This document shows, one piece after another, positions 1 through 64,000 of a DNA stretch of 64,000 nucleotides. Numbering within the stretch: the stretch's first letter is position 1; every line of letters begins with the position of its first letter. Location of the stretch: the NCBI RefSeq assembly GCF_004331675.1, contig NZ_SJSN01000007.1, positions 1 through 64,000 on the forward strand, given 5' to 3'. The DNA comes from Pedobacter frigidisoli (lineage in GTDB: Bacteria; Bacteroidota; Bacteroidia; Sphingobacteriales; Sphingobacteriaceae). The position numbers and the translations under genes were made by a program. Under the pieces are notes generated by a model that was not told the origin of the DNA, ran no database searches, and saw only the letters and a list, made by a program, of their open reading frames with translations.

Positions 1-1
1 G

Positions 2-217
2 AAGAGTATAACGGGTAGAGCGCGGAATTTAATGAAGATGGGTGTAGTAAAGTCAAGGGCTTATCAGTTGTCTAATACCCGTAAGGGGTACTGTAGGACT
101 GCAAACAGCCCGACATTACTTACAACCCTCGACAAGAAGTTCTTTATTGGCCTTGGACTAGATGGATTCGCAAATTATTACTATTGGAAAACGACACACC
201 AAACGAAGTTATTCTAG
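2..217 (+). CDS. Group II intron reverse transcriptase/maturase, C-terminal fragment
   Basis: The frame is open from the window edge to a TAG at 215-217, about 71 codons, so only the C-terminus is present. It has the pattern RNLMKMGV then NTRKGYCRTANSP, matching the maturase/DNA-binding tail of bacterial group II intron proteins, usually seen as NLxKLGI...NxRKGYWRIANSP. The protein would splice its own intron and copy it into DNA targets. Cys replaces the common Trp in GYW. The reverse-transcriptase core (YADD motif) is outside the window. There is no endonuclease extension, because the frame stops just before domain V. Confidence 0.85.
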   Translation, partial: KSITGRARNLMKMGVVKSRAYQLSNTRKGYCRTANSPTLLTTLDKKFFIGLGLDGFANYYYWKTTHQTKLF

Positions 218-219
218 CA

Positions 220-296
220 AACCGCTGTATACCGAACGGTACGTACAGTGGTGTGAGAGGACAGATAGGGAACTAATCCCTATCTTCCTACTCGAT
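220..296 (+). ncRNA. Group II intron domains V and VI
   Basis: Domain V: ACCGCTGTA (221-229) pairs with TACAGTGGT (244-252). A TACC-GAAC-GGTA inner hairpin (230-241) and a two-base CG bulge follow, giving the classic 34-nt shape with a CGC-type catalytic triad. Domain VI: AGATAGGGA (263-271) pairs with TCCCTATCT (277-285), AGGA (258-261) with TCCT (286-289), and GAG (255-257) with CTC (291-293). This leaves A290 bulged, the expected lariat branch-point six nucleotides before the 3' end at 296. The pairings were read by eye. Confidence 0.85.
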
Positions 297-390
297 AAAC
301 GAACGGAAGTATTTCATGGCTGCTTCAGTCCTGCCATGCGCTGTAGCTCCGATAGAAGAAATCGGAGGCTGCCGCTTCTGTCAGGTTTAA
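297..390 (-). repeat. Dispersed structured repeat, copy 1 (minus)
   Basis: Read on the minus strand it starts with TAAACCTGA (389-381), has a hairpin CTCCGAT/ATCGGAG (347-353 with 361-367), and ends in GAAATACTTCCGTTCGTTT exactly at the group II intron boundary. It is about 80% like the copy at 662-748 and more distantly like those at 462, 9162, 48551 and 56797. Confidence 0.75.
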
Positions 391-461
391 TTAACATAGG
401 GCTGTTCTTAAAACTTCATCTGCACCATGCGATTTCCCCGAAAAGCAGCGCAATAAGTTAA

Positions 462-563
462 TAAACCCGATGGCATAGAAAGCTCCCGATATTTCATCGG
501 GACTTGGAGGAACAGCGGGGCTACCGCAACCGATAGAAAACAGAATCTTGCTTTCCAAATTAT
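462..563 (+). repeat. Dispersed structured repeat, copy 2
   Basis: It begins TAAACCCGA (462-470). The hairpin is AAG-c-TCCCGAT / ATCGGGA-CTT (480-490 with 496-505, loop ATTTC), followed by AGCGGGGC and a CTTTCCAAAT end (551-560). It shares this order with copies at 9162 and 56797. The flanks 391-461 and 564-661 show no supportable gene. Confidence 0.75.
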
Positions 564-661
564 CATTATTTAGGATCAACTTACTAAGCTTAGAAAGACA
601 CGAAGCGCAAAAAAACATAGTAAGTTTATTAGATAAATCCTTAGCTAAAATCATTATTTGG

Positions 662-748
662 AAACGAAAGGAAGTATTTCAGGGCTGCATCAGTTCTGCC
701 ATTCCTTAACCCGATGAAAAAAATCGGAACCACTTCTGTCAGGTTTAA
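662..748 (-). repeat. Dispersed structured repeat, copy 3 (minus)
   Basis: On the minus strand it runs from TAAACCTGA (747-739) through the hairpin CCGAT/ATCGG (711-715 with 723-727) to GAAATACTTCCTTTCGTTT. It is the closest relative of the copy at 297-390, including the terminal part that abuts the group II intron there, but here no intron adjoins it. The hairpin stem is shorter than in copy 1 although still paired. Confidence 0.75.
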
Positions 749-822
749 TTTTAACGTTGGTGCACCAATAGCATCTGTACTAAAATTAAAGTTTACCAAA
801 TCAATTCATTATTTTTGAGGCC

Positions 823-1044
823 ATGGCCGAAGAACAAAAAAACAATCCGCTGCACGGAATAAAATTAGAGAAAATTGTAACCGATTTGCAAACACATTAC
901 GGTTGGGAAAAGTTAGGAGCATTGATTACGATAGATTGTTTCAATAATAATCAAAGTATAAAATCGAGCTTAAAGTTTTTGCGTAGGATGCCTTGGGCTC
1001 GTAAAAAAGTAGAGGACTTGTTCCTTGATACTTTTCATAAATAA
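823..1044 (+). CDS. VF530-type DNA-binding protein (DUF2132)
   Basis: A 73-residue protein matching the small VF530/DUF2132 family almost end to end. It has [16 protein letters not shown] near the N-terminus, a YGWEKLG segment, then INCF-like [17 protein letters not shown] and the signature [14 protein letters not shown]. The length is typical. The family has a double-stranded DNA-binding fold, but its cellular role is unsettled. It stands alone downstream of the repeat island, with ATG at 823 after a short AT-rich leader. Recognition is by sequence pattern; function beyond DNA binding is not claimed. Confidence 0.85.
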
Positions 1045-1074
1045 ATTATTTTGCACTTAGAAATAAGTAATGTA

Positions 1075-1644
1075 TTAATTAACTGTTTTATAAGTTAATA
1101 TATCTGTTCCTTTACAGCCACGAATCCACCTTTTTACATATTCTAAAGTCAATAGTTGATTATTGTTAAATCCTTTAGAATAAGCTAAATAATCATCTTG
1201 GTCCATTCTTCGATCAATTACATACATGTGCCAAAGATTTGAGCCAGTAGGAAGTGAAACAATTACCTTTCTTCCTGCAGAAAGCTCGTTATCGATAGCT
1301 TTAAAAAGCCGATCGATTGGGAAATTATCTCCTCTTTTAATATTGAATTGATGCTTGAATTTTAATCCTGCAATAGTTTTACCATCAAAGTTCGCAAAAG
1401 TTCCGTCACTTTTATCTTTCCAAATATTCTGGAGGCCATAATAATTGGCAGAAACACGGTCATTATATTTAAGTATCATTTCAATCGACATTGGAATGCA
1501 TGACATATTATAAAGTTGTTTATGCTTAACTGCGATATTTGCAATTGACTTATTATGAATATCCTGTTTTTTAGATGTGCTATCTTGTGCATAATTATAG
1601 ATTGCTAAAAATAGAAGAAAAGCAGTAATGAATTTTTTTTTCAA
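1075..1644 (-). CDS. Secreted C39-like cysteine peptidase-fold protein
   Basis: A 189-residue protein with an N-terminal signal peptide (MKKKFITAFLLFLAIYNYAQ, cleavage near residue 20). The mature part has KQLYNMSCIPMSIEMILKY, which resembles the glutamine-plus-cysteine block of C39-like peptidases (Cys about residue 49). Later SNLWHMYVID could supply the histidine, followed by Asp residues. This order fits a papain-like C39 domain, but no ABC transporter or membrane segment is attached, so it is not a bacteriocin exporter. It would act in the periplasm or outside. The substrate is unknown. It is transcribed divergently from the lipoprotein gene at 1797. Confidence 0.55.
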   Translation of the reverse strand: MKKKFITAFLLFLAIYNYAQDSTSKKQDIHNKSIANIAVKHKQLYNMSCIPMSIEMILKYNDRVSANYYGLQNIWKDKSDGTFANFDGKTIAGLKFKHQFNIKRGDNFPIDRLFKAIDNELSAGRKVIVSLPTGSNLWHMYVIDRRMDQDDYLAYSKGFNNNQLLTLEYVKRWIRGCKGTDILTYKTVN

Positions 1645-1796
1645 AGCAATTTATATTTTATGATCCTAAATTAACATTAATTAAAGAGACTTAAAATGGC
1701 TATTTCATATTTTTTGATCTTTTCATAAATAAGTTTTTAAAATGCAACCATACTTAGGCAATTTTCGTCATCATTAATATACCAAAACAATTAAAG

Positions 1797-2180
1797 ATGA
1801 AAAATACACCCATTTACCTCATATTCCTATTTCTTTTGAGTAGTTGTTCAATGTCTATCAACTCCACTAAAAGGGGCAAACTAGATATTCCGAAAGAAGA
1901 AACCTATACTGTTATTTACAGTGCTAAACTTTCTGATGGTTTGGTAGCCAAAATAAGTTATACAAACGAAAACTCAGTGCAAGAAGAATTTAAGGATGTA
2001 ACAAGGAACTGGGAAAAAACTGTTGAACTTAAATCTGGTGCAAACGTTAAACTCAATACGCTTGCTAAAGGAGAAAAGGGTATAGGTGAATATAAGGTTA
2101 CGGTAAATGGAAAAATTGTTTCCGAACATATTTTAACCAATAAAAGATTAAGGTATAGTGTAGACTTTGATTTGCCGTAA
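1797..2180 (+). CDS. Small lipoprotein, MmpS-like beta domain (tentative)
   Basis: A 127-residue protein with a clear lipoprotein signal: MKNTPIYLIFLFLLSSC, lipobox Cys at 17. The mature part is a short beta-rich domain with YTVIYSAKLSDG, AKISYTNENS, a WEKTVELKSGANVKL strand pair and a final VTVNGKIVSE. That order recalls the MmpS-type or DUF4333-like extracellular beta fold, but the match is by eye and weak. It is probably anchored to a membrane facing the periplasm. A strong terminator follows 22 bases after the stop, so it is a single-gene unit. Confidence 0.6.
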   Translation: MKNTPIYLIFLFLLSSCSMSINSTKRGKLDIPKEETYTVIYSAKLSDGLVAKISYTNENSVQEEFKDVTRNWEKTVELKSGANVKLNTLAKGEKGIGEYKVTVNGKIVSEHILTNKRLRYSVDFDLP

Positions 2181-2202
2181 TTATCGACGTAATAATATGT
2201 AT

Positions 2203-2238
2203 AATGTCCGTAGTGCAAATGCATTACGGGCATTTTTT
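2203..2238 (+). terminator. Intrinsic terminator after the 1797 lipoprotein gene
   Basis: A 14-bp stem (2203-2216 with 2221-2234, two G-T wobbles) has an AAAT loop and is followed by T-rich sequence. Confidence 0.85.
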
Positions 2239-2305
2239 ATTTAAATCTGTTGTAATCCTTTGATATGCTTTATATTTGGATTAACAATCTTCCTAAATAT
2301 CAATT

Positions 2306-2764
2306 ATGAAACAAGCTTTACCTCTCATTTTCTCAGTTTTCCTATTGCTCAACATTAGTTCTTGTAAGAAGAACAATATTAAAAACCTAAATAGCATAGG
2401 TTATGGATCATCATTTGGAATGTGTGCAGGTTATTGTGCTACCAACCTTTTGATAAATGATTTCAAGCTCACCTTTTCGAAGAGTAAAAACGGACAAGCA
2501 CCAGATACAAAAACTTGTACTAAAACAATATCCGAGGAAGAAGTTAACGCCATTAAAAATTTACTAAATTCCAACCAGATTGTCAACCTGCCAGAGGTTA
2601 TCGGCTGCCCAGATTGTGCCGACGGAGGCGCAGAATATGTTTCAATAAATGCAGATGGTAAACAGTATAAAATTACTTATGAATATGGTAAGGCGCCAAA
2701 AGAGTTAGAGGCAGCTGTGGCTAAGTTAAGGGTGCTAAAAGATAGCTTTAAGGAGTGTAATTAA
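2306..2764 (+). CDS. Cys-rich lipoprotein (partner A of duplicated pair)
   Basis: A 152-residue lipoprotein; the signal ends LNISSC with Cys at 20. The mature part has FGMCAGYC, a motif close to the CFGxCP start of DUF6438-type domains, an acidic linker, then GCPDCADGGAEYVSINADG and KQYKITYEYGKAPKELE. The paired cysteines suggest disulfides outside the cytoplasm. Function is unknown. Its 3' third (from about 2560) is repeated at 6316-6531 as a decayed copy. Immediately downstream on the other strand lies a decayed copy of the gene at 6510-7454, so this is the intact half of one copy of an old convergent gene pair. Confidence 0.7.
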   Translation: MKQALPLIFSVFLLLNISSCKKNNIKNLNSIGYGSSFGMCAGYCATNLLINDFKLTFSKSKNGQAPDTKTCTKTISEEEVNAIKNLLNSNQIVNLPEVIGCPDCADGGAEYVSINADGKQYKITYEYGKAPKELEAAVAKLRVLKDSFKECN

Positions 2765-2919
2765 GCATTATATGCCAGTTGATACCTATTAACATGATTT
2801 TAGTGAAAATTGCACTTAAGCCAAATGTGACCTACATACCATAAAGTTTTAATCTGTTTATTGATTTATCTTTAAATGTGATTGTAAGAGTCGCTGTTCG
2901 GTCATCTACCAATTTACTA
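2560..2919 (+). repeat. Ancient direct repeat, copy 1
   Basis: This stretch aligns with 6316-6690 through the 3' end of the lipoprotein gene, the intergene and the 3' end of the convergent DUF6438-like gene. Shared blocks include TATAAAATTACTTA, TATGCCAGTT, ATTTATCTTTAAATGT and GGTCATCT. Similarity stops at AATTTAC near 2918, just before the ORF at 2920. Identity is roughly three quarters by eye. Confidence 0.8.
2765..2919 (-). pseudogene. Decayed 3' end of a DUF6438-like gene
   Basis: Read on the minus strand, it matches the C-terminal 50 or so residues of the protein at 6510-7454: NW-DDRTATLTITFKDKS, then LYGM, FGLSAIF and INWH. A missing base after NW and an in-frame TAG after YGM break it, and nothing upstream of residue 265 or so remains. 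It converges on the intact lipoprotein gene at 2306, the same tail-to-tail arrangement as at 6316-7454. Confidence 0.75.
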
Positions 2920-3291
2920 ATGCACGGAAAGTTATTAAAAACGACACTGACTGCCCCAGGCGTGATACAATATGATGCTGTGGATACCTATGATTTGCCG
3001 CAAGCGATTCCTGCAACAGTTCCAGAATCGCTAAAGAGCCAATTGAGAGCGTTCATTCAATCAGTAGCTAAAGACCCAAAAAATGTAGAAGCGAAGACCA
3101 TAGCGTTTTTGCGCCAAAATAGGCAACTTGCTAAAGATTTAAAAACCATTTCTTCAATAATTATGATTGCTACAGTTGTAGAGGATATTTTAACAGAAGG
3201 GGTTGGTATTGCAGATGATTGGGTGTGTTATTTAATCGCCCGTACCTTGTGGGATGTTGATCAAAAATATCAATTCAATTATTATTTATAG
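2920..3291 (+). CDS. Unrecognised protein at a duplication breakpoint
   Basis: An ORF of 123 residues from ATG at 2920. A GTG at 2878 would extend it 14 codons, but that extension is antisense to the decayed DUF6438-like fragment, so the ATG is preferred. I do not recognise it. Visible: no signal peptide, a central helical stretch (SQLRAFIQSVAKDPKNVEAK), a hydrophobic segment ISSIIMIATVVEDIL, and a C-terminal YLIARTLWDVDQ. It starts exactly where the direct-repeat similarity ends, so it may be the tail of a larger gene cut off by rearrangement rather than a complete gene. Confidence 0.4.
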   Translation: MHGKLLKTTLTAPGVIQYDAVDTYDLPQAIPATVPESLKSQLRAFIQSVAKDPKNVEAKTIAFLRQNRQLAKDLKTISSIIMIATVVEDILTEGVGIADDWVCYLIARTLWDVDQKYQFNYYL

Positions 3292-3431
3292 AACCTCCAG
3301 CTCGCTTGGCGTTTTGATATTATTTACTCAAAAAATTCAACTGAACTGTCACACTTTAGTTTTTGCGGTGTCTTATGATTGAAAACTGAATCCAAATCAG
3401 TTAAACCAAACTAAGAACATTTTTTTAAAGC

Positions 3432-6245
3432 ATGAAACTGTATTTAATTATTTTTATAGGCCTTTTATCTACGAAAGTCTTCGCACAAGAGACTTCGGTA
3501 GTTTCAGGCAAAATCTTGGATAGTAAAACCAATCAACCTCTCGAATATGTTGGTATAATCCTGACCAATAAAGTTGATTCCTTAAAAAAGGTTGGCGTGG
3601 TGAGTAACACAAGAGGTGAATTTTCCTTTTCGGCCGTTGCTAATGGTAAATATACTCTTCGCATATCGGCAATGGGCTTCAACATTATCACTAAAACACT
3701 AATAGCAAATGGGAAGTCGATCAATTTAGGAACGATTAAATTAATAGAAGACGCTATTGCATTAAAAGATGTATCGGTAAGTGGTAAATATGCTACGGCA
3801 ACCATTAAAAAAGATACCGTAGAGTTTAATGCCGATGCTTACAAAACGCAACCCAATGCTGCTGTTGAAGATCTGTTAAAGAAATTGCCAGGCGTAACCA
3901 TTGATAAAGATGGAAGCATTCTGGTACAAGGACAAAAAGTTACCCGCCTAACTGTAGATGGAAAAGATTTCTTCGGTACTGACCCCAAAACAGCAACCAA
4001 AAATTTACCAGCTGACGTAATTGCAAAAGTGCAACTAATCGACAGTAAAACTCTCGAAGCAAAAGCTACCGGAATTGATGATGGACAAAGAGAAAAGGTG
4101 CTTAATTTGACAATAAAGGAAGATAAAAAGAATGGTTGGTTTGGTAATGCCAATTTATCTGGAGGTACAACCGATCGATATAGTGGCTACTTAAGCGCCA
4201 ACCACTTTACAAAAAAAATGCAGTTCGCCGTTTTGGGGATGAGCAATAACATCAGTAATGCCAGCTTTCAATACGAAGATTTAAACAGCTTCACCAGTGG
4301 GAACATTGGTAATCTTTTCGCTCCTCCCGGCGGCGGTGGATTTTCGATCAATGTGAATAACGGCAGAACTACCATTGTTGGTTCAGGCGTTTTCGATAAT
4401 AGCGCCATTGGTGAGGTTACCACTCATAGCGGCGGACTAAATTTTAGCAACAGTTGGGGCGCAAAAGATAAACTGACATTGAGCAGCAGCTACTTTACCT
4501 ATTTTAGTAAAGGTCTTGGAAATCGATTTTCGAATGTTCAGGATATCAATCAAGACGATGTGTTGCGCACTGATGAAGTCTCCAATCGCAATTCTGATAA
4601 CCAAGCACACCGTTTTAATTTTAAAGTAGAATATCATCCAGATTCATTAACGGATGTTACTTTTCGATCGAACGCTATTCTTAATTATACCACCAATATC
4701 AATAACAGGGAATTTAATTCTTCTTTTGATTTGACTGGAAAAATTAATGAGGGCAATCAACTTTTGAATCAAAAAAATTCTACTCCAGCATTTTTTAGTG
4801 AGCTTTCCGCAACACGTCGTTTAAAAAAAGGATCAATCATTATCGGCTTAAATGGTTCACAAAATACTTTCAATTCCAATTGGCTTAATAAATCATTGAT
4901 AAACAATTATAGCGGAGGTGTAATAGATATAACGGATTTAAATCAGCAGGCAGAACAAGAAAATAAATCGCAAAATTATAGTGTAGCAGTGAATTATATT
5001 CGCCCAATTTTGGATAAGAAACTGAATAGTAATGTAGCTTATATCCGTAATGAGGGCATAGTAGATGCAAAGCAATTAACTTTGAGCTACAATCCATTAA
5101 ATAATACTTACGATGCTATAGTTCCTGATTTTTCAAATACACTTGAAAACAAAACATGGAGTCAAACCGCAAGGCTTGGTTTAATCTACAATCGCACCGA
5201 ATGGACATATAATTTTGGCCTAGGATTTCAAGAAACGGGTTTGGATGCCTCTACATTTAACAGCGCCGGTGTAAATACCAATAATATTGAGAAGAAATAT
5301 TATAATATTCTTCCTCGTTTAAATATCAGTTTTAGAAATAAAAACAAGCATACACTACAGTTAAATTATAACGCAAATGTGAATCTGCCATCGGTGAATG
5401 ATTTGCAGCCAGTACAAAATAATAGCAATCCACTTTATCAACGCGTGGGAAATCCCGATTTGGAGGTTAGAAAAAGTCATCGAATGTCTGTGAATTTCAA
5501 TACTTTCAGCGCCGATAATAACAAATATTGGAATGGTTATTTTCTGGTAAATTATACCTTAGATGATGTAGGTAATGATATTAACTATGTTGATGGCGTT
5601 CAGTTTGTAAAACCGGTCAATGTAGATGGCAATTATTACATCAACACAGGTACATTCTTTGGTCAGCCCACCAAACTAAAAGGATTGCGAATGGGTTACG
5701 GTGTTAATTTATCAATGTCGCACAACACGTCATTTATCAATAGTGAAAAAAACATGACCAACCGGTATAATATTGGTCCAAATGCTAATTTTAGTTATGA
5801 TATTGATGATAAATTAAATGCTGGAATTTACATCGGTGTTCAATACAGCAGAGTAAATAATTCACAACCAAGTGCCCTGGATAATAAGTATTTCAATTTC
5901 TCAAATAGTGCTAGCCTAAGCTACGAGTTTATTAAAAATACCAGAGTGAATACAGAATTAAACCACAACGGGGCTGCTGGCAGGGCCGATGGATTTAATA
6001 ACAATGTTTTTTTGCTTAACGCAGGTTTAGAGCAATATTTTATGCAGCGCAGAATAACTTTAGCATTAAAAGGATTTGATATTTTAAATCAAAATACCAA
6101 TATCGATAGAACGGTAAATGGCAGTAGGATTGAGGATATCCGTTTTAATTCGATTACCAGATATTTTTATGTGTCGTTGAATTATAAGATTACAAAGGTT
6201 GGTACTAAAAGCGAGAAAAGTAATCCGAGAAGTACGGTAAATTAG
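3432..6245 (+). CDS. Outer-membrane beta-barrel protein with carboxypeptidase-like and plug domains
   Basis: 937 residues. A signal peptide ends at VFAQ (about residue 19). A carboxypeptidase-D-regulatory-like domain follows (about 24-115; VVSGKILDSKTNQPLEYVGI), then a plug-like domain (about 120-230) with VEDLLKKLPGVTIDKDG and VTRLTVDGKDFFG. The rest is a long Asn/aromatic-rich barrel with many alternating strands, ending YVSLNYKITKV plus a polar tail. This is the Bacteroidota outer_membrane beta-barrel family related to TonB-dependent receptors. No SusD-like partner adjoins, so neither substrate nor TonB dependence can be told. It lies in the 3.4-kb segment between two ancient direct repeats. 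Confidence 0.85.
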   Translation: MKLYLIIFIGLLSTKVFAQETSVVSGKILDSKTNQPLEYVGIILTNKVDSLKKVGVVSNTRGEFSFSAVANGKYTLRISAMGFNIITKTLIANGKSINLGTIKLIEDAIALKDVSVSGKYATATIKKDTVEFNADAYKTQPNAAVEDLLKKLPGVTIDKDGSILVQGQKVTRLTVDGKDFFGTDPKTATKNLPADVIAKVQLIDSKTLEAKATGIDDGQREKVLNLTIKEDKKNGWFGNANLSGGTTDRYSGYLSANHFTKKMQFAVLGMSNNISNASFQYEDLNSFTSGNIGNLFAPPGGGGFSINVNNGRTTIVGSGVFDNSAIGEVTTHSGGLNFSNSWGAKDKLTLSSSYFTYFSKGLGNRFSNVQDINQDDVLRTDEVSNRNSDNQAHRFNFKVEYHPDSLTDVTFRSNAILNYTTNINNREFNSSFDLTGKINEGNQLLNQKNSTPAFFSELSATRRLKKGSIIIGLNGSQNTFNSNWLNKSLINNYSGGVIDITDLNQQAEQENKSQNYSVAVNYIRPILDKKLNSNVAYIRNEGIVDAKQLTLSYNPLNNTYDAIVPDFSNTLENKTWSQTARLGLIYNRTEWTYNFGLGFQETGLDASTFNSAGVNTNNIEKKYYNILPRLNISFRNKNKHTLQLNYNANVNLPSVNDLQPVQNNSNPLYQRVGNPDLEVRKSHRMSVNFNTFSADNNKYWNGYFLVNYTLDDVGNDINYVDGVQFVKPVNVDGNYYINTGTFFGQPTKLKGLRMGYGVNLSMSHNTSFINSEKNMTNRYNIGPNANFSYDIDDKLNAGIYIGVQYSRVNNSQPSALDNKYFNFSNSASLSYEFIKNTRVNTELNHNGAAGRADGFNNNVFLLNAGLEQYFMQRRITLALKGFDILNQNTNIDRTVNGSRIEDIRFNSITRYFYVSLNYKITKVGTKSEKSNPRSTVN

Positions 6246-6315
6246 ATTTACTAAAAAGGGTTAACACTAGATACAAAAATAGACTACAAAACTGGTATTG
6301 AAACTAAATAAATTC

Positions 6316-6531
6316 TATTAAAGATTTAATGAATGCTATTTAAATTTCTAATTTGGCAAGGATATGGGTGTCTAGATTATGGCGATGTTAACGGAATGGA
6401 TTTCGGTAACAGTGGATGGTAAAACTTATAAAATTACTTACGATTATGGTAAACCGCCAAAAGAATTGGAGTCTGCAGCTGCTAAATTGAAAGGTCTTAA
6501 AAGATGGGTTCAAGGATTGTAATTATGTAAT
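6316..6531 (+). pseudogene. Decayed 3' end of a lipoprotein gene like that at 2306
   Basis: The sequence aligns with the last 70 or so codons of the lipoprotein at 2306-2764: IKDLMNA against IKNLLNS, GCLDYGD against GCPDCAD, then VDGKTYKITYDYGKPPKELE against ADGKQYKITYEYGKAPKELE. An in-frame TAA near 6340, a frameshift near 6395 and an extra A in the AAAA run near 6500 (shifting LKDGFKDCN) disable it. The 5' two thirds are missing. Its tail overlaps the 3' end of the convergent gene at 6510. Confidence 0.75.
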
Positions 6532-6690
6532 GTATGCCAGTTGGTGCTAATATTCATAAGTTTGGCATAAATTGCACTCAGCCCAAATGTACCCTGCATC
6601 CCATAATCTCTAATCTGTTTTTTCGATTTATCTTTAAATGTAATTGTAAGCGTGGCTGTTTGGTCATCTGTCCAATTTACCGCATAATTA
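6316..6690 (+). repeat. Ancient direct repeat, copy 2
   Basis: Counterpart of 2560-2919. It spans the decayed lipoprotein tail, the junction and the intact C-terminal part of the DUF6438-like gene. The two copies bracket about 3.4 kb holding the ORF at 2920 and the outer-membrane barrel gene. Confidence 0.8.
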
Positions 6691-7454
6691 TCTTTTAAAC
6701 TGTTGATGTTTATATATTGTATGGATTCAGACAATTCCTTAAATATTTCTGGAGAAAGTCTTTTCGATGATTTCCCCAACTGCTTAGTGTACCCGATTCC
6801 TTCAAAATTTGCTCTGCTATCTTTATAGAGTATTAGGTTAAAAGAGGGGCATGATCCAAAACAATAACCGGTATTTATTTCTATAGATTCAATCTCGGAT
6901 TTAACATAGTAAGGTTTATTCAGTTCTATAAAATCATTAAATTTAAAAACTAATGTATCTATTATAACAACTGTTTTATAAATAAATGGTTGTTTGTTTA
7001 AAGTGTCAATTTCTGAAGTTTTACGATATAATTTAAGGTAATTGTTTTTTCCAATCTTTATTGGTTTTACAAGTTCACAATTTTCGAAAGGGCTTTTGGA
7101 AAATCTAAATAACTTGAACGTATTGTTTCCTATATCTATTAAAGCATAAGAGATATAATCGTACCAATAAGCTATAAAAACTAAATCGGTTAAGCCGTCG
7201 TTAGTGATATCTGCTTTTTCCCAGTTTTTAATATTCCAACTTTTAAATATTCCATCACAACTTAAATGCTTTGCAATTGAATCTGTAGTTCTAATTTTAA
7301 ACTTCCCATATTTATCCTTTGCAAAATCAGGATTCATGTTTTTAACGAATTCATTTACATCGCTGTCAGTCTTGAGCTGATCTACCTCGTTTGCGAAAAC
7401 CTGGTTGCTGAAAATAAATAAAAGGACTAAAAATATTTTGTCGAAATTGTTCAT
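6510..7454 (-). CDS. Secreted DUF6438-like protein (partner B of duplicated pair)
   Basis: 314 residues from ATG at 7454, chosen because it begins a signal peptide (MNNFDKIFLVLLFIFSNQVFA); a longer frame to 7535 would bury it. Residues about 30-190 have a VPS13/FG-GAP-like feel (WEKADITNDGLTDLVFIAYW). The C-terminal domain from about 200 has NTGYCFGSCPSFNLILYKD, the CFGxCPxFxLxIYxDG signature of DUF6438. It ends TLTITFKDKSKKQIRDYG...FGLSAIYAKL. Probably periplasmic or surface-exposed; function unknown. Its 3' end has a decayed duplicate at 2765-2919, and its last codons overlap a decayed lipoprotein fragment. Confidence 0.7.
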   Translation of the reverse strand: MNNFDKIFLVLLFIFSNQVFANEVDQLKTDSDVNEFVKNMNPDFAKDKYGKFKIRTTDSIAKHLSCDGIFKSWNIKNWEKADITNDGLTDLVFIAYWYDYISYALIDIGNNTFKLFRFSKSPFENCELVKPIKIGKNNYLKLYRKTSEIDTLNKQPFIYKTVVIIDTLVFKFNDFIELNKPYYVKSEIESIEINTGYCFGSCPSFNLILYKDSRANFEGIGYTKQLGKSSKRLSPEIFKELSESIQYININSLKDNYAVNWTDDQTATLTITFKDKSKKQIRDYGMQGTFGLSAIYAKLMNISTNWHTLHNYNP

Positions 7455-7565
7455 TTTTTTCTTTCTAACATTACACTTTTCGTTAACCAAAATTAGCTGT
7501 TTGAAATCATTGCGATTCGTTAGGATACGAGCCAATAGATTAGGATTGTAGTTGATATTGAAGCA

Positions 7566-7669
7566 TTATTTTCTTGAATCACTTTCTTCGAACTCCAGTC
7601 TTTTATCTCGTGTGCTTACCAATTCAGAAAGTTCATAAACATTCCTGTAGCCGTAACCATATAAATTAA
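7566..7669 (-). pseudogene. Out-of-frame C-terminal tail of the rhodanese gene
   Basis: Just past the TAA ending the rhodanese frame, the next frame encodes INLYGYGYRNVYELSELV, then RDKRLEFEESDSRK and a stop at 7566-7568. This is the normal C-terminal end of this Bacteroidota periplasmic rhodanese family. Fourteen bases separate the ACT codon from GGT where fifteen are needed. Losing the third base of a Tyr codon would create exactly this TAA. Confidence 0.75.
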
Positions 7670-8119
7670 TTAAGTAGGTATATTCAGCGCCAGTGTTATT
7701 GGCTTAATTTTCTTTTTTACCATTGCTGGCAGAACTAATTTAGAGGCAAAATTAATTTGATCATCGCTGAAATTGTTATTGCAATAGATCAATATTCGAG
7801 TCTCGGGATTTTGAATTTCCCTGAGTAAGTTGGCTTGGGTAAAATCAGAAAAATTAAGATGAATGGCGCCTTTAATGTGTTTTCTATTAAATAAACTATC
7901 AGACCGGGTATCTAAAATTATAGTTCCATTTTCTTTGCTCATTTTTAAAAATGTTTCTAAATCTATTAATCTACATTTTCTATGCGCTTTAACTTCAGGT
8001 ACTAATTTTTCGTAGGCATCAAAGTCTACCAGTGCTTTGGGTAGTAGAGTATTTTGCCCATATGACAAATATGCACTAGAAACAAAAAGTGCGGTTAGGA
8101 GTTTAGTCTTCATTTTCAT
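7670..8119 (-). CDS. Periplasmic rhodanese-like protein, truncated by frameshift
   Basis: 149 residues from ATG at 8119 (another in-frame ATG lies at 8113); a signal peptide ends near LSYGQ. The rhodanese-like domain shows RLIDLETFLKMSKENGTIILDTRS, HIKGAIHLNFSDF and the catalytic-loop Cys in ILIYCNNNFSDD. The frame stops after ALNIPT, while about 34 more residues typical of the family sit in another frame downstream, so the domain loses its last helix and strand. Either a recent pseudogene or a sequencing error in one base. It lies 14 nt downstream of the prohibitin-like gene and probably shares its transcript. Sulfur-transfer chemistry is known for the fold, but the substrate here is not. 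Confidence 0.75.
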   Translation of the reverse strand: MKMKTKLLTALFVSSAYLSYGQNTLLPKALVDFDAYEKLVPEVKAHRKCRLIDLETFLKMSKENGTIILDTRSDSLFNRKHIKGAIHLNFSDFTQANLLREIQNPETRILIYCNNNFSDDQINFASKLVLPAMVKKKIKPITLALNIPT

Positions 8120-8133
8120 TCCAATCAATGATA

Positions 8134-9039
8134 TTAATTTCCACCTAGAATAATGGGTGCACTTTTGCCATTGCCCATAATAATAACTTTCGTATTAGGC
8201 GATTTTGCAATCTCCTTCTGGGCCAAAATAGATTCATATTGAAGTTGGCGATCGCTTAAGCCTGTAGAAAGAATTCTTTGATAATCTGCAATACCTTGTG
8301 CTTCAACACGCTTACGTTCTGCTTCTTGGCGCTCTTTTTGGAGTACAAAGGTCATCTTTTGAGCATCTTGCTCTGCATTTATCTTAGATTCGATACTGGC
8401 TTTTACTGAAGCGTGTAAGGTAATGTTACGAACGAGCAACTGCTCTAATTCTAAACCCCTTTTTGAGAAACTCTTATTTATTGTTGCAAATATTTTAGCC
8501 TGAAATTCATCTCTTTTGCTTGAGTATAGTGCTACGGCATCGTAAGAAACAGCATTATCTCTAATAGCCGTTCTGGAAACGGGGCGAACAATTTTTTGTA
8601 AATAATCCGTTCCTATTTCTTTTAATATATCTGGCGCAGAACTCGCCTTAACCCTGAACAATACGGAAAGATCGATCACCACTTCCAAACCATCTGCCGA
8701 TAAAACACGGAGCGCATCGTCGCCCTCTTTGTTTCCCTCATCATGAACGCCAGACATGGTGTAGTTTTGTGTTTTAACATCAAATGGAGTAACCTCGGCT
8801 ATTGGATTAATTAAATTTAGGCCACTATACAAAACTTGGTTGTCTACTTTGCCAAATACGGTTTTAACACCTACCTCGCCAGCATCGATTACTTTGAACA
8901 TAGAGAATGAGAGGCCGATGAGTACCAAGATAACACCAACTATTTTTACAATATTTCCAAAACGGTTTGCTGGATTGTTTTGTGCTGATAGCACGAAACC
9001 AACAATTAGGATAATAATACCTACGATACTTAAGAACAT
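8134..9039 (-). CDS. Prohibitin-like SPFH-domain membrane protein
   Basis: 301 residues. Two hydrophobic N-terminal segments (about 1-17 and 31-50) precede the SPFH/Band 7 domain, opening FKVIDAGEVGVKTVFGKV. Prohibitin features follow: LSADGLEVVIDLSVLFRV, YLQKIVRPVSRTAIRD, and a long charged coiled coil (AEQDAQKMTFVLQKERQEAERKRVEAQGIA in parts), ending in the Gly-rich PIILGGN. The family forms large membrane-bound rings or scaffolds that modulate proteases such as FtsH; that role here is inference. It is the first gene of a two-gene minus-strand unit with the rhodanese. Confidence 0.88.
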   Translation of the reverse strand: MFLSIVGIIILIVGFVLSAQNNPANRFGNIVKIVGVILVLIGLSFSMFKVIDAGEVGVKTVFGKVDNQVLYSGLNLINPIAEVTPFDVKTQNYTMSGVHDEGNKEGDDALRVLSADGLEVVIDLSVLFRVKASSAPDILKEIGTDYLQKIVRPVSRTAIRDNAVSYDAVALYSSKRDEFQAKIFATINKSFSKRGLELEQLLVRNITLHASVKASIESKINAEQDAQKMTFVLQKERQEAERKRVEAQGIADYQRILSTGLSDRQLQYESILAQKEIAKSPNTKVIIMGNGKSAPIILGGN

Positions 9040-9161
9040 ATATTTTAAATTTTCTGATTAAAGATATGTTATTTAATATGATGTTAGAAAAAAATAAATA
9101 AGTGCCTTTTTTAGTGAAAAATTAATGAGTAGTAGTTAAAACAGTGAATTTCCCAGCCTCC

Positions 9162-9263
9162 TAAACCCGATATACGCGTAAAGCCAACAATATTTCATTG
9201 TTGCTTGTAACATTAGCGGGGCCGAAGCCAGCCTAAGAATTACTGTAACTGCTTTCCAAAAAA
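9162..9263 (+). repeat. Dispersed structured repeat, copy 4
   Basis: It starts TAAACCCGA. The hairpin is AAG-c-CAACAAT / ATTGTTG-CTT (9181-9191 with 9197-9206, loop ATTTC), then TTAGCGGGGC and a GCTTTCCAAA end. The loop and framework match the copy at 462, but the seven-base stem is entirely different and still perfectly paired. Confidence 0.75.
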
Positions 9264-9283
9264 CACGAGTCTTTAAACTACTA

Positions 9284-9310
9284 AGATGCTGAAACAAGTT
9301 CAGCCTGACG
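9284..9310 (+). repeat. Short palindromic repeat (GCTGAA-TTCAGC)
   Basis: GATGCTGAAACAAGTTCAGC followed by cTGACG is nearly identical to the unit at 58374-58399. Each forms a GCTGAA/TTCAGC hairpin with loop ACAAG. Short dispersed palindromes of this kind occur widely in Bacteroidota intergenic regions. Confidence 0.65.
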
Positions 9311-9403
9311 AGTGTACGGCTTTGGTTTGCCTGAAATTCGCAACTCCTTAATCATCAACTCTAAACTGATAATTGCAAACTGAAAACTTTTTATCCTGAG
9401 CCC

Positions 9404-9434
9404 TTGATTTATAAAAAGAATTGTTCTACTTTTG
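9404..9434 (+). promoter_or_regulatory. Promoter of the str operon
   Basis: TTG at 9404-9406 and TACTTTTG at 9427-9434 fit the Bacteroidota -33/-7 consensus (TTG, about 20 nt, TAnnTTTG). The start would be near 9438, giving a leader of roughly 70 nt before rpsL with a G-rich block (9465-9479). Confidence 0.75.
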
Positions 9435-9509
9435 CAGTCCGTTTTATGGGCTATCTGTAAGGAAGCCGGGGGAGCGGGAAATAATTAAATAAAAAATTAA
9501 AAAAGCACA

Positions 9510-9923
9510 ATGCCAACCATTCAACAATTAGTTAGAAAAGGTAGAGTAGCACTGGAGTTCAAGAGTAAGTCTCCAGCGTTGGACAGCTGTCCACAGCGAA
9601 GAGGTGTATGTACACGTGTGTACACCACTACCCCTAAAAAACCAAACTCAGCAATGCGTAAAGTAGCCCGTGTTCGTTTAACGAACGGTAAAGAGGTTAA
9701 TGCATACATTCCTGGAGAAGGTCACAACTTACAAGAACACTCAATCGTTTTAATACGTGGTGGTCGTGTTAAAGATTTACCAGGTGTACGTTACCACATC
9801 ATTCGTGGTGCATTAGATACATCAGGTGTTGCTGGTCGTAACCAACGTCGTTCAAAATATGGTACTAAACGCCCTAAACCAGGTCAGGTTGTTGCTGCAC
9901 CAACTAAGGGTAAAAAGAAATAA
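9510..9923 (+). CDS. rpsL: 30S ribosomal protein S12
   Basis: 137 residues, full length. S12 landmarks: [10 protein letters not shown] at the N-terminus, [31 protein letters not shown] (streptomycin-site Lys in the TPKKPNSA loop, still Lys), and [20 protein letters not shown], ending in a basic tail. It sits at the decoding centre of the small subunit. It is first in the str operon and 17 nt ahead of rpsG. The Lys residues whose changes give streptomycin resistance are unaltered. Confidence 0.98.
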
Positions 9924-9940
9924 TCGGGAGGAAATAAGAA

Positions 9941-10408
9941 ATGAGAAAGTCAAAACCAAAAAAGAGAATTATTCTTCCTGATCCAAAATTTAACGATGTT
10001 CAGGTAACTCGTTTTGTAAACAATATGATGTACGATGGAAAAAAATCTATCGCTTATTCTATTTTTTACGATGCTGTTGAAATTGCTGAGAAGAAAGCAG
10101 GTGAAAACGGTTTAGAGATATTTAAACGTGCTTTAACTAATATTATGCCAGCTGTAGAGGTTAAATCTCGTCGTGTTGGTGGTGCTAACTTCCAGGTTCC
10201 AACCGAGGTTAGACCAGAGCGTAAAACAGCTTTAGGTATGAAATGGTTAATTTCATACGCTCGTAAACGTGGTGAAAAAACCATGAAAGAGAAATTAGCT
10301 GGTGAAATTGTAGCTGCTGCTAAAGGTGAAGGTGCTGCTGTTAAGAAGAAAGAAGATACGCATAAAATGGCTGAGGCTAACAAGGCGTTCTCTCACTTTA
10401 GATTCTAG
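9941..10408 (+). CDS. rpsG: 30S ribosomal protein S7
   Basis: 155 residues, typical length. It has the basic N-terminal arm ([17 protein letters not shown]), [15 protein letters not shown], and [24 protein letters not shown], ending [10 protein letters not shown]7 starts assembly of the 30S head. The start at 9941 is preceded by GGGAGG at 9926-9931, a strong Shine-Dalgarno-like site nine bases away, unusual for this phylum where initiation is mostly SD-independent. In other bacteria S7 represses the str operon translationally; whether that holds here cannot be seen. Confidence 0.98.
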
Positions 10409-10473
10409 TTATTAGAATTAACAGATTAGTAAGATTACACAGATTTAATTAGAAGATTATACTGATTAGATAA

Positions 10474-10508
10474 ATTACACCGATTTGTTTTTACATAATC
10501 GGTGTAAT
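10474..10508. repeat. 12-bp perfect inverted repeat in the rpsG-fusA spacer
   Basis: ATTACACCGATT (10474-10485) pairs with AATCGGTGTAAT (10497-10508) over an 11-nt loop. The 130-nt spacer also contains degenerate direct copies of GATTACACAGATT and GATTATACTGATT upstream. No T-tract follows, so a terminator is unlikely. Confidence 0.8.
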
Positions 10509-10539
10509 CATTTAAAATCAGATAAATCAAAAACATAAG

Positions 10540-12654
10540 ATGGCAAGAGATTTAAAATTTACAAGAAATATCGGAATCGCAGCTCACATTGATGCAGGTA
10601 AAACTACAACAACTGAGCGTATCCTTTATTATGCTGGTGTTAGTCATAAAATTGGTGAAGTGCACGAAGGTGCTGCAACAATGGACTGGATGGCGCAAGA
10701 GCAAGAACGTGGTATCACGATCACTTCTGCTGCAACTACGGTTGAGTGGAAATACAGAGGTCAGGCTTACCACATGAACATTATCGATACACCCGGACAC
10801 GTGGATTTTACCGTTGAGGTAAACCGTTCGTTACGTGTACTAGATGGTTTAGTTTTCTTGTTTTCTGCAGTTGATGGTGTTGAGCCTCAATCGGAAACTA
10901 ACTGGCGTTTAGCTAACAACTATAATGTTGCCCGTATTGGTTTCGTTAACAAAATGGACCGTTCTGGAGCCGACTTCTTAAAAGTTGTTAAGCAGGTTAA
11001 AGATATGTTAGGTAGTAATGCAGTTCCATTGCAATTACCTATCGGTGCTGAAGACGGATTTAAAGGTGTGGTTGATTTAATTAACAACCGTGGTATTGTT
11101 TGGAATGAGCATGATAAAGGTATGACCTTTACTGAAGTGCCTATCCCAGAGGATATGATTGATGAAGTTGCTGAGTGGAGAGAAAAATTATTAGAATCTG
11201 TAGCTGATTATGATGAGTCGTTGATGGAGAAATTCTTCGATGCTCCTGAAACAATCACTGAACGCGAAGTTTTAGATGCTTTACGTGCTGCTGTATTAGA
11301 TGCTAAAATTGTTCCTATGGTTTGTGGTTCATCTTTCAAAAATAAGGGTGTACAAACTATGCTTGATTATGTGATGGAATTATTGCCTTCACCTATGGAT
11401 AGCGAAGGTGTTGTGGGTACTAACCCAGATACTGGCGCTGAAGTTTTATTAAAACCAAGCATTAATGAGCCGTTTGCTGCTTTAGCTTTTAAAATTGCAA
11501 CCGATCCATTCGTAGGTCGTTTATGTTTTATCCGTGTTTACTCGGGTAACTTAGAGGCAGGTTCTTACGTTTATAATACACGTTCAGAAAACAAGGAACG
11601 TATTTCTCGTATCTTCCAAATGCATGCTAACAAGCAAAATCCTGTGCCTAATGTGGCTGCTGGAGATATTGCTGCGGTAGTTGGATTTAAGGATATTAAA
11701 ACAGGTGATACACTTTGTGATGAGAAAAACCCAATTATTCTTGAATCAATGAACTTCCCTGAGCCAGTTATCGGTTTAGCTATTGAGCCTAAAACTCAAG
11801 CTGACGTTGATAAACTAGGTATGGGCTTAAGTAAATTGGCTGAAGAGGATCCTACATTTAGAGTTCAAACTGATCAAGAAACTGGTCAAACTGTAATCTC
11901 TGGTATGGGTGAGTTACACTTAGATATTTTAATTGATCGTTTAAAACGTGAATTTAAAGTAGAGGTTAACCAAGGTGCACCACAAGTAGCATACAAAGAA
12001 GCAATTTTCGGTACTACAACGCACCGCGAAACATACAAAAAACAATCAGGTGGTCGTGGTAAATTTGCCGATATTTCGGTAATTATCTCTCCAATTGATG
12101 CTGATTTTGAAAAAGGTGGTTTACAATTCGTAAACGAAATTACAGGTGGTTCAATTCCACGTGAATTTATTCCTTCGGTAGAAAAAGGTTTTGCTGCTTC
12201 AATGGCAAACGGTGTATTAGCTGGTTATCCGCTTCCTGATATGAAAGTTCGTTTAATGGATGGTTCATTCCATGCGGTCGATTCAGATGCTTTATCATTT
12301 GAATTAGCAGCTAAAATGGCATATCGTGAGGCTTTACCTAAATGTAAACCTACTTTGATGGAGCCAATCATGAAAATCGAAATCTTAACTCCTGAAGAAA
12401 ACATGGGTGATGTGATCGGTGATATGAACCGTCGTCGTGGTCAGTTATTAGGTATGGATACTCGTAACGGATCTCAAGTAATTAAAGCAACTGTGCCTTT
12501 ATCTGAAATGTTTGGTTATGTAACTCAGTTACGTACAATCACGTCAGGACGTGCAACTTCTACAATGGAATTTGACCACTACGAAGCTGCGCCTAAAAAC
12601 GTACAGGATGAAGTAATTGCTAAATCAAAAGGTAGAGTAAAATCAGTAGATTAA
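10540..12654 (+). CDS. fusA: Elongation factor G
   Basis: 704 residues, the normal length for EF-G. GTPase motifs: [12 protein letters not shown] (P-loop, about residue 16), [18 protein letters not shown] (G3) and [10 protein letters not shown] (G4). Later domains show the [11 protein letters not shown] and [17 protein letters not shown] signatures. It drives tRNA-mRNA translocation and ribosome recycling. It lies in the str operon after a 131-nt spacer with an inverted repeat and ahead of rpsJ. tufA is not next to it in this window, unlike the enterobacterial str operon. Confidence 0.98.
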
Positions 12655-12675
12655 TCCTTTAAAAATAAATCCGGT

Positions 12676-12701
12676 CTTTGTTATTAATAGCTCTAACAAG
12701 G
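12676..12701. repeat. Inverted repeat in the fusA-rpsJ spacer
   Basis: CTTTGTTA (12676-12683) pairs with TAACAAGG (12694-12701), including one G-T wobble, over a 10-nt loop. There is no T-tract. Confidence 0.55.
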
Positions 12702-12720
12702 ATCATAATTAAAACAGAAA

Positions 12721-13026
12721 ATGAGCCAAAGAATCAGAATTAAATTAAAATCTTACGATTACAACTTGGTAGATAAATCTGCTGAGAAAATCGTAAAAAC
12801 TGTTAAGCCTACGGGTGCAGTTGTAAGTGGACCAATTCCACTTCCTACAGAGAAAAAAATCTTTACTGTTTTACGTTCTCCACACGTAAACAAAAAAGCA
12901 AGAGAGCAATTTCAATTATGCGCTTACAAACGCTTATTAGATATTTATAGCTCTAACTCTAAAACAGTTGATGCTTTAATGAAACTTGAATTACCTAGCG
13001 GTGTTGAGGTTGAAATCAAAGTTTAA
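12721..13026 (+). CDS. rpsJ: 30S ribosomal protein S10
   Basis: 101 residues. [24 protein letters not shown] and [33 protein letters not shown] are the S10 core and its long loop; the end is [13 protein letters not shown]10 belongs to the 30S head and doubles as NusE in antitermination. It usually heads the S10 operon directly before rplC; here a strong terminator closes it, and rplC lies 12.5 kb away, so it is co-transcribed with fusA instead. Confidence 0.98.
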
Positions 13027-13047
13027 TTGATTTTAAATCGAATTAAG

Positions 13048-13079
13048 AAAGTCCCGATGCATATCGGGACTTTTTTTTT
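13048..13079 (+). terminator. Strong intrinsic terminator ending the str operon
   Basis: AAAGTCCCGAT (13048-13058) pairs perfectly with ATCGGGACTTT (13063-13073) over loop GCAT, and the T-run continues to 13079. Confidence 0.93.
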
Positions 13080-13396
13080 GCAAGTAAAAACGTAAATCTG
13101 AGCTTATTGCTTGATATTCAGAAATATATTATGTTTGATAGAGCCTAAACTATCTCTACATGTATGAATTATAATCTCTCGATGAAGCACCAACTGTTCA
13201 TCACCACTTAAAAAGAAAAAACGAATACTTTTTTTAGATGCCTGTAAGCGGAATTGCCATATTGGGCGCAGTATTCAGGAAACAGGTTTTAAAAATTCGA
13301 ACATCCTTCCAAACTTAATTGGCTTTTACAAATGCTGTACCTTATCATTAAGTAAATATTAGTCAAACAAAAGTATATCGCCAGGGTTTATAAAAG
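13080..13396. other. AT-rich gap, no gene seen
   Basis: About 317 bases after the rpsJ terminator without a convincing ORF, repeat or -7 motif. It may hold the promoter of the small protein gene at 13397, but no TAnnTTTG sits at a useful distance. Confidence 0.5.
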
Positions 13397-13639
13397 ATGA
13401 AGAAGCATGAAAACCCAGAAGAGGATTTGCCAATTGAGGGGCAGGATTTCGCAGATCCGAAAGAAGAGATAAATAAAAAGCCATCTTCACACGGAGAGGT
13501 TGCAAACCAGAAAGATGGAGATTTTTCTGATCTCGAAGAAAGCAGAATGGAAAACCCTCCAAAACATAGAGCGAAAAATGGATCAAGTAAGGACGACTTG
13601 GATAGCGATACCGAAATTGATCAGAGTAAAGGTGTTTAA
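13397..13639 (+). CDS. Small hydrophilic, probably disordered protein
   Basis: 80 residues rich in Asp, Glu, Lys, Asn and Ser, with almost no hydrophobic or aromatic residues (no Trp, Tyr or Cys; one Phe pair in separate DF motifs). It looks intrinsically disordered, like bacterial hydrophilins. There is no signal peptide. I do not recognise a family. It converges on the LuxR-type regulator gene, with 4 bases between their ends. Two more proteins of this character lie at 14775 and 15379. A stress-related role is only an analogy. Confidence 0.55.
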   Translation: MKKHENPEEDLPIEGQDFADPKEEINKKPSSHGEVANQKDGDFSDLEESRMENPPKHRAKNGSSKDDLDSDTEIDQSKGV

Positions 13640-13643
13640 AAAC

Positions 13644-14303
13644 TTAATCTATAATGCCGTTGCGCACTACATAGTTAATCAATGCAGCGGTATTTTTCTT
13701 TCCCGTTTTATCTAAAAGGTTCTGGCGGTTGCCTTCAATAGTTCTTTTGCTGGTAAATAATCTATCTGCAATTTCACCATTCGTGTAGCCATCTGCGATT
13801 AATCCTAATATCTCAATTTCTCTTTTGGTGATGTTAAGGTCTAATTTCTCCTTATTGAAAGCAATAGTAGATTTCTCTCTAGATTCAGTTAACAATCGTA
13901 TTCCTATACTTGTAGAAATATATTTAAAACCTATCGCTATTTGCTTTATGGCAAAAATAAGTTCTGCCGCATTTACATTTTTAAGTAGGTAGCCAGAAGC
14001 ACCAGCATCGAAGCACTTTAAAATTTCGCTCTCTTGATCGATATTGGTAAGAATGATTACCTTAATATTAAGGGCAAATGTTTTTATATGATTACACAGT
14101 TGTAATCCATCAGCCGTTGATATATTTACACCTGCTATTATAATATCTGGTTTAACCCCAGCTTCAAGTTGCGAGATGGTATCGGTACTATTGGATGCTT
14201 CTGCAATAACTTCAATTTCAGAATTATCTTCCAATAGCGCAATTATACCATTACGCACAAGTGCGTGGTCATCAGCCAGTAATACTCTTATTGGAATTTT
14301 CAA
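13644..14303 (-). CDS. LuxR-type response regulator with a pseudo-receiver domain
   Basis: 219 residues: receiver (about 5-120) and LuxR-type HTH (about 153-215; LNITKREIEILGLIADGYTNGEIADRL, TSKRTIEGNRQNLLDKTG). The receiver keeps the acidic pair DD at 11-12, the Thr in ILTN and the Lys in GYLLKN. Where the phospho-acceptor Asp belongs (PDIIIAGVNIS, residue 58) there is Gly. GGT is one transition from GAT. It is therefore unlikely to be switched by ordinary aspartyl phosphorylation. No kinase gene adjoins. A paralogue with an intact Asp is at 52623. It binds DNA by its HTH; targets are unknown. Confidence 0.85.
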   Translation of the reverse strand: MKIPIRVLLADDHALVRNGIIALLEDNSEIEVIAEASNSTDTISQLEAGVKPDIIIAGVNISTADGLQLCNHIKTFALNIKVIILTNIDQESEILKCFDAGASGYLLKNVNAAELIFAIKQIAIGFKYISTSIGIRLLTESREKSTIAFNKEKLDLNITKREIEILGLIADGYTNGEIADRLFTSKRTIEGNRQNLLDKTGKKNTAALINYVVRNGIID

Positions 14304-14774
14304 TTTTATTGAGATTAAACTTTAGATGTTAAAATCAAATATCGATATAATATAATACCATGATTAATGTGTTTATACGTGAAATAGCAGTATAAATACT
14401 TGTTTTAATTTGTTAGAGTTTGCGGTAATGTTTGTCCTAAGAATAGAGAATAGCTTCTAGGGACCTTCGATGATAGATATAAATATTTATATATCAGTCA
14501 AATATGATGCCTCAAAAATGGATTATTAAATTTTGATGTTATTGATTAAATAAATCATTACCCAATTGCTTAAGGCTAAAGTTTTATTAACAATAAGGTA
14601 ACATCAAAAGAAAATTAAAAATCGCATGAATTCTAATTTCCACCTTTTGGCTACACTTTTTTACTAAATATACGCTTTTTAATTGGGCGTTAGGGACACT
14701 CGTATATTATAGATTTAAATTATTAAACTTTTCGTGGCTAATATTTGTTATATAAATGGCTTACTTATAATACA
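14304..14774. other. AT-rich divergent intergenic region
   Basis: About 470 bases between the divergent starts of the pseudo-receiver regulator and the small protein at 14775. It holds an AT palindrome ATATAAATATTTATAT (14477-14492) and no coding frame I can support. Promoters for both genes should lie here, but no perfect TAnnTTTG was found close to either start. Confidence 0.5.
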
Positions 14775-15041
14775 ATGAATATGGATATGAATGATAATAG
14801 TGGAGACCAAGTCAATCCTGATCAGTTAGATGGAATAGAATGGGATAATGATGATGCCACCTACGGGCATAAATTGCCGGAGATCAAACGCAAGGACTTA
14901 CCAACTGACGAGCATTTGGAGAAAATTAAAAATCAACTACAAGTAAACGATGATTTAGTTAACTCAAATCTTAGTCAAGGTGAGGATATTGGAAATAGAA
15001 ATAAGGAAAAAGATAAGGGAATTAGAGGGAAAGACCTTTAA
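14775..15041 (+). CDS. Small hydrophilic, probably disordered protein
   Basis: 88 residues from ATG at 14775; a start at 14745 would add ten codons, but the internal ATG-rich stretch makes the shorter form at least as likely. The composition is dominated by Asp, Asn, Lys, Glu and Gly, with one short ordered-looking motif (LDGIEWDNDDATYGHKLPE). No signal or membrane segment. The C-terminus is lysine-rich and the centre acidic. Unrecognised family. It is a single-gene unit closed by a hairpin at 15057-15089. It is similar in style, not in sequence, to the proteins at 13397 and 15379. Confidence 0.55.
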   Translation: MNMDMNDNSGDQVNPDQLDGIEWDNDDATYGHKLPEIKRKDLPTDEHLEKIKNQLQVNDDLVNSNLSQGEDIGNRNKEKDKGIRGKDL

Positions 15042-15056
15042 TTAAGTTAAATCAAA

Positions 15057-15089
15057 AAATGGGAATAACTTCTAAAATTATTCCCATTT
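15057..15089. terminator. Hairpin terminator, possibly bidirectional
   Basis: AAATGGGAATAA (15057-15068) pairs perfectly with TTATTCCCATTT (15078-15089). The six A's before it give a T-tract for minus-strand transcripts, so it may serve the convergent gene at 15379 as well as the gene ending at 15041. Confidence 0.7.
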
Positions 15090-15378
15090 CATAAATCATG
15101 ATTTTTCCGGTAGATGAAAATCAAATTAGAATTCAACAACTGAAATGCTTGATCAGGGAGAATTTACCCCAATTGTTTAGTTGTAATGATATTGGTTAAT
15201 CATTTAGTCGCGAATCATAAGTTGGCAAATTTCCGTAAATTATAATGGATGTCAGCTATAGATAAAACAAATATATTGATAAATGTCAATTTATGATATA
15301 GTGATATCATCATCTATATTGTATTTACTTTGTGATCCCACCATAAATCTTCGTACACTGCCAAACATACAACCTCGA
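15090..15378. other. Convergent intergenic region
   Basis: About 290 bases between convergent small-protein genes. A 33-codon ATG frame at 15098-15199 is the only one of note and has no supporting signal. Otherwise AT-rich, with nothing recognised. Confidence 0.45.
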
Positions 15379-15747
15379 CTATATCCCACTATCTAGAGCA
15401 TGATCTTCTTTATTTTGATCGAGGCTTTTATTTGGTTTATCTTTAAAATCCTCAGAAGAACTTCCTGTATGGCTCTCTGCACTTTTAACATTTGGGTTTT
15501 TATCGCTACTGTTATAGCTGTCATCACTCAAAGAATCTTTGCCTTGTGTTCCAGAGTTGTCGAATCCATCTTTCGCTAAAGGATTTCCCTCTATCAATTC
15601 ACTTGGTTCCTTACCATAGGCAGTCACTTCATTAACATCATTTCCTGCTTCGTATTCCTTTTTAACATCAGATTTCTGATCTTTTTCACCACCAGTGTTA
15701 ACATAACCTTCAGTATGTTCTTCCTTATTATAGATGCTAGTTTTCAT
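15379..15747 (-). CDS. Hydrophilic, probably disordered protein
   Basis: 122 residues, strongly polar: Asp, Lys, Glu, Ser, Asn and Gly make up most of it, with no Trp or Cys and few aliphatic residues. Typical stretches are SLSDDSYNSSDKNPNVKSAE and SSEDFKDKPNKSLDQNKED. There is no signal peptide or membrane segment. It looks intrinsically disordered and is the largest of three such proteins in 13.4-15.7 kb. The family is not recognised. It is divergent from the dGTPase gene at 15931. Confidence 0.55.
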   Translation of the reverse strand: MKTSIYNKEEHTEGYVNTGGEKDQKSDVKKEYEAGNDVNEVTAYGKEPSELIEGNPLAKDGFDNSGTQGKDSLSDDSYNSSDKNPNVKSAESHTGSSSEDFKDKPNKSLDQNKEDHALDSGI

Positions 15748-15930
15748 ATTGCTAGTTTTAATAAAGAACAGTCCAAATGAAAAATGGTTTCAATTATAGA
15801 GTAATGAAGATTTAAATCAATTTTCTATCAAGTTGATTTATAACTCAGTTGGCAATATTAGATAAAATTATAACGACTCATTTTTTCCTTTTGCTTAACT
15901 TGCCAGAGATTTAAACTTTGAAATATATAA

Positions 15931-17274
15931 ATGGAGTGGAAATATTTACTTTCGAATAAAAGATTTGGTCAAGAAAGTTGGACAGGAGATCGGGATAAGG
16001 CAAGATCGGATTTTCAAAGAGATTATGACCGATTGATTTTTTCTTCACCATTTAGGCGTTTACAAAACAAAACACAGGTTTTCCCATTGCCTGGAAGTGT
16101 ATTTGTACACAATCGCTTAACTCATAGTTTAGAGGTGGCAAGTGTAGCCCGTTCTATGGCTAATATCTTCTTAAATACCCTGGAGGAGAAAAATCCTAAT
16201 TTGATAAAAGAAGTTCCATTGATAAATGAGGTTGGAAATATTGTCGCTGCCGCGGCACTTGCCCACGATTTAGGTAATCCGGCTTTTGGCCATTCTGGAG
16301 AAGCGGCCATTTCAAGGTATTTTACTGACGGAGACGGACGAGTTTATCAGAAAGATATGAATGAATCTCAGTGGCATGATTTAATTAATTTTGAAGGTAA
16401 TGCCAATGCGATCCGAATTTTAACTCATCCATTAAAGGGAAAAGGAAACGATGCTTATGCGTTAACTTATTCTACCTTAGCTTCAATAGCCAAATATCCT
16501 TGTGCATCTATTGCCGGGAAACAGAAAGGACTTTTGCATAGAAAGAAATATGGGTTTTTCCAATCAGAAGAAGAAAGTTTCCAAAGAATTGCCGCAGAGC
16601 TTAGGCTAGAAAAAGAAGAAAATGAATTTTTAATTTATAAAAGGCATCCTTTGGTTTATTTGGTAGAGGCGGCTGATGATATCTGTTACAGTATTATTGA
16701 TTTAGAGGATGCCCATCGTTTGAAAATTCTTTCTTACGAGGAAGTGAAGAGTTATTTATTGCCTTTCGCAAATTCTAAAACAATAGAAGATCGTTTAAAA
16801 AATGATTATGAGGATGACGATGCCAAGATAGGATTACTTCGTGCAAAGGCAATAAATACATTAACCAATACATGTGCAGTAATTTTCTATCGTGAGCAGG
16901 AAAGTCTTTTAAATGGAACATTAAATAGTAGCTTAACAGATTTAATCCCTGAACCGTATTTTTCGGCATGGAAAGCAGTGGAGAAAGTCTCGATTGATAG
17001 AATTTATAATTTCTCTTCAGTGATTCAGAAAGAAGTAGCGGGATATAAAATTATGGCTGGCTTGCTCGAGGAATTTGTTCCGGCACTTATACACAATAAC
17101 ACGCATTATTATAAAAAGTTGGTTAAGCTTATTCCAAAACAATACCATACCGATTTAACAGATATTTATTCAAGAACTCAAAGTGTGCTCGATTTTGTGT
17201 CGGGAATGACAGATTTATATGCTGTAGACTTATATCGCAATATAAAGGGCATCTGTTTTCCATCGGAAACGTAA
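15931..17274 (+). CDS. dgt: Deoxyguanosinetriphosphate triphosphohydrolase-like protein
   Basis: 447 residues, an HD-domain dNTPase. SDFQRDYDRLIFSSPFRRLQNKTQVFPL is the family N-terminal signature. The metal ligands appear as H in NRLTHSLEVA, HD in AALAHDLGNPAFGHSGE and the later D in EAADDICYSIIDLEDAH. The enzyme cleaves dNTPs (classically dGTP) to the nucleoside and tripolyphosphate. Length matches the standard form. It stands alone in the 12.4-kb block separating the two ribosomal operons, and no regulatory site was recognised. Confidence 0.93.
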   Translation: MEWKYLLSNKRFGQESWTGDRDKARSDFQRDYDRLIFSSPFRRLQNKTQVFPLPGSVFVHNRLTHSLEVASVARSMANIFLNTLEEKNPNLIKEVPLINEVGNIVAAAALAHDLGNPAFGHSGEAAISRYFTDGDGRVYQKDMNESQWHDLINFEGNANAIRILTHPLKGKGNDAYALTYSTLASIAKYPCASIAGKQKGLLHRKKYGFFQSEEESFQRIAAELRLEKEENEFLIYKRHPLVYLVEAADDICYSIIDLEDAHRLKILSYEEVKSYLLPFANSKTIEDRLKNDYEDDDAKIGLLRAKAINTLTNTCAVIFYREQESLLNGTLNSSLTDLIPEPYFSAWKAVEKVSIDRIYNFSSVIQKEVAGYKIMAGLLEEFVPALIHNNTHYYKKLVKLIPKQYHTDLTDIYSRTQSVLDFVSGMTDLYAVDLYRNIKGICFPSET

Positions 17275-17550
17275 CCATTTTGTCTATTTCCAAACGCTTT
17301 TAGATTAATATAGAAGATTATATTTTTATGAAAGCGATATCTATAATGACTTAAATATACTTCTTGGTGTAAAAAAAACTATTCAAGTTCGTGTTTATGG
17401 TTTTGATTATTAGGTGATTATCAAGTTTAAAGGTATTCTAAATCATACTTTCGTGTAAAGGAAATATACTGGGATATACTAATTATTAGATTTGAGAGTT
17501 ACGGCATGGATTCATCCCCGGTTGTAATGCTATAGATCATATCCCGATTC

Positions 17551-19851
17551 ATGAAAAATTTTTTACTAATTGCGCTGCTAAGTATGGGCTTAGCATTTGC
17601 TGTTAAGGCTCAAGCCCCCCAACAATTCAACTATCAAGGGGCCGCCCGCAATATTAACGGAACTCCGCTCGCTAACAAAAGTATCTCTCTTAGAATTAGC
17701 ATTCTCGATGGTACTTCTACTGGAACTTCACAATATTCTGAAGTAAGAAGTGTAACTACTAATGCTTATGGTCTTTATGCAATCTCCATTGGAAGTGCAG
17801 GAGCAATTTCATCAACCGGTAGTGTAACGACAGTAACTTGGGCTACAGGTTTAAAATTCGTTAAGGTGGAGGTAGATCCTGATAATGGAAATAACTTCAA
17901 TTTGGCCGGAACCGCTCAACTTTTAAGTGTTCCTTATGCATTGTATGCGGCAAATGGACCAATCGGTCCGAAAGGAGAAACAGGTGCGACGGGTCCGCAA
18001 GGTATTCCCGGAAGTGTTGGGCCTCAAGGTGCAACAGGTACACAAGGACCAATTGGGTTAACTGGTGCAACCGGATTGCAAGGTGCAACTGGCGCTACTG
18101 GAATTCAAGGTTTGCCTGGAGCCATGGGGCCGCAGGGTGCAAAAGGCGATATCGGCGCAACGGGTTTGCAAGGGCCAATTGGAGTCACAGGTGCTATTGG
18201 TCCGCAAGGTGCAAAAGGTGATGTTGGTGTAATTGGTTCAGCAGGAATTCAGGGCATCGCCGGAACTGCCGGAGCAAAAGGTGATAAGGGAGACAAAGGT
18301 GATACAGGTCCTGTGGGCCCATCTACAGGAGTTGCTGGCGGAGATTTAATTGGCAATTACCCTAATCCAACAATTGCAAATTTACAAGGCAAAAGCCTAT
18401 CAGCAGCTGCACCAACCAATAATCAAGTATTGTTATTCGATGGATTGGCATGGAAACCAGTTACACTCGATGTAAGCCAATTGGTTGGGGGAAAAGCTTT
18501 AACCTCAACCGATTTAAGTGTAAGTGCTAATGGCTCAACTGCGTTATTAAAAGATGTTGTTGTCGATATTAATGCAGGTGCAGTTACAACTGTTAAACTT
18601 GCAGATGGATCTGTAACCACAGCAAAATTAGCCGATGCTGCCGTAACATCAATCAAGATAGGTAATAAGGAAATCAAGAATATTAATATAGATGATGCAG
18701 CAGTAAATAGCTTGCAATTGGCAGATGCTGCCGTAACCACACCTAAATTAGCAGATGCTTCTGTAAGCATTGCGAAATTGGTAACTGATGGTACTGGCGA
18801 CGCCAACAAAATTTACGTCACCAATTCAATCACAGGGAAACCAGAATTAATAAGCCGTACATTATTTACCAATGGAAATGCCTGGGCATTAAAAGGCAAT
18901 ACTGGAAATGTAGATCAAAGCAGCAATTTACTGGGCAATACCGATGATATCGCAATCAACTTCATGGTAAATGGGCAAAAGTCTGGCCGACTTGGAAATT
19001 CATCAGAGAATAATGTTTCTTACGGGTATAAAACAGCTACCTCGAATGTTTCAGGTTTTTACAATAGCGCTTTTGGTAGAGAGGCACTTTCCTTAAACAT
19101 TTCTGGATACGAAAATAGTGCCTTTGGATACATGGTTTTACAACGCAGTTTCAGCGGGATTAACAATAGTGGTTTTGGTTCTCAAGCATTGGCCATAAAT
19201 ACCGTAGGCTCAAATAATAGTGCTTTTGGTACACATGCGCTAATGGCTAATGGAACGGCAATTGCAAATACAGGTATTGGTAGTTTGGCCTTAGAAGCAA
19301 ATAATGGCGATAATAATACTGCCCTAGGTTATGCCGCTGGAAGTAAAAATAGTGGAAATGGAAATATTTTCCTCGGAAGTAATGCTGGTAGTACGCTAAC
19401 GAATGTTAGTAATACTTTAACTATTGCCAATAGCAGTACAATTTATCCCTTACTTGCAGGAAGTTTCACAAATAATGGTGGAACGCTAACCATTAATGGA
19501 ACCTTGGCAGCCAATTCAATAGCACAAGCACCGGCAAACGCAAGTACCTTAAATATCAATGGATCAGTATCTGCAAGTATCCTAACTTATACATCGCCTG
19601 CTTCAATAACATTAGATGCCAGTAATTACACTGTTCGAATAAAAAATGCTGGTACTGCGATTACGATCAATCTTCCATTGGCGACTAGCTGCAAGGGTAG
19701 AATCTATGTCATTGTTAAGGCACTATCATCGGGAAATATCACTTTTAATAATGCTATTTCCTTAAATGATGATACTTCTGTAACTACCATGACTGGAGCC
19801 AAAACTTATACCATTCAAAGCGATGGTTCCTCTTGGATCTCTTTAAACTAA
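17551..19851 (+). CDS. Secreted collagen-like protein with NSAFG head repeats
   Basis: 766 residues. A signal peptide ends at VKAQA (about 21). An N-terminal beta domain (to about 130; QFNYQGAARNINGTPLANKS) precedes a collagen-like Gly-X-Y tract at about 136-257 with GPIGPKGETGATGPQG-type triplets. A GGDLIGNYPNPTIANLQGKS motif, pseudo-repeats VTTAKLADAAVT (about 345-420), and YadA-head-like repeats NSAFGREAL, NSGFGSQAL, NSAFGTHAL (about 500-595) follow. The architecture implies a trimeric, elongated surface fibre. It is followed 4 nt later by a gliding-type C-terminal-domain gene and then PorP/SprF, so export by the type IX system is likely but not proven. Confidence 0.85.
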   Translation: MKNFLLIALLSMGLAFAVKAQAPQQFNYQGAARNINGTPLANKSISLRISILDGTSTGTSQYSEVRSVTTNAYGLYAISIGSAGAISSTGSVTTVTWATGLKFVKVEVDPDNGNNFNLAGTAQLLSVPYALYAANGPIGPKGETGATGPQGIPGSVGPQGATGTQGPIGLTGATGLQGATGATGIQGLPGAMGPQGAKGDIGATGLQGPIGVTGAIGPQGAKGDVGVIGSAGIQGIAGTAGAKGDKGDKGDTGPVGPSTGVAGGDLIGNYPNPTIANLQGKSLSAAAPTNNQVLLFDGLAWKPVTLDVSQLVGGKALTSTDLSVSANGSTALLKDVVVDINAGAVTTVKLADGSVTTAKLADAAVTSIKIGNKEIKNINIDDAAVNSLQLADAAVTTPKLADASVSIAKLVTDGTGDANKIYVTNSITGKPELISRTLFTNGNAWALKGNTGNVDQSSNLLGNTDDIAINFMVNGQKSGRLGNSSENNVSYGYKTATSNVSGFYNSAFGREALSLNISGYENSAFGYMVLQRSFSGINNSGFGSQALAINTVGSNNSAFGTHALMANGTAIANTGIGSLALEANNGDNNTALGYAAGSKNSGNGNIFLGSNAGSTLTNVSNTLTIANSSTIYPLLAGSFTNNGGTLTINGTLAANSIAQAPANASTLNINGSVSASILTYTSPASITLDASNYTVRIKNAGTAITINLPLATSCKGRIYVIVKALSSGNITFNNAISLNDDTSVTTMTGAKTYTIQSDGSSWISLN

Positions 19852-19855
19852 GGAT

Positions 19856-20359
19856 ATGAAAAAAACATTTTACTTGTTTCTTTTCTCGCTCCTATTGCTT
19901 TATGGCCTCAAAGTAGAAGCACAAATTTTGCCGTACACTGTCAACTCGGCCAGCGGTAGCGGAAAAATTAATAACCAATTATATGATTTTAGTATAGGAG
20001 AAATGGTCTTGGTGCAAACTTTCCAGACCAATAGTGCAATCCTTACACAAGGCTTCTTACAGCCATTCCTTGTCATTCAAACTGCAGCAAATGTTTCCAT
20101 TGCAAATAATATTTTAACCCCAAATGGTGATGGCAAAAACGATTTTTTTGTTGTAAAAGGAATTGAACAATACCCAACAAATAAACTATCCATTTTCGAT
20201 CGTGGCGGGAGATTGTTGTATTCCACCATCAATTACCAAAATAACTGGGATGGTTATTTTAATGGCAAGCCTTTGATGGAGGATACCTATTATTATTTAT
20301 TGGATTTGGGTAATGATGGATCGGTTAAAGGTTTTATATCAATTTTATATAAAAAATAA
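19856..20359 (+). CDS. Gliding-motility C-terminal (CHU_C, type B sorting) domain protein
   Basis: 167 residues. A signal peptide ends near VEAQI (about 23). The C-terminal half (about 80-167) is the CHU_C domain: ANNILTPNGDGKNDFFVVKGI, LSIFDRGGRLLYST, NNWDGYFNGKPLMEDTYYYLLDL and a Lys-rich end. This domain marks type B cargo of the type IX secretion system. The short N-terminal part has QLYDFSIGEMVLVQTF, seen in small T9SS-associated proteins. It lies between the collagen-like gene (4-nt gap) and PorP/SprF (4-nt gap), so the three form one operon. Confidence 0.88.
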   Translation: MKKTFYLFLFSLLLLYGLKVEAQILPYTVNSASGSGKINNQLYDFSIGEMVLVQTFQTNSAILTQGFLQPFLVIQTAANVSIANNILTPNGDGKNDFFVVKGIEQYPTNKLSIFDRGGRLLYSTINYQNNWDGYFNGKPLMEDTYYYLLDLGNDGSVKGFISILYKK

Positions 20360-20363
20360 CAGC

Positions 20364-21254
20364 GTGAGAAAGAAAAAGTTTTATTTGAGTGGATGGTTGT
20401 TATTCCTGGTTACTTCAGCTTCTGCCCAGCTTAACCCAATGGGAAGCATTTATTTTCAAAATCAGTTTTTGGCAAACCCTGCAATGGCAGGTTTAGAAAA
20501 GGAATTAAATCTAAATGCAGCTTTTAAAGCACAATGGGTTGGGGTAGAGGGCGCTCCTAAAATTCAATACTTAACAGGAGATTACGGATTAGATAACGGA
20601 AAAGTTGGTGTTGGCGCTTTACTTTATAATGAAAGTGCTGGTGCAATTAACAGAATCAGGGCGACTTTTAGTTATGCTTATCACTTGCCTTTAAGTGATG
20701 GATCAAAATTTCTGGATTTTGGTTTGTCAGCAGGTATAATGAACGAATACGTTGATTTGGGTAAAGCCAAGGCCGATTTTAGCGATGATGTAATATCCAG
20801 TTTTAATGAACGTCAATTGTATTTAGATGGTGATTTTGGAGTAGCTTTTCGAACAGAAAAATTAACCTTGCAAGGTACTTTACCAAACCTAAAGCGCTTT
20901 TTTAAGCGTGATGTGTTACGAAACGTTGTAGATAGATCGATTTATTTCTTTGCTGCCGGTTATAAGTTTACCACAGATAAAGTGATCAGCACCATTGAGC
21001 CAAAACTTGTTTTTCGCGGTGTACAAAACTACAATGGTATTTTTGATGCAGGGATCAATCTTCAATTTTTAGACAACAAATTAATGTTTAATGGAATTTA
21101 TCACAGCACGAATAGTTTTACGGGTGGTTTTGGAGCCAATTACAAAAACCAGCTTTCACTTCTTTTTCAATACACTACAAATACCTCTCAAATGCAGAAC
21201 TATAGCAATGGAGAGTTCGAAGTAGGCTTGCGTTATAGCTTTAAAAATCAATAA
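20364..21254 (+). CDS. PorP/SprF family type IX secretion-associated outer-membrane protein
   Basis: 296 residues from GTG at 20364, four bases after the preceding stop; this start gives a signal peptide (VRKKKFYLSGWLLFLVTSASAQ region). An upstream start at 20313 would overlap the previous gene. The N-terminus of the mature protein, LNPMGSIYFQNQFLANPAMAGL, is the PorP/SprF signature, followed by alternating beta strands to a terminal RYSFKNQ. Such proteins anchor or pair with type B type IX cargo at the outer membrane, matching the CHU_C gene just upstream. A shared bidirectional terminator follows. Confidence 0.9.
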   Translation: MRKKKFYLSGWLLFLVTSASAQLNPMGSIYFQNQFLANPAMAGLEKELNLNAAFKAQWVGVEGAPKIQYLTGDYGLDNGKVGVGALLYNESAGAINRIRATFSYAYHLPLSDGSKFLDFGLSAGIMNEYVDLGKAKADFSDDVISSFNERQLYLDGDFGVAFRTEKLTLQGTLPNLKRFFKRDVLRNVVDRSIYFFAAGYKFTTDKVISTIEPKLVFRGVQNYNGIFDAGINLQFLDNKLMFNGIYHSTNSFTGGFGANYKNQLSLLFQYTTNTSQMQNYSNGEFEVGLRYSFKNQ

Positions 21255-21289
21255 AAAAGCCATTTCAAGTTAAAATTGAAATGGCTTTT
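21255..21289. terminator. Bidirectional intrinsic terminator
   Basis: AAAAGCCATTTCAA (21255-21268) pairs perfectly with TTGAAATGGCTTTT (21276-21289) around a 7-nt loop. A-tract and T-tract on both sides let it stop the surface operon and the convergent gene at 21306. Confidence 0.88.
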
Positions 21290-21305
21290 CTGCTTAAAGT
21301 TAAGC

Positions 21306-21917
21306 TTATCTTCCTCTAGAATCGTCCCATTTATTTCGCTCGTCTTGCAATTCTCTAGCAAGTTTCATCTCTTTATCTTTAGCCTTTACTTTATGTGCCT
21401 GAAATTCATCGGCAACTTCTTGGTAGAGTTGGGTTCGATAGGTAGCCTCGGTTCTATATTTTCCAGATTGAAAAATTACAATTACCAAGCCCGCACCAAG
21501 GATGATAATTAATGCCCAAACAATTGTATTATAAGTGCCCTTATTAAAAGATATTCCCAAGAACTTTATCTCGTTAACAGATGCATTTGCATTTGCCAAT
21601 GAGCTTTCCTTGCCAGATACCTCAGTTTTTAAACCACTGATATTTCCTGCCTGTGCCTTAATTTCTTGCCTTGCCTCTTGAAGTTGTTTACGCTCCTTTC
21701 TCAATGTATCATTCACACTTTTCCATAACGAGCTTAATCTCGATGGATTAATTAGCCGTGCACCATACAAGCTCTTAGATTTTTTTAACATAAACTGGTA
21801 CTGGCCATTTAGCGATGGATCAGTATTCTTCGATGTATCTGGCAAAACTTGTCCAAACGCAACGTTTAAAAACAGCATAGCGCCTAAAAACAAAAGGGTG
21901 TGTTTAATTTTCTGCAT
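21306..21917 (-). CDS. Membrane protein with periplasmic coiled coil, unknown function
   Basis: 203 residues: a signal peptide (ending NVAFGQ, about 23), a region with LNGQYQFMLKKSKSLYGARLI, a coiled coil (about 65-110; RKERKQLQEARQEIKAQ), one membrane segment (about 128-150; IVWALIIILGAGLVIVIF) and a charged cytoplasmic helix (about 165-203). Similar Bacteroidota proteins are sometimes labelled tRNA (guanine-N1)-methyltransferase, but nothing here looks like a methyltransferase, so that label should not be carried over. Single gene, convergent with PorP/SprF. Confidence 0.7.
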   Translation of the reverse strand: MQKIKHTLLFLGAMLFLNVAFGQVLPDTSKNTDPSLNGQYQFMLKKSKSLYGARLINPSRLSSLWKSVNDTLRKERKQLQEARQEIKAQAGNISGLKTEVSGKESSLANANASVNEIKFLGISFNKGTYNTIVWALIIILGAGLVIVIFQSGKYRTEATYRTQLYQEVADEFQAHKVKAKDKEMKLARELQDERNKWDDSRGR

Positions 21918-22079
21918 AGTTTAAATATAGGTGTTAGAATGTAAAACTACATTTTTAAATATTTCTCAGTTAATATATTTTCATTTAAGGTTTAGCTGAG
22001 ATCTAAAAAATTGTTTTTGGTTTAACAGTTTAAATAACAATTTTATCTAAGTTTTATTATAAATTAATTCACGATAGAT

Positions 22080-22087
22080 TACATTTG
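22080..22087 (+). promoter_or_regulatory. -7 promoter element of the prephenate dehydrogenase gene
   Basis: TACATTTG is a perfect TAnnTTTG, ending four bases before the ATG at 22092. Transcription would start at or next to the start codon, giving a leaderless mRNA. No exact -33 TTG was seen. Confidence 0.6.
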
Positions 22088-22091
22088 TTTC

Positions 22092-23348
22092 ATGCAAATA
22101 GGAATTATCGGCTTAGGCGACATGGGCAAATTATACGCACTTTCGTTTGTAAGCGCTGGTTATAAGGTGTGTGGGGCCGATATGCCTTTACGTTTTACAG
22201 ATTTAAAAAATGAGCTCGAACCAAAGGGCATCGAAGTTTTAATCGATGGTCATGAGGTTGCTCGAAAATCTGACTTTATCATTTACTGTGTAGAAGCTGA
22301 GAAAATTGATGAGGTAGTGGCCACTTTCGCTCGCTCTACAAAATATGGAGCAATCGTATCGGGGCAAACTTCAGTTAAACATCCAGAAATTGCAGCTTTC
22401 GAAAAACATCTGCCTGAGGATACCCAAATTGTAACTTGCCACTCTCTCCACGGACCAGCATTTAGTCCGGAGGGGCAGACGCTTGTTGTGGTTCGCCACC
22501 GGGCGACTGATGAGGTTTATGCGAAGGCATTGGAAATTTATAAATCCTTAAAATCAAACATCATCGAGATGGATGATTACAGGGAACATGATCGAATTGT
22601 TGCCGATACACAAGCCGTTACCCACATGGGCTTCGAAAGTATGGGCTCAGCTTGGAAAAATGCAGGGTTTTTCCCTTGGGATAATCCAGCTTATGCAGGC
22701 GGAATTGATAACGTTAAAATTTTAACAACGTTGAGGATTTTTAGTTACAAATCTCACATTTATGCCGGCTTGGCTATTTTGAATCCTTACGCACAAAAGC
22801 AGGTTAAGTATTATGCGCAAGCAGAATCTGAACTATATAAGCTGATGATTTGCGAGAACGAAACGGAGTTTAGAGAAAAGATTTACGCTGCTCGGGATTT
22901 CGTTTTTCATGAGAGTCGTACACTTTTGCTACTTGATGATAACATTATGAAAGAATTTAGCTTATCTGATGCAAACCACAAACAAAAACCAAATTCTCAT
23001 TTAAGTTTATTAAGCATGGTTTATGCCTGGTACAAAATGGGTGTAAACCCTTACGATAATTTGATCTGCCAAACACCTCCATTTAAGTTAAGGTTAGGCA
23101 TTGCCGAATATTTATTTAAAAATGAAGCTATGCTTGAAGAATCGATTCATACGGCACTTTATGATAAATCTATTCGTGGCGATGATTTGGAATTTCACAC
23201 TGCTGTTCATGAATGGGCATCAATAATAGGGTACGGCGATTTGAAAGGATATAAGGAACATTTTGAGGCTGCAAAATCATTTTTTGCAAATCGTTTAAAT
23301 GATGGAAGAGATTTGAGTGCAGAAATGATTAAGCGTTTGGGGAAATAA
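22092..23348 (+). CDS. Prephenate dehydrogenase (NADP+), fungal TYR1 type
   Basis: 418 residues. The Rossmann start is GIIGLGDMGKLYALSF. Motifs recalled from yeast TYR1 occur in the same order along the whole length: DFIIYCVEA, GGQTS-like SGQTSVKHPEI, HSLHGP, ADTQAVTH, GSAW, YAGLAI, LLLLDDNI, PNSHLSLL, NPYDNLIC and DDLEFHTAVHEW. This is much longer than typical bacterial TyrA. It would oxidatively decarboxylate prephenate to 4-hydroxyphenylpyruvate for tyrosine synthesis. No other aromatic-pathway gene adjoins. The next gene (10 nt downstream) is of unknown function. The assignment rests on remembered TYR1 motifs, not an alignment. Confidence 0.82.
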   Translation: MQIGIIGLGDMGKLYALSFVSAGYKVCGADMPLRFTDLKNELEPKGIEVLIDGHEVARKSDFIIYCVEAEKIDEVVATFARSTKYGAIVSGQTSVKHPEIAAFEKHLPEDTQIVTCHSLHGPAFSPEGQTLVVVRHRATDEVYAKALEIYKSLKSNIIEMDDYREHDRIVADTQAVTHMGFESMGSAWKNAGFFPWDNPAYAGGIDNVKILTTLRIFSYKSHIYAGLAILNPYAQKQVKYYAQAESELYKLMICENETEFREKIYAARDFVFHESRTLLLLDDNIMKEFSLSDANHKQKPNSHLSLLSMVYAWYKMGVNPYDNLICQTPPFKLRLGIAEYLFKNEAMLEESIHTALYDKSIRGDDLEFHTAVHEWASIIGYGDLKGYKEHFEAAKSFFANRLNDGRDLSAEMIKRLGK

Positions 23349-23357
23349 ACATTCTAC

Positions 23358-23951
23358 ATGAAAACGATTTTGAATAAACCGGTATTGGTTTTGCAACTTC
23401 AAAAACAATTAAACGATATAAAAGACCTTTGTGGCGAATATGATTTGGGTAACCATCAAATCATCAATTTCATCGCTGAGAAAGTTTTAATCATATTTCA
23501 GAACACCGATCAAACAAAGTCATTGCTTAATCAATTAAAACTAACTCCTGTTTTGATGTTTTGCAGTTCAGAACTTTACGATCCAAAAAGCCTAACTAAT
23601 TTTATTGGACTATTAAAACTAGGTCGTCAGCCTGAAAAGGGGTGGAGCTATTTAGCAAAGCTGGATAATTCTTCATTAACAAAAGTATCTCAAAATAATT
23701 GGTGGCAGAATAAAAAAGTTATTATTGATTCTGATGGTGTTCCGTTCACAAGATCGAAAATAATTAAGTCTTTTGCTGATGATATCTCTCTCAATCTAAA
23801 TACTTCCGGATGGAAATTGAAAGATGCGGATCGAAATAAATTAACCATTAATCCAATACCAGAAACGGTGAGGCAAATCGCATTCGAATTGTTAGAGAGC
23901 TTTAAAAACATTGATCTGAATAAAGAAAGTAAGCTCCATCTTAAGGTGTAA
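23358..23951 (+). CDS. Unknown protein downstream of the TYR1-like gene
   Basis: 197 residues, soluble, no signal peptide. Visible stretches: KDLCGEYDLGNHQIINFIAEKVLIIFQNT, a LKLGRQPEKGWSYLAKLDNSS segment, a WWQNKKVIIDSDGVPFTRSKIIK segment, and a helical C-terminus. I do not recognise a family. It starts 10 nt after the prephenate dehydrogenase gene, so the two are probably co-transcribed. It could be a partner of that enzyme or an unrelated passenger. Confidence 0.6.
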   Translation: MKTILNKPVLVLQLQKQLNDIKDLCGEYDLGNHQIINFIAEKVLIIFQNTDQTKSLLNQLKLTPVLMFCSSELYDPKSLTNFIGLLKLGRQPEKGWSYLAKLDNSSLTKVSQNNWWQNKKVIIDSDGVPFTRSKIIKSFADDISLNLNTSGWKLKDADRNKLTINPIPETVRQIAFELLESFKNIDLNKESKLHLKV

Positions 23952-24091
23952 AATTTACCTGTTATATTGCCGTTTTTTAATTGGTTACTCAACAAATAGA
24001 AGTTATTTCCATTTTACATCTTACATTATCCATATAACATATAGACTTTATTTTATTCAATTAATCGTTCGTTTCCCTAAACTTCGTGACT

Positions 24092-24099
24092 TATATTTG
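24092..24099 (+). promoter_or_regulatory. -7 promoter element of the TSUP gene
   Basis: TATATTTG matches TAnnTTTG and ends five bases before the ATG at 24105, implying a leaderless or near-leaderless transcript. TTCG at 24067-24070 is about 21 nt upstream and could act as a weak -33. Confidence 0.6.
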
Positions 24100-24104
24100 C
24101 CGCT

Positions 24105-24938
24105 ATGTCGGTATTGCTATTTACCATTATCGTTTTGTTGGGTGCTTTTTTGGCGGGTTTATTGGGTTCTCTAACTGGTCTGGGCGGTGGTGTAATTATC
24201 ATTCCCTTATTAACCTTGGCGCTCGGTGTAGATATTCATTATGCCATCGGCGCATCTATCGTTTCTGTGATTGCAACATCATCAGGTTCTGCGGCTGCTT
24301 ATGTTAAGGAAGGCATTACGAACATTCGCCTAGGGATGTTTTTAGAGATTGCTACAACCATTGGTGCCATTTGCGGCGCAATTGTGGCCGTTTACCTCAA
24401 TGCAAATTATATCGCCATCATTTTCGGTTGTATCTTAATTTTTTCAGCCATTATGACGTTGAAGAAAAAGGTAGATCACACAACTTTGGATGATACAGAT
24501 AGGTGGGCAAATTTTTTCAAACTAAATGGTTCTTATCCTGATAAAGGAATTGAGCATCAATATGCCGTTAAAAATGTTCCTGGTGGTTTTTTAATGATGC
24601 TATTCGCCGGTACGCTTTCGGGCTTATTGGGAATTGGCAGTGGCGCTTTAAAGGTAATAGCAATGGATAATATCATGCGTTTGCCCTTCAAAGTATCTAC
24701 AACAACTAGTAATTTTATGATGGGTGTTACAGCAGCTGCAAGTGCTGTGGTTTATCTGCACCGCGGACAAATAGATCCAGGTATTGCCATGCCAGTTTGT
24801 ATTGGTGTTTTAACAGGAGCATCGATCGGGTCAAAAGTGCTGTTGAAAACCAAAACGGATAAGCTTAAGATTGTGTTTGCGGTTGTGGTTACTTTTTTAG
24901 CCATACAAATGATTTATAAAGGGATAACAGGATTGTAA
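24105..24938 (+). CDS. TSUP (TauE/SafE) family membrane transporter
   Basis: 277 residues with about eight hydrophobic segments. Signature features are LLGSLTGLGGGVIIIPLLTL at the N-terminus and its internal repeat GTLSGLLGIGSGALKV about 160 residues later, typical of TauE/SafE sulfite or sulfonate exporters and related anion carriers. It sits in the inner membrane. The stop overlaps the start of the DUF1634 gene by one base, so the two are translationally coupled. The substrate cannot be told from sequence. Confidence 0.9.
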   Translation: MSVLLFTIIVLLGAFLAGLLGSLTGLGGGVIIIPLLTLALGVDIHYAIGASIVSVIATSSGSAAAYVKEGITNIRLGMFLEIATTIGAICGAIVAVYLNANYIAIIFGCILIFSAIMTLKKKVDHTTLDDTDRWANFFKLNGSYPDKGIEHQYAVKNVPGGFLMMLFAGTLSGLLGIGSGALKVIAMDNIMRLPFKVSTTTSNFMMGVTAAASAVVYLHRGQIDPGIAMPVCIGVLTGASIGSKVLLKTKTDKLKIVFAVVVTFLAIQMIYKGITGL

Positions 24939-25333
24939 TGACTACTGCCAATAAAGAAAATATTAATGATAAGGATATTCAGGTTATTCTGGGTACACTT
25001 TTACGTGCCGGTGTGATCGTTTCCATGACGATTGTACTCATCGGCGGCATCATTTTCTTAATCCATAATAAGGGCGTAATTACCGATTACAAAGTTTTTA
25101 AGCCTGAGTTGGCAAAGTTCGCTTCAATCGCTGCGATTTTTAAAGGTGTTTCTACATTTCACGGCGATGCGATTGTGCAGTTTGGTATCTTGATGCTGAT
25201 CTTCACACCAATAGCACGCATAGTTTTCGCCATTTTTAGCTTTTTAATCGAGCGAGATTATCTTTATGTATTAATTGGTTTAATCATATTATCCATCATA
25301 ACCATCAGTTTAAATGGTGGTTTGGCACATTAG
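24938..25333 (+). CDS. DUF1634 membrane protein
   Basis: 131 residues with three hydrophobic segments (about 22-42, 85-105, 112-128). It has the DUF1634 pattern: ILGTLLRAGVIVSMTIVLIGGIIF, a short polar loop, GILMLIFTPIARIVFAIFSF and a final hydrophobic helix. DUF1634 genes commonly follow TSUP transporter genes, as here with a TAATG overlap, suggesting an accessory subunit. It is the last gene before the S10-operon promoter region. Confidence 0.88.
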   Translation: MTTANKENINDKDIQVILGTLLRAGVIVSMTIVLIGGIIFLIHNKGVITDYKVFKPELAKFASIAAIFKGVSTFHGDAIVQFGILMLIFTPIARIVFAIFSFLIERDYLYVLIGLIILSIITISLNGGLAH

Positions 25334-25397
25334 CTAGACTTTTTTAGCTAAATCCCATCGTATCAGCAAATTATTTGAAAAAATATTTCGCTAACTA

Positions 25398-25428
25398 TTT
25401 GAATATTAAGAATTCTTTCCTATTTTTG
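25398..25428 (+). promoter_or_regulatory. Promoter of the S10-spc-alpha cluster
   Basis: TTTG (25398-25401), 19 nt, then TATTTTTG (25421-25428) is an excellent match to the Bacteroidota -33/-7 consensus. The start would be near 25432, leaving a leader of about 75 nt before rplC. Confidence 0.82.
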
Positions 25429-25431
25429 CCC

Positions 25432-25489
25432 TCCCTTAAAAGGGACGAACAACCACCTTGAACGAAGCCCTACTGCTTCGATGGGTGTT
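25432..25489 (+). promoter_or_regulatory. Structured mRNA leader of rplC
   Basis: Two hairpins follow the predicted start. TCCCTT/AAGGGA spans 25432-25445. The larger arm AACCACC (25451-25457) pairs with GGTGTT (25484-25489) with one bulged C, enclosing CGAAGC/GCTTCG (25463-25468 with 25475-25480). It is a plausible binding site for an autoregulating ribosomal protein such as L4 or L3, but that partner is inference. Confidence 0.45.
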
Positions 25490-25506
25490 AAAAAAGAAAA
25501 GATAAA

Positions 25507-26124
25507 ATGTCAGGAATTATTGGAAAAAAGGTAGGAATGACCAGTATCTTTGATGCCGAAGGAAGAAACATTCCTTGTACGGTAATCGAGGCTGGGCCTT
25601 GTGTAGTTACACAGGTAAAGACCGAAGAAAAAGACGGGTATTCATCAATCCAACTGGGTTACGATGAGAAAAAAGAGAAAAACACAACTCAACCGTTAAA
25701 AGGCCATTTCGCGAAAGCAAACACAACTCCGAAACGCAAGCTGGTAGAATTCGATTCGTTTACAACAGAACTTAATTTAGGTGATGTAGTAACGGTTGAT
25801 GCATTCGCAGAAGGCGATTTTGTTGATGTTGTAGGTACCTCAAAAGGTAAAGGCTTTCAAGGTGTTGTAAAACGCCACGGATTTGCCGGTGTTGGTATGC
25901 AGACTCACGGTCAGCATAACCGTTTACGTGCCCCAGGTTCATTGGGAGCATCGTCATTCCCTTCACGTGTATTCAAAGGAATGCGCATGGCTGGAAGAAC
26001 AGGTGGAGACAGAGTAAAAGTTCAAAACTTACAAGTTTTGAAAGTTTATGCTGAGCAAAACTTATTAGTAGTTAGTGGTTCCATTCCAGGAGCTAAAGGT
26101 TCTTACGTAATCTTAGACAAGTAA
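25507..26124 (+). CDS. rplC: 50S ribosomal protein L3
   Basis: 205 residues. [19 protein letters not shown] at the start, [14 protein letters not shown], the [32 protein letters not shown] loop that reaches the peptidyl-transferase centre, and a beta-rich C-terminus. It is one of the first proteins to assemble on 23S rRNA. It heads the cluster here, because rpsJ has been separated; its own promoter and structured leader lie directly upstream, and rplD starts 4 nt after its stop. Confidence 0.98.
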
Positions 26125-26128
26125 TCAG

Positions 26129-26758
26129 ATGGAAGTTAAAGTATTAAACATTTCAGGTAAAGAAACAGGTGCCAAGGTGCAACTTCCTGAATCGGTATTT
26201 GGTATCGAGCCTAACGACCACGCGATTTATTTAGATGTAAAACAGTATTTGGCTAACCAACGTCAAGGTACTCACAAATCTAAACAACGTAATGAGATTG
26301 CTGGTTCTACTCGCAAGCTATACAAACAAAAAGGTACAGGTGGTGCCCGTGCTGGTAGCATTAAATCTCCGTTATTTAACGGTGGTGGTCGTGTTTTCGG
26401 TCCTCAACCACGTGATTACAGTTTTAAATTGAACAAAAAATTAAAGGTATTAGCACGTAAATCTGCTTTAGCTTATAAAGCAAAGGATAACAACGTGGTA
26501 ATTTTGGAAGATTTTAGCTTCGATACCATTAAAACTAAAAACTATATAGATTTAATCGCTGCGTTAAACGTAGGTAACGAAAAAACTTTATTGGTTTTAC
26601 CTGCACAAAATAATAATATCTATTTATCAAGCAGAAACGTTCAGAAAACTAAAGTAATCTCAGCAGCAGATTTAAATACTTATGATGTATTAAACGCTGG
26701 TGTACTTGTGTTAACTGCAGATTCTGTTAAAACTTTGGAGGAGGCATTTGCCAAATAA
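26129..26758 (+). CDS. rplD: 50S ribosomal protein L4
   Basis: 209 residues. The exit-tunnel loop shows [33 protein letters not shown] and the family motif [14 protein letters not shown]; the C-terminal half is the alpha/beta domain ending [14 protein letters not shown]4 lines the peptide tunnel and, in enterobacteria, represses the S10 operon by binding its leader. The structured leader upstream of rplC makes similar control conceivable here. One base separates its stop from rplW. Confidence 0.98.
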
Positions 26759-26759
26759 T

Positions 26760-27050
26760 ATGGACATTTTAAAAAAACCAATATTAACCGAAAAAGCTTC
26801 AGCTTTAACTGAGAAATCTAACCGTTTCACATTTAGCGTTAACCACAAGGCTAACAAAATCCAAATCAAACAAGCAATTGAGAAATTGTACGGTGTAACA
26901 ATCGTGGCAGTTAACACTATGGTTGTTGATGGTAAAGCTAAATCTCGTTACACTAAAGCAGGTTTTGTTTCAGGCCGTAGCCCGAAATACAAGAAAGCAA
27001 TCGTAACGTTAAAAGACGGCGAAACAATAGATTATTACGCAACTCTTTAA
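26760..27050 (+). CDS. rplW: 50S ribosomal protein L23
   Basis: 96 residues from ATG at 26760; four upstream codons would overlap rplD and are not family-like. ILKKPILTEKASALTEK is the L23 start, followed by FSVNHKANKIQIKQAIEKLYGV and KSRYTKAGFVSGRSPKYKKAIVTL. L23 sits at the tunnel exit and docks trigger factor and the signal recognition particle. One base after the rplD stop, 21 nt before rplB. Confidence 0.97.
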   Translation: MDILKKPILTEKASALTEKSNRFTFSVNHKANKIQIKQAIEKLYGVTIVAVNTMVVDGKAKSRYTKAGFVSGRSPKYKKAIVTLKDGETIDYYATL

Positions 27051-27071
27051 TTCAATAATTATATTATAACT

Positions 27072-27896
27072 ATGGGCTTAAGAAAATTTAAACCAGTTAC
27101 TCCGGGAACCCGCTTTAGAGTTGGTGCCAGCTTTACGGAGATTACAGCAACCAAGCCCGAAAAATCATTGGTTGTATCATCAAAAAAGTCTGGTGGACGT
27201 AACAACACAGGAAAGATGACTATGCGCTACATGGGTGGCGGTCACAAAAAATCATATCGTTTAATCGACTTCAAACGCGATAAATTCGATATTCCTGCTA
27301 CAGTAGCTACTGTAGAATACGATCCAAACCGTACTGCCCGCATCGCATTATTACATTATGCAGATGGCGAGAAGCGTTATATCATTGCTCCAGAAGGTTT
27401 GCAAGTAGGTTCGGTATTATTATCGGGCGATACTGCAGCTCCAGAAGTAGGTAACACTTTAAAATTATCGAACATTCCATTAGGTTCTATCATCCACAAC
27501 GTGGAGATTCATCCTGGAAAAGGAGCACAATTAGCTCGTAGTGCAGGTGCTTACGCACAATTAGCTGCCCGCGATGGTAAATATGCTACTTTAAAAATGC
27601 CTTCAGGCGAAACCCGTTTAATCTTAGCTTCTTGCTTAGCTACAATCGGTGCAGTATCTAATTCAGATCACGCAAACGAAGTATTAGGTAAAGCTGGTCG
27701 TAAACGTTGGTTGGGCCGTCGTCCGAGAACTAGACCGGTAGCGATGAACCCTGTCGATCACCCAATGGGTGGTGGTGAAGGTAGATCATCAGGTGGTCAC
27801 CCACGTTCAAGAAATGGTGTTTTAGCCAAAGGCTTCAAAACCAGAGAACTTAAAAAATATTCTAATCGTTACATCATAGAGAGAAGGAAGAAATAA
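27072..27896 (+). CDS. rplB: 50S ribosomal protein L2
   Basis: 274 residues, full length. [58 protein letters not shown] and the conserved [21 protein letters not shown] near the C-terminus, containing the His next to the peptidyl-transferase region. L2 is essential for subunit association. Its stop shares one base with the rpsS start (TAATG), so the two are translationally coupled. Confidence 0.98.
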
Positions 27897-28162
27897 TGGC
27901 TCGTTCGATAAAAAAAGGACCTTATATTGACCATAACGTAGAGAAAAAAGTAAGCTCTATGAATGATTCAGGCAAAAAGTCTGTAATCAAAACTTGGTCT
28001 CGCAGATCAATGATTTCACCAGATTTCGTGAATCATACATTTGCAGTACACAACGGAAATAAATTTATCCCTGTGTATGTTACAGAAAACATGGTTGGTC
28101 ACAAGTTGGGAGAATTTGCTCCAACCAGAACATTCAGAGGACACGCTGAAAAGAAAAAATAA
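27896..28162 (+). CDS. rpsS: 30S ribosomal protein S19
   Basis: 88 residues. [18 protein letters not shown], then [53 protein letters not shown] is the near-universal S19 sequence. It lies in the 30S head near the A site, paired with S13. It overlaps rplB by one base and is followed 7 nt later by rplV. Confidence 0.98.
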
Positions 28163-28169
28163 TTAGACA

Positions 28170-28532
28170 ATGGAAGCAATAGCAAAATTAAACAATTGTC
28201 CAACCTCACCGCGTAAGATGCGTTTGGTTGTAGATCTTATCAGAGGTGAACGTGTAGAGAAAGCATTAAGCATTTTAAAGTTTACCAATAAAGAAGCAGC
28301 AATAAGAGTTGAGAAATTATTATTATCTGCTATCAAAAACTGGGAATCTAAAAATGAAGGTGCTCGCCCTGAAGAAAACCAACTGTTTGTAAAAACAATT
28401 ATGGTAGATGGTGGCCGTCAGCTTAAACGCTTACGTCCAGCTCCTCAAGGCCGTGGATATAGAATTCGTAAACGTTCTAACCACGTAACGCTGATTGTAG
28501 ATAGTAAAATTACAGAAACAACTCAAAACTAA
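28170..28532 (+). CDS. rplV: 50S ribosomal protein L22
   Basis: 120 residues. [29 protein letters not shown] at the start and the tunnel hairpin [28 protein letters not shown] near the end. The hairpin loop lines the peptide tunnel, a region altered in macrolide-resistant strains of other species; it looks ordinary here. Seven nt upstream of rpsC. Confidence 0.98.
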
Positions 28533-28539
28533 TTAGGAA

Positions 28540-29394
28540 ATGGGACAAAAAGCAAATCCAATAGGTGCCAGGTTAGGAATTATCAAAGGATGGGATTCTA
28601 ACTGGTTCGGTGGCAACAACTACTCCGATAAATTAGTTGAAGATGAGAAAATAAGAAAATACCTTTCTGCTCGTATTGCTAAAGGTGGTGTTGCAAAGGT
28701 AGTTATCGAACGTACGTTAAAACGTATCACTGTAACTATCCACACAGCTCGCCCAGGTATCGTAATCGGTAAAGCAGGTGCTGAGGTTGATAAAATCAAA
28801 GAAGAGTTAAAGAAATTAACTAAAAAGGAAATTCAAATTAACATTTTCGAGATTAAACGCCCAGAGCTTGATGCACAATTAGTTGCAGAAGGTGTTGCAA
28901 AACAATTAGAAGCAAGGATCTCATTCCGTAGAGCAATGAAATCTTCTATCGCATCAACCATGCGTATGGGTGCTGAAGGTATTAAAATCATGACTTCTGG
29001 TCGTTTAGGTGGTGCTGAAATGGCACGTTCTGAGCAGTATAAAGAAGGAAGAGTGCCTTTGCATACATTCCGTGCTGATATCGACTACGCATTAGCAGAA
29101 GCATTAACTACTTATGGTAAAATAGGTGTTAAGGTTTGGATTTGTAAAGGTGAGGTTTATGGAAAACGTGATTTGTCTCCAAACATTGGTGCAACAAACA
29201 ACGGTCCAAAAGGCGCATCAGACAAGCCAGCTTTCGGTGGAAGAGATAACCGTGGTGGTGGTGGAAGAGATAGCCGTGGCGGTGGAAACGACAGACGTGG
29301 TGGAAACCAAGGTGGTGGTCGTGGTCCAGGTCAAGGTGGTCCCGGAGCAAATAGAGGTGGTGGCGCAGGCGCTAACAGAGGTCCTCGTAAATAA
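28540..29394 (+). CDS. rpsC: 30S ribosomal protein S3 with Gly/Arg-rich tail
   Basis: 284 residues. The core (about 1-225) has [21 protein letters not shown], the KH domain with [20 protein letters not shown], and [31 protein letters not shown], ending [13 protein letters not shown]. After residue 225 comes a 60-residue tail of RGG-like units ([29 protein letters not shown]) that the compact E. coli protein (about 233 residues) lacks. S3 forms part of the mRNA entry channel, so the tail may touch incoming mRNA. Confidence 0.97.
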
Positions 29395-29434
29395 TTGATT
29401 TATTAACATCGTTTAACGATTAGAACAAAATAAA

Positions 29435-29857
29435 ATGTTACAGCCAAAAAGAACGAAGTTCAGGAAGATGCAAAAAGGCAGAATGAAGGGTTTAGCTTCA
29501 CGTGGAGCTGAATTAGCATTCGGATCTTTCGGTATCAAGTCTTTAGAAGCAACTTGGATCACAAGTCGCCAGATAGAGGCTGCCCGTATTGCCGTAACTC
29601 GTTTCATGAAACGTGAAGGCCAAGTATGGATCAGGATTTTCCCGGATAAACCGGTAACTAAAAAACCTGCAGAAGTACGTATGGGTAAAGGTAAAGGTGC
29701 TCCTGAATACTGGGTTGCAGTAGTAAGACCTGGACGTGTAATTTTCGAAGCTGAAGGTGTGCCTTTAGAAGTTGCTAAAGAAGCATTACGTTTAGCAGCA
29801 CAGAAATTACCAATCCAAACTAAATTTGTAGTACGTAGAGATTACGTAGAAGCATAG
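29435..29857 (+). CDS. rplP: 50S ribosomal protein L16
   Basis: 140 residues. [19 protein letters not shown] at the start, [28 protein letters not shown], and [22 protein letters not shown] are diagnostic. It helps place A-site tRNA on the large subunit. The start at 29435 follows a 40-nt spacer after rpsC. A 75-nt spacer with a short inverted repeat separates it from rpmC. Confidence 0.98.
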
Positions 29858-29864
29858 TAAAGTT

Positions 29865-29914
29865 GTTGAGTTGAATGTTGTAAATACTTGTTTATTATAA
29901 CCGCTACACTCAAC
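29865..29914. repeat. Inverted repeat in the rplP-rpmC spacer
   Basis: GTTGAGT (29865-29871) pairs with ACTCAAC (29908-29914) over a long loop. Weak on its own; listed because similar repeats occupy the other long spacers of the cluster. Confidence 0.4.
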
Positions 29915-29932
29915 CGTAAAAGAAAAATAAAA

Positions 29933-30145
29933 ATGAAAAATTCAGAAATCACAGGGCTTTCAAAAGAAGAATTAGTAGCTAAGATTGCGGAAGAAAAAGA
30001 GAACTTATCAAAATTGAAATTCTCTCATACCATTTCAGCTATCGAGAATCCTTCACGCATTTCAAAAGTAAGGAAAGACATAGCCCGTTTAAATACTGAA
30101 CTGACTAAAGTGAAACTTGCTGAGTCAGCTACTGAAACTAATTAA
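29933..30145 (+). CDS. rpmC: 50S ribosomal protein L29
   Basis: 70 residues from ATG at 29933. A TTG at 29888 would add 15 codons unlike any L29 and is rejected. [29 protein letters not shown] and [17 protein letters not shown] are the two helices of L29, a small protein near the tunnel exit. Thirteen nt before rpsQ. Confidence 0.95.
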
Positions 30146-30158
30146 TTTGAAAGTCGAA

Positions 30159-30413
30159 ATGGAAAGACAATTAAGAAAAACAAGAACCGGGTTGGTGGTG
30201 AGCAACAAGATGGATAAATCTGTTGTAGTGAGCGTTGAGCGTAAAGTAAAGCACCCGATTTATGGCAAGTTCGTTAAGAAAACTACCAAATTTATGGCTC
30301 ACGATGAGAAAAACGAATGCGGTATCGGTGATACAGTATTGATTATGGAAACTCGTCCTTTGAGTAAGAACAAGAACTGGAGATTGGTACAAATTTTAGA
30401 AAGAGCTAAATAA
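30159..30413 (+). CDS. rpsQ: 30S ribosomal protein S17
   Basis: 84 residues from ATG at 30159; a longer frame from 30117 overlaps rpmC and is not family-like. [42 protein letters not shown] and [24 protein letters not shown] give the S17 OB-fold. It binds 16S rRNA early in assembly. One base separates its stop from the rplN start. Confidence 0.97.
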
Positions 30414-30414
30414 G

Positions 30415-30783
30415 ATGGTACAACAGGAATCGAGATTAAACGTTGCTGATAACAGCGGCGCTAAAGAAGTATTAGTAATTCGTGTGCTAGGTGGAACCGG
30501 CAAACGTTATGCTTCAATTGGTGATAAAGTGGTTGTTACTGTAAAAAGCGCTTTACCGTCAGGTAATATAAAAAAAGGTACAGTTTCTAAAGCAGTTGTT
30601 GTAAGAACTAAAAAAGAAATCCGTCGTAAAGATGGTTCTTATATCCGTTTTGACGATAATGCAGCTGTATTATTGAACGCACAGGATGAGCCAAGAGGTA
30701 CACGTATCTTTGGCCCGGTTGCGAGAGAACTACGTGAAAAACAATTCATGAAAATTGTATCATTAGCACCGGAGGTATTATAA
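30415..30783 (+). CDS. rplN: 50S ribosomal protein L14
   Basis: 122 residues. [63 protein letters not shown] and [15 protein letters not shown] are diagnostic. L14 lies at the subunit interface and is the docking site of the silencing factor RsfS. Its spacing to rplX is one base, so translation is probably coupled. Confidence 0.98.
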
Positions 30784-30784
30784 C

Positions 30785-31126
30785 ATGGGAAATAAAACAA
30801 TTATACCAGGAAAACTTAAAATCCGCACAGGAGATTTAGTTAAAGTCATTGCTGGCGATTCAAAAGGTCAACAAGGAAAAGTACTATCGGTACTTATTGA
30901 AAAAAACAGAGCCATTGTAGAAGGCGTTAACTTAGTATCGAAACATACTAAACCAAATGCTGCAAATCCTAACGGTGGTATTATTAAAAAAGAAGCTGCT
31001 CTTCACATTTCTAACTTGATGTTGGTTGATCCAAAATCTGGTAAAGCTACCCGCGTTGGTCGTAAACTAAACGCAGATGGTAAATTAGTTAGAGTTGCTA
31101 AAATTTCAGGAGAGGAGATTAAATAA
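30785..31126 (+). CDS. rplX: 50S ribosomal protein L24
   Basis: 113 residues. The KOW motif [25 protein letters not shown], followed by [40 protein letters not shown]24 starts 50S assembly at the 5' end of 23S rRNA. Its final base is shared with the rplE start codon (TAATG). Confidence 0.97.
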
Positions 31127-31689
31127 TGGCTACACCAAGATTAAAAAGCAAATACAAAGAAGAAGTTGTAAATGCATTAAAAGAAAAATTTCAGTACAAA
31201 ACTGTAATGCAGGTTCCTAAATTGGAAAAAATCTGTATCAATCAGGGTGTTGGTCGTTTTTCTGTTACTGATAAAAAGATTATGGATACCACAATCGTTG
31301 AGTTGAGCACCATTACTGGTCAACAAGCGGTTCCGGCTAATTCTAAGAAAGATATCTCTAACTTTAAATTACGTAAAGGTATGCCGGTTGGTGTACGCGT
31401 TACTTTACGTGATAACAATATGTATGAGTTCTTAGATCGTTTGATCTCTGTAGCTTTACCACGTATTCGTGATTTCAAAGGTATTAACGATAAAGGATTT
31501 GATGGAAAAGGAAATTACACGTTAGGTGTAACTGAGCAGATCATCTTTCCAGAGATTAATATCGATAAAATCAATAAAATTTTAGGTATGGATATAACTT
31601 TCGTAACTTCGGCAAAATCTGACGTTGAGGCTCTTGAGTTATTGAAGCAATTCGGATTACCATTTAAAAATCAAAAAACAGCAGAATAA
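31126..31689 (+). CDS. rplE: 50S ribosomal protein L5
   Basis: 187 residues. [39 protein letters not shown]-type segment, and [33 protein letters not shown]. It binds 5S rRNA and contacts P-site tRNA. It overlaps rplX by one base at its start and rpsN by one base at its end. Confidence 0.98.
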
Positions 31690-31958
31690 TGGCAAAAGAA
31701 GGTGTAAAAGCACGCGAAGTTAAGCGCCAAAAATTGGTAGCTAGATACGCTGAAAAACGTGCAGTTTTAAAAGCTGCAGGAGATTTCGAGGGTTTAGATA
31801 AATTACCTAAAAACTCATCTCCAGTACGTTTACACAACCGTTGTAAATTAACTGGTCGCCCACGTGGTTATATGCGTACCTTTGGTATTTCAAGGGTAAC
31901 GTTTCGCCAAATGGCACTAGACGGTAAAATACCAGGTGTTAAAAAAGCATCTTGGTAA
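31689..31958 (+). CDS. rpsN: 30S ribosomal protein S14, zinc-free type
   Basis: 89 residues, the long form. [23 protein letters not shown] at the start and [27 protein letters not shown] at the end. It keeps one Cys and lacks the CxxC pair of zinc-ribbon S14, so it does not need zinc. It starts on the last base of rplE and is followed by a 152-nt spacer with an inverted repeat and a possible rpsH leader. Confidence 0.97.
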
Positions 31959-31980
31959 TATAGCTTAAAGCTGAAAGCTC

Positions 31981-32029
31981 AAAGTCTAAAGCGGATATAT
32001 GTCGCTTTGGCCTTTGTGCTTTAGTCTTT
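31981..32029. repeat. Inverted repeat in the rpsN-rpsH spacer
   Basis: AAAGTCTAAAGC (31981-31992) pairs with GCTTTAGTCTTT (32018-32029) with one mismatch. A tighter inner hairpin AAAGCG/CGCTTT (31988-31993 with 32003-32008) is an alternative. Confidence 0.65.
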
Positions 32030-32052
32030 TTGCTTGTAAAAGAATTTTAACC

Positions 32053-32096
32053 GATAGCAGGTCCCATCGCCGGGTTGGTGACAGGAAACCACTATC
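32053..32096 (+). promoter_or_regulatory. Candidate structured leader of rpsH
   Basis: A three-tier stem reads GATAG/CTATC (32053-32057 with 32092-32096), GGTCC (32060-32064) with GG and ACC (32084-32085, 32088-32090), and TCGCC/GGTGA (32067-32071 with 32077-32081). It ends 14 nt before the rpsH ATG. S8 regulates its operon by binding mRNA in E. coli; that this is an S8 site is speculation. Confidence 0.4.
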
Positions 32097-32110
32097 AAAA
32101 ACAATAAAAA

Positions 32111-32509
32111 ATGAATACAGATCCAATAGCAGATTATTTAACAAGAGTAAGGAATGCCATTAAGGCCAACCACCGTGTTGTAGAAATTCCTGCATCAAAC
32201 CTTAAAAAAGAAATTACTAAAGTTCTTTTCGATAAAGGTTACATCGCGAACTACAAGTTTGAAGATACTACAGTTCAAGGCACAATCAAAATTGCTTTGA
32301 AATACAATCCAATTACTAAAGTTCCTGCTATTCGTACTTTGATGCGAATTAGTAAACCAGGTTTGAGAAACTATGCTGGTGTTGAAAATATGCCAAGAGT
32401 ATTGAACGGTTTAGGTATCGCAATCTTATCTACTTCTAAAGGTGTAATGACTGATAAAGAAGCAGCCAAATTAAATATTGGTGGTGAGGTATTGTGTCAC
32501 GTTTATTAA
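32111..32509 (+). CDS. rpsH: 30S ribosomal protein S8
   Basis: 132 residues. [79 protein letters not shown], ending [10 protein letters not shown]8 throughout. It binds helix 21 of 16S rRNA and in enterobacteria represses the spc operon. A structured 40-nt element lies just upstream. 18 nt before rplF. Confidence 0.98.
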
Positions 32510-32527
32510 TATTAGGAGAACAGCACA

Positions 32528-33085
32528 ATGTCAAGAATAGGAAAAGCCCCAATTACAATCCCTGCAGGTGTTACCATCAGCGTATCGAAAGATAACGTTG
32601 TAAGTGTAAAAGGTCCTAAAGGTGAATTAACACAAGCAGTTTATACAGATATCACTGTAAGTCAAGAAGATGGAATTTTAACAGTTCAACGTCCATCAGA
32701 ACAAAAGAAACACAAAGCATTACACGGTTTATATCGCTCATTGCTTAACAATATGGTTATTGGTGTTACAGATGGTTATAAATTAACTCAAGAACTAGTA
32801 GGTGTTGGTTACCGTGCTACAAACACAGGTAATACATTAGATCTAGTTTTAGGTTATTCTCACCATTATGTATTTCAATTACCAGAAGAGATTAAAGTAA
32901 CAACATCTTCAGAAAAAGGTCAAACTCCTAAAATCATTTTAGAAAGTATTGACAAACAATTGATTGGTCAAGTAGCTGCGAAAATCCGTTCGTTACGTGC
33001 ACCAGAGCCATATAAAGGTAAAGGTATCAAGTTTGTAGGTGAAGTGTTAAGAAGAAAAGCAGGTAAATCAGCATCTAAGAAATAA
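32528..33085 (+). CDS. rplF: 50S ribosomal protein L6
   Basis: 185 residues. [50 protein letters not shown] and [24 protein letters not shown]6 supports the sarcin-ricin loop region where GTPase factors bind. AGGAG (32514-32518) lies nine bases before the ATG, another of the few Shine-Dalgarno-like sites in this window. Confidence 0.98.
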
Positions 33086-33090
33086 TAATC

Positions 33091-33444
33091 ATGGCACGTA
33101 AAAAATTATCAAGAAGAGATCGTATTAAAAAAGGGATCAGAAAAAGACTTACTGGTTCGGAAGAACGTCCAAGGTTATCAGTTTTTAGAAGCAATAAAGG
33201 TATTTATGCTCAAGTAATTAACGATATAACTGGTTTAACTATAGCATCAGCATCATCATTATCGAAAGATTTTACTGGTACTGGAAACAAGAGTGACCAA
33301 TCGGTTGCTGTTGGTAAATTAGTTGGCGAAAAAGCAATTGCTGCTGGTGTTAAAGAAGTTGTTTTCGATAGAAATGGCTATTTATACCACGGTCGTGTGA
33401 AATCGTTAGCAGAAGGTGCTCGCGAAGCTGGTTTAGTATTTTAA
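33091..33444 (+). CDS. rplR: 50S ribosomal protein L18
   Basis: 117 residues. [42 protein letters not shown] and [43 protein letters not shown] are typical. It binds 5S rRNA with L5. Five nt after rplF and 18 nt before rpsE. Confidence 0.98.
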
Positions 33445-33462
33445 TCTGAAGAAATAAGTAAG

Positions 33463-33981
33463 ATGTCAACTATCAATATAAAAAGAGTAAAAACCACCGA
33501 TATCGAATTAAAGGATCGTTTGGTTAGTATACAACGTGTTGCCAAAGTAACTAAGGGCGGTCGTACTTTCAGCTTTTCAGCAATTGTTGTTGTAGGTGAT
33601 GAAAACGGTGTTGTTGGTTTCGGTTTAGGTAAAGCGAAAGAGGTAACTGAAGCAATTGCAAAAGGTGTGGATGATGCTAAAAAGAACTTGGTAAAAGTTC
33701 CAATTTTAAACGGTACTGTTCCTCATGAGCAAATCGGTAAATTCTCAGGTGGTTTTGTATTAATCAAACCAGCTGCAGTAGGTACTGGAGTAATTGCTGG
33801 TGGTGCAATGCGTGCTGTATTAGAGAGTGCTGGCGTTCATAACGTATTAGCAAAATCTAAAGGTTCATCTAACCCACATAACGTGGTAAAGGCAACTGTT
33901 GATGCATTAACAAAAATGCGTGATGCTTATACGGTAGCTCAAACTCGTGGTATAGATTTAAACAAAGTATTTAACGGATAA
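33463..33981 (+). CDS. rpsE: 30S ribosomal protein S5
   Basis: 172 residues. Double-stranded RNA-binding-like N-domain with [42 protein letters not shown], then [45 protein letters not shown]. It contributes to the mRNA entry channel and decoding accuracy. Four nt before rpmD. Confidence 0.98.
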
Positions 33982-33985
33982 TATC

Positions 33986-34165
33986 ATGGCTAAGATCAAA
34001 ATAACACAAGTAAAAAGTATTATCGATAGAAGCGAACGCCAAAAAAGAACTGTAAAAGCTTTAGGTTTATCAAAAATGAACCAAAGTGTAGAAGTTGAGG
34101 CTACTCCACAAATCATTGGAATGGTTCGCAAGGTGAATCATTTAATCGCTATCGAAGCAATTTAA
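33986..34165 (+). CDS. rpmD: 50S ribosomal protein L30
   Basis: 59 residues, too short for many gene finders. MAKIKITQVKSIIDRSERQ, then KRTVKALGLSKMNQSVEVEATPQIIGMVRKVNHLIAIE is a clear L30. Start ATG at 33986, four nt after rpsE; stop TAA at 34163-34165. A perfect inverted repeat follows before rplO. Confidence 0.95.
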   Translation: MAKIKITQVKSIIDRSERQKRTVKALGLSKMNQSVEVEATPQIIGMVRKVNHLIAIEAI

Positions 34166-34174
34166 TAAAATTTT

Positions 34175-34208
34175 AAAGGTAGTATTGGCTAATGTTGATA
34201 CTACCTTT
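34175..34208. repeat. 11-bp perfect inverted repeat in the rpmD-rplO spacer
   Basis: AAAGGTAGTAT (34175-34185) pairs with ATACTACCTTT (34198-34208) over a 12-nt loop. There is no T-run beyond the arm, so full termination is unlikely; attenuation or mRNA processing are options. Confidence 0.8.
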
Positions 34209-34268
34209 ATATATGTTTAATCGTTGTACCTGTTTAGTGAAAGCGAAGGGCAACACAAATTCAAAAAA

Positions 34269-34715
34269 ATGAATTTAAGTAATTTAAAACCTGCAGTAGG
34301 TTCTACAAAAAACAGTAAGAGAATTGGTCGTGGTACAGGTTCTGGTCGTGGTGGTACATCAACTCGTGGTCACAAAGGTGCTGGTTCTCGTTCTGGTAAA
34401 AAAACTAAGATCGGTTTTGAAGGTGGTCAAATGCCTTTACAACGTCGTGTGCCTAAGGTTGGTTTCAAGCCAATTAATCGTACCGAATATGTTGGTGTAA
34501 ACTTAGATGTTTTACAAAACCTAGCTGAAAAACACAGCTTAACAACTATTGATTTTGCTGCTTTACAAGCACATGGTTTAGCTTCAAAAAATGACTTGGT
34601 TAAAATTTTAGGTCGTGGTGAAGTAAAAGCAAAATTAGACATTACTGCACATGCATTTTCTGCAACCGCACAAAAAGCTATTGAAGCTGTAGGTGGTTCA
34701 ATTGTAAAATTGTAA
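34269..34715 (+). CDS. rplO: 50S ribosomal protein L15
   Basis: 148 residues from ATG at 34269; a frame from 34224 adds 15 codons unlike L15. [42 protein letters not shown] is the glycine-rich extended N-terminus that threads into 23S rRNA, then [18 protein letters not shown]. Seven nt before secY, the usual order. Confidence 0.97.
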
Positions 34716-34722
34716 TTATTAA

Positions 34723-36063
34723 ATGAAGAAGCTATTTACTACTTTAAGTAATATCTGGAAAATTCAAGAATTAAAAGAGCGTATCTTGTTTACGCTCTTA
34801 ATTCTTTTGGTATACCGTTTCGTTTCTCACGTGGTTTTGCCAGGTGTAGATCCAACTGCTTTAGGCACTAACGAAAAATCAGGAATCTTAGGCTTACTAG
34901 ATATGTTTGCCGGAGGTTCTTTCTCTCGTGTGTCTATCTTAGCTTTAGGGGTAATGCCTTATATCTCTGCATCAATTGTGGTGCAACTATTAGGTATTGC
35001 TGTTCCTTCTTTCCAAAAAATGCAGAAAGAGGGCGAAAGTGGTAGAAAGAAAATGAACCAGATTACGCGTTACCTAACGGTAGCGATCACAATCGTTCAA
35101 TCTGTGGGTTACGTTAAAACACAAGTTCCGCCAGAAGCTATTTTATTACCAAACACGTTATTTTTAGTGTTATCTACGTTTGTATTAACGGCAGGTACAT
35201 TATTTGTAATGTGGTTAGGTGAAAAAATTACTGATAAAGGTATTGGAAACGGTACATCACTAATCATTATGGTTGGTATTATTGCTCGTTTACCAGTTGC
35301 AATTTCTCAAGAGTTTAGTGCACGTGTTGGTTCATCGAGTGAAGGTGGAGGCCCAGTTGCATTGGTTCTGGAAATCGTTGCTTTATTTGCAGTTGTAATG
35401 TTTACCATTTTAATTGTTCAAGGTGTGCGTAAAGTGCCTGTACAATACGCAAAAAAAATTGTTGGTAATCGCCAATTCGGTGGTGTTCGTCAGTACATTC
35501 CTTTAAAGGTAAATGCTGCTGGTGTTATGCCAATTATTTTTGCACAAGCGTTGATGTTTATTCCAGGTGCTTTAACACAATTTGTTCCTTCATTACAAGG
35601 TTCATGGTTAATTCAGTTTAGCAACACAACATCTTTGGCTTATAGCTTAACATTCGCATTTTTAATTATTGCATTTACTTTCTTCTATACTGCTATAACG
35701 GTAAATCCAACTCAGATGAGTGACGATATGAAGAAAAATGGTGGTTTTATTCCAGGCGTTAAACCAGGTTTTGCAACATCTACTTTTATAGATGATGTAA
35801 TTTCAAAGATCACTTTTCCAGGTGCAGTATTTTTAGCGATCATTGCTATATTACCATCGTTAGCTGTTAAATTCGGTATTAAACAAGAATTTGCTCACTT
35901 CTTTGGTGGTACATCATTATTAATTTTAGTTGGTGTAGTTTTAGATACTTTACAACAAATTGAAAGTTATCTATTAATGCGTCACTATGATGGTTTGATG
36001 AAAACGGGTAGAGTTACTGGCAGAACAGGTGTTCCTGCGGCGAGTAGCAATGCAGCATTGTAA
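34723..36063 (+). CDS. secY: Preprotein translocase subunit SecY
   Basis: 446 residues with ten expected membrane segments. Landmarks: IPLPGVDP-like VVLPGVDPTAL near the start, GGSFSRVSILALGVMPYISASIVVQLL (plug region), EGESGRKKMNQITRYLT, GIGNGTSLIIMVGI, QYIPLKVNAAGVMPIIFA and NPTQMSDDMKKNGGFIPGVKPG. It forms the channel of the Sec translocon. Co-transcribed between rplO and map, as in many bacteria. Confidence 0.98.
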   Translation: MKKLFTTLSNIWKIQELKERILFTLLILLVYRFVSHVVLPGVDPTALGTNEKSGILGLLDMFAGGSFSRVSILALGVMPYISASIVVQLLGIAVPSFQKMQKEGESGRKKMNQITRYLTVAITIVQSVGYVKTQVPPEAILLPNTLFLVLSTFVLTAGTLFVMWLGEKITDKGIGNGTSLIIMVGIIARLPVAISQEFSARVGSSSEGGGPVALVLEIVALFAVVMFTILIVQGVRKVPVQYAKKIVGNRQFGGVRQYIPLKVNAAGVMPIIFAQALMFIPGALTQFVPSLQGSWLIQFSNTTSLAYSLTFAFLIIAFTFFYTAITVNPTQMSDDMKKNGGFIPGVKPGFATSTFIDDVISKITFPGAVFLAIIAILPSLAVKFGIKQEFAHFFGGTSLLILVGVVLDTLQQIESYLLMRHYDGLMKTGRVTGRTGVPAASSNAAL

Positions 36064-36079
36064 ATAATCAATTATAGAA

Positions 36080-36145
36080 TTTTGAATGATAGAGTGAGCG
36101 AATTACTTACAGTTATTCACTCACTCAAAATTCACTCATTCAAAA
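36080..36145. repeat. Nested inverted repeats in the secY-map spacer
   Basis: Outer arms TTTTGAATGA (36080-36089) and TCATTCAAAA (36136-36145) are perfect. Inner arms GAGTGAGCGAAT (36092-36103) and ATTCACTCACTC (36115-36126) pair with one wobble. Together they can fold almost the whole 92-nt spacer into one long hairpin. Confidence 0.8.
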
Positions 36146-36155
36146 CTAGAAATCA

Positions 36156-36941
36156 ATGTCTAAAATCTATTACAAATCTTTAGAGGAGATCGAGCTGATA
36201 AGAGAAAGTTCTATGCTTGTTTCTAAAACTTTGGCTGAAGTAGCTAAGGTGATAAAAGCAGGCATGACTACTATGCAGTTAGATAAGCTAGCTTACGAGT
36301 TTATTAGTGATCATGGAGCAATCCCAGCATTTTTAAACTATAATGGTTTTCCAAACTCTTTATGTATTTCGCCAAATGAGCAAGTTGTTCATGGTTTTCC
36401 TAGCAAATATGTTATACAAGAGGGCGACTTAATTTCAGTGGATTGTGGTGTAATTAAAAACGATTATTTTGGTGATTCTGCTTATACTTTTTCAATTGGA
36501 GAAATTGATGCAGAAAAACAAAAATTAATCGACGTTACTAAACATTGTTTGGAGTTAGGGATAGAAAAGGCTGTTGCGGGTATGCGTACTGGAGATATCG
36601 GTTTTGCCGTTCAACAATATGCAGAAGCTAACGGTTTCGGAGTAGTAAGAGAATTAGTAGGGCACGGTGTTGGTGTGAAGCTTCACGAGAAACCAGAAGT
36701 TCCAAACTATGGAAAACGCGGTTCGGGACCAAAACTTGAAGAAGGAATGGTAATTGCAATTGAGCCAATGATTAATGCAGGCGTTGCTGGCGTTAAATTT
36801 CATAACGACGGTTGGACGGTAACCAGTAAAGACAACAAACCATCAGCACATTTTGAGCACACAGTAGCAATAAAAAAGGGCAAAGCAGACGTTTTATCAA
36901 GCTTTTCTATAATAGAAGAAGTTTTACAACAAAAAAAATAA
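36156..36941 (+). CDS. map: Methionine aminopeptidase, type I
   Basis: 261 residues. Metal ligands of the pita-bread fold are visible: SVDCGVIKNDYFGDSAYTF (two Asp), GHGVGVKLHEKPEVPNYG (His), EGMVIAIEPMI (Glu) and FEHTVAI (Glu). It removes initiator Met from new proteins and is cytosolic. Placement after secY is conserved in many bacteria. A promoter-like TAATTTTG lies 19 nt after its stop, so infA may also be transcribed separately. Confidence 0.97.
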   Translation: MSKIYYKSLEEIELIRESSMLVSKTLAEVAKVIKAGMTTMQLDKLAYEFISDHGAIPAFLNYNGFPNSLCISPNEQVVHGFPSKYVIQEGDLISVDCGVIKNDYFGDSAYTFSIGEIDAEKQKLIDVTKHCLELGIEKAVAGMRTGDIGFAVQQYAEANGFGVVRELVGHGVGVKLHEKPEVPNYGKRGSGPKLEEGMVIAIEPMINAGVAGVKFHNDGWTVTSKDNKPSAHFEHTVAIKKGKADVLSSFSIIEEVLQQKK

Positions 36942-36960
36942 ATAATTAAAATTTTTTATT

Positions 36961-36968
36961 TAATTTTG
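36961..36968 (+). promoter_or_regulatory. Internal -7 promoter element before infA
   Basis: TAATTTTG fits TAnnTTTG exactly, with a 44-nt gap to the infA start. No good -33 TTG was found at about 20 nt upstream, so strength is uncertain. Confidence 0.5.
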
Positions 36969-37012
36969 CAACCCTGTTTAGAAGCAGCTAATTAAGTAAC
37001 AATCAATAAAAT

Positions 37013-37231
37013 ATGGCTAAACAAGCCTCAATTGAACAAGACGGAGTAATCAGAGAAGCATTATCAAATGCTATGTTTAGGGTAGAACTCGAGAACGGAC
37101 ATGAGATTATTGCACACATTTCAGGAAAGATGAGGATGCACTACATCAAAATTCTTCCTGGTGATAAAGTAAAACTGGAGATGTCTCCTTACGATTTAAC
37201 AAAGGGACGCATCACTTATAGATACAAATAA
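37013..37231 (+). CDS. infA: Translation initiation factor IF-1
   Basis: 72 residues, the standard length. The S1-like OB fold reads [68 protein letters not shown]-1 blocks the A site during initiation. One base separates it from rpmJ. Confidence 0.97.
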
Positions 37232-37232
37232 A

Positions 37233-37349
37233 ATGAAAGTTAGATCATCAATTAAAAAACGTAGCGCTGATTGCAAGATTATTCGCCGTAAAGGTAAACT
37301 TTACGTTATTAACAAGAAAAATCCTAAATACAAGCAACGTCAAGGGTAA
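37233..37349 (+). CDS. rpmJ: 50S ribosomal protein L36, zinc-free form
   Basis: 38 residues: [21 protein letters not shown], then [17 protein letters not shown]. The length and frame match L36, but of the zinc ligands (three Cys and one His) only one Cys remains: Ser at 11, Asn at 27 and Tyr at 32. This is the zinc-independent type. One base after infA. Confidence 0.95.
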
Positions 37350-37361
37350 TTAAAAAATATT

Positions 37362-37401
37362 GTAATGTGCCGCACAACGGTGGCCCGCCGTTCGGAATTA
37401 C
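37362..37401 (+). promoter_or_regulatory. Hairpin leader before rpsM
   Basis: GTAAT (37362-37366) pairs with ATTAC (37397-37401), CCG with CGG, and AACGG/CCGTT forms the tip, giving an extended GC-rich hairpin in an AT-rich spacer, 18 nt before the rpsM start. It could be a regulatory leader of the alpha operon; in E. coli S4 binds at this position. Confidence 0.45.
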
Positions 37402-37419
37402 TTAAAAACATAAATAAAT

Positions 37420-37797
37420 ATGGCAAGGATTTCAGGTATTGATTTACCAAGAAACAAAAGAGGAGAGATTGGTTTAACTTATATCTACGGTATAGGTAAA
37501 ACAACTGCACAACGTATTTTAACTACTGCAGGTATCGACTTAAACAAAAAAGTACAAGACTGGTCTGATGATGAATTGTCAGCAATCCGTACAATGATTA
37601 ATGATGAGATTAAAGTAGAAGGTGCTTTACGCTCAGAAGTTCAATTAAACATCAAACGTTTAATGGATATTGGTTGTTACCGCGGTTTACGTCACAGAAA
37701 GGGTTTGCCTTCTCGTGGTCAACGTACTAAAAACAACTCACGTACTCGTAAGGGTAAGAGAAAAACAGTTGCTAACAAGAAAAAAGCTACTAAATAA
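37420..37797 (+). CDS. rpsM: 30S ribosomal protein S13
   Basis: 125 residues. [33 protein letters not shown] (helix-two-turn-helix), [35 protein letters not shown] and a basic tail contacting P-site tRNA. It opens the alpha segment of the cluster; a hairpin lies upstream and a 137-nt spacer with a perfect inverted repeat lies downstream. Confidence 0.98.
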
Positions 37798-37802
37798 TAG
37801 AT

Positions 37803-37845
37803 AGATCTGAGATTTAAATATGTAAATGATTTTAATCTCAGATCT
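37803..37845. repeat. 12-bp perfect inverted repeat in the rpsM-rpsK spacer
   Basis: AGATCTGAGATT (37803-37814) pairs with AATCTCAGATCT (37834-37845) over a 19-nt loop. The rest of the spacer contains related words (AGATGCTGAG, CTCAAGTCTCATATCT). No T-tract. Confidence 0.8.
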
Positions 37846-37934
37846 GGATTAAAAAGATAAAAATTAAGATGCTGAGTGCCGAGGTAGATAAAGTTTACTA
37901 TCTCAAGTCTCATATCTAAAATCTAAAAGCAAAA

Positions 37935-38324
37935 ATGGCTAAGAGTAAAAAAGTAACCAAAAAACGTATCGTTGTTATTGAGTCTGTTGGTCAGGCGCAT
38001 GTTAATGCTACTTTCAACAACATTATCATCACTTTAACAAACAACGGCGGACAAACCATTTCATGGTCTTCAGCTGGTAAAATGGGCTTTAAAGGTTCTA
38101 AAAAGAACACACCGTATGCAGCTGGTCAAGCAGCATCAGATTGCGGTAAAGTTGCATTTGACTTAGGTTTGCGTAAAGTTGAAGTATTTGTAAAAGGTCC
38201 AGGATCAGGTCGTGAATCTGCAATCAGAACTTTACAAGTAGCAGGTATTGAAGTTTTATCTATTAAAGATATCACTCCACTTCCACACAACGGATGTCGT
38301 CCTCCGAAAAAGAGAAGAGTTTAA
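37935..38324 (+). CDS. rpsK: 30S ribosomal protein S11
   Basis: 129 residues. [12 protein letters not shown]-type segment ([20 protein letters not shown]), [22 protein letters not shown] and [44 protein letters not shown]. It lies on the platform near the E site. 61 nt before rpsD. Confidence 0.98.
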
Positions 38325-38328
38325 TTAA

Positions 38329-38375
38329 TTTTAAAGCTAAGAATCTTCAGCTTCAGGTTGAATGATACTTTAAAA
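38329..38375. repeat. Inverted repeat in the rpsK-rpsD spacer
   Basis: TTTTAAAG (38329-38336) and CTTTAAAA (38368-38375) are perfect complements. The arms are AT-rich, so this could be chance. Confidence 0.45.
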
Positions 38376-38385
38376 ACAGAAAAAA

Positions 38386-38994
38386 ATGGCAAGATATACA
38401 GGCCCCAAAAGTAAAATCGCCCGTAAATTCAGAGAACCAATATTCGGTCCTGATAAGGTGTTAGACAGAAAAAATTATCCTCCTGGGCAACATGGCTCAT
38501 CAAAAAGAAGAGGTAAACAATCTGAATATGCTATCCAGTTAATGGAGAAACAAAAAGTAAAATACACTTATGGTGTGTTAGAAAAACAGTTCAGTAACTT
38601 GTTTAAAAAAGCATCTTCACGTGCAGGTATCACAGGTGATAACTTACTTCAATTGTTAGAAGCACGTTTAGATAACACGGTTTACCGTTTAGGTATCGCA
38701 ACAACTCGTTCTGGTGCACGACAGTTGGTTAGCCATAAACACGTAACGGTGAATGGTGAAGTTGTAAATATCCCTTCATATCAGTTAAAAGCTGGTGATG
38801 TAATTGCGGTTCGTGAGAAATCAAAATCTTTAGAATCAATTAGTAACTCAGTTGCAGGTAGAACTATTAATAAGTTTACTTGGTTAGAGTGGAATGCTGG
38901 TGAATTAACTGGTAAATTCTTAACCTACCCACAACGTGATGAGATTCCTGAAAACATTAAGGAAAACCTAATCATCGAGTTATACTCAAAGTAA
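38386..38994 (+). CDS. rpsD: 30S ribosomal protein S4
   Basis: 202 residues. [39 protein letters not shown], and the S4 RNA-binding domain [44 protein letters not shown]. It is an early 30S assembly protein and autoregulates the alpha operon in E. coli. The N-terminal zinc site seen in some S4 proteins is absent (no Cys cluster). Confidence 0.98.
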
Positions 38995-39004
38995 TAAATG
39001 ATCT

Positions 39005-39038
39005 AGTTAATTACCTCAAAAGGGTAATTAACTTTTTT
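39005..39038 (+). terminator. Terminator-like hairpin between rpsD and rpoA
   Basis: AGTTAATTACC (39005-39015) pairs perfectly with GGTAATTAACT (39023-39033) and runs straight into a T-tract (39033-39038). The stem is AT-rich, so it may only partly terminate, acting as an attenuator within the operon. Confidence 0.6.
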
Positions 39039-39079
39039 CATATTACTATATATTCAATAACGAATTTAAAAAAATATAA

Positions 39080-40072
39080 ATGGCAATTTTAGCATTTCAG
39101 AAACCAGACAAAGTGATCATGCAGAAATCAACTGATTTCGATGGCATATTTGAATTTCGTCCTTTAGAGCCCGGTTTCGGTGTAACAATTGGTAATGCCT
39201 TAAGAAGAATATTACTTTCTTCGTTAGAAGGTTATGCTATTACTACTATTCGTTTTTCAGGCGTTTCGCATGAATTTTCTACCATGAAAGGTGTTGTAGA
39301 AGATTTAACCGATATCATTTTGAATTTGAAACAAGTACGTTTCAAAAAAACTGGTGATTCTGGTGATGCTGAAAAAGTTTTCATCATTGTTAACGGTCAA
39401 GATCAGTTCAAAGCTGGTGATATTACTAAATTCTCTAACAACTTTACAGTTTTAAACCCTGAGCATGTTATTTGCAACATGGATAAATCTGTAACTTTAG
39501 AAGTAGAATTAACGATCAATAAAGGTCGTGGTTATGTTCCTGCTGAAGAAAATAAAGTTGCTGATGCAGTTGTAGGTGTTATCGCTATCGATTCGATCTA
39601 CACGCCAATGAAAAATGTAAAATACACAATTGAAAACTTCCGTGTTGAACAAAAAACGGATTATGAGAAATTGGTATTAGATATTTCTACAGATGGTTCA
39701 ATTCATCCAGAAGAAGCATTAAAAGAAGCGGCTAAGATTCTTATCCAACACTTTATGTTATTCTCTGATGAGAACTTGGTATTAGAATCTCAGGCAAAAG
39801 AAGAAACTAAAGAAGTTGATGAGGAAATTTTACATATGCGTAAAATCCTTAAAACTGAATTGGTAGATATGGATCTTTCAGTTAGAGCATTAAACTGCTT
39901 AAAAGCTGCTGATATCCGCACTTTAGCTGATTTAGTATCTTATGACGTTGCTGATATGTTAAAATTCAGAAACTTTGGTAAAAAATCTTTAACTGAGATT
40001 CAAGAACTAGTAAAATCAAAAGGTTTATCATTTGGTATGAACCTGTCTAAATTTAAATTAGACGAAGAGTAA
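39080..40072 (+). CDS. rpoA: DNA-directed RNA polymerase subunit alpha
   Basis: 330 residues. The N-terminal dimerisation domain has [31 protein letters not shown]. The C-terminal domain (about 250-320) has [27 protein letters not shown] and [22 protein letters not shown], the DNA- and activator-binding helices. Length is standard. Preceded by a terminator-like hairpin, so its level may be set below that of the ribosomal genes. Confidence 0.98.
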
Positions 40073-40079
40073 GATTAGC

Positions 40080-40120
40080 CGAGAGTCTTTAGTTCGAAGT
40101 CGAGAGTCTTCTTTCTAAAG
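40080..40120. repeat. Small direct and inverted repeats in the rpoA-rplQ spacer
   Basis: CGAGAGTCTT occurs at 40080-40089 and 40101-40110. CTTTAG (40087-40092) pairs with CTAAAG (40115-40120). The 135-nt spacer holds no other clear signal. Confidence 0.5.
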
Positions 40121-40207
40121 CCCTAACTAAAAATAAATATTTTTTCATGGTATATAATTCCCTCAGCTTAATTGCAAAGAGACGGTATATGCCTTATAAC
40201 ACTCGAA

Positions 40208-40732
40208 ATGAGACACGGTAAAAAACACAATCACTTAGGTAGAACTACCTCACACAGAAAAGCGATGTTGGCTAATATGGCATCATCACTTATTTTGCAC
40301 AAAAGAATTACGACAACCTTAGCTAAAGCAAAAGCTTTACGTGTATATGTTGAGCCAATTATCACTAAATCAAAAAATGATACTACTCACTCACGTCGTA
40401 CAGTATTCTCTTACTTACAAGATAAAGAAGTGGTAACAATTTTGTTCCGTGAAATTGCTGAGAAAGTTGCAACTCGCCCAGGTGGTTACACTCGTATTAT
40501 TAAGTTAAACAATCGTTTAGGTGATAATGCTGAAATGGCTTTAATTGAATTGGTAGATTTTAATACAATTTACGGTAAAGATACAGAAGTTAAAGAAGAG
40601 AAGAAAACAACTCGTCGTGGTAGAAGTAAAGCTACTGCTGCACCTAAAGTTGCTGAGGCGAAAGCTGAAGCTGCTGAAGAAGTTGCTCCTGCTGAAGAAG
40701 CTCCTGCTACTGAAGAACCAAAAGGAGAATAA
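40208..40732 (+). CDS. rplQ: 50S ribosomal protein L17 with charged tail
   Basis: 174 residues from ATG at 40208; a frame from 40172 adds 12 non-family codons. [25 protein letters not shown] is the near-universal start, and the core ends ALIELVDFN near 120. After that comes an Ala/Glu/Lys-rich low-complexity tail (about 125-174; [16 protein letters not shown] then [14 protein letters not shown]). It surrounds the tunnel exit; the tail is probably disordered. Last gene of the cluster. Confidence 0.97.
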
Positions 40733-40754
40733 TTTAATTCACCTCAAGATTAAG

Positions 40755-40786
40755 AAAATCCTATTCGAAAGAATGGGATTTTTTTT
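40755..40786 (+). terminator. Intrinsic terminator ending the ribosomal cluster
   Basis: AAAATCCTATTC (40755-40766) pairs with GAATGGGATTTT (40771-40782, one wobble) over a GAAA tetraloop, with the T-run to 40786. Confidence 0.92.
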
Positions 40787-40936
40787 GCACCATAATTTTT
40801 GTTTAATTTTGTTTTAGATATCGAGATTTTTCTGAAGCATTTATCTCTTTTTATCTAAAGAATTCATCATAATAAATTGCCAGGGGTTGAAATTTTTAAG
40901 CCTCATATTTCGATGTTATCATTTTATGGACAAGAC

Positions 40937-42013
40937 CTAAACCAAATTCTCTTCAATAATATCTTGCAATTCTTTTTCGTTTACCGAGATTTCATGAAGT
41001 AATTTAAATTGATTTTTAGCTCGATCTAAATTTTGTTCGGCATAACTTGTTGGATAATAAATATTTCCGTTTAAAAAATCAGTTAAGAAACGTAACGCTT
41101 GCATGTAGATAATGTATCTTCCAGAAAATAGAATCAATTCTTTCTCCAACTCGGTTAATATGCTTTTCATTTCTGATAAGTAGCCTTTAACCATGGCTTC
41201 GAAATAATGTAAGCGTATTTTAACCTTGCTTAAATCGCTTTCATTTTCTGAGAATGCACACAAATAGGTGCGCATCATATCACCCAAATCTGAAATGAAT
41301 TTACCGGGCATAATAGTGTCTAAATCAATTACACACACGCCTTGAAATGTTTTAGCATCTAACAATACATTACTGATTTTGGTATCGTGATGCATTACGC
41401 GATTTGGGAAATCAGGTCTGTGTGCAAAAGATTTATAGTAATCTAAAATATATTTGTGCCTAATGGCATCGTCTATTTCAGGTTTTGCCTTGCCTTTTAA
41501 TGCTTTAGATGTTTTGGTTAAGGCTAATGTAAACTGCTCGTATCTTAAAGCTAAATCATGAAAGCCTGGAATAGTTGGCTTCAATGCCGAGGCGTCAAAA
41601 TCATTTAATAGTCGGCTAAGTTTTCCGAACTGTTTAGCGGCTTCGTAAGCTTGTTTTTCGTTAGTTAGAACATCTAATGAAACCGTATTTGGAACAAACG
41701 GCAACATTCTCCAATGCTCATATTTAATGTATGCCATTTCATTTCCACTGACTGTAGAAATGGGCTTAATGAAAAGGTAATCGGGATATTTTTTAGCCAG
41801 ATATTTTGCAATGGCTTGAAGATTATCAGCAATTGCCTGCGGATCTTTAAAAACCGAAGTATTAATGTTCTGAAGAATATATTGAATTTTTTCAGATAAG
41901 GGCGAAAGCAAATAAGTACGGTTAATTAAACCCGTACCTATTTGTGTAATTTTAATATTTTCTTTAGTGTACCCGTATGCTTTTAAAACTTCGGAATCTA
42001 AATTTAACTCCAT
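40937..42013 (-). CDS. Phosphotransferase-family (NahK-like) sugar kinase
   Basis: 358 residues with the aminoglycoside-phosphotransferase/choline-kinase fold. IGTGLINRTYLLS near the start, the catalytic loop VMHHDTKISNVLLD (HxDxxxxN) and the metal-binding VIDLDTIMPG. The long helical C-terminus resembles N-acetylhexosamine 1-kinases. Its start overlaps the end of the nucleotidyltransferase gene by 10 bases, so the two are coupled. The likely reaction is phosphorylation of a sugar at C1, feeding the adjacent nucleotidyltransferase; the sugar is not identified. Confidence 0.75.
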   Translation of the reverse strand: MELNLDSEVLKAYGYTKENIKITQIGTGLINRTYLLSPLSEKIQYILQNINTSVFKDPQAIADNLQAIAKYLAKKYPDYLFIKPISTVSGNEMAYIKYEHWRMLPFVPNTVSLDVLTNEKQAYEAAKQFGKLSRLLNDFDASALKPTIPGFHDLALRYEQFTLALTKTSKALKGKAKPEIDDAIRHKYILDYYKSFAHRPDFPNRVMHHDTKISNVLLDAKTFQGVCVIDLDTIMPGKFISDLGDMMRTYLCAFSENESDLSKVKIRLHYFEAMVKGYLSEMKSILTELEKELILFSGRYIIYMQALRFLTDFLNGNIYYPTSYAEQNLDRAKNQFKLLHEISVNEKELQDIIEENLV

Positions 42014-42903
42014 AGTTTTTCAGGGTATGTTCCATTACTAACCAATTGGTTAATACTATCTTGAACATAAGGTTTATCTTCTTTATAGGTTACGCCGAAC
42101 CATTTATTCGATGTAGGTACCACTTTAAAACTTGCTTCTCCAGTTCTTACCAAGTTTTCTCCAATTAATGGGATGAAAAACTCCGCTTTAGGTTTATCTT
42201 TATTTGCCAAAGCGAATTCTACAAATAATTTCTCGGTAATGTTAAATACCGCAGGAGTGAAACCCCAAAAATTCATAGAAACAGGAGTATCGAAACTCAA
42301 TGGGAATTCCTCACCATCTTCTTCATAAAAGATTTTATCATCTTTTGGATAAACCTTTGTACGCTCTATAATTTCTTCTAGGTTGCCTGCTGCATCAACT
42401 TTACAAACGCCACGAGAAACAGCGCCAAATTCTGAAAGTGTTTTGCCGATTTCGTATCCTATAATAGAGAAGTTGCTGTCCGTTGCTTCATCTGTTAAGA
42501 AATCAACCATTTTTTTAAATGCATCATAACCGTAATAGTCATCAGCATTGATTACACAAAATGGCTCTTTCACTACTTTTCTTCCAGAAAGAATTGCATG
42601 GGCAGTTCCCCATGGCTTTTCGCGGTAAATCTCCTCTTCGATGCCAAATTGTTTTAAATCGAAATTTTGAAAAACATAATCTGTTTCCATTCTGCCATTT
42701 AATTTCGGTTCGAAGATAGATTTAAAATTATCTACAAATTCTTCTTTAATAATGAATACAACTTTGCCAAAGCCGGCATTAATTGCATCATATATTGAAT
42801 AATCGATTATGGTTTCTCCATTGGGTCCAAAACCATCGATTTGTTTCATGCTTCCATAACGGCTAGCCATACCAGCTGCTAATATTAATAGGGTAGGTTT
42901 CAT
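42004..42903 (-). CDS. Sugar-1-phosphate nucleotidyltransferase-like protein
   Basis: 299 residues. The N-terminal motif LLILAAGMASRYGSMKQIDGFG is the nucleotidyltransferase signature (normally GGxGTRL, here AAGMASRYG). CVINADDYYG holds the metal-binding Asp, and ERTKVYPKD and NFWGFTPAVF follow. It probably makes a nucleotide sugar from sugar-1-phosphate plus NTP. The overlapping downstream kinase supports a two-step salvage route. The substrate is unknown. Confidence 0.8.
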   Translation of the reverse strand: MKPTLLILAAGMASRYGSMKQIDGFGPNGETIIDYSIYDAINAGFGKVVFIIKEEFVDNFKSIFEPKLNGRMETDYVFQNFDLKQFGIEEEIYREKPWGTAHAILSGRKVVKEPFCVINADDYYGYDAFKKMVDFLTDEATDSNFSIIGYEIGKTLSEFGAVSRGVCKVDAAGNLEEIIERTKVYPKDDKIFYEEDGEEFPLSFDTPVSMNFWGFTPAVFNITEKLFVEFALANKDKPKAEFFIPLIGENLVRTGEASFKVVPTSNKWFGVTYKEDKPYVQDSINQLVSNGTYPEKLWS

Positions 42904-42973
42904 ATTGCGAAAATAGTGATTTGAGCGTTAATTCTTAATAGATATTTAGTACTATTGTGATTCATTATCCTAA

Positions 42974-44548
42974 TTAAAATCCAAATAAACTGCCACCACT
43001 TCTGGTTCTTGTTTTTTTGCCTGTGAGCATTCCAAATATTCCTCGAACAATTTCCTTTCCAATTTGGCGTGTTATTGTAGCGCCCATAACTTGCTCTACA
43101 ATGCTTTTCTCACCAGATTTAGGTTTGCTTTCAGCCTCTTCTTGCTTTTGTGCCTCTACCTCTTGCTTTTCTTGCTCTGCAATGGCAGTTTGGTCGTTTA
43201 TTCGCTTGGTAAGCATTTCATAAGCACTTTCCTTATCAATGTTATCCTTATATTTTGCAAACATTGAACTTCCTTGAATAACTTTGTCAAAATCTGTCGA
43301 GGTTAGCGGTCCCATTATAGCCCTTGGTGGGGTAAGCATTGTTGCCGAAACTTCAGTTGGGATTCCTTTTTCGTTAAGAACGGTTACCAAAGCTTGGCCT
43401 GTACCTAACGAAGTTAGAATCTTATCAATCTCATAGAAGTCTGATTTTGGATAAGTGTTTACCGTTTTTCTTAGTGCATCAACATCATTAGGTGTAAAAG
43501 CCCTCAATGCATGTTGAATTCTATTACCAAGCTGGCCCAGCACACTCTCTGGCACATCTGTTGGTGCTTGCGTACAAAAGAAAACTCCAATGCCTTTTGA
43601 ACGAATTAACCTAATTATCGTTTCAATTTGTTCTAGAAATGCTTTGGATGAATTTTTAAATAGTAAATGTGCCTCATCAAAAAAGAATACCAATTTCGGT
43701 TTATCCAAATCGCCAACTTCGGGCATTGAATTAAACAGCTCTGCTAAAAGACTTAACAGAAAAGTTGAATATAGAACTGGCTGATTCTGAACATCGGAAA
43801 TGTTTAATAAACTGATTATTCCTTTACCATCTACGCGTTCAAAAAGATCTCCAATATCAAAAGAGGTTTCTCCAAACATACCCGCTAATCCTTGCTGCTC
43901 AATAGCAACAATTTTCCTTAAAATTGTTCCAGAAGTTGATGTTGAAATACTGCCATAATCGCTTTTAATTTCTGCTGCTCCAGCACCCTCAGATAAATAA
44001 GAGACTAATTTTTTTAAATCATTTAAATCGATAATGGGCATTTTATTATCGTCGGCATATTTAAATATTACAGCCATTACACCCGCTTGAGTATCATTTA
44101 AATCTAAAACCTTTGATAAGAGGGTAGGGCCAAACTCTAATACTGTTGCACGCATTTGTGCACCTATTTTACCTGATAGGGAATATATTTCTACAGGGAA
44201 ACCCGATGGGGTAAATGGTTTATTTAATTGTGTAGCTCTTTCTTCAATCTTTGGGTTTACTGCTCCTGGCTGATTTAAGCCTGACAGATCTCCCTTAACA
44301 TCTAACATAAAAACTGGAACACCAGCATCAGAGAGTTGCTCGGCCAGTAGTTGTAGTGTTCGTGTTTTTCCGGTTCCTGTTGCCCCAGCAATTAAGCCAT
44401 GCCTATTCATCATCTTTAATGATAAATTAACTTCAGCATCACTGTAAACTTGGCCATCTAAAATTCCAGCGCCCAAATAAATATACGAACCCGTTGGGGT
44501 ATAGGATGATTTTATTTTTTCGATGAATTTTGAAGATAGTTCACTCAT
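42974..44548 (-). CDS. HerA-like ATPase (DUF853/YjgR family)
   Basis: 524 residues. GLIAGATGTGKTRTLQLLAEQL is the Walker A, VFMLDVKGDLSGL and LVFFFDEAHLLF the Walker B region, FFCTQAPTDVPESVLGQLGNRIQHALRA the arginine/sensor part. The C-terminal DUF853 region has a KQEVEAQKQEEAESKPKSG charged linker and ends RSGGSLFGF. These proteins resemble HerA/FtsK translocases but their role is not established. Single-gene unit; the window shows no NurA partner. Confidence 0.88.
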   Translation of the reverse strand: MSELSSKFIEKIKSSYTPTGSYIYLGAGILDGQVYSDAEVNLSLKMMNRHGLIAGATGTGKTRTLQLLAEQLSDAGVPVFMLDVKGDLSGLNQPGAVNPKIEERATQLNKPFTPSGFPVEIYSLSGKIGAQMRATVLEFGPTLLSKVLDLNDTQAGVMAVIFKYADDNKMPIIDLNDLKKLVSYLSEGAGAAEIKSDYGSISTSTSGTILRKIVAIEQQGLAGMFGETSFDIGDLFERVDGKGIISLLNISDVQNQPVLYSTFLLSLLAELFNSMPEVGDLDKPKLVFFFDEAHLLFKNSSKAFLEQIETIIRLIRSKGIGVFFCTQAPTDVPESVLGQLGNRIQHALRAFTPNDVDALRKTVNTYPKSDFYEIDKILTSLGTGQALVTVLNEKGIPTEVSATMLTPPRAIMGPLTSTDFDKVIQGSSMFAKYKDNIDKESAYEMLTKRINDQTAIAEQEKQEVEAQKQEEAESKPKSGEKSIVEQVMGATITRQIGKEIVRGIFGMLTGKKTRTRSGGSLFGF

Positions 44549-44652
44549 TTTTTAAAAATTAGATTGCCAATTTAAGAAATTCATCTTAAAAAGATTGTGT
44601 TTTTGCTTTCACTTTTAAAGCAAAAATTTGCACAAACGATTGATTAACGGTT

Positions 44653-44949
44653 TTAATGAAGCTGCTTATAATAATTCAGTTCATTTTTTAAGCTGTTTAA
44701 TTCCTTTTGTACCTCTTGAAGTTGATTAAGTAAGTGGGAAACTGCATGTAATCCCTCTAGATTAATTTCAAGATCTTGGCTTAAACGTAAATAACGTTCC
44801 AATTTAGAAAGCTCATCTGTATCTAAAAAAGTTGTTTTTTTTACGATCTTGGTTTGGATCAACCCGAAATCTTCCAGAGATTGGATGAAGTTAATTTCTA
44901 CTTGGTGATGAGCGCATACATCTTTGATCGAGATTAAATTATTTTCCAT
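44653..44949 (-). CDS. CbpM-like chaperone modulator
   Basis: 98 residues, MerR-type HTH-like start (LISIKDVCAHHQVEINFIQSLEDFGLI) and a C-terminal coiled coil (about 65-95). It follows the DnaJ-type gene by 6 nt. In E. coli CbpM binds CbpA and inhibits its cochaperone and DNA-binding activity, and the same gene order here supports that role. Confidence 0.8.
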   Translation of the reverse strand: MENNLISIKDVCAHHQVEINFIQSLEDFGLIQTKIVKKTTFLDTDELSKLERYLRLSQDLEINLEGLHAVSHLLNQLQEVQKELNSLKNELNYYKQLH

Positions 44950-44955
44950 ATTTGG

Positions 44956-45852
44956 TTAGAGTTTGGAAAGTTTTTCAAATAATTCTTTTTGCTCGGTGTT
45001 GATATTTGTCGGGATTTTAACTTGCCATTTGATATACAAATCCCCAAACTGATTCTCTTTTTTATACAATGGGAAACCCTTTCCTTTTAATCTAAGGCTC
45101 GCATCGGGTTGGGTACCCTCTGGCACCTTAAGTTTAACCTTGCCATTAAGGGTTTCTACAATTTTTTCTCCACCAAGTACCGCAGTGTATAAATCAATAT
45201 CTTCCTGAATGTAGATGTCGTTCCCTTTTCGTTTAAATTTTGGATCATCCGCAATATTGAATTTAATAAATAAATCTCCTGGAGGACCATTATTTACACC
45301 TGGCGCACCATAAGCTGGCAATTTAATTTTCTGTCCGTTCTCTACACCAGCCGAAATAGTTATTCGCACCTGTTTTCCATTTACCGTTAGGGTTTGCTTA
45401 TGGGTTGTATAGGCATCGATTAGGTTTAGCTGTAAATCTGCATTGTAATCTTGGCCTTTAAAAGGAGAATTCCGACTACTTCTGCCTCCGCCACCGCCAA
45501 ACATTGATGAGAAAAAGTCAGAAAAATCCTCTCCGCCATAGCCGCTAGAATATCCACCACCACCGTATCCTGCACCTTGCGATTGTTGTTGTTTTTGTTG
45601 TTGCTGTTGAGCATCTAGTTGATCGGCATGTTGCCAATCTTTTCCATACTTATCATACTTTTTGCGTTTCTCGGGATCACTTAAAACTTCATTCGCCTCG
45701 TTAATTTGTTGGAACTTCTTATTGGCCTCCTCATTATCTGGATTTAAATCAGGGTGATGTTTTCTAGCCAACTTTCTATATGCTTTTTTAATATCGTCTG
45801 TTGATGCATCTTTCTTTAAATCGAGGATTTTATAATAGTCTATGTAGTCCAT
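44956..45852 (-). CDS. CbpA-like DnaJ-class cochaperone
   Basis: 298 residues. J domain (1-70) with [30 protein letters not shown] (HPD present), a Gln/Gly-rich linker (about 75-125) and the two-part DnaJ C-terminal substrate domain ([40 protein letters not shown]). No zinc-finger CxxCxGxG repeats, hence type II DnaJ/CbpA. It stimulates DnaK. First gene of a two-gene unit with cbpM-like. Confidence 0.9.
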
Positions 45853-46002
45853 AATCGGTAAACAAATAATTGATGGTAATGTTCAGTTTTGCTTTTATAA
45901 ATGTAGGCTTAAAATAGAGAATTTTAAGTGGTCAAAATTGTGATTTTTCTGTAAAACTAATTACCGCTTTTTATTTGTAAAGTTTAAATAATCCTATACA
46001 AA

Positions 46003-46024
46003 AAATGCCCCAATTGGGGCATTT
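46003..46024. terminator. Palindromic bidirectional terminator
   Basis: AAATGCCCCAA and TTGGGGCATTT (46003-46013, 46014-46024) make a perfect 22-base palindrome just after the S9 peptidase gene; the A-run before it gives a T-tract on the minus strand. Confidence 0.75.
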
Positions 46025-46043
46025 AAAATAGAACAATAGGGGA

Positions 46044-48461
46044 TTATTTTTTATTCTTCACGTATTTTTCAAGCCATTGATCTTGTTCCCAAAGGTTATG
46101 TAAGATGTTTTCTTTGCCACGATATCCGTGAGCCTCGTATGGTAAAAACACGAAACGAACTGTTCCGCCAGCACCCTTAATGGCAGCAAACAAACGCTCA
46201 CTGTTAATAGGGAATGTACCTGTGTTATCATCAGAATCGCCGTGAATTAATAACAATGGTGTTTTAATTTTATCAGCATAACTAAATGGACTCATTTCGT
46301 AATACAACTGTGGCGCTTGCCAGTAAGTACGATCTTCATTTTGGAACCCGAATGGTGTCAAAGTACGGTTGTAAGCGCCACTCCTGGCAATTCCAGCAGC
46401 AAATAAATTGGTGTGGGCTAGTAGATTAGCTGTCATAAATGCACCGTAGCTATGTCCGCCAACTGCCATTCTTTTTCTATCGCCAACACCTAAATCTGCT
46501 AGTTTGTTTATAGCAGCTTCAGCATTTAAGCTCAACTGATCAACAAAAGTATCATTAGGTTTTTTACCATCTTTCGCTACAATTGGCATTTCTGCATTAT
46601 CTAAAACGGCATAACCACGGGTAACCCAATAAATTGGAGAGCCCCAAGAAATTGAGGTAAACTTATCTTTCGATCCGCGAATTTGAGCAGCATCTGCGGC
46701 AGAGTTAAATTCGCGAGGGTAAGCCCAAATCAATGTTGGAAGCGGACCATCTTTCTCTTTGTTATATCCTTTTGGCAAATATAAATCGCCAGTTAAATCA
46801 ACGCCATCTGCACGTTTGTAAGAAACCTTTTCTTTAGTAATTCCCTCTAAAGATGGATAAGGGTTTGCAAAATTAGTAATCGGTTGATCAGCGATACGAA
46901 GAACAAGGTTCTTGATAAAATAGTTCGGCACCAATTTCTGGCTTTCCTTACGTGTAAGTAAAACCAATTTATCAGGATTAATTACCTCACTTACATATTC
47001 AAATGTTCCCTCAGCACTGCGCCAAATAATTTCATTCTTTTTTGAAGCTAAATCGAATTTAGCCAAGAAAGGTAAATCGCCTTTTTCTGATGAGCCAACA
47101 ATATTGTTCATTAATAATTTGGTTCCATTATCTACAGTATGAATTACCTGGCGGCCATACTTGTTTTTTGAAGTAACTGGAGAACCAGGGCTGCCATAAG
47201 CATCGGTTTGGTTGCGGCTGTAAAGTTCTTCAACAGCGCCTGTAGTGGGGTTATATCTACTTACCTTGTTGGTTTGCTTGCTGCGTAATCCCTCCATAAT
47301 TAGTGCAAGGTTAGCATCGCCCCATTGTACTCCACGGTAACGGGTTTGCGTTTTAAACAACTCTTTCTCTGCTCCGGTAAAAGGAGCACTTAAGGCATAA
47401 ACAGCGTCGTGGAAAGGCACTTCTTTTTTTATTAAACCGCTATCTAAAGGCTTAGACCAAACCAAAGTTGCAGGCTCATCATCCCTCCAGTCGAAACCTC
47501 GAGGTACATTTTGCGTATTATCATAACCAGATGGCGTTCCTTCTGCAGATGGTAATTCTGCAATCACTTTAACCAGTTTTCCTGTTAAATCGGTAATGGT
47601 TACGGTTGATGGAAATCCAGAAGCTGTAACCAGATAGGAGAATGGCTTTCTAATGGTTTCAGTCATCATGTAGGTTTTATCTGGAGATAAACTTGTCATC
47701 GCATAAATTGCGGGTTTACCAATCGGGGTTTCTATACCTGCAGTGTTTTTCACCAGCTGAGAGGTTCCATAGAACTCAAATAACTGCTCATCAAAAGGCG
47801 ATTTGATTAAATCTTGATAAGTTGCGCTCGGAGCCGCTTTGCCTAAGTTTTGCTGGATGGTTGGCCCTTTTGGCATTAATGGTTTAGTAGGTGCAGCACT
47901 TGCTATTTTGGTTACTGTGCGATAAATAATTGTGTTATCATTCAACCAAGTTAAACCACTTCCTAAAACAACGTTTAAGTAAGTCTTATTTGTTTTTGTT
48001 GCTTTTTTCGTTGCTAAATCAATAATATATAAGTCTACACCTTTTTGAGTTGTATTGGTAAAGGCAATCTTATTTTCTGATGGATTCCAATTAATATTGC
48101 CCGCATATAAGGGCATTGGCAGACCAGTAACCTGAAAAGTTTGACTCGATTTTATATTCTTCAGGCTAAAATTGTTAATGTAATTCTGTCGACTTGGAGA
48201 ATAATTATTTGGATTTAATCTTAAACCAGCTATACGATATTCTGGCATTGCCAACTCTTCTACTGATGGATAGGAATTGCGTTCGCTAAATAAAATCCAT
48301 TCTGCTTTCCCATCAATACTTATTCCAGGTGTTGGTTTGGCCAACAATAAATCGGCGATTTCTTTTGGCGGTGTTTGGTAGCTAACCGCGTCTTGAGCCG
48401 TAGCATTTAAAGATACGCAAGTGCCTACTATTAAGAAATAGAGGTGTAGTTTTTTAATCAT
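46044..48461 (-). CDS. Secreted S9 family prolyl-oligopeptidase-type peptidase
   Basis: 805 residues: signal peptide (ending LNATAQ, about 22), a long beta-propeller region, and a C-terminal alpha/beta-hydrolase domain. The catalytic triad is readable as Ser in GGHSYGAFMTANLLAHTN, Asp in LIHGDSDDNTGTFP, His in YEAHGYRG. Sequence style (MEGLRSKQTNKVSRY, PREFNSAADAAQIRG) is close to glutamyl-endopeptidase-like S9 proteins of plants and Bacteroidota. It degrades peptides in the periplasm or outside. Single-gene unit. Confidence 0.88.
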   Translation of the reverse strand: MIKKLHLYFLIVGTCVSLNATAQDAVSYQTPPKEIADLLLAKPTPGISIDGKAEWILFSERNSYPSVEELAMPEYRIAGLRLNPNNYSPSRQNYINNFSLKNIKSSQTFQVTGLPMPLYAGNINWNPSENKIAFTNTTQKGVDLYIIDLATKKATKTNKTYLNVVLGSGLTWLNDNTIIYRTVTKIASAAPTKPLMPKGPTIQQNLGKAAPSATYQDLIKSPFDEQLFEFYGTSQLVKNTAGIETPIGKPAIYAMTSLSPDKTYMMTETIRKPFSYLVTASGFPSTVTITDLTGKLVKVIAELPSAEGTPSGYDNTQNVPRGFDWRDDEPATLVWSKPLDSGLIKKEVPFHDAVYALSAPFTGAEKELFKTQTRYRGVQWGDANLALIMEGLRSKQTNKVSRYNPTTGAVEELYSRNQTDAYGSPGSPVTSKNKYGRQVIHTVDNGTKLLMNNIVGSSEKGDLPFLAKFDLASKKNEIIWRSAEGTFEYVSEVINPDKLVLLTRKESQKLVPNYFIKNLVLRIADQPITNFANPYPSLEGITKEKVSYKRADGVDLTGDLYLPKGYNKEKDGPLPTLIWAYPREFNSAADAAQIRGSKDKFTSISWGSPIYWVTRGYAVLDNAEMPIVAKDGKKPNDTFVDQLSLNAEAAINKLADLGVGDRKRMAVGGHSYGAFMTANLLAHTNLFAAGIARSGAYNRTLTPFGFQNEDRTYWQAPQLYYEMSPFSYADKIKTPLLLIHGDSDDNTGTFPINSERLFAAIKGAGGTVRFVFLPYEAHGYRGKENILHNLWEQDQWLEKYVKNKK

Positions 48462-48550
48462 TTCCGGTTTTGTTTTTGATATAAGGAATACCCAAATATT
48501 GCAAAATTTACTTTATTGCTGCGTAACTTCTTATTTACACGTTTTTAAAA

Positions 48551-48664
48551 TGATTTGGAAATGAATGTTTCTTTGTTCTTCGGAAACGGTTAGTCCCGCT
48601 TTCTCTAATAGTCGCAATTTCGAAGAAAAATCGAAATTGGAGCTATTTTGCTCAATCGGGTTTA
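48551..48664 (-). repeat. Dispersed structured repeat, copy 5 (minus)
   Basis: On the minus strand it begins TAAACCCGA (48664-48656). The hairpin CAATTTCGA/TCGAAATTG (48615-48623 with 48631-48639) is flanked by AATAG/CTATT, and AGCGGGAC follows, with a TTTCCAAATCA end. The stem sequence differs from all other copies yet stays paired. Confidence 0.7.
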
Positions 48665-48702
48665 ATAACTACAGGTAGATGTTTTTGGCAAATGCAAAAT
48701 CA

Positions 48703-49119
48703 CTAATGATATAAACTTTTAATCCTCTCCACAGAATTTGTAATCATTATTTTAAGTACTTCAATGTCGATATCATTTAATTGATTAATGTAAATGCAAG
48801 CTTTCGCCGTCTCGTGCTTGCCAAATCTGGAGAGCAGTTCCTCTCGATCTTTAAATTCTGATGAAAAATACAGTGCAATTGCATTTTTTCGTGGCGAAAA
48901 ACCAACAAGTGGTGCATCACCTTCTCTGCCACTTTCGTATTTATAGTGATAACTGCCAAAGCCAATAATTGCAGGTCCCCACATTTTTGCCTCAAAGCCA
49001 GTTATTTCAGTTATAATTTTAACTAGTTTTTGGCAATTTATTCTTTTGGATTCGTTCTCAACTTTGTTTAAAAAATCTATAACACTTAAGTTATTTTCTG
49101 TGGTTTTATTTTGTGTCAT
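48703..49119 (-). CDS. DUF1801 domain protein
   Basis: 138 residues. The DUF1801 pattern is clear: ITGFEAKMWGPAIIGFGSYHYKYESGREGDAPLVGFSPRKNAIALYF, then a final helix with KIMITNSVERIKSLY. Soluble, no signal peptide. Function unknown, though the fold has been seen as a small metal-free YdhG-type domain. The start at 49119 lies in an AT-rich region with no clear promoter. Confidence 0.88.
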   Translation of the reverse strand: MTQNKTTENNLSVIDFLNKVENESKRINCQKLVKIITEITGFEAKMWGPAIIGFGSYHYKYESGREGDAPLVGFSPRKNAIALYFSSEFKDREELLSRFGKHETAKACIYINQLNDIDIEVLKIMITNSVERIKSLYH

Positions 49120-49470
49120 ATCATGAGTAAAATAGATTGTAATTATTGCAAGTAAAATTAAAAATTAATATATTTTGAGATAAATTAACCATACGTTAAA
49201 TCTATATTAAATTAATGTCTCGAAATTTACATCCAAAAATTACAGATTCTTTTAGTATGACTTATTAAACAGGCTGAAATTTGCTGAATTTTATTATTAT
49301 TTTTATAATCCCTAGATATTCTTTTGATTTTTAGTACTCAATTTATTGATAAATATCAAAAAATCAATAGTTGTTATACATTATTTCACAATTTTTTTTA
49401 AATTAGTCCTGTCAAATCGTCCCTGATGTTTGATTTAATTAAATTTTCTCTATTAAAATTAATTATCTCA
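49120..49470. other. AT-rich divergent intergenic region
   Basis: About 350 very AT-rich bases between divergent genes. No supportable ORF, repeat or RNA was seen; the promoters of both neighbours should lie here. Confidence 0.5.
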
Positions 49471-49893
49471 ATGACAACACAACTAAAACACGGAGAGGTT
49501 CTCGAACGTTTAATACGTAGAGATCGCATGGGCATCAGTGAGCTGTCTAGAAAGCTTAACGTTAGCCGCAGAACAATATACAACTGGTTCGGTCAGGATA
49601 GACTGAATAAAGTTGTTATTTGGCAAGTATGCAAAATACTCGGTCAAGATTTATCAACAGCATTTCCGGATGTATTTCTCGAATACAATCCAGAGCAATC
49701 GGTTTCTAGTTTAGAGCAAGATCAAAATACCACAGATCCTAGTTCAGTTTATTTTTGGATGAATAAATACATTCAGTTACTAGAAAAATACAATGAGATT
49801 CTTGCAAGTGATAAAGTGGAACCATCAAAGGATCCTTTAAAGAATGAGTTTCCAATTCCAGATAAAAGAACGGGAACATTCTTATATCAGTAA
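49471..49893 (+). CDS. Helix-turn-helix DNA-binding protein
   Basis: 140 residues from ATG at 49471; a longer frame from 49426 adds 15 hydrophobic codons in AT-rich leader and is less likely. The HTH spans about 9-55: VLERLIRRDRMGISELSRKLNVSRRTIYNWFGQDRL, then IWQVCKILGQDLSTAFPDVF. The C-terminal half is polar with a short helix (YFWMNKYIQLLEKYNEIL). Probably a transcription regulator of the Xre/phage-repressor style; targets unknown. Single gene. Confidence 0.78.
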   Translation: MTTQLKHGEVLERLIRRDRMGISELSRKLNVSRRTIYNWFGQDRLNKVVIWQVCKILGQDLSTAFPDVFLEYNPEQSVSSLEQDQNTTDPSSVYFWMNKYIQLLEKYNEILASDKVEPSKDPLKNEFPIPDKRTGTFLYQ

Positions 49894-50030
49894 CCATAAT
49901 TAAGGTTTAATAATTCATATCAAATGTGAGTACAATCTCTTGTATTCACATTTGTAATATTTTTATGTTTTCTATTTGGGAGGATTTATAATTTTTAACT
50001 TGGTAATAACCTTGTTAAATAATTATTCCA

Positions 50031-51152
50031 GTGATTCAATCTATCCTTAAATTAACTTCAAATGTTAAAACAGCATTTAGCTTACTTGTGTTTAGCTTGC
50101 TATTTGTTAACGTTGCTCAAGCACAGCAAAAACTCAATGTAGCCGTTGTTGGCTTAAATCATGATCATGTTTATTTAATCATGAATAGCTATCAAAAGGG
50201 CGATGTAAACATTATTGGAATAGCCGAGGGTAATCCTGAATTGGTAACTCGTTTCAAAAATCGATACAAAATCCCTGATAGCATTTTCTACAAAACATTA
50301 CCTCAACTTTTAGAGAGCAAAAAGCCTGATGTTGTGCTGGCTTATAATGCCATAAGCGATCATTTGGCGGTTGTAGAAGCAGCTGCCCCACTTGGAATTT
50401 CTGTAATGGTAGAAAAACCTTTGGCTATAAATTCTAAACAAGCCAATAGAATGGCGGAGTTAGCAAAACAATATAGTATTCAAGTCCTTACCAATTACGA
50501 AACCACGTGGTATCCTAGCAATCAAGAAGTTTATAGAAATGTAAAAGATGCTAACCAAATAGGCAGCATTAGAAAAATGATTGTGCATGATGGTCATCAA
50601 GGACCTAACGAAATTGGAGTTAGCAAAGAATTTTTAAACTGGTTAACCGATCCTGATAAAAATGGAGCTGGTGCGCTCGTAGATTTTGGATGTTATGGCG
50701 CTAATTTAATGACATGGCTTATGGATGGCAAAGCACCATTATCTGTAACTGCTATTACTTATCAAATAAAAAAGACTGTTTATCCAAACGTAGATGATGA
50801 TGCAACCATTTTGCTAGAATATAAAGATGCAACAGGAATTGTAGAGGCTTCGTGGAATTGGCCTTTTAGTATAAAAGATTTGGAAGTTTTTGGTGCTTCG
50901 GGTTACATCCAAGCCGTAAATGAAAATGATTTAAGGATCAAGGAAAACGGCAAGAGCGATTATAAGATTTACAAAGCAAAGGAATTGGCTCCAACTTATG
51001 CAAACCACCTGAGCTATTTATCAGCTATCCTAAAAGGAAGTATAAAATCACAAAGTGACTTATCCTCGCTAAGCAATAATTTAATAGTCGTTAAAATTTT
51101 AGAGGCTGCAAAACAATCTGCTAAGACAGGAAAAAAAGTCTACCTAAACTAA
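50031..51152 (+). CDS. Secreted Gfo/Idh/MocA family oxidoreductase
   Basis: 373 residues from GTG at 50031. An N-terminal signal-like stretch (FSLLVFSLLFVNVAQAQQ, about 16-33) precedes the Rossmann domain LNVAVVGLNHDHVYL. VMVEKPLAINSKQA is the EKP motif shared by this family, and ALVDFGCYGANLMTWLMDG is in the C-terminal domain. Such exported enzymes act on sugars or inositols with a tightly bound nucleotide. There is no SusC/D or glycoside hydrolase nearby, so the substrate is unknown. Confidence 0.85.
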   Translation: MIQSILKLTSNVKTAFSLLVFSLLFVNVAQAQQKLNVAVVGLNHDHVYLIMNSYQKGDVNIIGIAEGNPELVTRFKNRYKIPDSIFYKTLPQLLESKKPDVVLAYNAISDHLAVVEAAAPLGISVMVEKPLAINSKQANRMAELAKQYSIQVLTNYETTWYPSNQEVYRNVKDANQIGSIRKMIVHDGHQGPNEIGVSKEFLNWLTDPDKNGAGALVDFGCYGANLMTWLMDGKAPLSVTAITYQIKKTVYPNVDDDATILLEYKDATGIVEASWNWPFSIKDLEVFGASGYIQAVNENDLRIKENGKSDYKIYKAKELAPTYANHLSYLSAILKGSIKSQSDLSSLSNNLIVVKILEAAKQSAKTGKKVYLN

Positions 51153-51171
51153 GGTGTTTTAAAATAAAAAT

Positions 51172-51193
51172 AGCCATCGAAGTTGATGGCTAT
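51172..51193 (+). terminator. Hairpin after the oxidoreductase gene
   Basis: TAGCCATC (51172-51179) pairs with GATGGCTA (51186-51193), loop GAAGTT. The tail is not T-rich, so it is a weak terminator at best. Confidence 0.5.
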
Positions 51194-51505
51194 AATCAAA
51201 GGATTTTACGCTTTTTTATGGTGTGCCTGCCCTCCGCGGATCTCCCGCTCACAGGACTTTTTTGTCCTTGTTTTACGAATAACAATTTAGGGATTAGTTA
51301 GTTTTGTTGCGCAAAATAATTTTACACATCTTGTTAATAATGTTAATATCTTTTGGGTAGACTAGCTAAAAACGGCTTAAATAGGTAAAATATCGCGTAT
51401 TTATACTCATTTTAAAAATATTAAAACCATTTGCTCAGCCTTTCTGTTTGTGTTTCGCTAGTAATAGTTAGCTAATGAGTTGTTAAAACGATCAAACAAT
51501 TAAAT
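51194..51505. other. Intergenic region with a GC-rich block
   Basis: An isolated GC-rich block (51222-51257; GCCTGCCCTCCGCGG and CTCCCGCTCACAGGAC) ends in a hairpin AGGAC-TTTTTT-GTCCT (51253-51268) and then TTGTTTT. The rest is AT-rich. No ORF. A short RNA or a repeat fragment is possible. Confidence 0.45.
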
Positions 51506-52582
51506 ATGGCCGAATTAAATAACGATCTCTTCTCAAAAATTGGAAATCTTTCAGTTGATGGATATTTTATTTATAGTGTTGAAAGTAAAAGTTTTCAATA
51601 TTTAAATGATTCATTTGGAAAGATTTGGGGAATAGAGAAAAATCAAATCTTAAATACTCCGAAGTTGCTAGTTAATAGAATTCATCCCGAAGATATTGAT
51701 CATGCAAAATCTTGTTTAGAAGAATGTTTAGAAGATGGTACAGAAAAAAAATATGAATTTCGATTGTTGGTTGAGCATGTAGAGAAATATGTTCGGATGA
51801 TTATTTACCCTGTCAATAACATATCTGGATTAGATTTAGTAGGTACAGTTGAGGATACCACTGTAATGAGGCATAATAAGATTCACATCGAACAAATTAA
51901 TGCTCGAAAAAATATCACATTAGAGGTTTTGGCCCACGATTTAAAAGAACCGCTTGGCATGATGCGTTTAACAGCATCATCAATGGAAAATGATATTGCT
52001 AAAACCGGCAGTTTAGAAATGATAAATTCGGTTTCATTTATTAAAGATATGTGCGAGCGAAATTTACGATTGGTGCGAAGCATGATCAATAAGGAATTTC
52101 TTAAATCTGCAGAGGTAGAAATAGGAAAAGAGCGGGCAGAATTGGTTTGGGAATTAAGGGATGTTGTTCGTTTCTATAAGCGATCTAAATTAGGCAAAAC
52201 TAAAAATTTTCAATTTACCACCTCATCTGAGAAGATTTACATGCGATTAGATAGTATGAAATTTCTTCAAGTGATTAATAATTTGATCTCAAATTCTTTA
52301 AAATTCACTAACGATAATGGCTATATCGGCGTACATGCAGAGGAGTGTGAAAATTCTGTAGTTATCAGCGTTAGTGATGATGGTATTGGTATTCCAGAGG
52401 ATTTGCAGGCTGGTTTATTTAATAGACTTCCACAAACACTAAGGCCAGGATTAAAAGGTGAAGAATCTGGTGGATTTGGCATGAGCATTATCAAGTCGAT
52501 TGTTGATTTACACCAAGGCAAAATATGGTTTGAGAGTGAAGTTGGTGTCGGAACCACTTTCTATATCGAACTACCTAAGTAA
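51506..52582 (+). CDS. PAS-domain sensor histidine kinase
   Basis: 358 residues, soluble with no membrane segment. PAS domain at about 10-120 (VDGYFIYSVESKSFQYLNDSFGKIWGIEK). The H-box LEVLAHDLKEPLGMMRLTAS carries the phospho-accepting His near residue 145. The ATPase domain has NNLISNSLKFTNDNG (N box), VSDDGIGIPEDL (G1) and GGFGMSIIKSIVDLHQGKIWF (G2). It probably phosphorylates the response regulator encoded 40 nt downstream. It senses a cytoplasmic signal. Confidence 0.9.
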   Translation: MAELNNDLFSKIGNLSVDGYFIYSVESKSFQYLNDSFGKIWGIEKNQILNTPKLLVNRIHPEDIDHAKSCLEECLEDGTEKKYEFRLLVEHVEKYVRMIIYPVNNISGLDLVGTVEDTTVMRHNKIHIEQINARKNITLEVLAHDLKEPLGMMRLTASSMENDIAKTGSLEMINSVSFIKDMCERNLRLVRSMINKEFLKSAEVEIGKERAELVWELRDVVRFYKRSKLGKTKNFQFTTSSEKIYMRLDSMKFLQVINNLISNSLKFTNDNGYIGVHAEECENSVVISVSDDGIGIPEDLQAGLFNRLPQTLRPGLKGEESGGFGMSIIKSIVDLHQGKIWFESEVGVGTTFYIELPK

Positions 52583-52610
52583 CCATTTTTAAATTTAAAA
52601 TATCGTCAGT

Positions 52611-52618
52611 TATATTTG
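52611..52618 (+). promoter_or_regulatory. -7 promoter element before the response regulator
   Basis: TATATTTG matches TAnnTTTG and ends four bases before the ATG at 52623, so the regulator could be made from its own leaderless mRNA as well as from read-through of the kinase gene. Confidence 0.5.
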
Positions 52619-52622
52619 AATT

Positions 52623-53273
52623 ATGATTAACATTATTCTTGCGGATGACCATAACATTATCCGTACTTCTCTGAAGACACTAATTGAAAAACATGAAGGC
52701 ATTAAAGTTGTGGCAGAAGTTCCCGATGGCTTAGCTGTTTTAGCGCTTTTGGAAAAAGGAATTGAAGCCGACATTGTGTTATCTGATGTGGCGATGCCCC
52801 AACTTGATGGAATAAAATTGACAAGTAAGATAAGCGAACTAGGTTACCAAACAAAGGTGGTTCTTTTATCCATTTTGGAAGATGAAAAATATGCTTCAAA
52901 CGCCTTTATTTCAGGAGCTTCGGCTTACCTTTCAAAAGCTATAGAAGAAGATGAACTTTTGTTTTGCCTGCAACACGTAATGAAAGGGAAGAGGTATCTT
53001 TCATCTAATTTATGCATCTCTATCTTAGAGCGATTTAACAATCAATTAAATGTTCTTTCTCAAAAAACGATTACTCAAATTAGCTTTTCTGATCGCGAAA
53101 TAAATGTATTAAAACTGATTTCAGATGGTTTAACCAATCAAGAAATCGCCGATAAATTATACTTGAGCAGGCGAACGGTAGAGAGTCAAAGAGAGGCATT
53201 AATTAGTAAAACTGGCACTAAAAACTCAGCTTCATTGGTTCGATTTGCTATGCATAATGGCTATATTTCGTAG
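52623..53273 (+). CDS. NarL/LuxR-type response regulator
   Basis: 216 residues. Receiver domain with ADDH (acidic pair at 8-9), the phospho-acceptor Asp at 55 in DIVLSDVAMPQLDG, Ser in VVLLSILE and Lys in YLSKA. The LuxR-type HTH starts about residue 150: ISFSDREINVLKLISDGLTNQEIADKLYLSRRTVESQREAL. It ends NSASLVRFAMHNGYIS, which parallels the pseudo-receiver regulator at 13644 (NTAALINYVVRNGIID). Functional partner of the kinase just upstream. Confidence 0.93.
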   Translation: MINIILADDHNIIRTSLKTLIEKHEGIKVVAEVPDGLAVLALLEKGIEADIVLSDVAMPQLDGIKLTSKISELGYQTKVVLLSILEDEKYASNAFISGASAYLSKAIEEDELLFCLQHVMKGKRYLSSNLCISILERFNNQLNVLSQKTITQISFSDREINVLKLISDGLTNQEIADKLYLSRRTVESQREALISKTGTKNSASLVRFAMHNGYIS

Positions 53274-53284
53274 CTTTGGACGCC

Positions 53285-53292
53285 TATATTTG
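53285..53292 (+). promoter_or_regulatory. -7 promoter element of the ECF sigma gene
   Basis: TATATTTG fits TAnnTTTG, about 95 nt before the ATG at 53387. No clear -33 TTG was found at the right spacing. Confidence 0.45.
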
Positions 53293-53386
53293 ACGATTTT
53301 ACATAAACCGTAAAAAATCGGGTATTTTTACAAATAACATCGATACCTAGATATTGTTGAATGGTTAGACATATCCCTAACCAACA

Positions 53387-53905
53387 ATGGAAACATTAAA
53401 CTTCAATTGCGATATTTATCAATATAGGCAAATACTTTTAGATCGTGCCTTAGCTTACACCCGAGACGAGGATGAGGCTGCCGATCTTGTACAAGATACA
53501 TTTATGAAAGCTTTTCGTTTTTCTGGAAAGTTTCAATTGGGTAGTAATGTAAGGGCATGGTTGTTTACAATTCTGAAAAACACTTTCTTAAATCATTACT
53601 ATAAGGTAAAGCGTAAAAATGAAATGGTTCAGCAGGATGAAGATTTATCTTCTGCACAACTTTTGCCAAGTTCCTCATCTAATGCAGGCGCAGCAAAGTT
53701 TATGATGGATGATATTCAAAAATCACTTAATGCCTTACCGGAAGATTGTCGGTTTTGTTTTTGTCGCTATTTTGAAGGATACAAATACCATGAGATAGCT
53801 GCTGAGATGGATATTCCTCTTGGAACAGTAAAAACTAAAATTCACGTGGCTAGGGGCTTGTTAAAAAAGATGCTGAAGAATTACAAAACTGGTTTGGCTG
53901 CTTAA
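53387..53905 (+). CDS. ECF-type RNA polymerase sigma factor
   Basis: 172 residues. Region 2 (about 10-75): RALAYTRDEDEAADLVQDTFMKAFR with the -10 recognition helix, and NVRAWLFTILKNTFLNHYYK. Region 4 (about 110-165): LNALPEDCRFCFCRYFEGYKYHEIAAEMDIPLGTVKTKIHVARGLLKK. Family-typical length. No anti-sigma gene follows directly; the neighbour at 54123 pairs with a different sigma-like gene. Likely control of a regulon by stress or by the nearby two-component system, but unproven. Confidence 0.92.
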   Translation: METLNFNCDIYQYRQILLDRALAYTRDEDEAADLVQDTFMKAFRFSGKFQLGSNVRAWLFTILKNTFLNHYYKVKRKNEMVQQDEDLSSAQLLPSSSSNAGAAKFMMDDIQKSLNALPEDCRFCFCRYFEGYKYHEIAAEMDIPLGTVKTKIHVARGLLKKMLKNYKTGLAA

Positions 53906-54071
53906 TTTTTGGAAATGTGAATTTCTAAAAAATGAATTTCCTTTCAATCATTCTATTGTAACATGATCGCTTCTTAAATAATTATCACTCAAAAATCGGA
54001 ACCAATTTAAGGTCTATTTGTTATTTTTGTTCACTCTTTCATGTTTGAGCGCATGTTGGGGTTTAGATTTG

Positions 54072-54101
54072 GGGATAAGCTTTTTAGCTTATCCCTTTTT
54101 T
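54072..54101 (+). terminator. Strong intrinsic terminator
   Basis: GGGATAAGCT (54072-54081) pairs perfectly with AGCTTATCCC (54086-54095), loop TTTT, then a T-run to 54101. It may end the ECF sigma transcript, or a short RNA starting after TATTTTTG at 54022-54029. Confidence 0.85.
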
Positions 54102-54122
54102 ATGTTTAATGCTTGGATGAGG

Positions 54123-54626
54123 TTATTTTATTGGCGTTTTTAGTTTAAGCTCAATTTTTAAATCCTTAATTTGTTCTTGGGCTTGGCGATTCTCCAAATA
54201 AAAATATATCGCTGTTGCCAAAAATACTTTCCCCAAAATAAAAACTGCGGCAAAAACCCATTTCCATGCCTTATTAATACGCATTTGGTTTGATTCTGAT
54301 TCTACCTCGATGTACCGTTCTTGTTTGGTGCGCTCTTGGTAAGCCCTATCAAATCTATCATCTACTTCTGGCGCTTTTTGAATTGATTTATTACGGAGCT
54401 GAATTTCATTTATCTCATTTTCTATTTTTTCCAAAGCACCTATTGGGGGAGGAACTGCCATACTTAATGCCAAAGCCTCCATATCTAGTTCCAGTTGTTC
54501 TAGCGCATCTTGAAATTCGGGATGCTGTTTTTTAAGGAGCAAAACTTTTTCAACTTCTTCTTCTGTGGCGATTCCCATCACAAAAGTTTCCATTAAACCG
54601 CTATCCATAATTTTTTTAATTTCCAC
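54123..54626 (-). CDS. Membrane-anchored anti-sigma-factor-like protein
   Basis: 167 residues. The N-terminal part (SGLMETFVMGIATEEEVEKVLLLKKQHPEFQDALEQLELDMEALA) resembles the anti-sigma N-domain of Bacteroidota RskA-like proteins, without a zinc HxxxCxxC motif. One membrane segment lies at about 125-148 (WVFAAVFILGKVFLATAIYFYL), followed by a short periplasmic coiled helix. The large RskA C-terminal domain is missing. Its start overlaps the sigma-like gene upstream by 11 bases, a typical sigma/anti-sigma coupling. Confidence 0.7.
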   Translation of the reverse strand: MEIKKIMDSGLMETFVMGIATEEEVEKVLLLKKQHPEFQDALEQLELDMEALALSMAVPPPIGALEKIENEINEIQLRNKSIQKAPEVDDRFDRAYQERTKQERYIEVESESNQMRINKAWKWVFAAVFILGKVFLATAIYFYLENRQAQEQIKDLKIELKLKTPIK

Positions 54627-55065
54627 GTGCCCTCCTCATTTTATCTATTGATAACTTTAATTGATTGCGAACCTCATCCTCTTCTTTTTCTAAAACATTA
54701 GCCAGATAAGAAATTGATTTTCCTTGGTAGTAAATAGCACAAAAAATGTGCTTTTGTAAATCGTTTAGCAAATTAAGTTGATCATCCTTTTGAATTGGTT
54801 GATCGGAATTAACAGATGCAAAAGCTAATTTATTTTGAGCAAATTGCCTTAATTGGAGCCAAGTGCTTTGGTAATTTTTGTCTTTTACCTCTCCGTTAAA
54901 CTCATTCGCAAATGCCATAAGTATAACCACAAGGTGATCCTCTGCTTTTTGATGATCTTTAACAATGCCATTAATATAACCAAGTAACATTGCTGCATAC
55001 TTATCATAAAACCAACGGATATCCTTTGGTTCGGCAGGAGGGACGTTTAGAACTGCTTTGAACAT
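54616..55065 (-). CDS. Divergent sigma-70-like protein
   Basis: 149 residues, short for an ECF sigma factor. Residues 18-50 (WFYDKYAAMLLGYINGIVKDHQKAEDHL) recall region 2, and 98-145 (LLNDLQKHIFCAIYYQGKSISYLANVLEKEEDEVRNQL then SIDKMRRA) recall region 4. The usual VQDxF and WLxxIxxN motifs are weak or absent. It overlaps the anti-sigma-like gene, supporting a regulatory pair. It may be a degenerate sigma factor or one with unusual promoter recognition. Confidence 0.65.
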   Translation of the reverse strand: MFKAVLNVPPAEPKDIRWFYDKYAAMLLGYINGIVKDHQKAEDHLVVILMAFANEFNGEVKDKNYQSTWLQLRQFAQNKLAFASVNSDQPIQKDDQLNLLNDLQKHIFCAIYYQGKSISYLANVLEKEEDEVRNQLKLSIDKMRRARGN

Positions 55066-55230
55066 TGATATAAATTGAATCTAGTAAATGATGCAAGATA
55101 AGCTCTAATTATTAAAAAATGTAAAATTAATTAGGGAAAAGCAGTTCAAATAAGTGTAAGAAATTTCTTAAAATAATATAAATTAGGCAAGTTACTTTCA
55201 CTTTCGAGTTTTATTATAGAGATTTATAAC

Positions 55231-56004
55231 ATGAAAATTGCAACCTATAATGTGAATGGTGTTAATGGCCGTTTGCCGGTTTTATTACGTTGGTTAGAAG
55301 AAACGAAGCCAGATGTAGTTTGCTTACAAGAGCTGAAAGCACCACAAGAGAAGTTTCCGGAAGAGGCAATTAAGGCCGCTGGTTACAATGCCATTTGGCA
55401 TGGACAAAAAAGCTGGAATGGTGTGGCAATTTTGGCTAGAGATTTAGAAATTAAGGAGTTGAGACGCGGCTTGGATGGTGATCCTGAGGATTTGCATAGT
55501 AGATATATTGAAGCAATGGTAAACAATGTAGTGATTGGTTGCTTATACCTTCCCAATGGGAACCCTGCACCAGGTCCGAAGTTTGATTATAAATTGCAAT
55601 GGTTCGAACGTTTCACGGCACATGCCGCCAAGTTATTAGAATATAATTTGCCTGTTGTTTTAGCTGGCGATTATAACGTTATTCCAACGGAATTGGATGC
55701 TTATAAGCCCGAGCGCTGGGTAGAAGATGCCTTGTTCCGACCAGAAACAAGGCTGGCGTTTCAAAATTTAATGGCGCAAGGTTGGACAGATGCCATCCGT
55801 AAACTTTATCCTGATGAAACAATTTATACCTTTTGGGATTATTTCCGCAATGCTTACGGCAGAGATGCAGGTTTAAGAATTGATCACTTTTTGCTTAGTC
55901 CACAAGTTAGCGAAAGACTTAAAGCTGCAGGTGTGGATAAACAAGTAAGAGGTTGGGAAAAAACAAGCGATCACGGTCCGGTTTGGATAGAAATTGAGGA
56001 TTAA
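55231..56004 (+). CDS. xth: Exodeoxyribonuclease III
   Basis: 257 residues. KIATYNVNGVNGRLPVLLRWL, PDVVCLQELKAP (catalytic Glu), GCLYLPNGNPAPGPKFDYKLQW, VVLAGDYNVIPTELDAY (Asp and Asn of the active site) and a final KTSDHGPVWIEI with the catalytic Asp-His. It cuts at abasic sites and removes 3' blocks in base-excision repair. Single gene, convergent with gpmA. Confidence 0.95.
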   Translation: MKIATYNVNGVNGRLPVLLRWLEETKPDVVCLQELKAPQEKFPEEAIKAAGYNAIWHGQKSWNGVAILARDLEIKELRRGLDGDPEDLHSRYIEAMVNNVVIGCLYLPNGNPAPGPKFDYKLQWFERFTAHAAKLLEYNLPVVLAGDYNVIPTELDAYKPERWVEDALFRPETRLAFQNLMAQGWTDAIRKLYPDETIYTFWDYFRNAYGRDAGLRIDHFLLSPQVSERLKAAGVDKQVRGWEKTSDHGPVWIEIED

Positions 56005-56026
56005 TTATAAGAATATTAGCTATCTA

Positions 56027-56716
56027 TTATTCAAGATAGTAATGCCTAATTTTTTGGAGATCATCATCTAACTCATAAACCAACGGAACACCTGTCGGGA
56101 TTTCGAGTGCGGTAACTTCTTCATTTGATAAATTATCGAGGTATTTAATAAGTGCCCTTAAGCTGTTGCCGTGGGCAGAAATAATCACTTTTTCGTTTCG
56201 GCTGATGGCTGGTACAATTGATTCATTCCAATAAGGGAGCACTCGAGAAATGGTATCGCTGAGGTTTTCGGTTAATGGCAATTCTTCGGGCTTCACCAGT
56301 TGGTAACGTAAGTCTTTCCCAGGGTAACGCTCATCATCTATGGTTACTGCTGGTGGTTCTTCATCAGGATCTCTTCTCCATTTGTAAACTTGATCGGCAC
56401 CATATTTATCTGCAGTTTCAGCTTTATTTAGTCCTTGCAGGGCACCGTAAAAACGTTCGTTTAAATGCCAGCTTTTATGTTCCGGAATCCATAAATGATC
56501 AAGGTCTTCTAAAATAATATGGAGTGTTTTTATTGCTCTTTTTAGTAGGGATGTAAAAGCGATGTCGAAATTATAGCCGTGTTTTTTTAAAATTTCTCCG
56601 GCCTTTTTAGCTTCGCGGTAACCATTCTCTGATAAATCTACATCTGTCCAGCCGGTGAACCTATTTTCTAGGTTCCAAACACTTTCTCCATGACGGATTA
56701 ATACTATTTTTTTCAT
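56027..56716 (-). CDS. gpmA: 2,3-bisphosphoglycerate-dependent phosphoglycerate mutase
   Basis: 229 residues. [28 protein letters not shown] contains the phospho-histidine [34 protein letters not shown], and [15 protein letters not shown] with the second His are as in dPGM. It interconverts 3- and 2-phosphoglycerate in glycolysis. Single gene; a dispersed repeat lies upstream. Confidence 0.96.
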
Positions 56717-56796
56717 GTACTCAGCTTTTTATTTTAGGCTTGATATTGAGCAAACGGGTGGGGCTAGCTTAAATTTTTGTAGTGGCAGAAGTAATC

Positions 56797-56893
56797 TAAA
56801 CCCGACATTCGCGGAAAGCTCCCGATTTTTTCGGGACTTGTAGCATTGGCGGGACGGACATTAATCATAGCGCTGAAATTGCTTTTCAAATTA
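56797..56893 (+). repeat. Dispersed structured repeat, copy 6
   Basis: TAAACCCGACATTCGCGG start, hairpin AAG-c-TCCCGA / TCGGGA-CTT (56816-56825 with 56831-56839, loop TTTTT), then TTGGCGGGAC and GAAATTGCTTTTCAAATTA. It lies between gpmA and the small membrane gene. Confidence 0.75.
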
Positions 56894-56914
56894 AAAAGGT
56901 TTAAGGAATTATCC

Positions 56915-57205
56915 TTAAACCTCCGTATTATCCCATTTATCATTAACCTTTTTCTCGTTTGCTATAACTTCTTTGGCATCGGTTACGCCCTTGTAGTAGA
57001 AATAAGCGCCGAAGCCAACTATCAATATTAGATTACTAATTTTGAAGCTATGATCTAGCCAATACTGCAATGGAGGCACATTTCCGTTAAAACTTTCCTT
57101 AATACTTGGCCAAGAGTTAATGGTAAAAATGATTACAATCATCAACAAAACCTGTAAAAAGGTTCTGATGATGATTTTTTGATAGGGTATTTTATCTGTT
57201 TCCAT
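56915..57205 (-). CDS. Small two-segment membrane protein, unknown function
   Basis: 96 residues with two hydrophobic segments (about 12-30, TFLQVLLMIVIIFTI, and about 57-72, ILIVGFGAYFYY), and a charged C-terminus ending KWDNTEV. Its start shares one base with the stop of the M42 peptidase gene (TAATG), so it is co-translated with it. Family not recognised. Confidence 0.7.
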   Translation of the reverse strand: METDKIPYQKIIIRTFLQVLLMIVIIFTINSWPSIKESFNGNVPPLQYWLDHSFKISNLILIVGFGAYFYYKGVTDAKEVIANEKKVNDKWDNTEV

Positions 57206-58320
57206 TATTTAAATTCCCTGAAATCTTGTCCGTCTTTAATGTTTAACAAGCTTTCGTAAATTAAGCTGATTACATTATCTACGTCTTCTTTATGCACCAT
57301 TTCTACCGTGGTGTGCATGTAGCGCAAAGGCAATGAAATCAATGCCGATGGAACGCCACCATTTGAGTAAGCAAAAGCATCAGTATCGGTTCCGGTAGAA
57401 CGAGATGATGCCTGGCGTTGGAAAGGAATTTCGTTTTTCTCTGCAGTTTTGATTAACAATTTATTTAAGTTAGTTTGAACAGCTGGAGCATAAGAAACCA
57501 CTGGTCCTTTTCCGGCTGATAAATCGCCCTGAATGTTTTTATTGATCATCGGGGTAGTAGTATCGTGGGTTACATCTGTAACAATTGCCACATTTGGTTT
57601 AATGCGTTGGGCAATCATTTCGGCACCGCGTAAGCCAATTTCCTCTTGTACAGAATTTACGATATAAAGTCCGAATGGAAGTTTTTTCTTGTTCTCTTTT
57701 AATAAACGGGCAACTTCGGCGATCATAAAACCACCAACACGGTTATCTAAAGCACGACCAACGTAATAGCGATCATTCAAGACCATAAACTCGTCTTCGT
57801 AAGTGATTACACACCCCACATGGATGCCTAATTTTTCTACTTCTTCTTTAGAAATACAACCACAATCTAAAAAGATGTTTTTAAGCTCTGGCGCTTGTTC
57901 TTTTTCGCCATGGCGAGTGTGGATGGCTGGCCAACCGAACACAGCTTTAACCAAACCTTTTTCTGTATGAATATTTACGCGTTTTGATGGCGCAATCTGA
58001 TGATCGGAACCTCCATTGCGGATAACATAAATCAAACCATCGGCGGTGATGTAATTTACGTACCAAGAAATTTCATCGGCGTGGGCCTCGATAACTACTT
58101 TAAATTCTGCCTTTGGATTGATCACACCCACAGCAGTACCGTAATTATCTACAAAATGCTCATCGATATAAGGTTTTAAATAGTTAAGCCAAAGTTTTTG
58201 CCCTTCCCATTCGTAACCCGTAGGAGCAGGGTTGTTAATATATTCTTCTAAAAACTGCAGCGATTTTTTAGTTACTACAGTTACATGTTTTTTCTTGTCG
58301 TCTTCTTTTTTCTTAGCCAT
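57205..58320 (-). CDS. M42 family metallo-aminopeptidase
   Basis: 371 residues. The metal and catalytic residues appear in order: EAHADEISWYV (His), RALDNRVGGFM (Asp), VQEEIGLRGAEM (Glu pair), VTDVTHDTT (Asp) and LRYMHTTVEMVH (His). The Lys-rich N-terminus (first 18 residues) is an unusual addition. It removes N-terminal residues from peptides as a tetrahedral cytosolic complex. First gene of a two-gene unit with the small membrane protein. Confidence 0.93.
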   Translation of the reverse strand: MAKKKEDDKKKHVTVVTKKSLQFLEEYINNPAPTGYEWEGQKLWLNYLKPYIDEHFVDNYGTAVGVINPKAEFKVVIEAHADEISWYVNYITADGLIYVIRNGGSDHQIAPSKRVNIHTEKGLVKAVFGWPAIHTRHGEKEQAPELKNIFLDCGCISKEEVEKLGIHVGCVITYEDEFMVLNDRYYVGRALDNRVGGFMIAEVARLLKENKKKLPFGLYIVNSVQEEIGLRGAEMIAQRIKPNVAIVTDVTHDTTTPMINKNIQGDLSAGKGPVVSYAPAVQTNLNKLLIKTAEKNEIPFQRQASSRSTGTDTDAFAYSNGGVPSALISLPLRYMHTTVEMVHKEDVDNVISLIYESLLNIKDGQDFREFK

Positions 58321-58336
58321 ATTTATTTATAGTTTT

Positions 58337-58399
58337 CGTCATTCTGAATTCATTTCAGAATCTTATTAAGAGAGATGCTGAAACAAGTTCAGCATGACG
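58337..58399. repeat. Paired palindromic repeat
   Basis: CGTCATTCTGAATTCATTTC... (58337-58363) and GATGCTGAAACAAGTTCAGC... (58374-58399) form an imperfect inverted repeat, each half having its own small hairpin. The right half equals the unit at 9284-9310. It lies between the M42 peptidase and the acetyltransferase genes. Confidence 0.7.
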
Positions 58400-58407
58400 G
58401 TCAATAT

Positions 58408-58815
58408 TTATAATTCTTTTTCCATTACCACGAAATCATATCCATCTTTAAAAAAGGTATCTTCTGTTTCGCGGAAGCCAAATTTAAAATAAAATTCCTT
58501 TGCATTAACACGGGCATTACACCAAAGTGCAGTCGCTTTCTGAATTTTACAAAAATCTAAGATATATTCCATCAGTTTGGCGCCATAACCTAATTTTTGA
58601 TATTCGGGAAGAACGGCAAGTTTTCTAAATTGATAGACATCACCTTGTGAAAAAAGTGAGACTACACCTGCTAATTTGTGGTCTGCGTATAATCCGAAAT
58701 GTAAGCCGTCAAAATCATCTTTCAGTTTTACCGAATCCAAAGGCATATCAGGATACATGGCTTCGTGTCTAATCCGCCAGGTTAATGATGGAAAAATTTG
58801 CTCTATTTGAACCAT
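58408..58815 (-). CDS. GNAT family N-acetyltransferase
   Basis: 135 residues. The acetyl-CoA-binding segment YQFRKLAVLPEYQKLGYGAKLMEYIL (RxLAVxPxxQxxGxG/A) and the later ALWCNARVNAKEFYFKFGFRETEDTFFKDG are typical of GNAT. Substrate unknown. Three nt after the outer-membrane-protein gene, so probably in one unit with it and the MFS gene. Confidence 0.88.
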   Translation of the reverse strand: MVQIEQIFPSLTWRIRHEAMYPDMPLDSVKLKDDFDGLHFGLYADHKLAGVVSLFSQGDVYQFRKLAVLPEYQKLGYGAKLMEYILDFCKIQKATALWCNARVNAKEFYFKFGFRETEDTFFKDGYDFVVMEKEL

Positions 58816-58818
58816 ATA

Positions 58819-59394
58819 TTACAGTAAGAAGCTAAAACCTATTCTCCCATCTACACCAAAATATGGATCGCCATCGCCTAAACGTACAGTAGGACCAAGC
58901 ATTAACTCGAAGTTTACTTTTTTGCCAATATTTCGCTGAAATCCCCATTGCGGAGTTATACCAATTTCGCCATTTCCAAAATATTCGTTATCCAAAAGTG
59001 GAGCAAAATAAGCAGATACATCAAGGCCATAATAATTAGCCGCATTGTTGGCCGTTTTCTTGCCTTTCTTGTTGCGCTGTTCGAAGTTATAATAACGTCT
59101 GAATCCAGCATTAATAGTTGGGAATATATTAAAATAAGTGTCTGTTTTTGATGTTGAACCATAACTGTAGCTTTGGACAGCAAAAGATGCAGCAGCCCCA
59201 CCAGCAACATATACCGAACTCAATTTTCCGATTTTCTGCTCTCTTTCATACGTTACTCCAAGCAAGGTAAGCCTAATCTTATTTAATGATTTTACTTCTG
59301 TTGCTTGATCTGCCATTTTGCTTTCTTGTGCTTGTGCATTTCCAAGACCCATTATGCAAACTAAAAGTAAGGTTATTGCGTTTTTAGATTTCAT
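58819..59394 (-). CDS. Small outer-membrane beta-barrel-like protein
   Basis: 191 residues with a signal peptide (ending GNAQAQE, about 22). The mature part is alternating strand-like: IRLTLLGVTYEREQKIGKLSSVYVAGGAAASF, INAGFRRYYNFEQR, YFAPLLDNEYFGNGEIGITPQWG, GPTVRLGDGDPYFGVDGRIGFSFLL, ending in a C-terminal aromatic/Leu pattern. Probably an outer-membrane porin-like protein; function unknown. Confidence 0.72.
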   Translation of the reverse strand: MKSKNAITLLLVCIMGLGNAQAQESKMADQATEVKSLNKIRLTLLGVTYEREQKIGKLSSVYVAGGAAASFAVQSYSYGSTSKTDTYFNIFPTINAGFRRYYNFEQRNKKGKKTANNAANYYGLDVSAYFAPLLDNEYFGNGEIGITPQWGFQRNIGKKVNFELMLGPTVRLGDGDPYFGVDGRIGFSFLL

Positions 59395-59401
59395 TTTTGA
59401 A

Positions 59402-60565
59402 TTAATTATAGTGTTTGTTTCTTCCGTAAAACTGATAAATTAAAATGTTTAGCAAAATTATCCCTGTCATCCCGTAGCAAAATAAATTCCACCCACCTTG
59501 GCCCCAAAGCCAAAGGCCAAGTGCAGAACCACAACTTGCACCAATAAAACTTACCGACATAAATATAGTATTTAAACGGTTTCTAGCTTCAGGGATTAAG
59601 GTGTAAATTCTGGTTTGGTTGGTTACATGAATCGCCTGTTGACCGATGTCAATCAAGACGATGCCAATGACGAATAAATACAGGTGATTTCCTGTAAAAT
59701 AAAATAAGGCAATGCTGATGATTTGTAAAACGAAGCCAATCATTAAATTTTTGCGTGGATTATTTCCATCGCTTAATTTACCTACAAGTGGTGCGGCTAA
59801 TGCTCCAGCTGCACCTGCAATTCCGAATAAGCCAATTTGTAAGGTTTGGAAATTAAAAGGAGGATTAGCAAGGTATAAAACCATGGTTGTCCAGAATGCG
59901 CTGATGATGGCAAAAGCCAAGAAGTTGATGATTGAGGTTTCTCTCAATACAGGTTGTGTTTTAATGTAGCTAAACATCGAACTCATTAATTCCCTATAAG
60001 TACCTTTAAATGCAGGCAAACTTTGAGGAAAGCGTTTGGCCATTAACACAATGAGTAAAATGCAAATGCCTGCAGCCATATAGTAAACCCCTCGCCAACC
60101 TAACCAAAAGCCAATGCTTCCGCTAACTGCTCTGGAAGCCAAAATGCCAACCAATAAACCACTCATAATCATTCCAATATTGGCTCCTCTGTTTTCATCG
60201 GTACTTAAGTTGGCTGCCATTGGCAAAATAAGCTGCGGAACAATAGAGCAAATTCCAATTAATAGTGAGGCAATTTCGAGCAGGAAAAACGTATGGGAAA
60301 TTGCAGCGACCAATAAAGCTAAAATGGCTAAACCAGTAATGATGAGGATTTGCTTTTTACGCTCGAACATATCGCCAAGCGGAACAAGAAGAAATAAACC
60401 TACGGCATAACCTATTTGTGTAATGTATGTAATTCGGCCAGCATCAGTTTCTGATAGTTTAAAATCTTTGGCGATAAGAATAACCAGCGGTTGGCAATAA
60501 TAAATGTTGGCCACAATAAGCCCTGTACAAAAGGCCATTAGGAGGATGTCGATTCGTTTTAACAT
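59402..60565 (-). CDS. MFS transporter (DHA1-like)
   Basis: 387 residues with about 12 hydrophobic segments. N-terminal IVANIYYCQPLVILIAKDF and the MFS motif A region LVPLGDMFERKKQILIITGL after segment 2. LVGKLSDGNNPRKNLM repeats that loop in the second half. It resembles YgaY-type drug/sugar efflux proteins. Inner membrane. Substrate unknown. It starts a three-gene minus-strand unit with the outer-membrane and GNAT genes. Confidence 0.9.
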   Translation of the reverse strand: MLKRIDILLMAFCTGLIVANIYYCQPLVILIAKDFKLSETDAGRITYITQIGYAVGLFLLVPLGDMFERKKQILIITGLAILALLVAAISHTFFLLEIASLLIGICSIVPQLILPMAANLSTDENRGANIGMIMSGLLVGILASRAVSGSIGFWLGWRGVYYMAAGICILLIVLMAKRFPQSLPAFKGTYRELMSSMFSYIKTQPVLRETSIINFLAFAIISAFWTTMVLYLANPPFNFQTLQIGLFGIAGAAGALAAPLVGKLSDGNNPRKNLMIGFVLQIISIALFYFTGNHLYLFVIGIVLIDIGQQAIHVTNQTRIYTLIPEARNRLNTIFMSVSFIGASCGSALGLWLWGQGGWNLFCYGMTGIILLNILIYQFYGRNKHYN

Positions 60566-60591
60566 GTAAGGTGATGTAAGATGTATTTATG

Positions 60592-60671
60592 TAAGATGGA
60601 TGATGTGCACGTAATATGTTTTCAATGTAAATTGGTTAATGGAAATTTAATCATCCCTTATCCATCTTACC
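60592..60671. repeat. Inverted repeat between MFS and carboxylase genes
   Basis: GTAAGATGGAT (60592-60602) and ATCCATCTTAC (60661-60671) are perfect complements, and shorter copies (GTAAGATG, CATCCATCTT) surround them. Confidence 0.6.
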
Positions 60672-60688
60672 TCATCCATCTTCCATCC

Positions 60689-62230
60689 TTACAAAGGTAT
60701 ATTTCCGTGTTTTTTTTGGGGATTATTTACCACTTTATTTTCCAACATCTTAAAAGCTTTAATCAATTTTATTCTGGTTTGCGATGGTTCAATAACTTCA
60801 TCTACAAAACCACGTTCTGCAGCACGGTAAGGGTTTGCAAAAATATCCGAATACAGTTTTTCTTTCTCCAGCCATTTTGCTTGTGGATCTTCAGCAGCAG
60901 TAATTTCTCTTTTAAAAATGATTTCTGCAGCACCTTTTGCACCCATTACGGCAATTTCGGCACTCGGCCAGGCATAATTCATATCGGCACCGATGTGTTT
61001 GCTATTCATCACATCGTAAGCACCGCCATAAGCTTTTCTGGTGATCACGGTAATACGTGGAACGGTAGCCTCGCTAAAAGCATAAAGCAATTTTGCACCA
61101 TTGGTAATGATGCCATTCCATTCCTGATCGGTTCCTGGAAGAAAACCTGGAACATCTTCAAAAACAAGTAATGGAATATTAAAGCAATCGCAAAAGCGGA
61201 CAAAACGGGCGGCCTTTGTTGATGAATTGCTATCCAATACGCCAGCCAAATAAGCCGGTTGGTTGGCAACAATACCGATGCTTCGACCAGCTAAACGGGC
61301 AAAACCTACCACAATATTTTCAGCAAATGCTGCATGCACTTCTAAAAAGCTATCTGCATCAGCAACGGTAGAAATAATCTCACGAATATCGTAAGGTTGT
61401 GATGCATTTTCAGGCATGAAAGTATTTAATGCCAACCTGCTTTCATCAGCCATTTCATAAGATAGGTTTGTTGGCGTTTCCTCACAATTTTGAGGCATAT
61501 AACTTAAAAGCTTTTTAACATGAGTGATGGCCTCAATTTCATTGGCGCAGGCAAAATGAGTAACGCCAGATTTGGTGGCATGCGTGGTTGCTCCACCTAA
61601 TTCCTCTGATGTTACTTCTTCATGCGTGACCGTTTTAACCACATTTGGTCCGGTAACGAACATATAAGAAGTGTTTTCTACCATCAATACAAAATCGGTA
61701 ATGGCCGGGGAATAAACTGCGCCACCTGCACATGGACCCATTATTGCCGAAAGCTGCGGGATAACACCCGATGCCTGAACATTCTTGTAAAAAATATCGG
61801 CGTAGCCACCCAAAGAAACTACACCTTCTTGAATACGGGCACCACCACTATCGTTTAAACCGATTAAAGGAGCGCCGTTTTTCATGGCCATGTCCATCAA
61901 TTTACAGATTTTTTCGGCATGGGTTTCTGATAATGATCCACCAAAAACCGTAAAATCTTGAGAGAAAATATAGGTTAACCGACCGTTAATTGTTCCGTAG
62001 CCGGTTACTACGCCATCGCCTAAATATTTTTCACGTTCCATTCCGAAGTCTGTGCTGCGGTGCGTAACCATCATTCCAATTTCTTCAAAACTTCCCTCAT
62101 CTACTAAAAAATGAATGCGTTCGCGGGCGGTAAGCTTTCCTTTTTTATGCTGACTGTCAATACGTGCTTGTCCGCCGCCAAGGTTTGCCTGATCTATTTT
62201 ATCTTGAAGTAAAGCTATTTTCTTATCCAT
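60689..62230 (-). CDS. Acyl-CoA carboxylase beta subunit (propionyl-CoA type)
   Basis: 513 residues, a carboxyltransferase with two crotonase-like halves. [108 protein letters not shown] and [15 protein letters not shown] are family motifs. It transfers carboxyl from biotin to an acyl-CoA (propionyl- or methylmalonyl-CoA-linked). No biotin carrier or carboxylase gene adjoins, so the partner subunit must be elsewhere. Confidence 0.93.
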
Positions 62231-62641
62231 TTTGATGATATGAGATTTTAAAATTAAAAATTACTAGCGGTAATACAAGCTTAAAGGAAGAAGTTTCTAG
62301 GTGTGGGGCAAGATTATCATTATCCACGATAGACAAAGCAAGATCATGCGTTTTGTATTTAGCTAATATACATCGCCTTTTCCTCCAAGGTTATCAACCT
62401 AAAGTATTTACCCCAGATAAACACAGATTTTATTTACGAAATTATTCTATCTGTGCCTATGCTGTCCATCTGTGGTTAATTAATTATCGACAAGTAAAAG
62501 CCACTTATGAAGCCCCTGTTTCGAGTTTGAAATAGTCGCCCATTCTTTATATTACAAATTTTTTACAGCCTAAAGTATTGAAAAACCAATTATCCGTTTA
62601 TTTTTGTAAAGTATCATTAGAATAGGATTAGAAAAAGTTTA
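62231..62641. other. Divergent intergenic region
   Basis: About 410 bases between the divergent carboxylase gene and the gene at 62642. It contains words such as ACACAGATTTT and ATCTGTG (62421-62456) that can pair over a long loop, and no convincing ORF. No RNA recognised. Confidence 0.45.
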
Positions 62642-62986
62642 ATGTTTTTAAGAAAATACAAGTATATAATCGTTGCCTCATTCATGTTCATCTTCATGGC
62701 GAAGATGGGTATTTCTGGTGCGCCGGTTTTTTGTACAAGTATTGATAAGGAAATCATGAACGCGGTAATCATGCAAATTGAGTTAGAGCATGATGGCGGA
62801 AAAGATACCGCCAAAGACACTGCCAAATTCACCGACTTTAAACTCGTTGAATTAAATCATCCCATCTTTTCTTACGAGTTCTCTTCTAGTCACTTCTTTT
62901 TGAAGAGTAGTTTTATTGAGCATTTCAAAAGATATGTAGATCCATATCACCCAACGGTACCAACACCTCCACCGAATTTTATTTAG
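62642..62986 (+). CDS. Small signal-anchored protein of unknown function
   Basis: 114 residues. An N-terminal hydrophobic segment (about 8-26; YIIVASFMFIFMAKMGISGA) is a signal or anchor. The body has IMQIELEHDGGKDTAKDTAKFTDFK, where DTAK is duplicated, and FSYEFSSSHFFLKSSFIEHF, then a Pro-rich end DPYHPTVPTPPPNFI. I know no function. It lies 160 nt upstream of a SulP transporter gene on the same strand. Confidence 0.6.
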   Translation: MFLRKYKYIIVASFMFIFMAKMGISGAPVFCTSIDKEIMNAVIMQIELEHDGGKDTAKDTAKFTDFKLVELNHPIFSYEFSSSHFFLKSSFIEHFKRYVDPYHPTVPTPPPNFI

Positions 62987-63148
62987 CATTTCTTAATAGG
63001 GGTAAACCTTTTTGCGACTCATTTATTGTAGCGCATTTTAAAGATGCGACCAAGTTACTTGCCAGGCTAATTTAGCTTGTGCTTTGATGATTGCATTTAT
63101 TTTCCCCCGCGATTTATTCGTTAAAATTTACTAGATAATTATATCGTT

Positions 63149-64000
63149 ATGCAAAAGTTTAACCCGGCCTTTTCAGGTTCGGATGTGAAGAAATATATTC
63201 TCAAAAAGAATTTAAAGAAAGATTTACCTTCAAGTATTGTAGTTTTTTTGGTGGCCTTGCCGCTATGTTTAGGTATTGCACTGGCCTCTGGTGCCCCATT
63301 ATTTGCTGGTTTAATTACGGGAATTATTGGTGGTATCGTTGTAGCTTCTTTCAGCGGTTCACAGCTTAGTGTTAGTGGTCCAGCTGCGGGCTTAACCGTT
63401 ATCGTTTTAGGTGCAATAACAACTTTGGGTAGCTACCCTGTCTTTTTACTTGCTGTTGTTTTAGCAGGTGTTTTCCAAATCATTTTAGGGATAATTAAGG
63501 CGGGAACTATTGGGAACTACTTTCCTTCGAGCGTAATTGAGGGTATGCTTGCCGCCATCGGACTAATCTTGATTTTAAAACAATTACCACATGCATTAGG
63601 TGTTGATACCGATTTTAGTGGTGATGAAGGTTTCTTTCAGCAAGATCATGAAAATACTTTCTCTGCAATAACGGCTGCAGTAAGCCATTTTAGTTTGGCT
63701 GCGGTAGTTATCAGTTTATTATCCATCGCAATTTTAATCATTTGGCCTAAGTTCCCTAAGCTAGCCGTTGTTCCAGCACCACTTTTAGTAGTGATTTTGG
63801 GTGTGGCTGGAAGTTTTATCTTCGCTGGCACTGATTACGCTTTAAGAGCCGATCAAATTGTTAAAATACCTGTTGTAGGTGGCTTTGGTGAGTTTATGGG
63901 TTTATTCACCATGCCAGATTTTTCTATGCAAACGCTTGCTAATAAAAATGTGTACATCGTTGCCTTAACCATTGCAGTTGTAGCCAGTTTAGAAACGCTA
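63149..64000 (+). CDS. SulP family anion transporter (5' part)
   Basis: The frame runs open for 284 codons from ATG at 63149 to the window edge. KKDLPSSIVVFLVALPLCLGIALASGAPLFAGLITGIIGGIVV is the SulP start, then LSVSGPAAGLTVIV, SSVIEGMLAAIGLILILKQLPHALG and VASLETL, with hydrophobic segments throughout. It would carry sulfate, bicarbonate or a similar anion across the inner membrane; in Bacteroidota such genes often neighbour carbonic anhydrase, which would lie beyond the window. The C-terminal STAS domain, if any, is also beyond. Confidence 0.9.
   Translation, partial: MQKFNPAFSGSDVKKYILKKNLKKDLPSSIVVFLVALPLCLGIALASGAPLFAGLITGIIGGIVVASFSGSQLSVSGPAAGLTVIVLGAITTLGSYPVFLLAVVLAGVFQIILGIIKAGTIGNYFPSSVIEGMLAAIGLILILKQLPHALGVDTDFSGDEGFFQQDHENTFSAITAAVSHFSLAAVVISLLSIAILIIWPKFPKLAVVPAPLLVVILGVAGSFIFAGTDYALRADQIVKIPVVGGFGEFMGLFTMPDFSMQTLANKNVYIVALTIAVVASLETL

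Follow-up and report, generated by a model that had tools for sequence, protein, structure and literature searches.

A predicted prephenate dehydrogenase of the yeast TYR1 type in Pedobacter frigidisoli and its relation to conventional TyrA in two Bacteroidota families

In a 64,000-nucleotide stretch of the Pedobacter frigidisoli genome (the window), we identified a gene that very probably encodes the tyrosine-branch dehydrogenase of this bacterium. The protein belongs to the long type represented by yeast TYR1 and takes the place of the compact TyrA; its activity is predicted from homology, fold and distribution. TyrA is a central enzyme of amino acid metabolism. Many genera have the yeast type as their regular TyrA; they belong to two families, the window's own family (f1 in our samples, Sphingobacteriaceae by its named loci) and the family assigned to Emticicia sp. 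BO119 (G545), here called the Emticicia family.

The gene, its fold and its likeness to TYR1

The reading frame is single and intact from ATG to TAA, and many stops interrupt the reverse strand beneath it. Nearly all change among Pedobacter orthologues is synonymous. That dN (0.015–0.067) lies far below dS (1.78, 2.39 or saturated) in seven of seven orthologue pairs indicates a real gene. The nearest matches in the genome collection, which was searched with one sequence as query and so yields close relatives only, were from Pedobacter at 97–98% identity. Family models place the protein only loosely. In Pfam, PDH_N is matched at 27.0 bits (cut-off 26.5), and general dinucleotide-binding families score higher. 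The top NCBIfam match is the prephenate dehydrogenase model PRK08655, at 77.7 bits over residues 5–268, yet this is far under the cut-off of 464 and leaves the C-terminal part unmatched; no TyrA equivalog cut-off of NCBIfam is reached. For comparison, a conventional TyrA (L113:8572-9417) scores 358.4 bits against a cut-off of 295. With compact bacterial TyrA (NF006307 type, approximately 280 aa) the window protein shares the Rossmann and helical TyrA fold, but it scores only 29.2 bits (cut-off 295), has an extra C-terminal domain of approximately 137 aa, and was found without the companion aminotransferase described below.

The likeness to yeast TYR1 appears much closer. All comparisons used a provisional, unverified Saccharomyces cerevisiae TYR1 sequence. 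By BLASTP, 198 of 427 columns (46%) are identical between this provisional sequence and the window protein, the alignment running the full length and taking in the C-terminal domain, although the termini of the window protein are shorter. Six motifs (GIIGLGDMG, HSLHGP, ADTQAVTH, LLLLDD, PNSHLSLL and DDLEF) occur in the protein in this N-to-C order, and motifs are shared with the provisional TYR1 from one end to the other. By contrast, 20 apparent chorismate mutase–TyrA fusions of Bacteroidota, their mutase domain assigned from frame length and offset, were 21–26% identical over the core only. Such T-protein-type fusions share the TyrA core, but they have an N-terminal extension of approximately 100 aa that is absent here and lie on a separate tree branch. 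The initial annotation had read the motifs as those of TYR1 and not of compact TyrA, and had asked whether a conventional tyrA is also present; the first reading is supported by the provisional comparison, and no second, conventional tyrA was detected in the genome, where the window protein is the only PDH_N match. Against 92 distinct relatives, the best 20 matches of the provisional TYR1 were all from Sphingobacteriaceae (45–48%) and the worst eight all from the Emticicia family (38–41%). Fungal TYR1 did not appear among the matches of the PDB or viral-contig searches.

An AlphaFold model of the window protein, with 35 window and locus sequences as input, had a mean pLDDT of 91.9 and a pTM of 0.89. 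Its residues 1–281 matched solved TyrA structures with Z scores of 19.6–23.3; for 4wji the Z score was 23.3 with an rmsd of 3.5 over 274 residues, and for 5whx it was 22.8 with an rmsd of 2.5 over 245. As modelled, the protein has the TyrA superfamily fold, a Rossmann domain followed by the TyrA helical domain (Table 1). By sequence, soybean prephenate dehydrogenase structures were the best solved relatives (E 1.4e-11). The match to soybean PDH1 (5whx, 5t9e) is approximately 20% identical and covers residues 1–257 of the window protein only, and the solved chain has nothing equivalent to the C-terminal domain; PDB sequence searches found no close relative of the yeast type among solved structures. 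His117, which aligns with the histidine of the soybean PDH1 motif HPMFGP, does not vary in any of the 35 alignment rows, nor does His178. Also invariant in the helical TyrA domain are His166, Asp167, Gln174, Arg215 and Lys220. The conserved active-site histidines presumably have the catalytic role known from E. coli and Aquifex TyrA.

Table 1. Positions of the predicted gene, its domains and associated features (window coordinates unless a locus is given)
Feature	Position	Strand	Basis or remark
Gene for a predicted 418-aa prephenate dehydrogenase of the yeast (TYR1-like) type	22092..23348	+	Frame, families, provisional TYR1, fold, selection
Rossmann nucleotide-binding domain, residues 1-160 (GIIGLGDMG = residues 4-12)	22092..22571	+	Alignment, model, structure match
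Helical TyrA domain, residues 161-281	22572..22934	+	Alignment, model; structural match to solved prephenate dehydrogenases
All-helical C-terminal domain, residues 282-418, with PNSHLSLL and DDLEF	22935..23345	+	Model; also in provisional TYR1
197-aa gene of no assigned function, 9 nt past the TyrA stop	23358..23951	+	Probably co-transcribed, from spacing
DapL-like aminotransferase	L113:9425-10600	-	Homologues track conventional TyrA

The C-terminal domain had no Pfam match. We considered whether it is a duplicated TyrA helical domain, a reading that we keep as speculation only. In the PDB its sequence matched nothing except the helical region of a TyrA (E 0.4), and hhalign of residues 282–418 against 161–281 aligned 27 columns with a probability of 8.5 and an E value of 0.0039. 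Shuffle tests gave p ≤ 0.025 in 15 of 32 members (alignments A3 and A4, which hold 32 of the 35 rows, with L129, L131 and L132 left out as near copies). Of these, 14 came from the 15 Sphingobacteriaceae members and one from the 17 of the Emticicia family; the provisional yeast sequence gave p 0.094. Among the Foldseek matches of the full-length model were ketol-acid reductoisomerases, including one titled domain-duplicated, at rmsd 15–20. Predicted alone, the domain was poorly folded (pLDDT 71.1) and had no significant Foldseek or VIA match.

Predicted substrate and cofactor

The enzyme would most likely decarboxylate prephenate oxidatively to 4-hydroxyphenylpyruvate, which an ordinary aminotransferase would then convert to tyrosine. 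The N-terminal Rossmann domain would hold the dinucleotide and the helical domain the prephenate, while the C-terminal helices would probably serve assembly or regulation. The same genome contains a prephenate dehydratase above the Pfam cut-off and, beside it, a DAHP synthase–chorismate mutase frame (NCBIfam matches below cut-off), both within an aroB-pheA-DAHPS/CM-aroA-aroC neighbourhood (other aro names from sequence reading). The yeast-type enzyme would serve the tyrosine branch beside that dehydratase.

Yeast TYR1 is specific for NADP+. NADP dependence of the Pedobacter enzyme, which the initial annotation had proposed to assay, appears disfavoured by residues of the nucleotide-binding domain. 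All 35 rows, the window protein included, have Asp30 (22179-22181); the next residue is hydrophobic (Leu, Val, Met or Ile) in 33 of them, and Pro occupies the position after that, likewise in 33. In the bacterial yeast-type rows the pair after Asp30 is mostly Leu-Pro, whereas the provisional yeast TYR1 has Asp-Arg-Glu. An Asp of this kind is presumed to mean NAD+ in a figure legend of Song et al. (PMC1173090), and its invariance therefore predicts NAD+, not NADP+, as cofactor. For the substrate, a passage in Schenck et al. (PMC5681985) gives an acidic residue at the soybean 222 position as the mark of arogenate enzymes. In each of the 35 rows this position is Phe or Tyr and no acidic residue occurs at residues 215–220, so we predict prephenate as the substrate; the substrate and cofactor rules both derive from clades other than the yeast type. 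We consider it unlikely that the enzyme is instead an arogenate dehydrogenase, or a cyclohexadienyl dehydrogenase of dual specificity, given the non-acidic residues just described. By their profiles, Song et al. nonetheless predict the S. cerevisiae TyrA to be of the arogenate type, and the same article cautions that specificity is uncertain where close characterised relatives are lacking (PMC1173090).

Distribution and the companion aminotransferase

We sampled 395 genomes across the phylum Bacteroidota, 151 from the window's family and 200 from the Emticicia family. In the phylum sample, 76 of 395 genomes had a match at E ≤ 0.001. Strong matches (>630 bits) came from nine of them, all in the window's family, and the other 67 scored 42 bits or less. 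Within the two families the yeast type was found in 81 of 151 genomes (583–956 bits) and in 27 of 200 (447–562 bits), with carriers including Pedobacter, Mucilaginibacter, Daejeonella, Hufsiella, Pararcticibacter and Emticicia. The wording of the initial annotation, a fungal-type enzyme in a bacterium, suggests an oddity, which these counts do not support. It had also named a wide spread of the class in bacteria as speaking against its reading; in our samples the type is indeed common in two families, but not across Bacteroidota. Relatives were found neither in the viral contigs nor in the plasmids searched, and a viral fold search returned only general dinucleotide-binding and other proteins. 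Among the open-licence papers searched, including PMC5681985, PMC1173090, PMC7311316, PMC3846528 and PMC5133447, we found no account of yeast-type TyrA in Bacteroidota.

Conventional TyrA, counted by hand from PDH_N search tables, was found in 46 of 151 genomes of the window's family (97–141 bits) and in 167 of 200 of the Emticicia family (E ≤ 1.3e-22). None of these 351 genomes carried both types; the genomes are related, and the counts are not of independent events. Of 15 named carrier genomes, which partly overlap the sampled ones, none had a conventional TyrA as well. One genus of the window's family (g185) contained both types in different genomes, 14 with the yeast type and four with the conventional one. 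Neither type was found in 24 of 151 and 6 of 200 genomes; some of the 24 are incomplete assemblies, yet four belong to the window's own genus, for which 20 genomes were sampled.

These genomes bear on another source of tyrosine. The P. frigidisoli genome has a frame of approximately 603 aa with an aromatic amino acid hydroxylase domain (Biopterin_H) in two stretches (G000:C34:185654-186457). Tyrosine could then be made mainly from phenylalanine by such a hydroxylase, the TyrA-like protein having another role. A Biopterin_H frame was also found in seven of seven genomes tested among the 24 of the window's family with neither TyrA type, and a hydroxylase route is proposed for Dyella in a passage of PMC7311316. 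However, Biopterin_H was absent from 14 of 31 yeast-type genomes and present in four of six conventional genomes tested. The hydroxylase thus does not track TyrA type, and the exclusion between the two types argues for the same role of both. We regard a main supply from phenylalanine as very improbable. The yeast-type TyrA remains our preferred tyrosine-branch enzyme, although, given the hydroxylase frame, this genome may have a further way of making tyrosine. The genomes of the window's family with neither type might make tyrosine from phenylalanine, or might need tyrosine. For a Pedobacter strain counted with the bacteria capable of making all 20 amino acids, Table 1 of PMC7311316 shows a single gap, DapE.

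The conventional TyrA has a frequent neighbor. In five of six loci inspected, its gene adjoins that of a DapL-like aminotransferase, for which the copy in locus L113 (Table 1) reaches 369.7 bits with its best NCBIfam model (cut-off 507). With the L113 protein as query, we searched 56 of the 351 genomes, hand-chosen to span genera (25 conventional and 31 yeast-type). Strong matches (378–887 bits) were found in 23 of the 25 conventional genomes, the source of the query among them, and in none of the 31 yeast-type genomes, where the best match was 88.6 bits. The two conventional genomes without it belong to a single genus (g174). Judged by coordinates, all of the 23 genomes but one (G580) have the aminotransferase gene no farther than approximately 1 kb from tyrA. 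Prephenate dehydratase was retained in 55 of the same 56 genomes. From this pattern the whole aminotransferase–TyrA unit appears to have been replaced, the yeast type standing in place of both the compact TyrA and its partner.

A role for the partner in tyrosine synthesis rather than in lysine synthesis is suggested by this co-occurrence. A passage of PMC7311316 describes Echvi_0124 of Echinicola as a possible diverged DapL and Echvi_0125 as a prephenate or arogenate dehydrogenase; by its number, Echvi_0124 is next to this TyrA gene. We infer that Echvi_0124 belongs to the same family as the DapL-like aminotransferase, and if so, the co-loss pattern suggests a tyrosine-branch role for it.

Genomic setting and origin

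No aromatic-pathway genes lie beside the TyrA gene in the window, and no such link was seen in the compared loci. It is located upstream of ribosomal protein genes starting with rplC (names from sequence reading). In 45 of 45 Pedobacter-like loci (L002-L046), a homologue of a 203-aa gene on the opposite strand lies upstream and a TauE-like gene downstream, with differing inserts or none between the TyrA and TauE-like genes; distant loci differ. The gene of no assigned function that had been noted after TyrA does exist and is probably co-transcribed with it, but it is not conserved with TyrA. Of the 84 loci examined, only 23 had a homologue, each of them under a Pedobacter title, and the gene is incidental rather than part of a conserved unit. 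Window positions 23349-24104 form a variable spot, of which this gene is one insert. A second variable region is a cassette at 17551-21254 encoding a collagen-like repeat, a gliding-motility C-terminal domain and PorP-like proteins (labels from sequence reading), which occurs at the same spot in some Pedobacter loci and is missing in others. In the Emticicia family, a 182–188-aa gene follows TyrA in 22 of 23 loci listed; sequence reading at four loci suggests an acetyltransferase-like protein, then a phosphotransferase-like membrane protein.

The promoter scan gave nine sites in comparison with 15.9 in shuffles, and seven terminator-like sites in comparison with 3.6. The element TAnnTTTG, which we take to be the Bacteroidota −7 element, occurs at 22080-22087 and 24092-24099, 4 and 5 nt before the TyrA and TauE-like start codons, hinting at very short leaders and at an own promoter for the TauE-like gene. 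We also considered whether the adjacency of pheA and DAHPS/CM is a scar left by a lost tyrA. This was ruled out: three of four conventional loci of the window's family (L157-L159) have the same order though conventional, so tyrA sits elsewhere there. The order pheA-aminotransferase-tyrA was found only in L113 of these four, and no such cluster accompanied either type in the eight loci inspected from the Emticicia family.

In a tree that included 26 rows of conventional or fused TyrA, a branch with support of 100/99 sets the yeast-type group, with its one provisional fungal row, apart from ordinary TyrA. A 27th outgroup row (L086, probably not a TyrA) was misplaced across this branch, its own branch length being 10. 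The trees were built from hand-thinned sets of 47 and 28 of the 92 distinct relatives, and in the latter, the one with these outgroup rows, the outgroup branches are very long. The Emticicia family forms one clade (100/100). The provisional yeast TYR1 has a long branch (2.67), and its attachment among or beside Sphingobacteriaceae is unsupported; Sphingobacteriaceae as one clade was not rejected by the AU test (p 0.382).

Judged by these sequences, a fungus–bacterium kinship of yeast-type TyrA is likely, and transfer may have run in either direction. The likeness could instead go back to an ancient TyrA subfamily that fungi and these bacteria both inherited and other lineages lost, with no transfer between fungi and bacteria. 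Divergence inside Bacteroidota is deep, the window protein being 48–60% identical to Emticicia-family members, and relatives cluster by family; a passage in Schenck et al. describes one clade that unites fungi with certain archaea and bacteria (PMC5681985). On the other hand, 46% full-length identity to the provisional TYR1, C-terminal domain included, seems high for a common ancestor of bacteria and eukaryotes, and 386 of 395 phylum-sample genomes have no strong match. We therefore think descent without transfer rather unlikely. A fuller reading joins several of these points. Fungal TYR1 and the yeast-type TyrA of Bacteroidota would stem from one transfer, most attractively from Bacteroidota to fungi, of a domain-duplicated enzyme whose C-terminal helices mimic the dimerisation domain of a second subunit, as in class II ketol-acid reductoisomerases, and its arrival would have let several lineages drop the aminotransferase–TyrA unit. 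We offer this combination as a doubtful conjecture.

Within the sampled genomes, a yeast-type TyrA that excludes both the usual form and its aminotransferase partner offers a clear-cut example of how an enzyme of a core pathway is replaced. The bacterial homologues can now be used to study a TyrA type that lacks a close solved relative, and the origin of tyrosine synthesis in fungi becomes testable by a proper tree.
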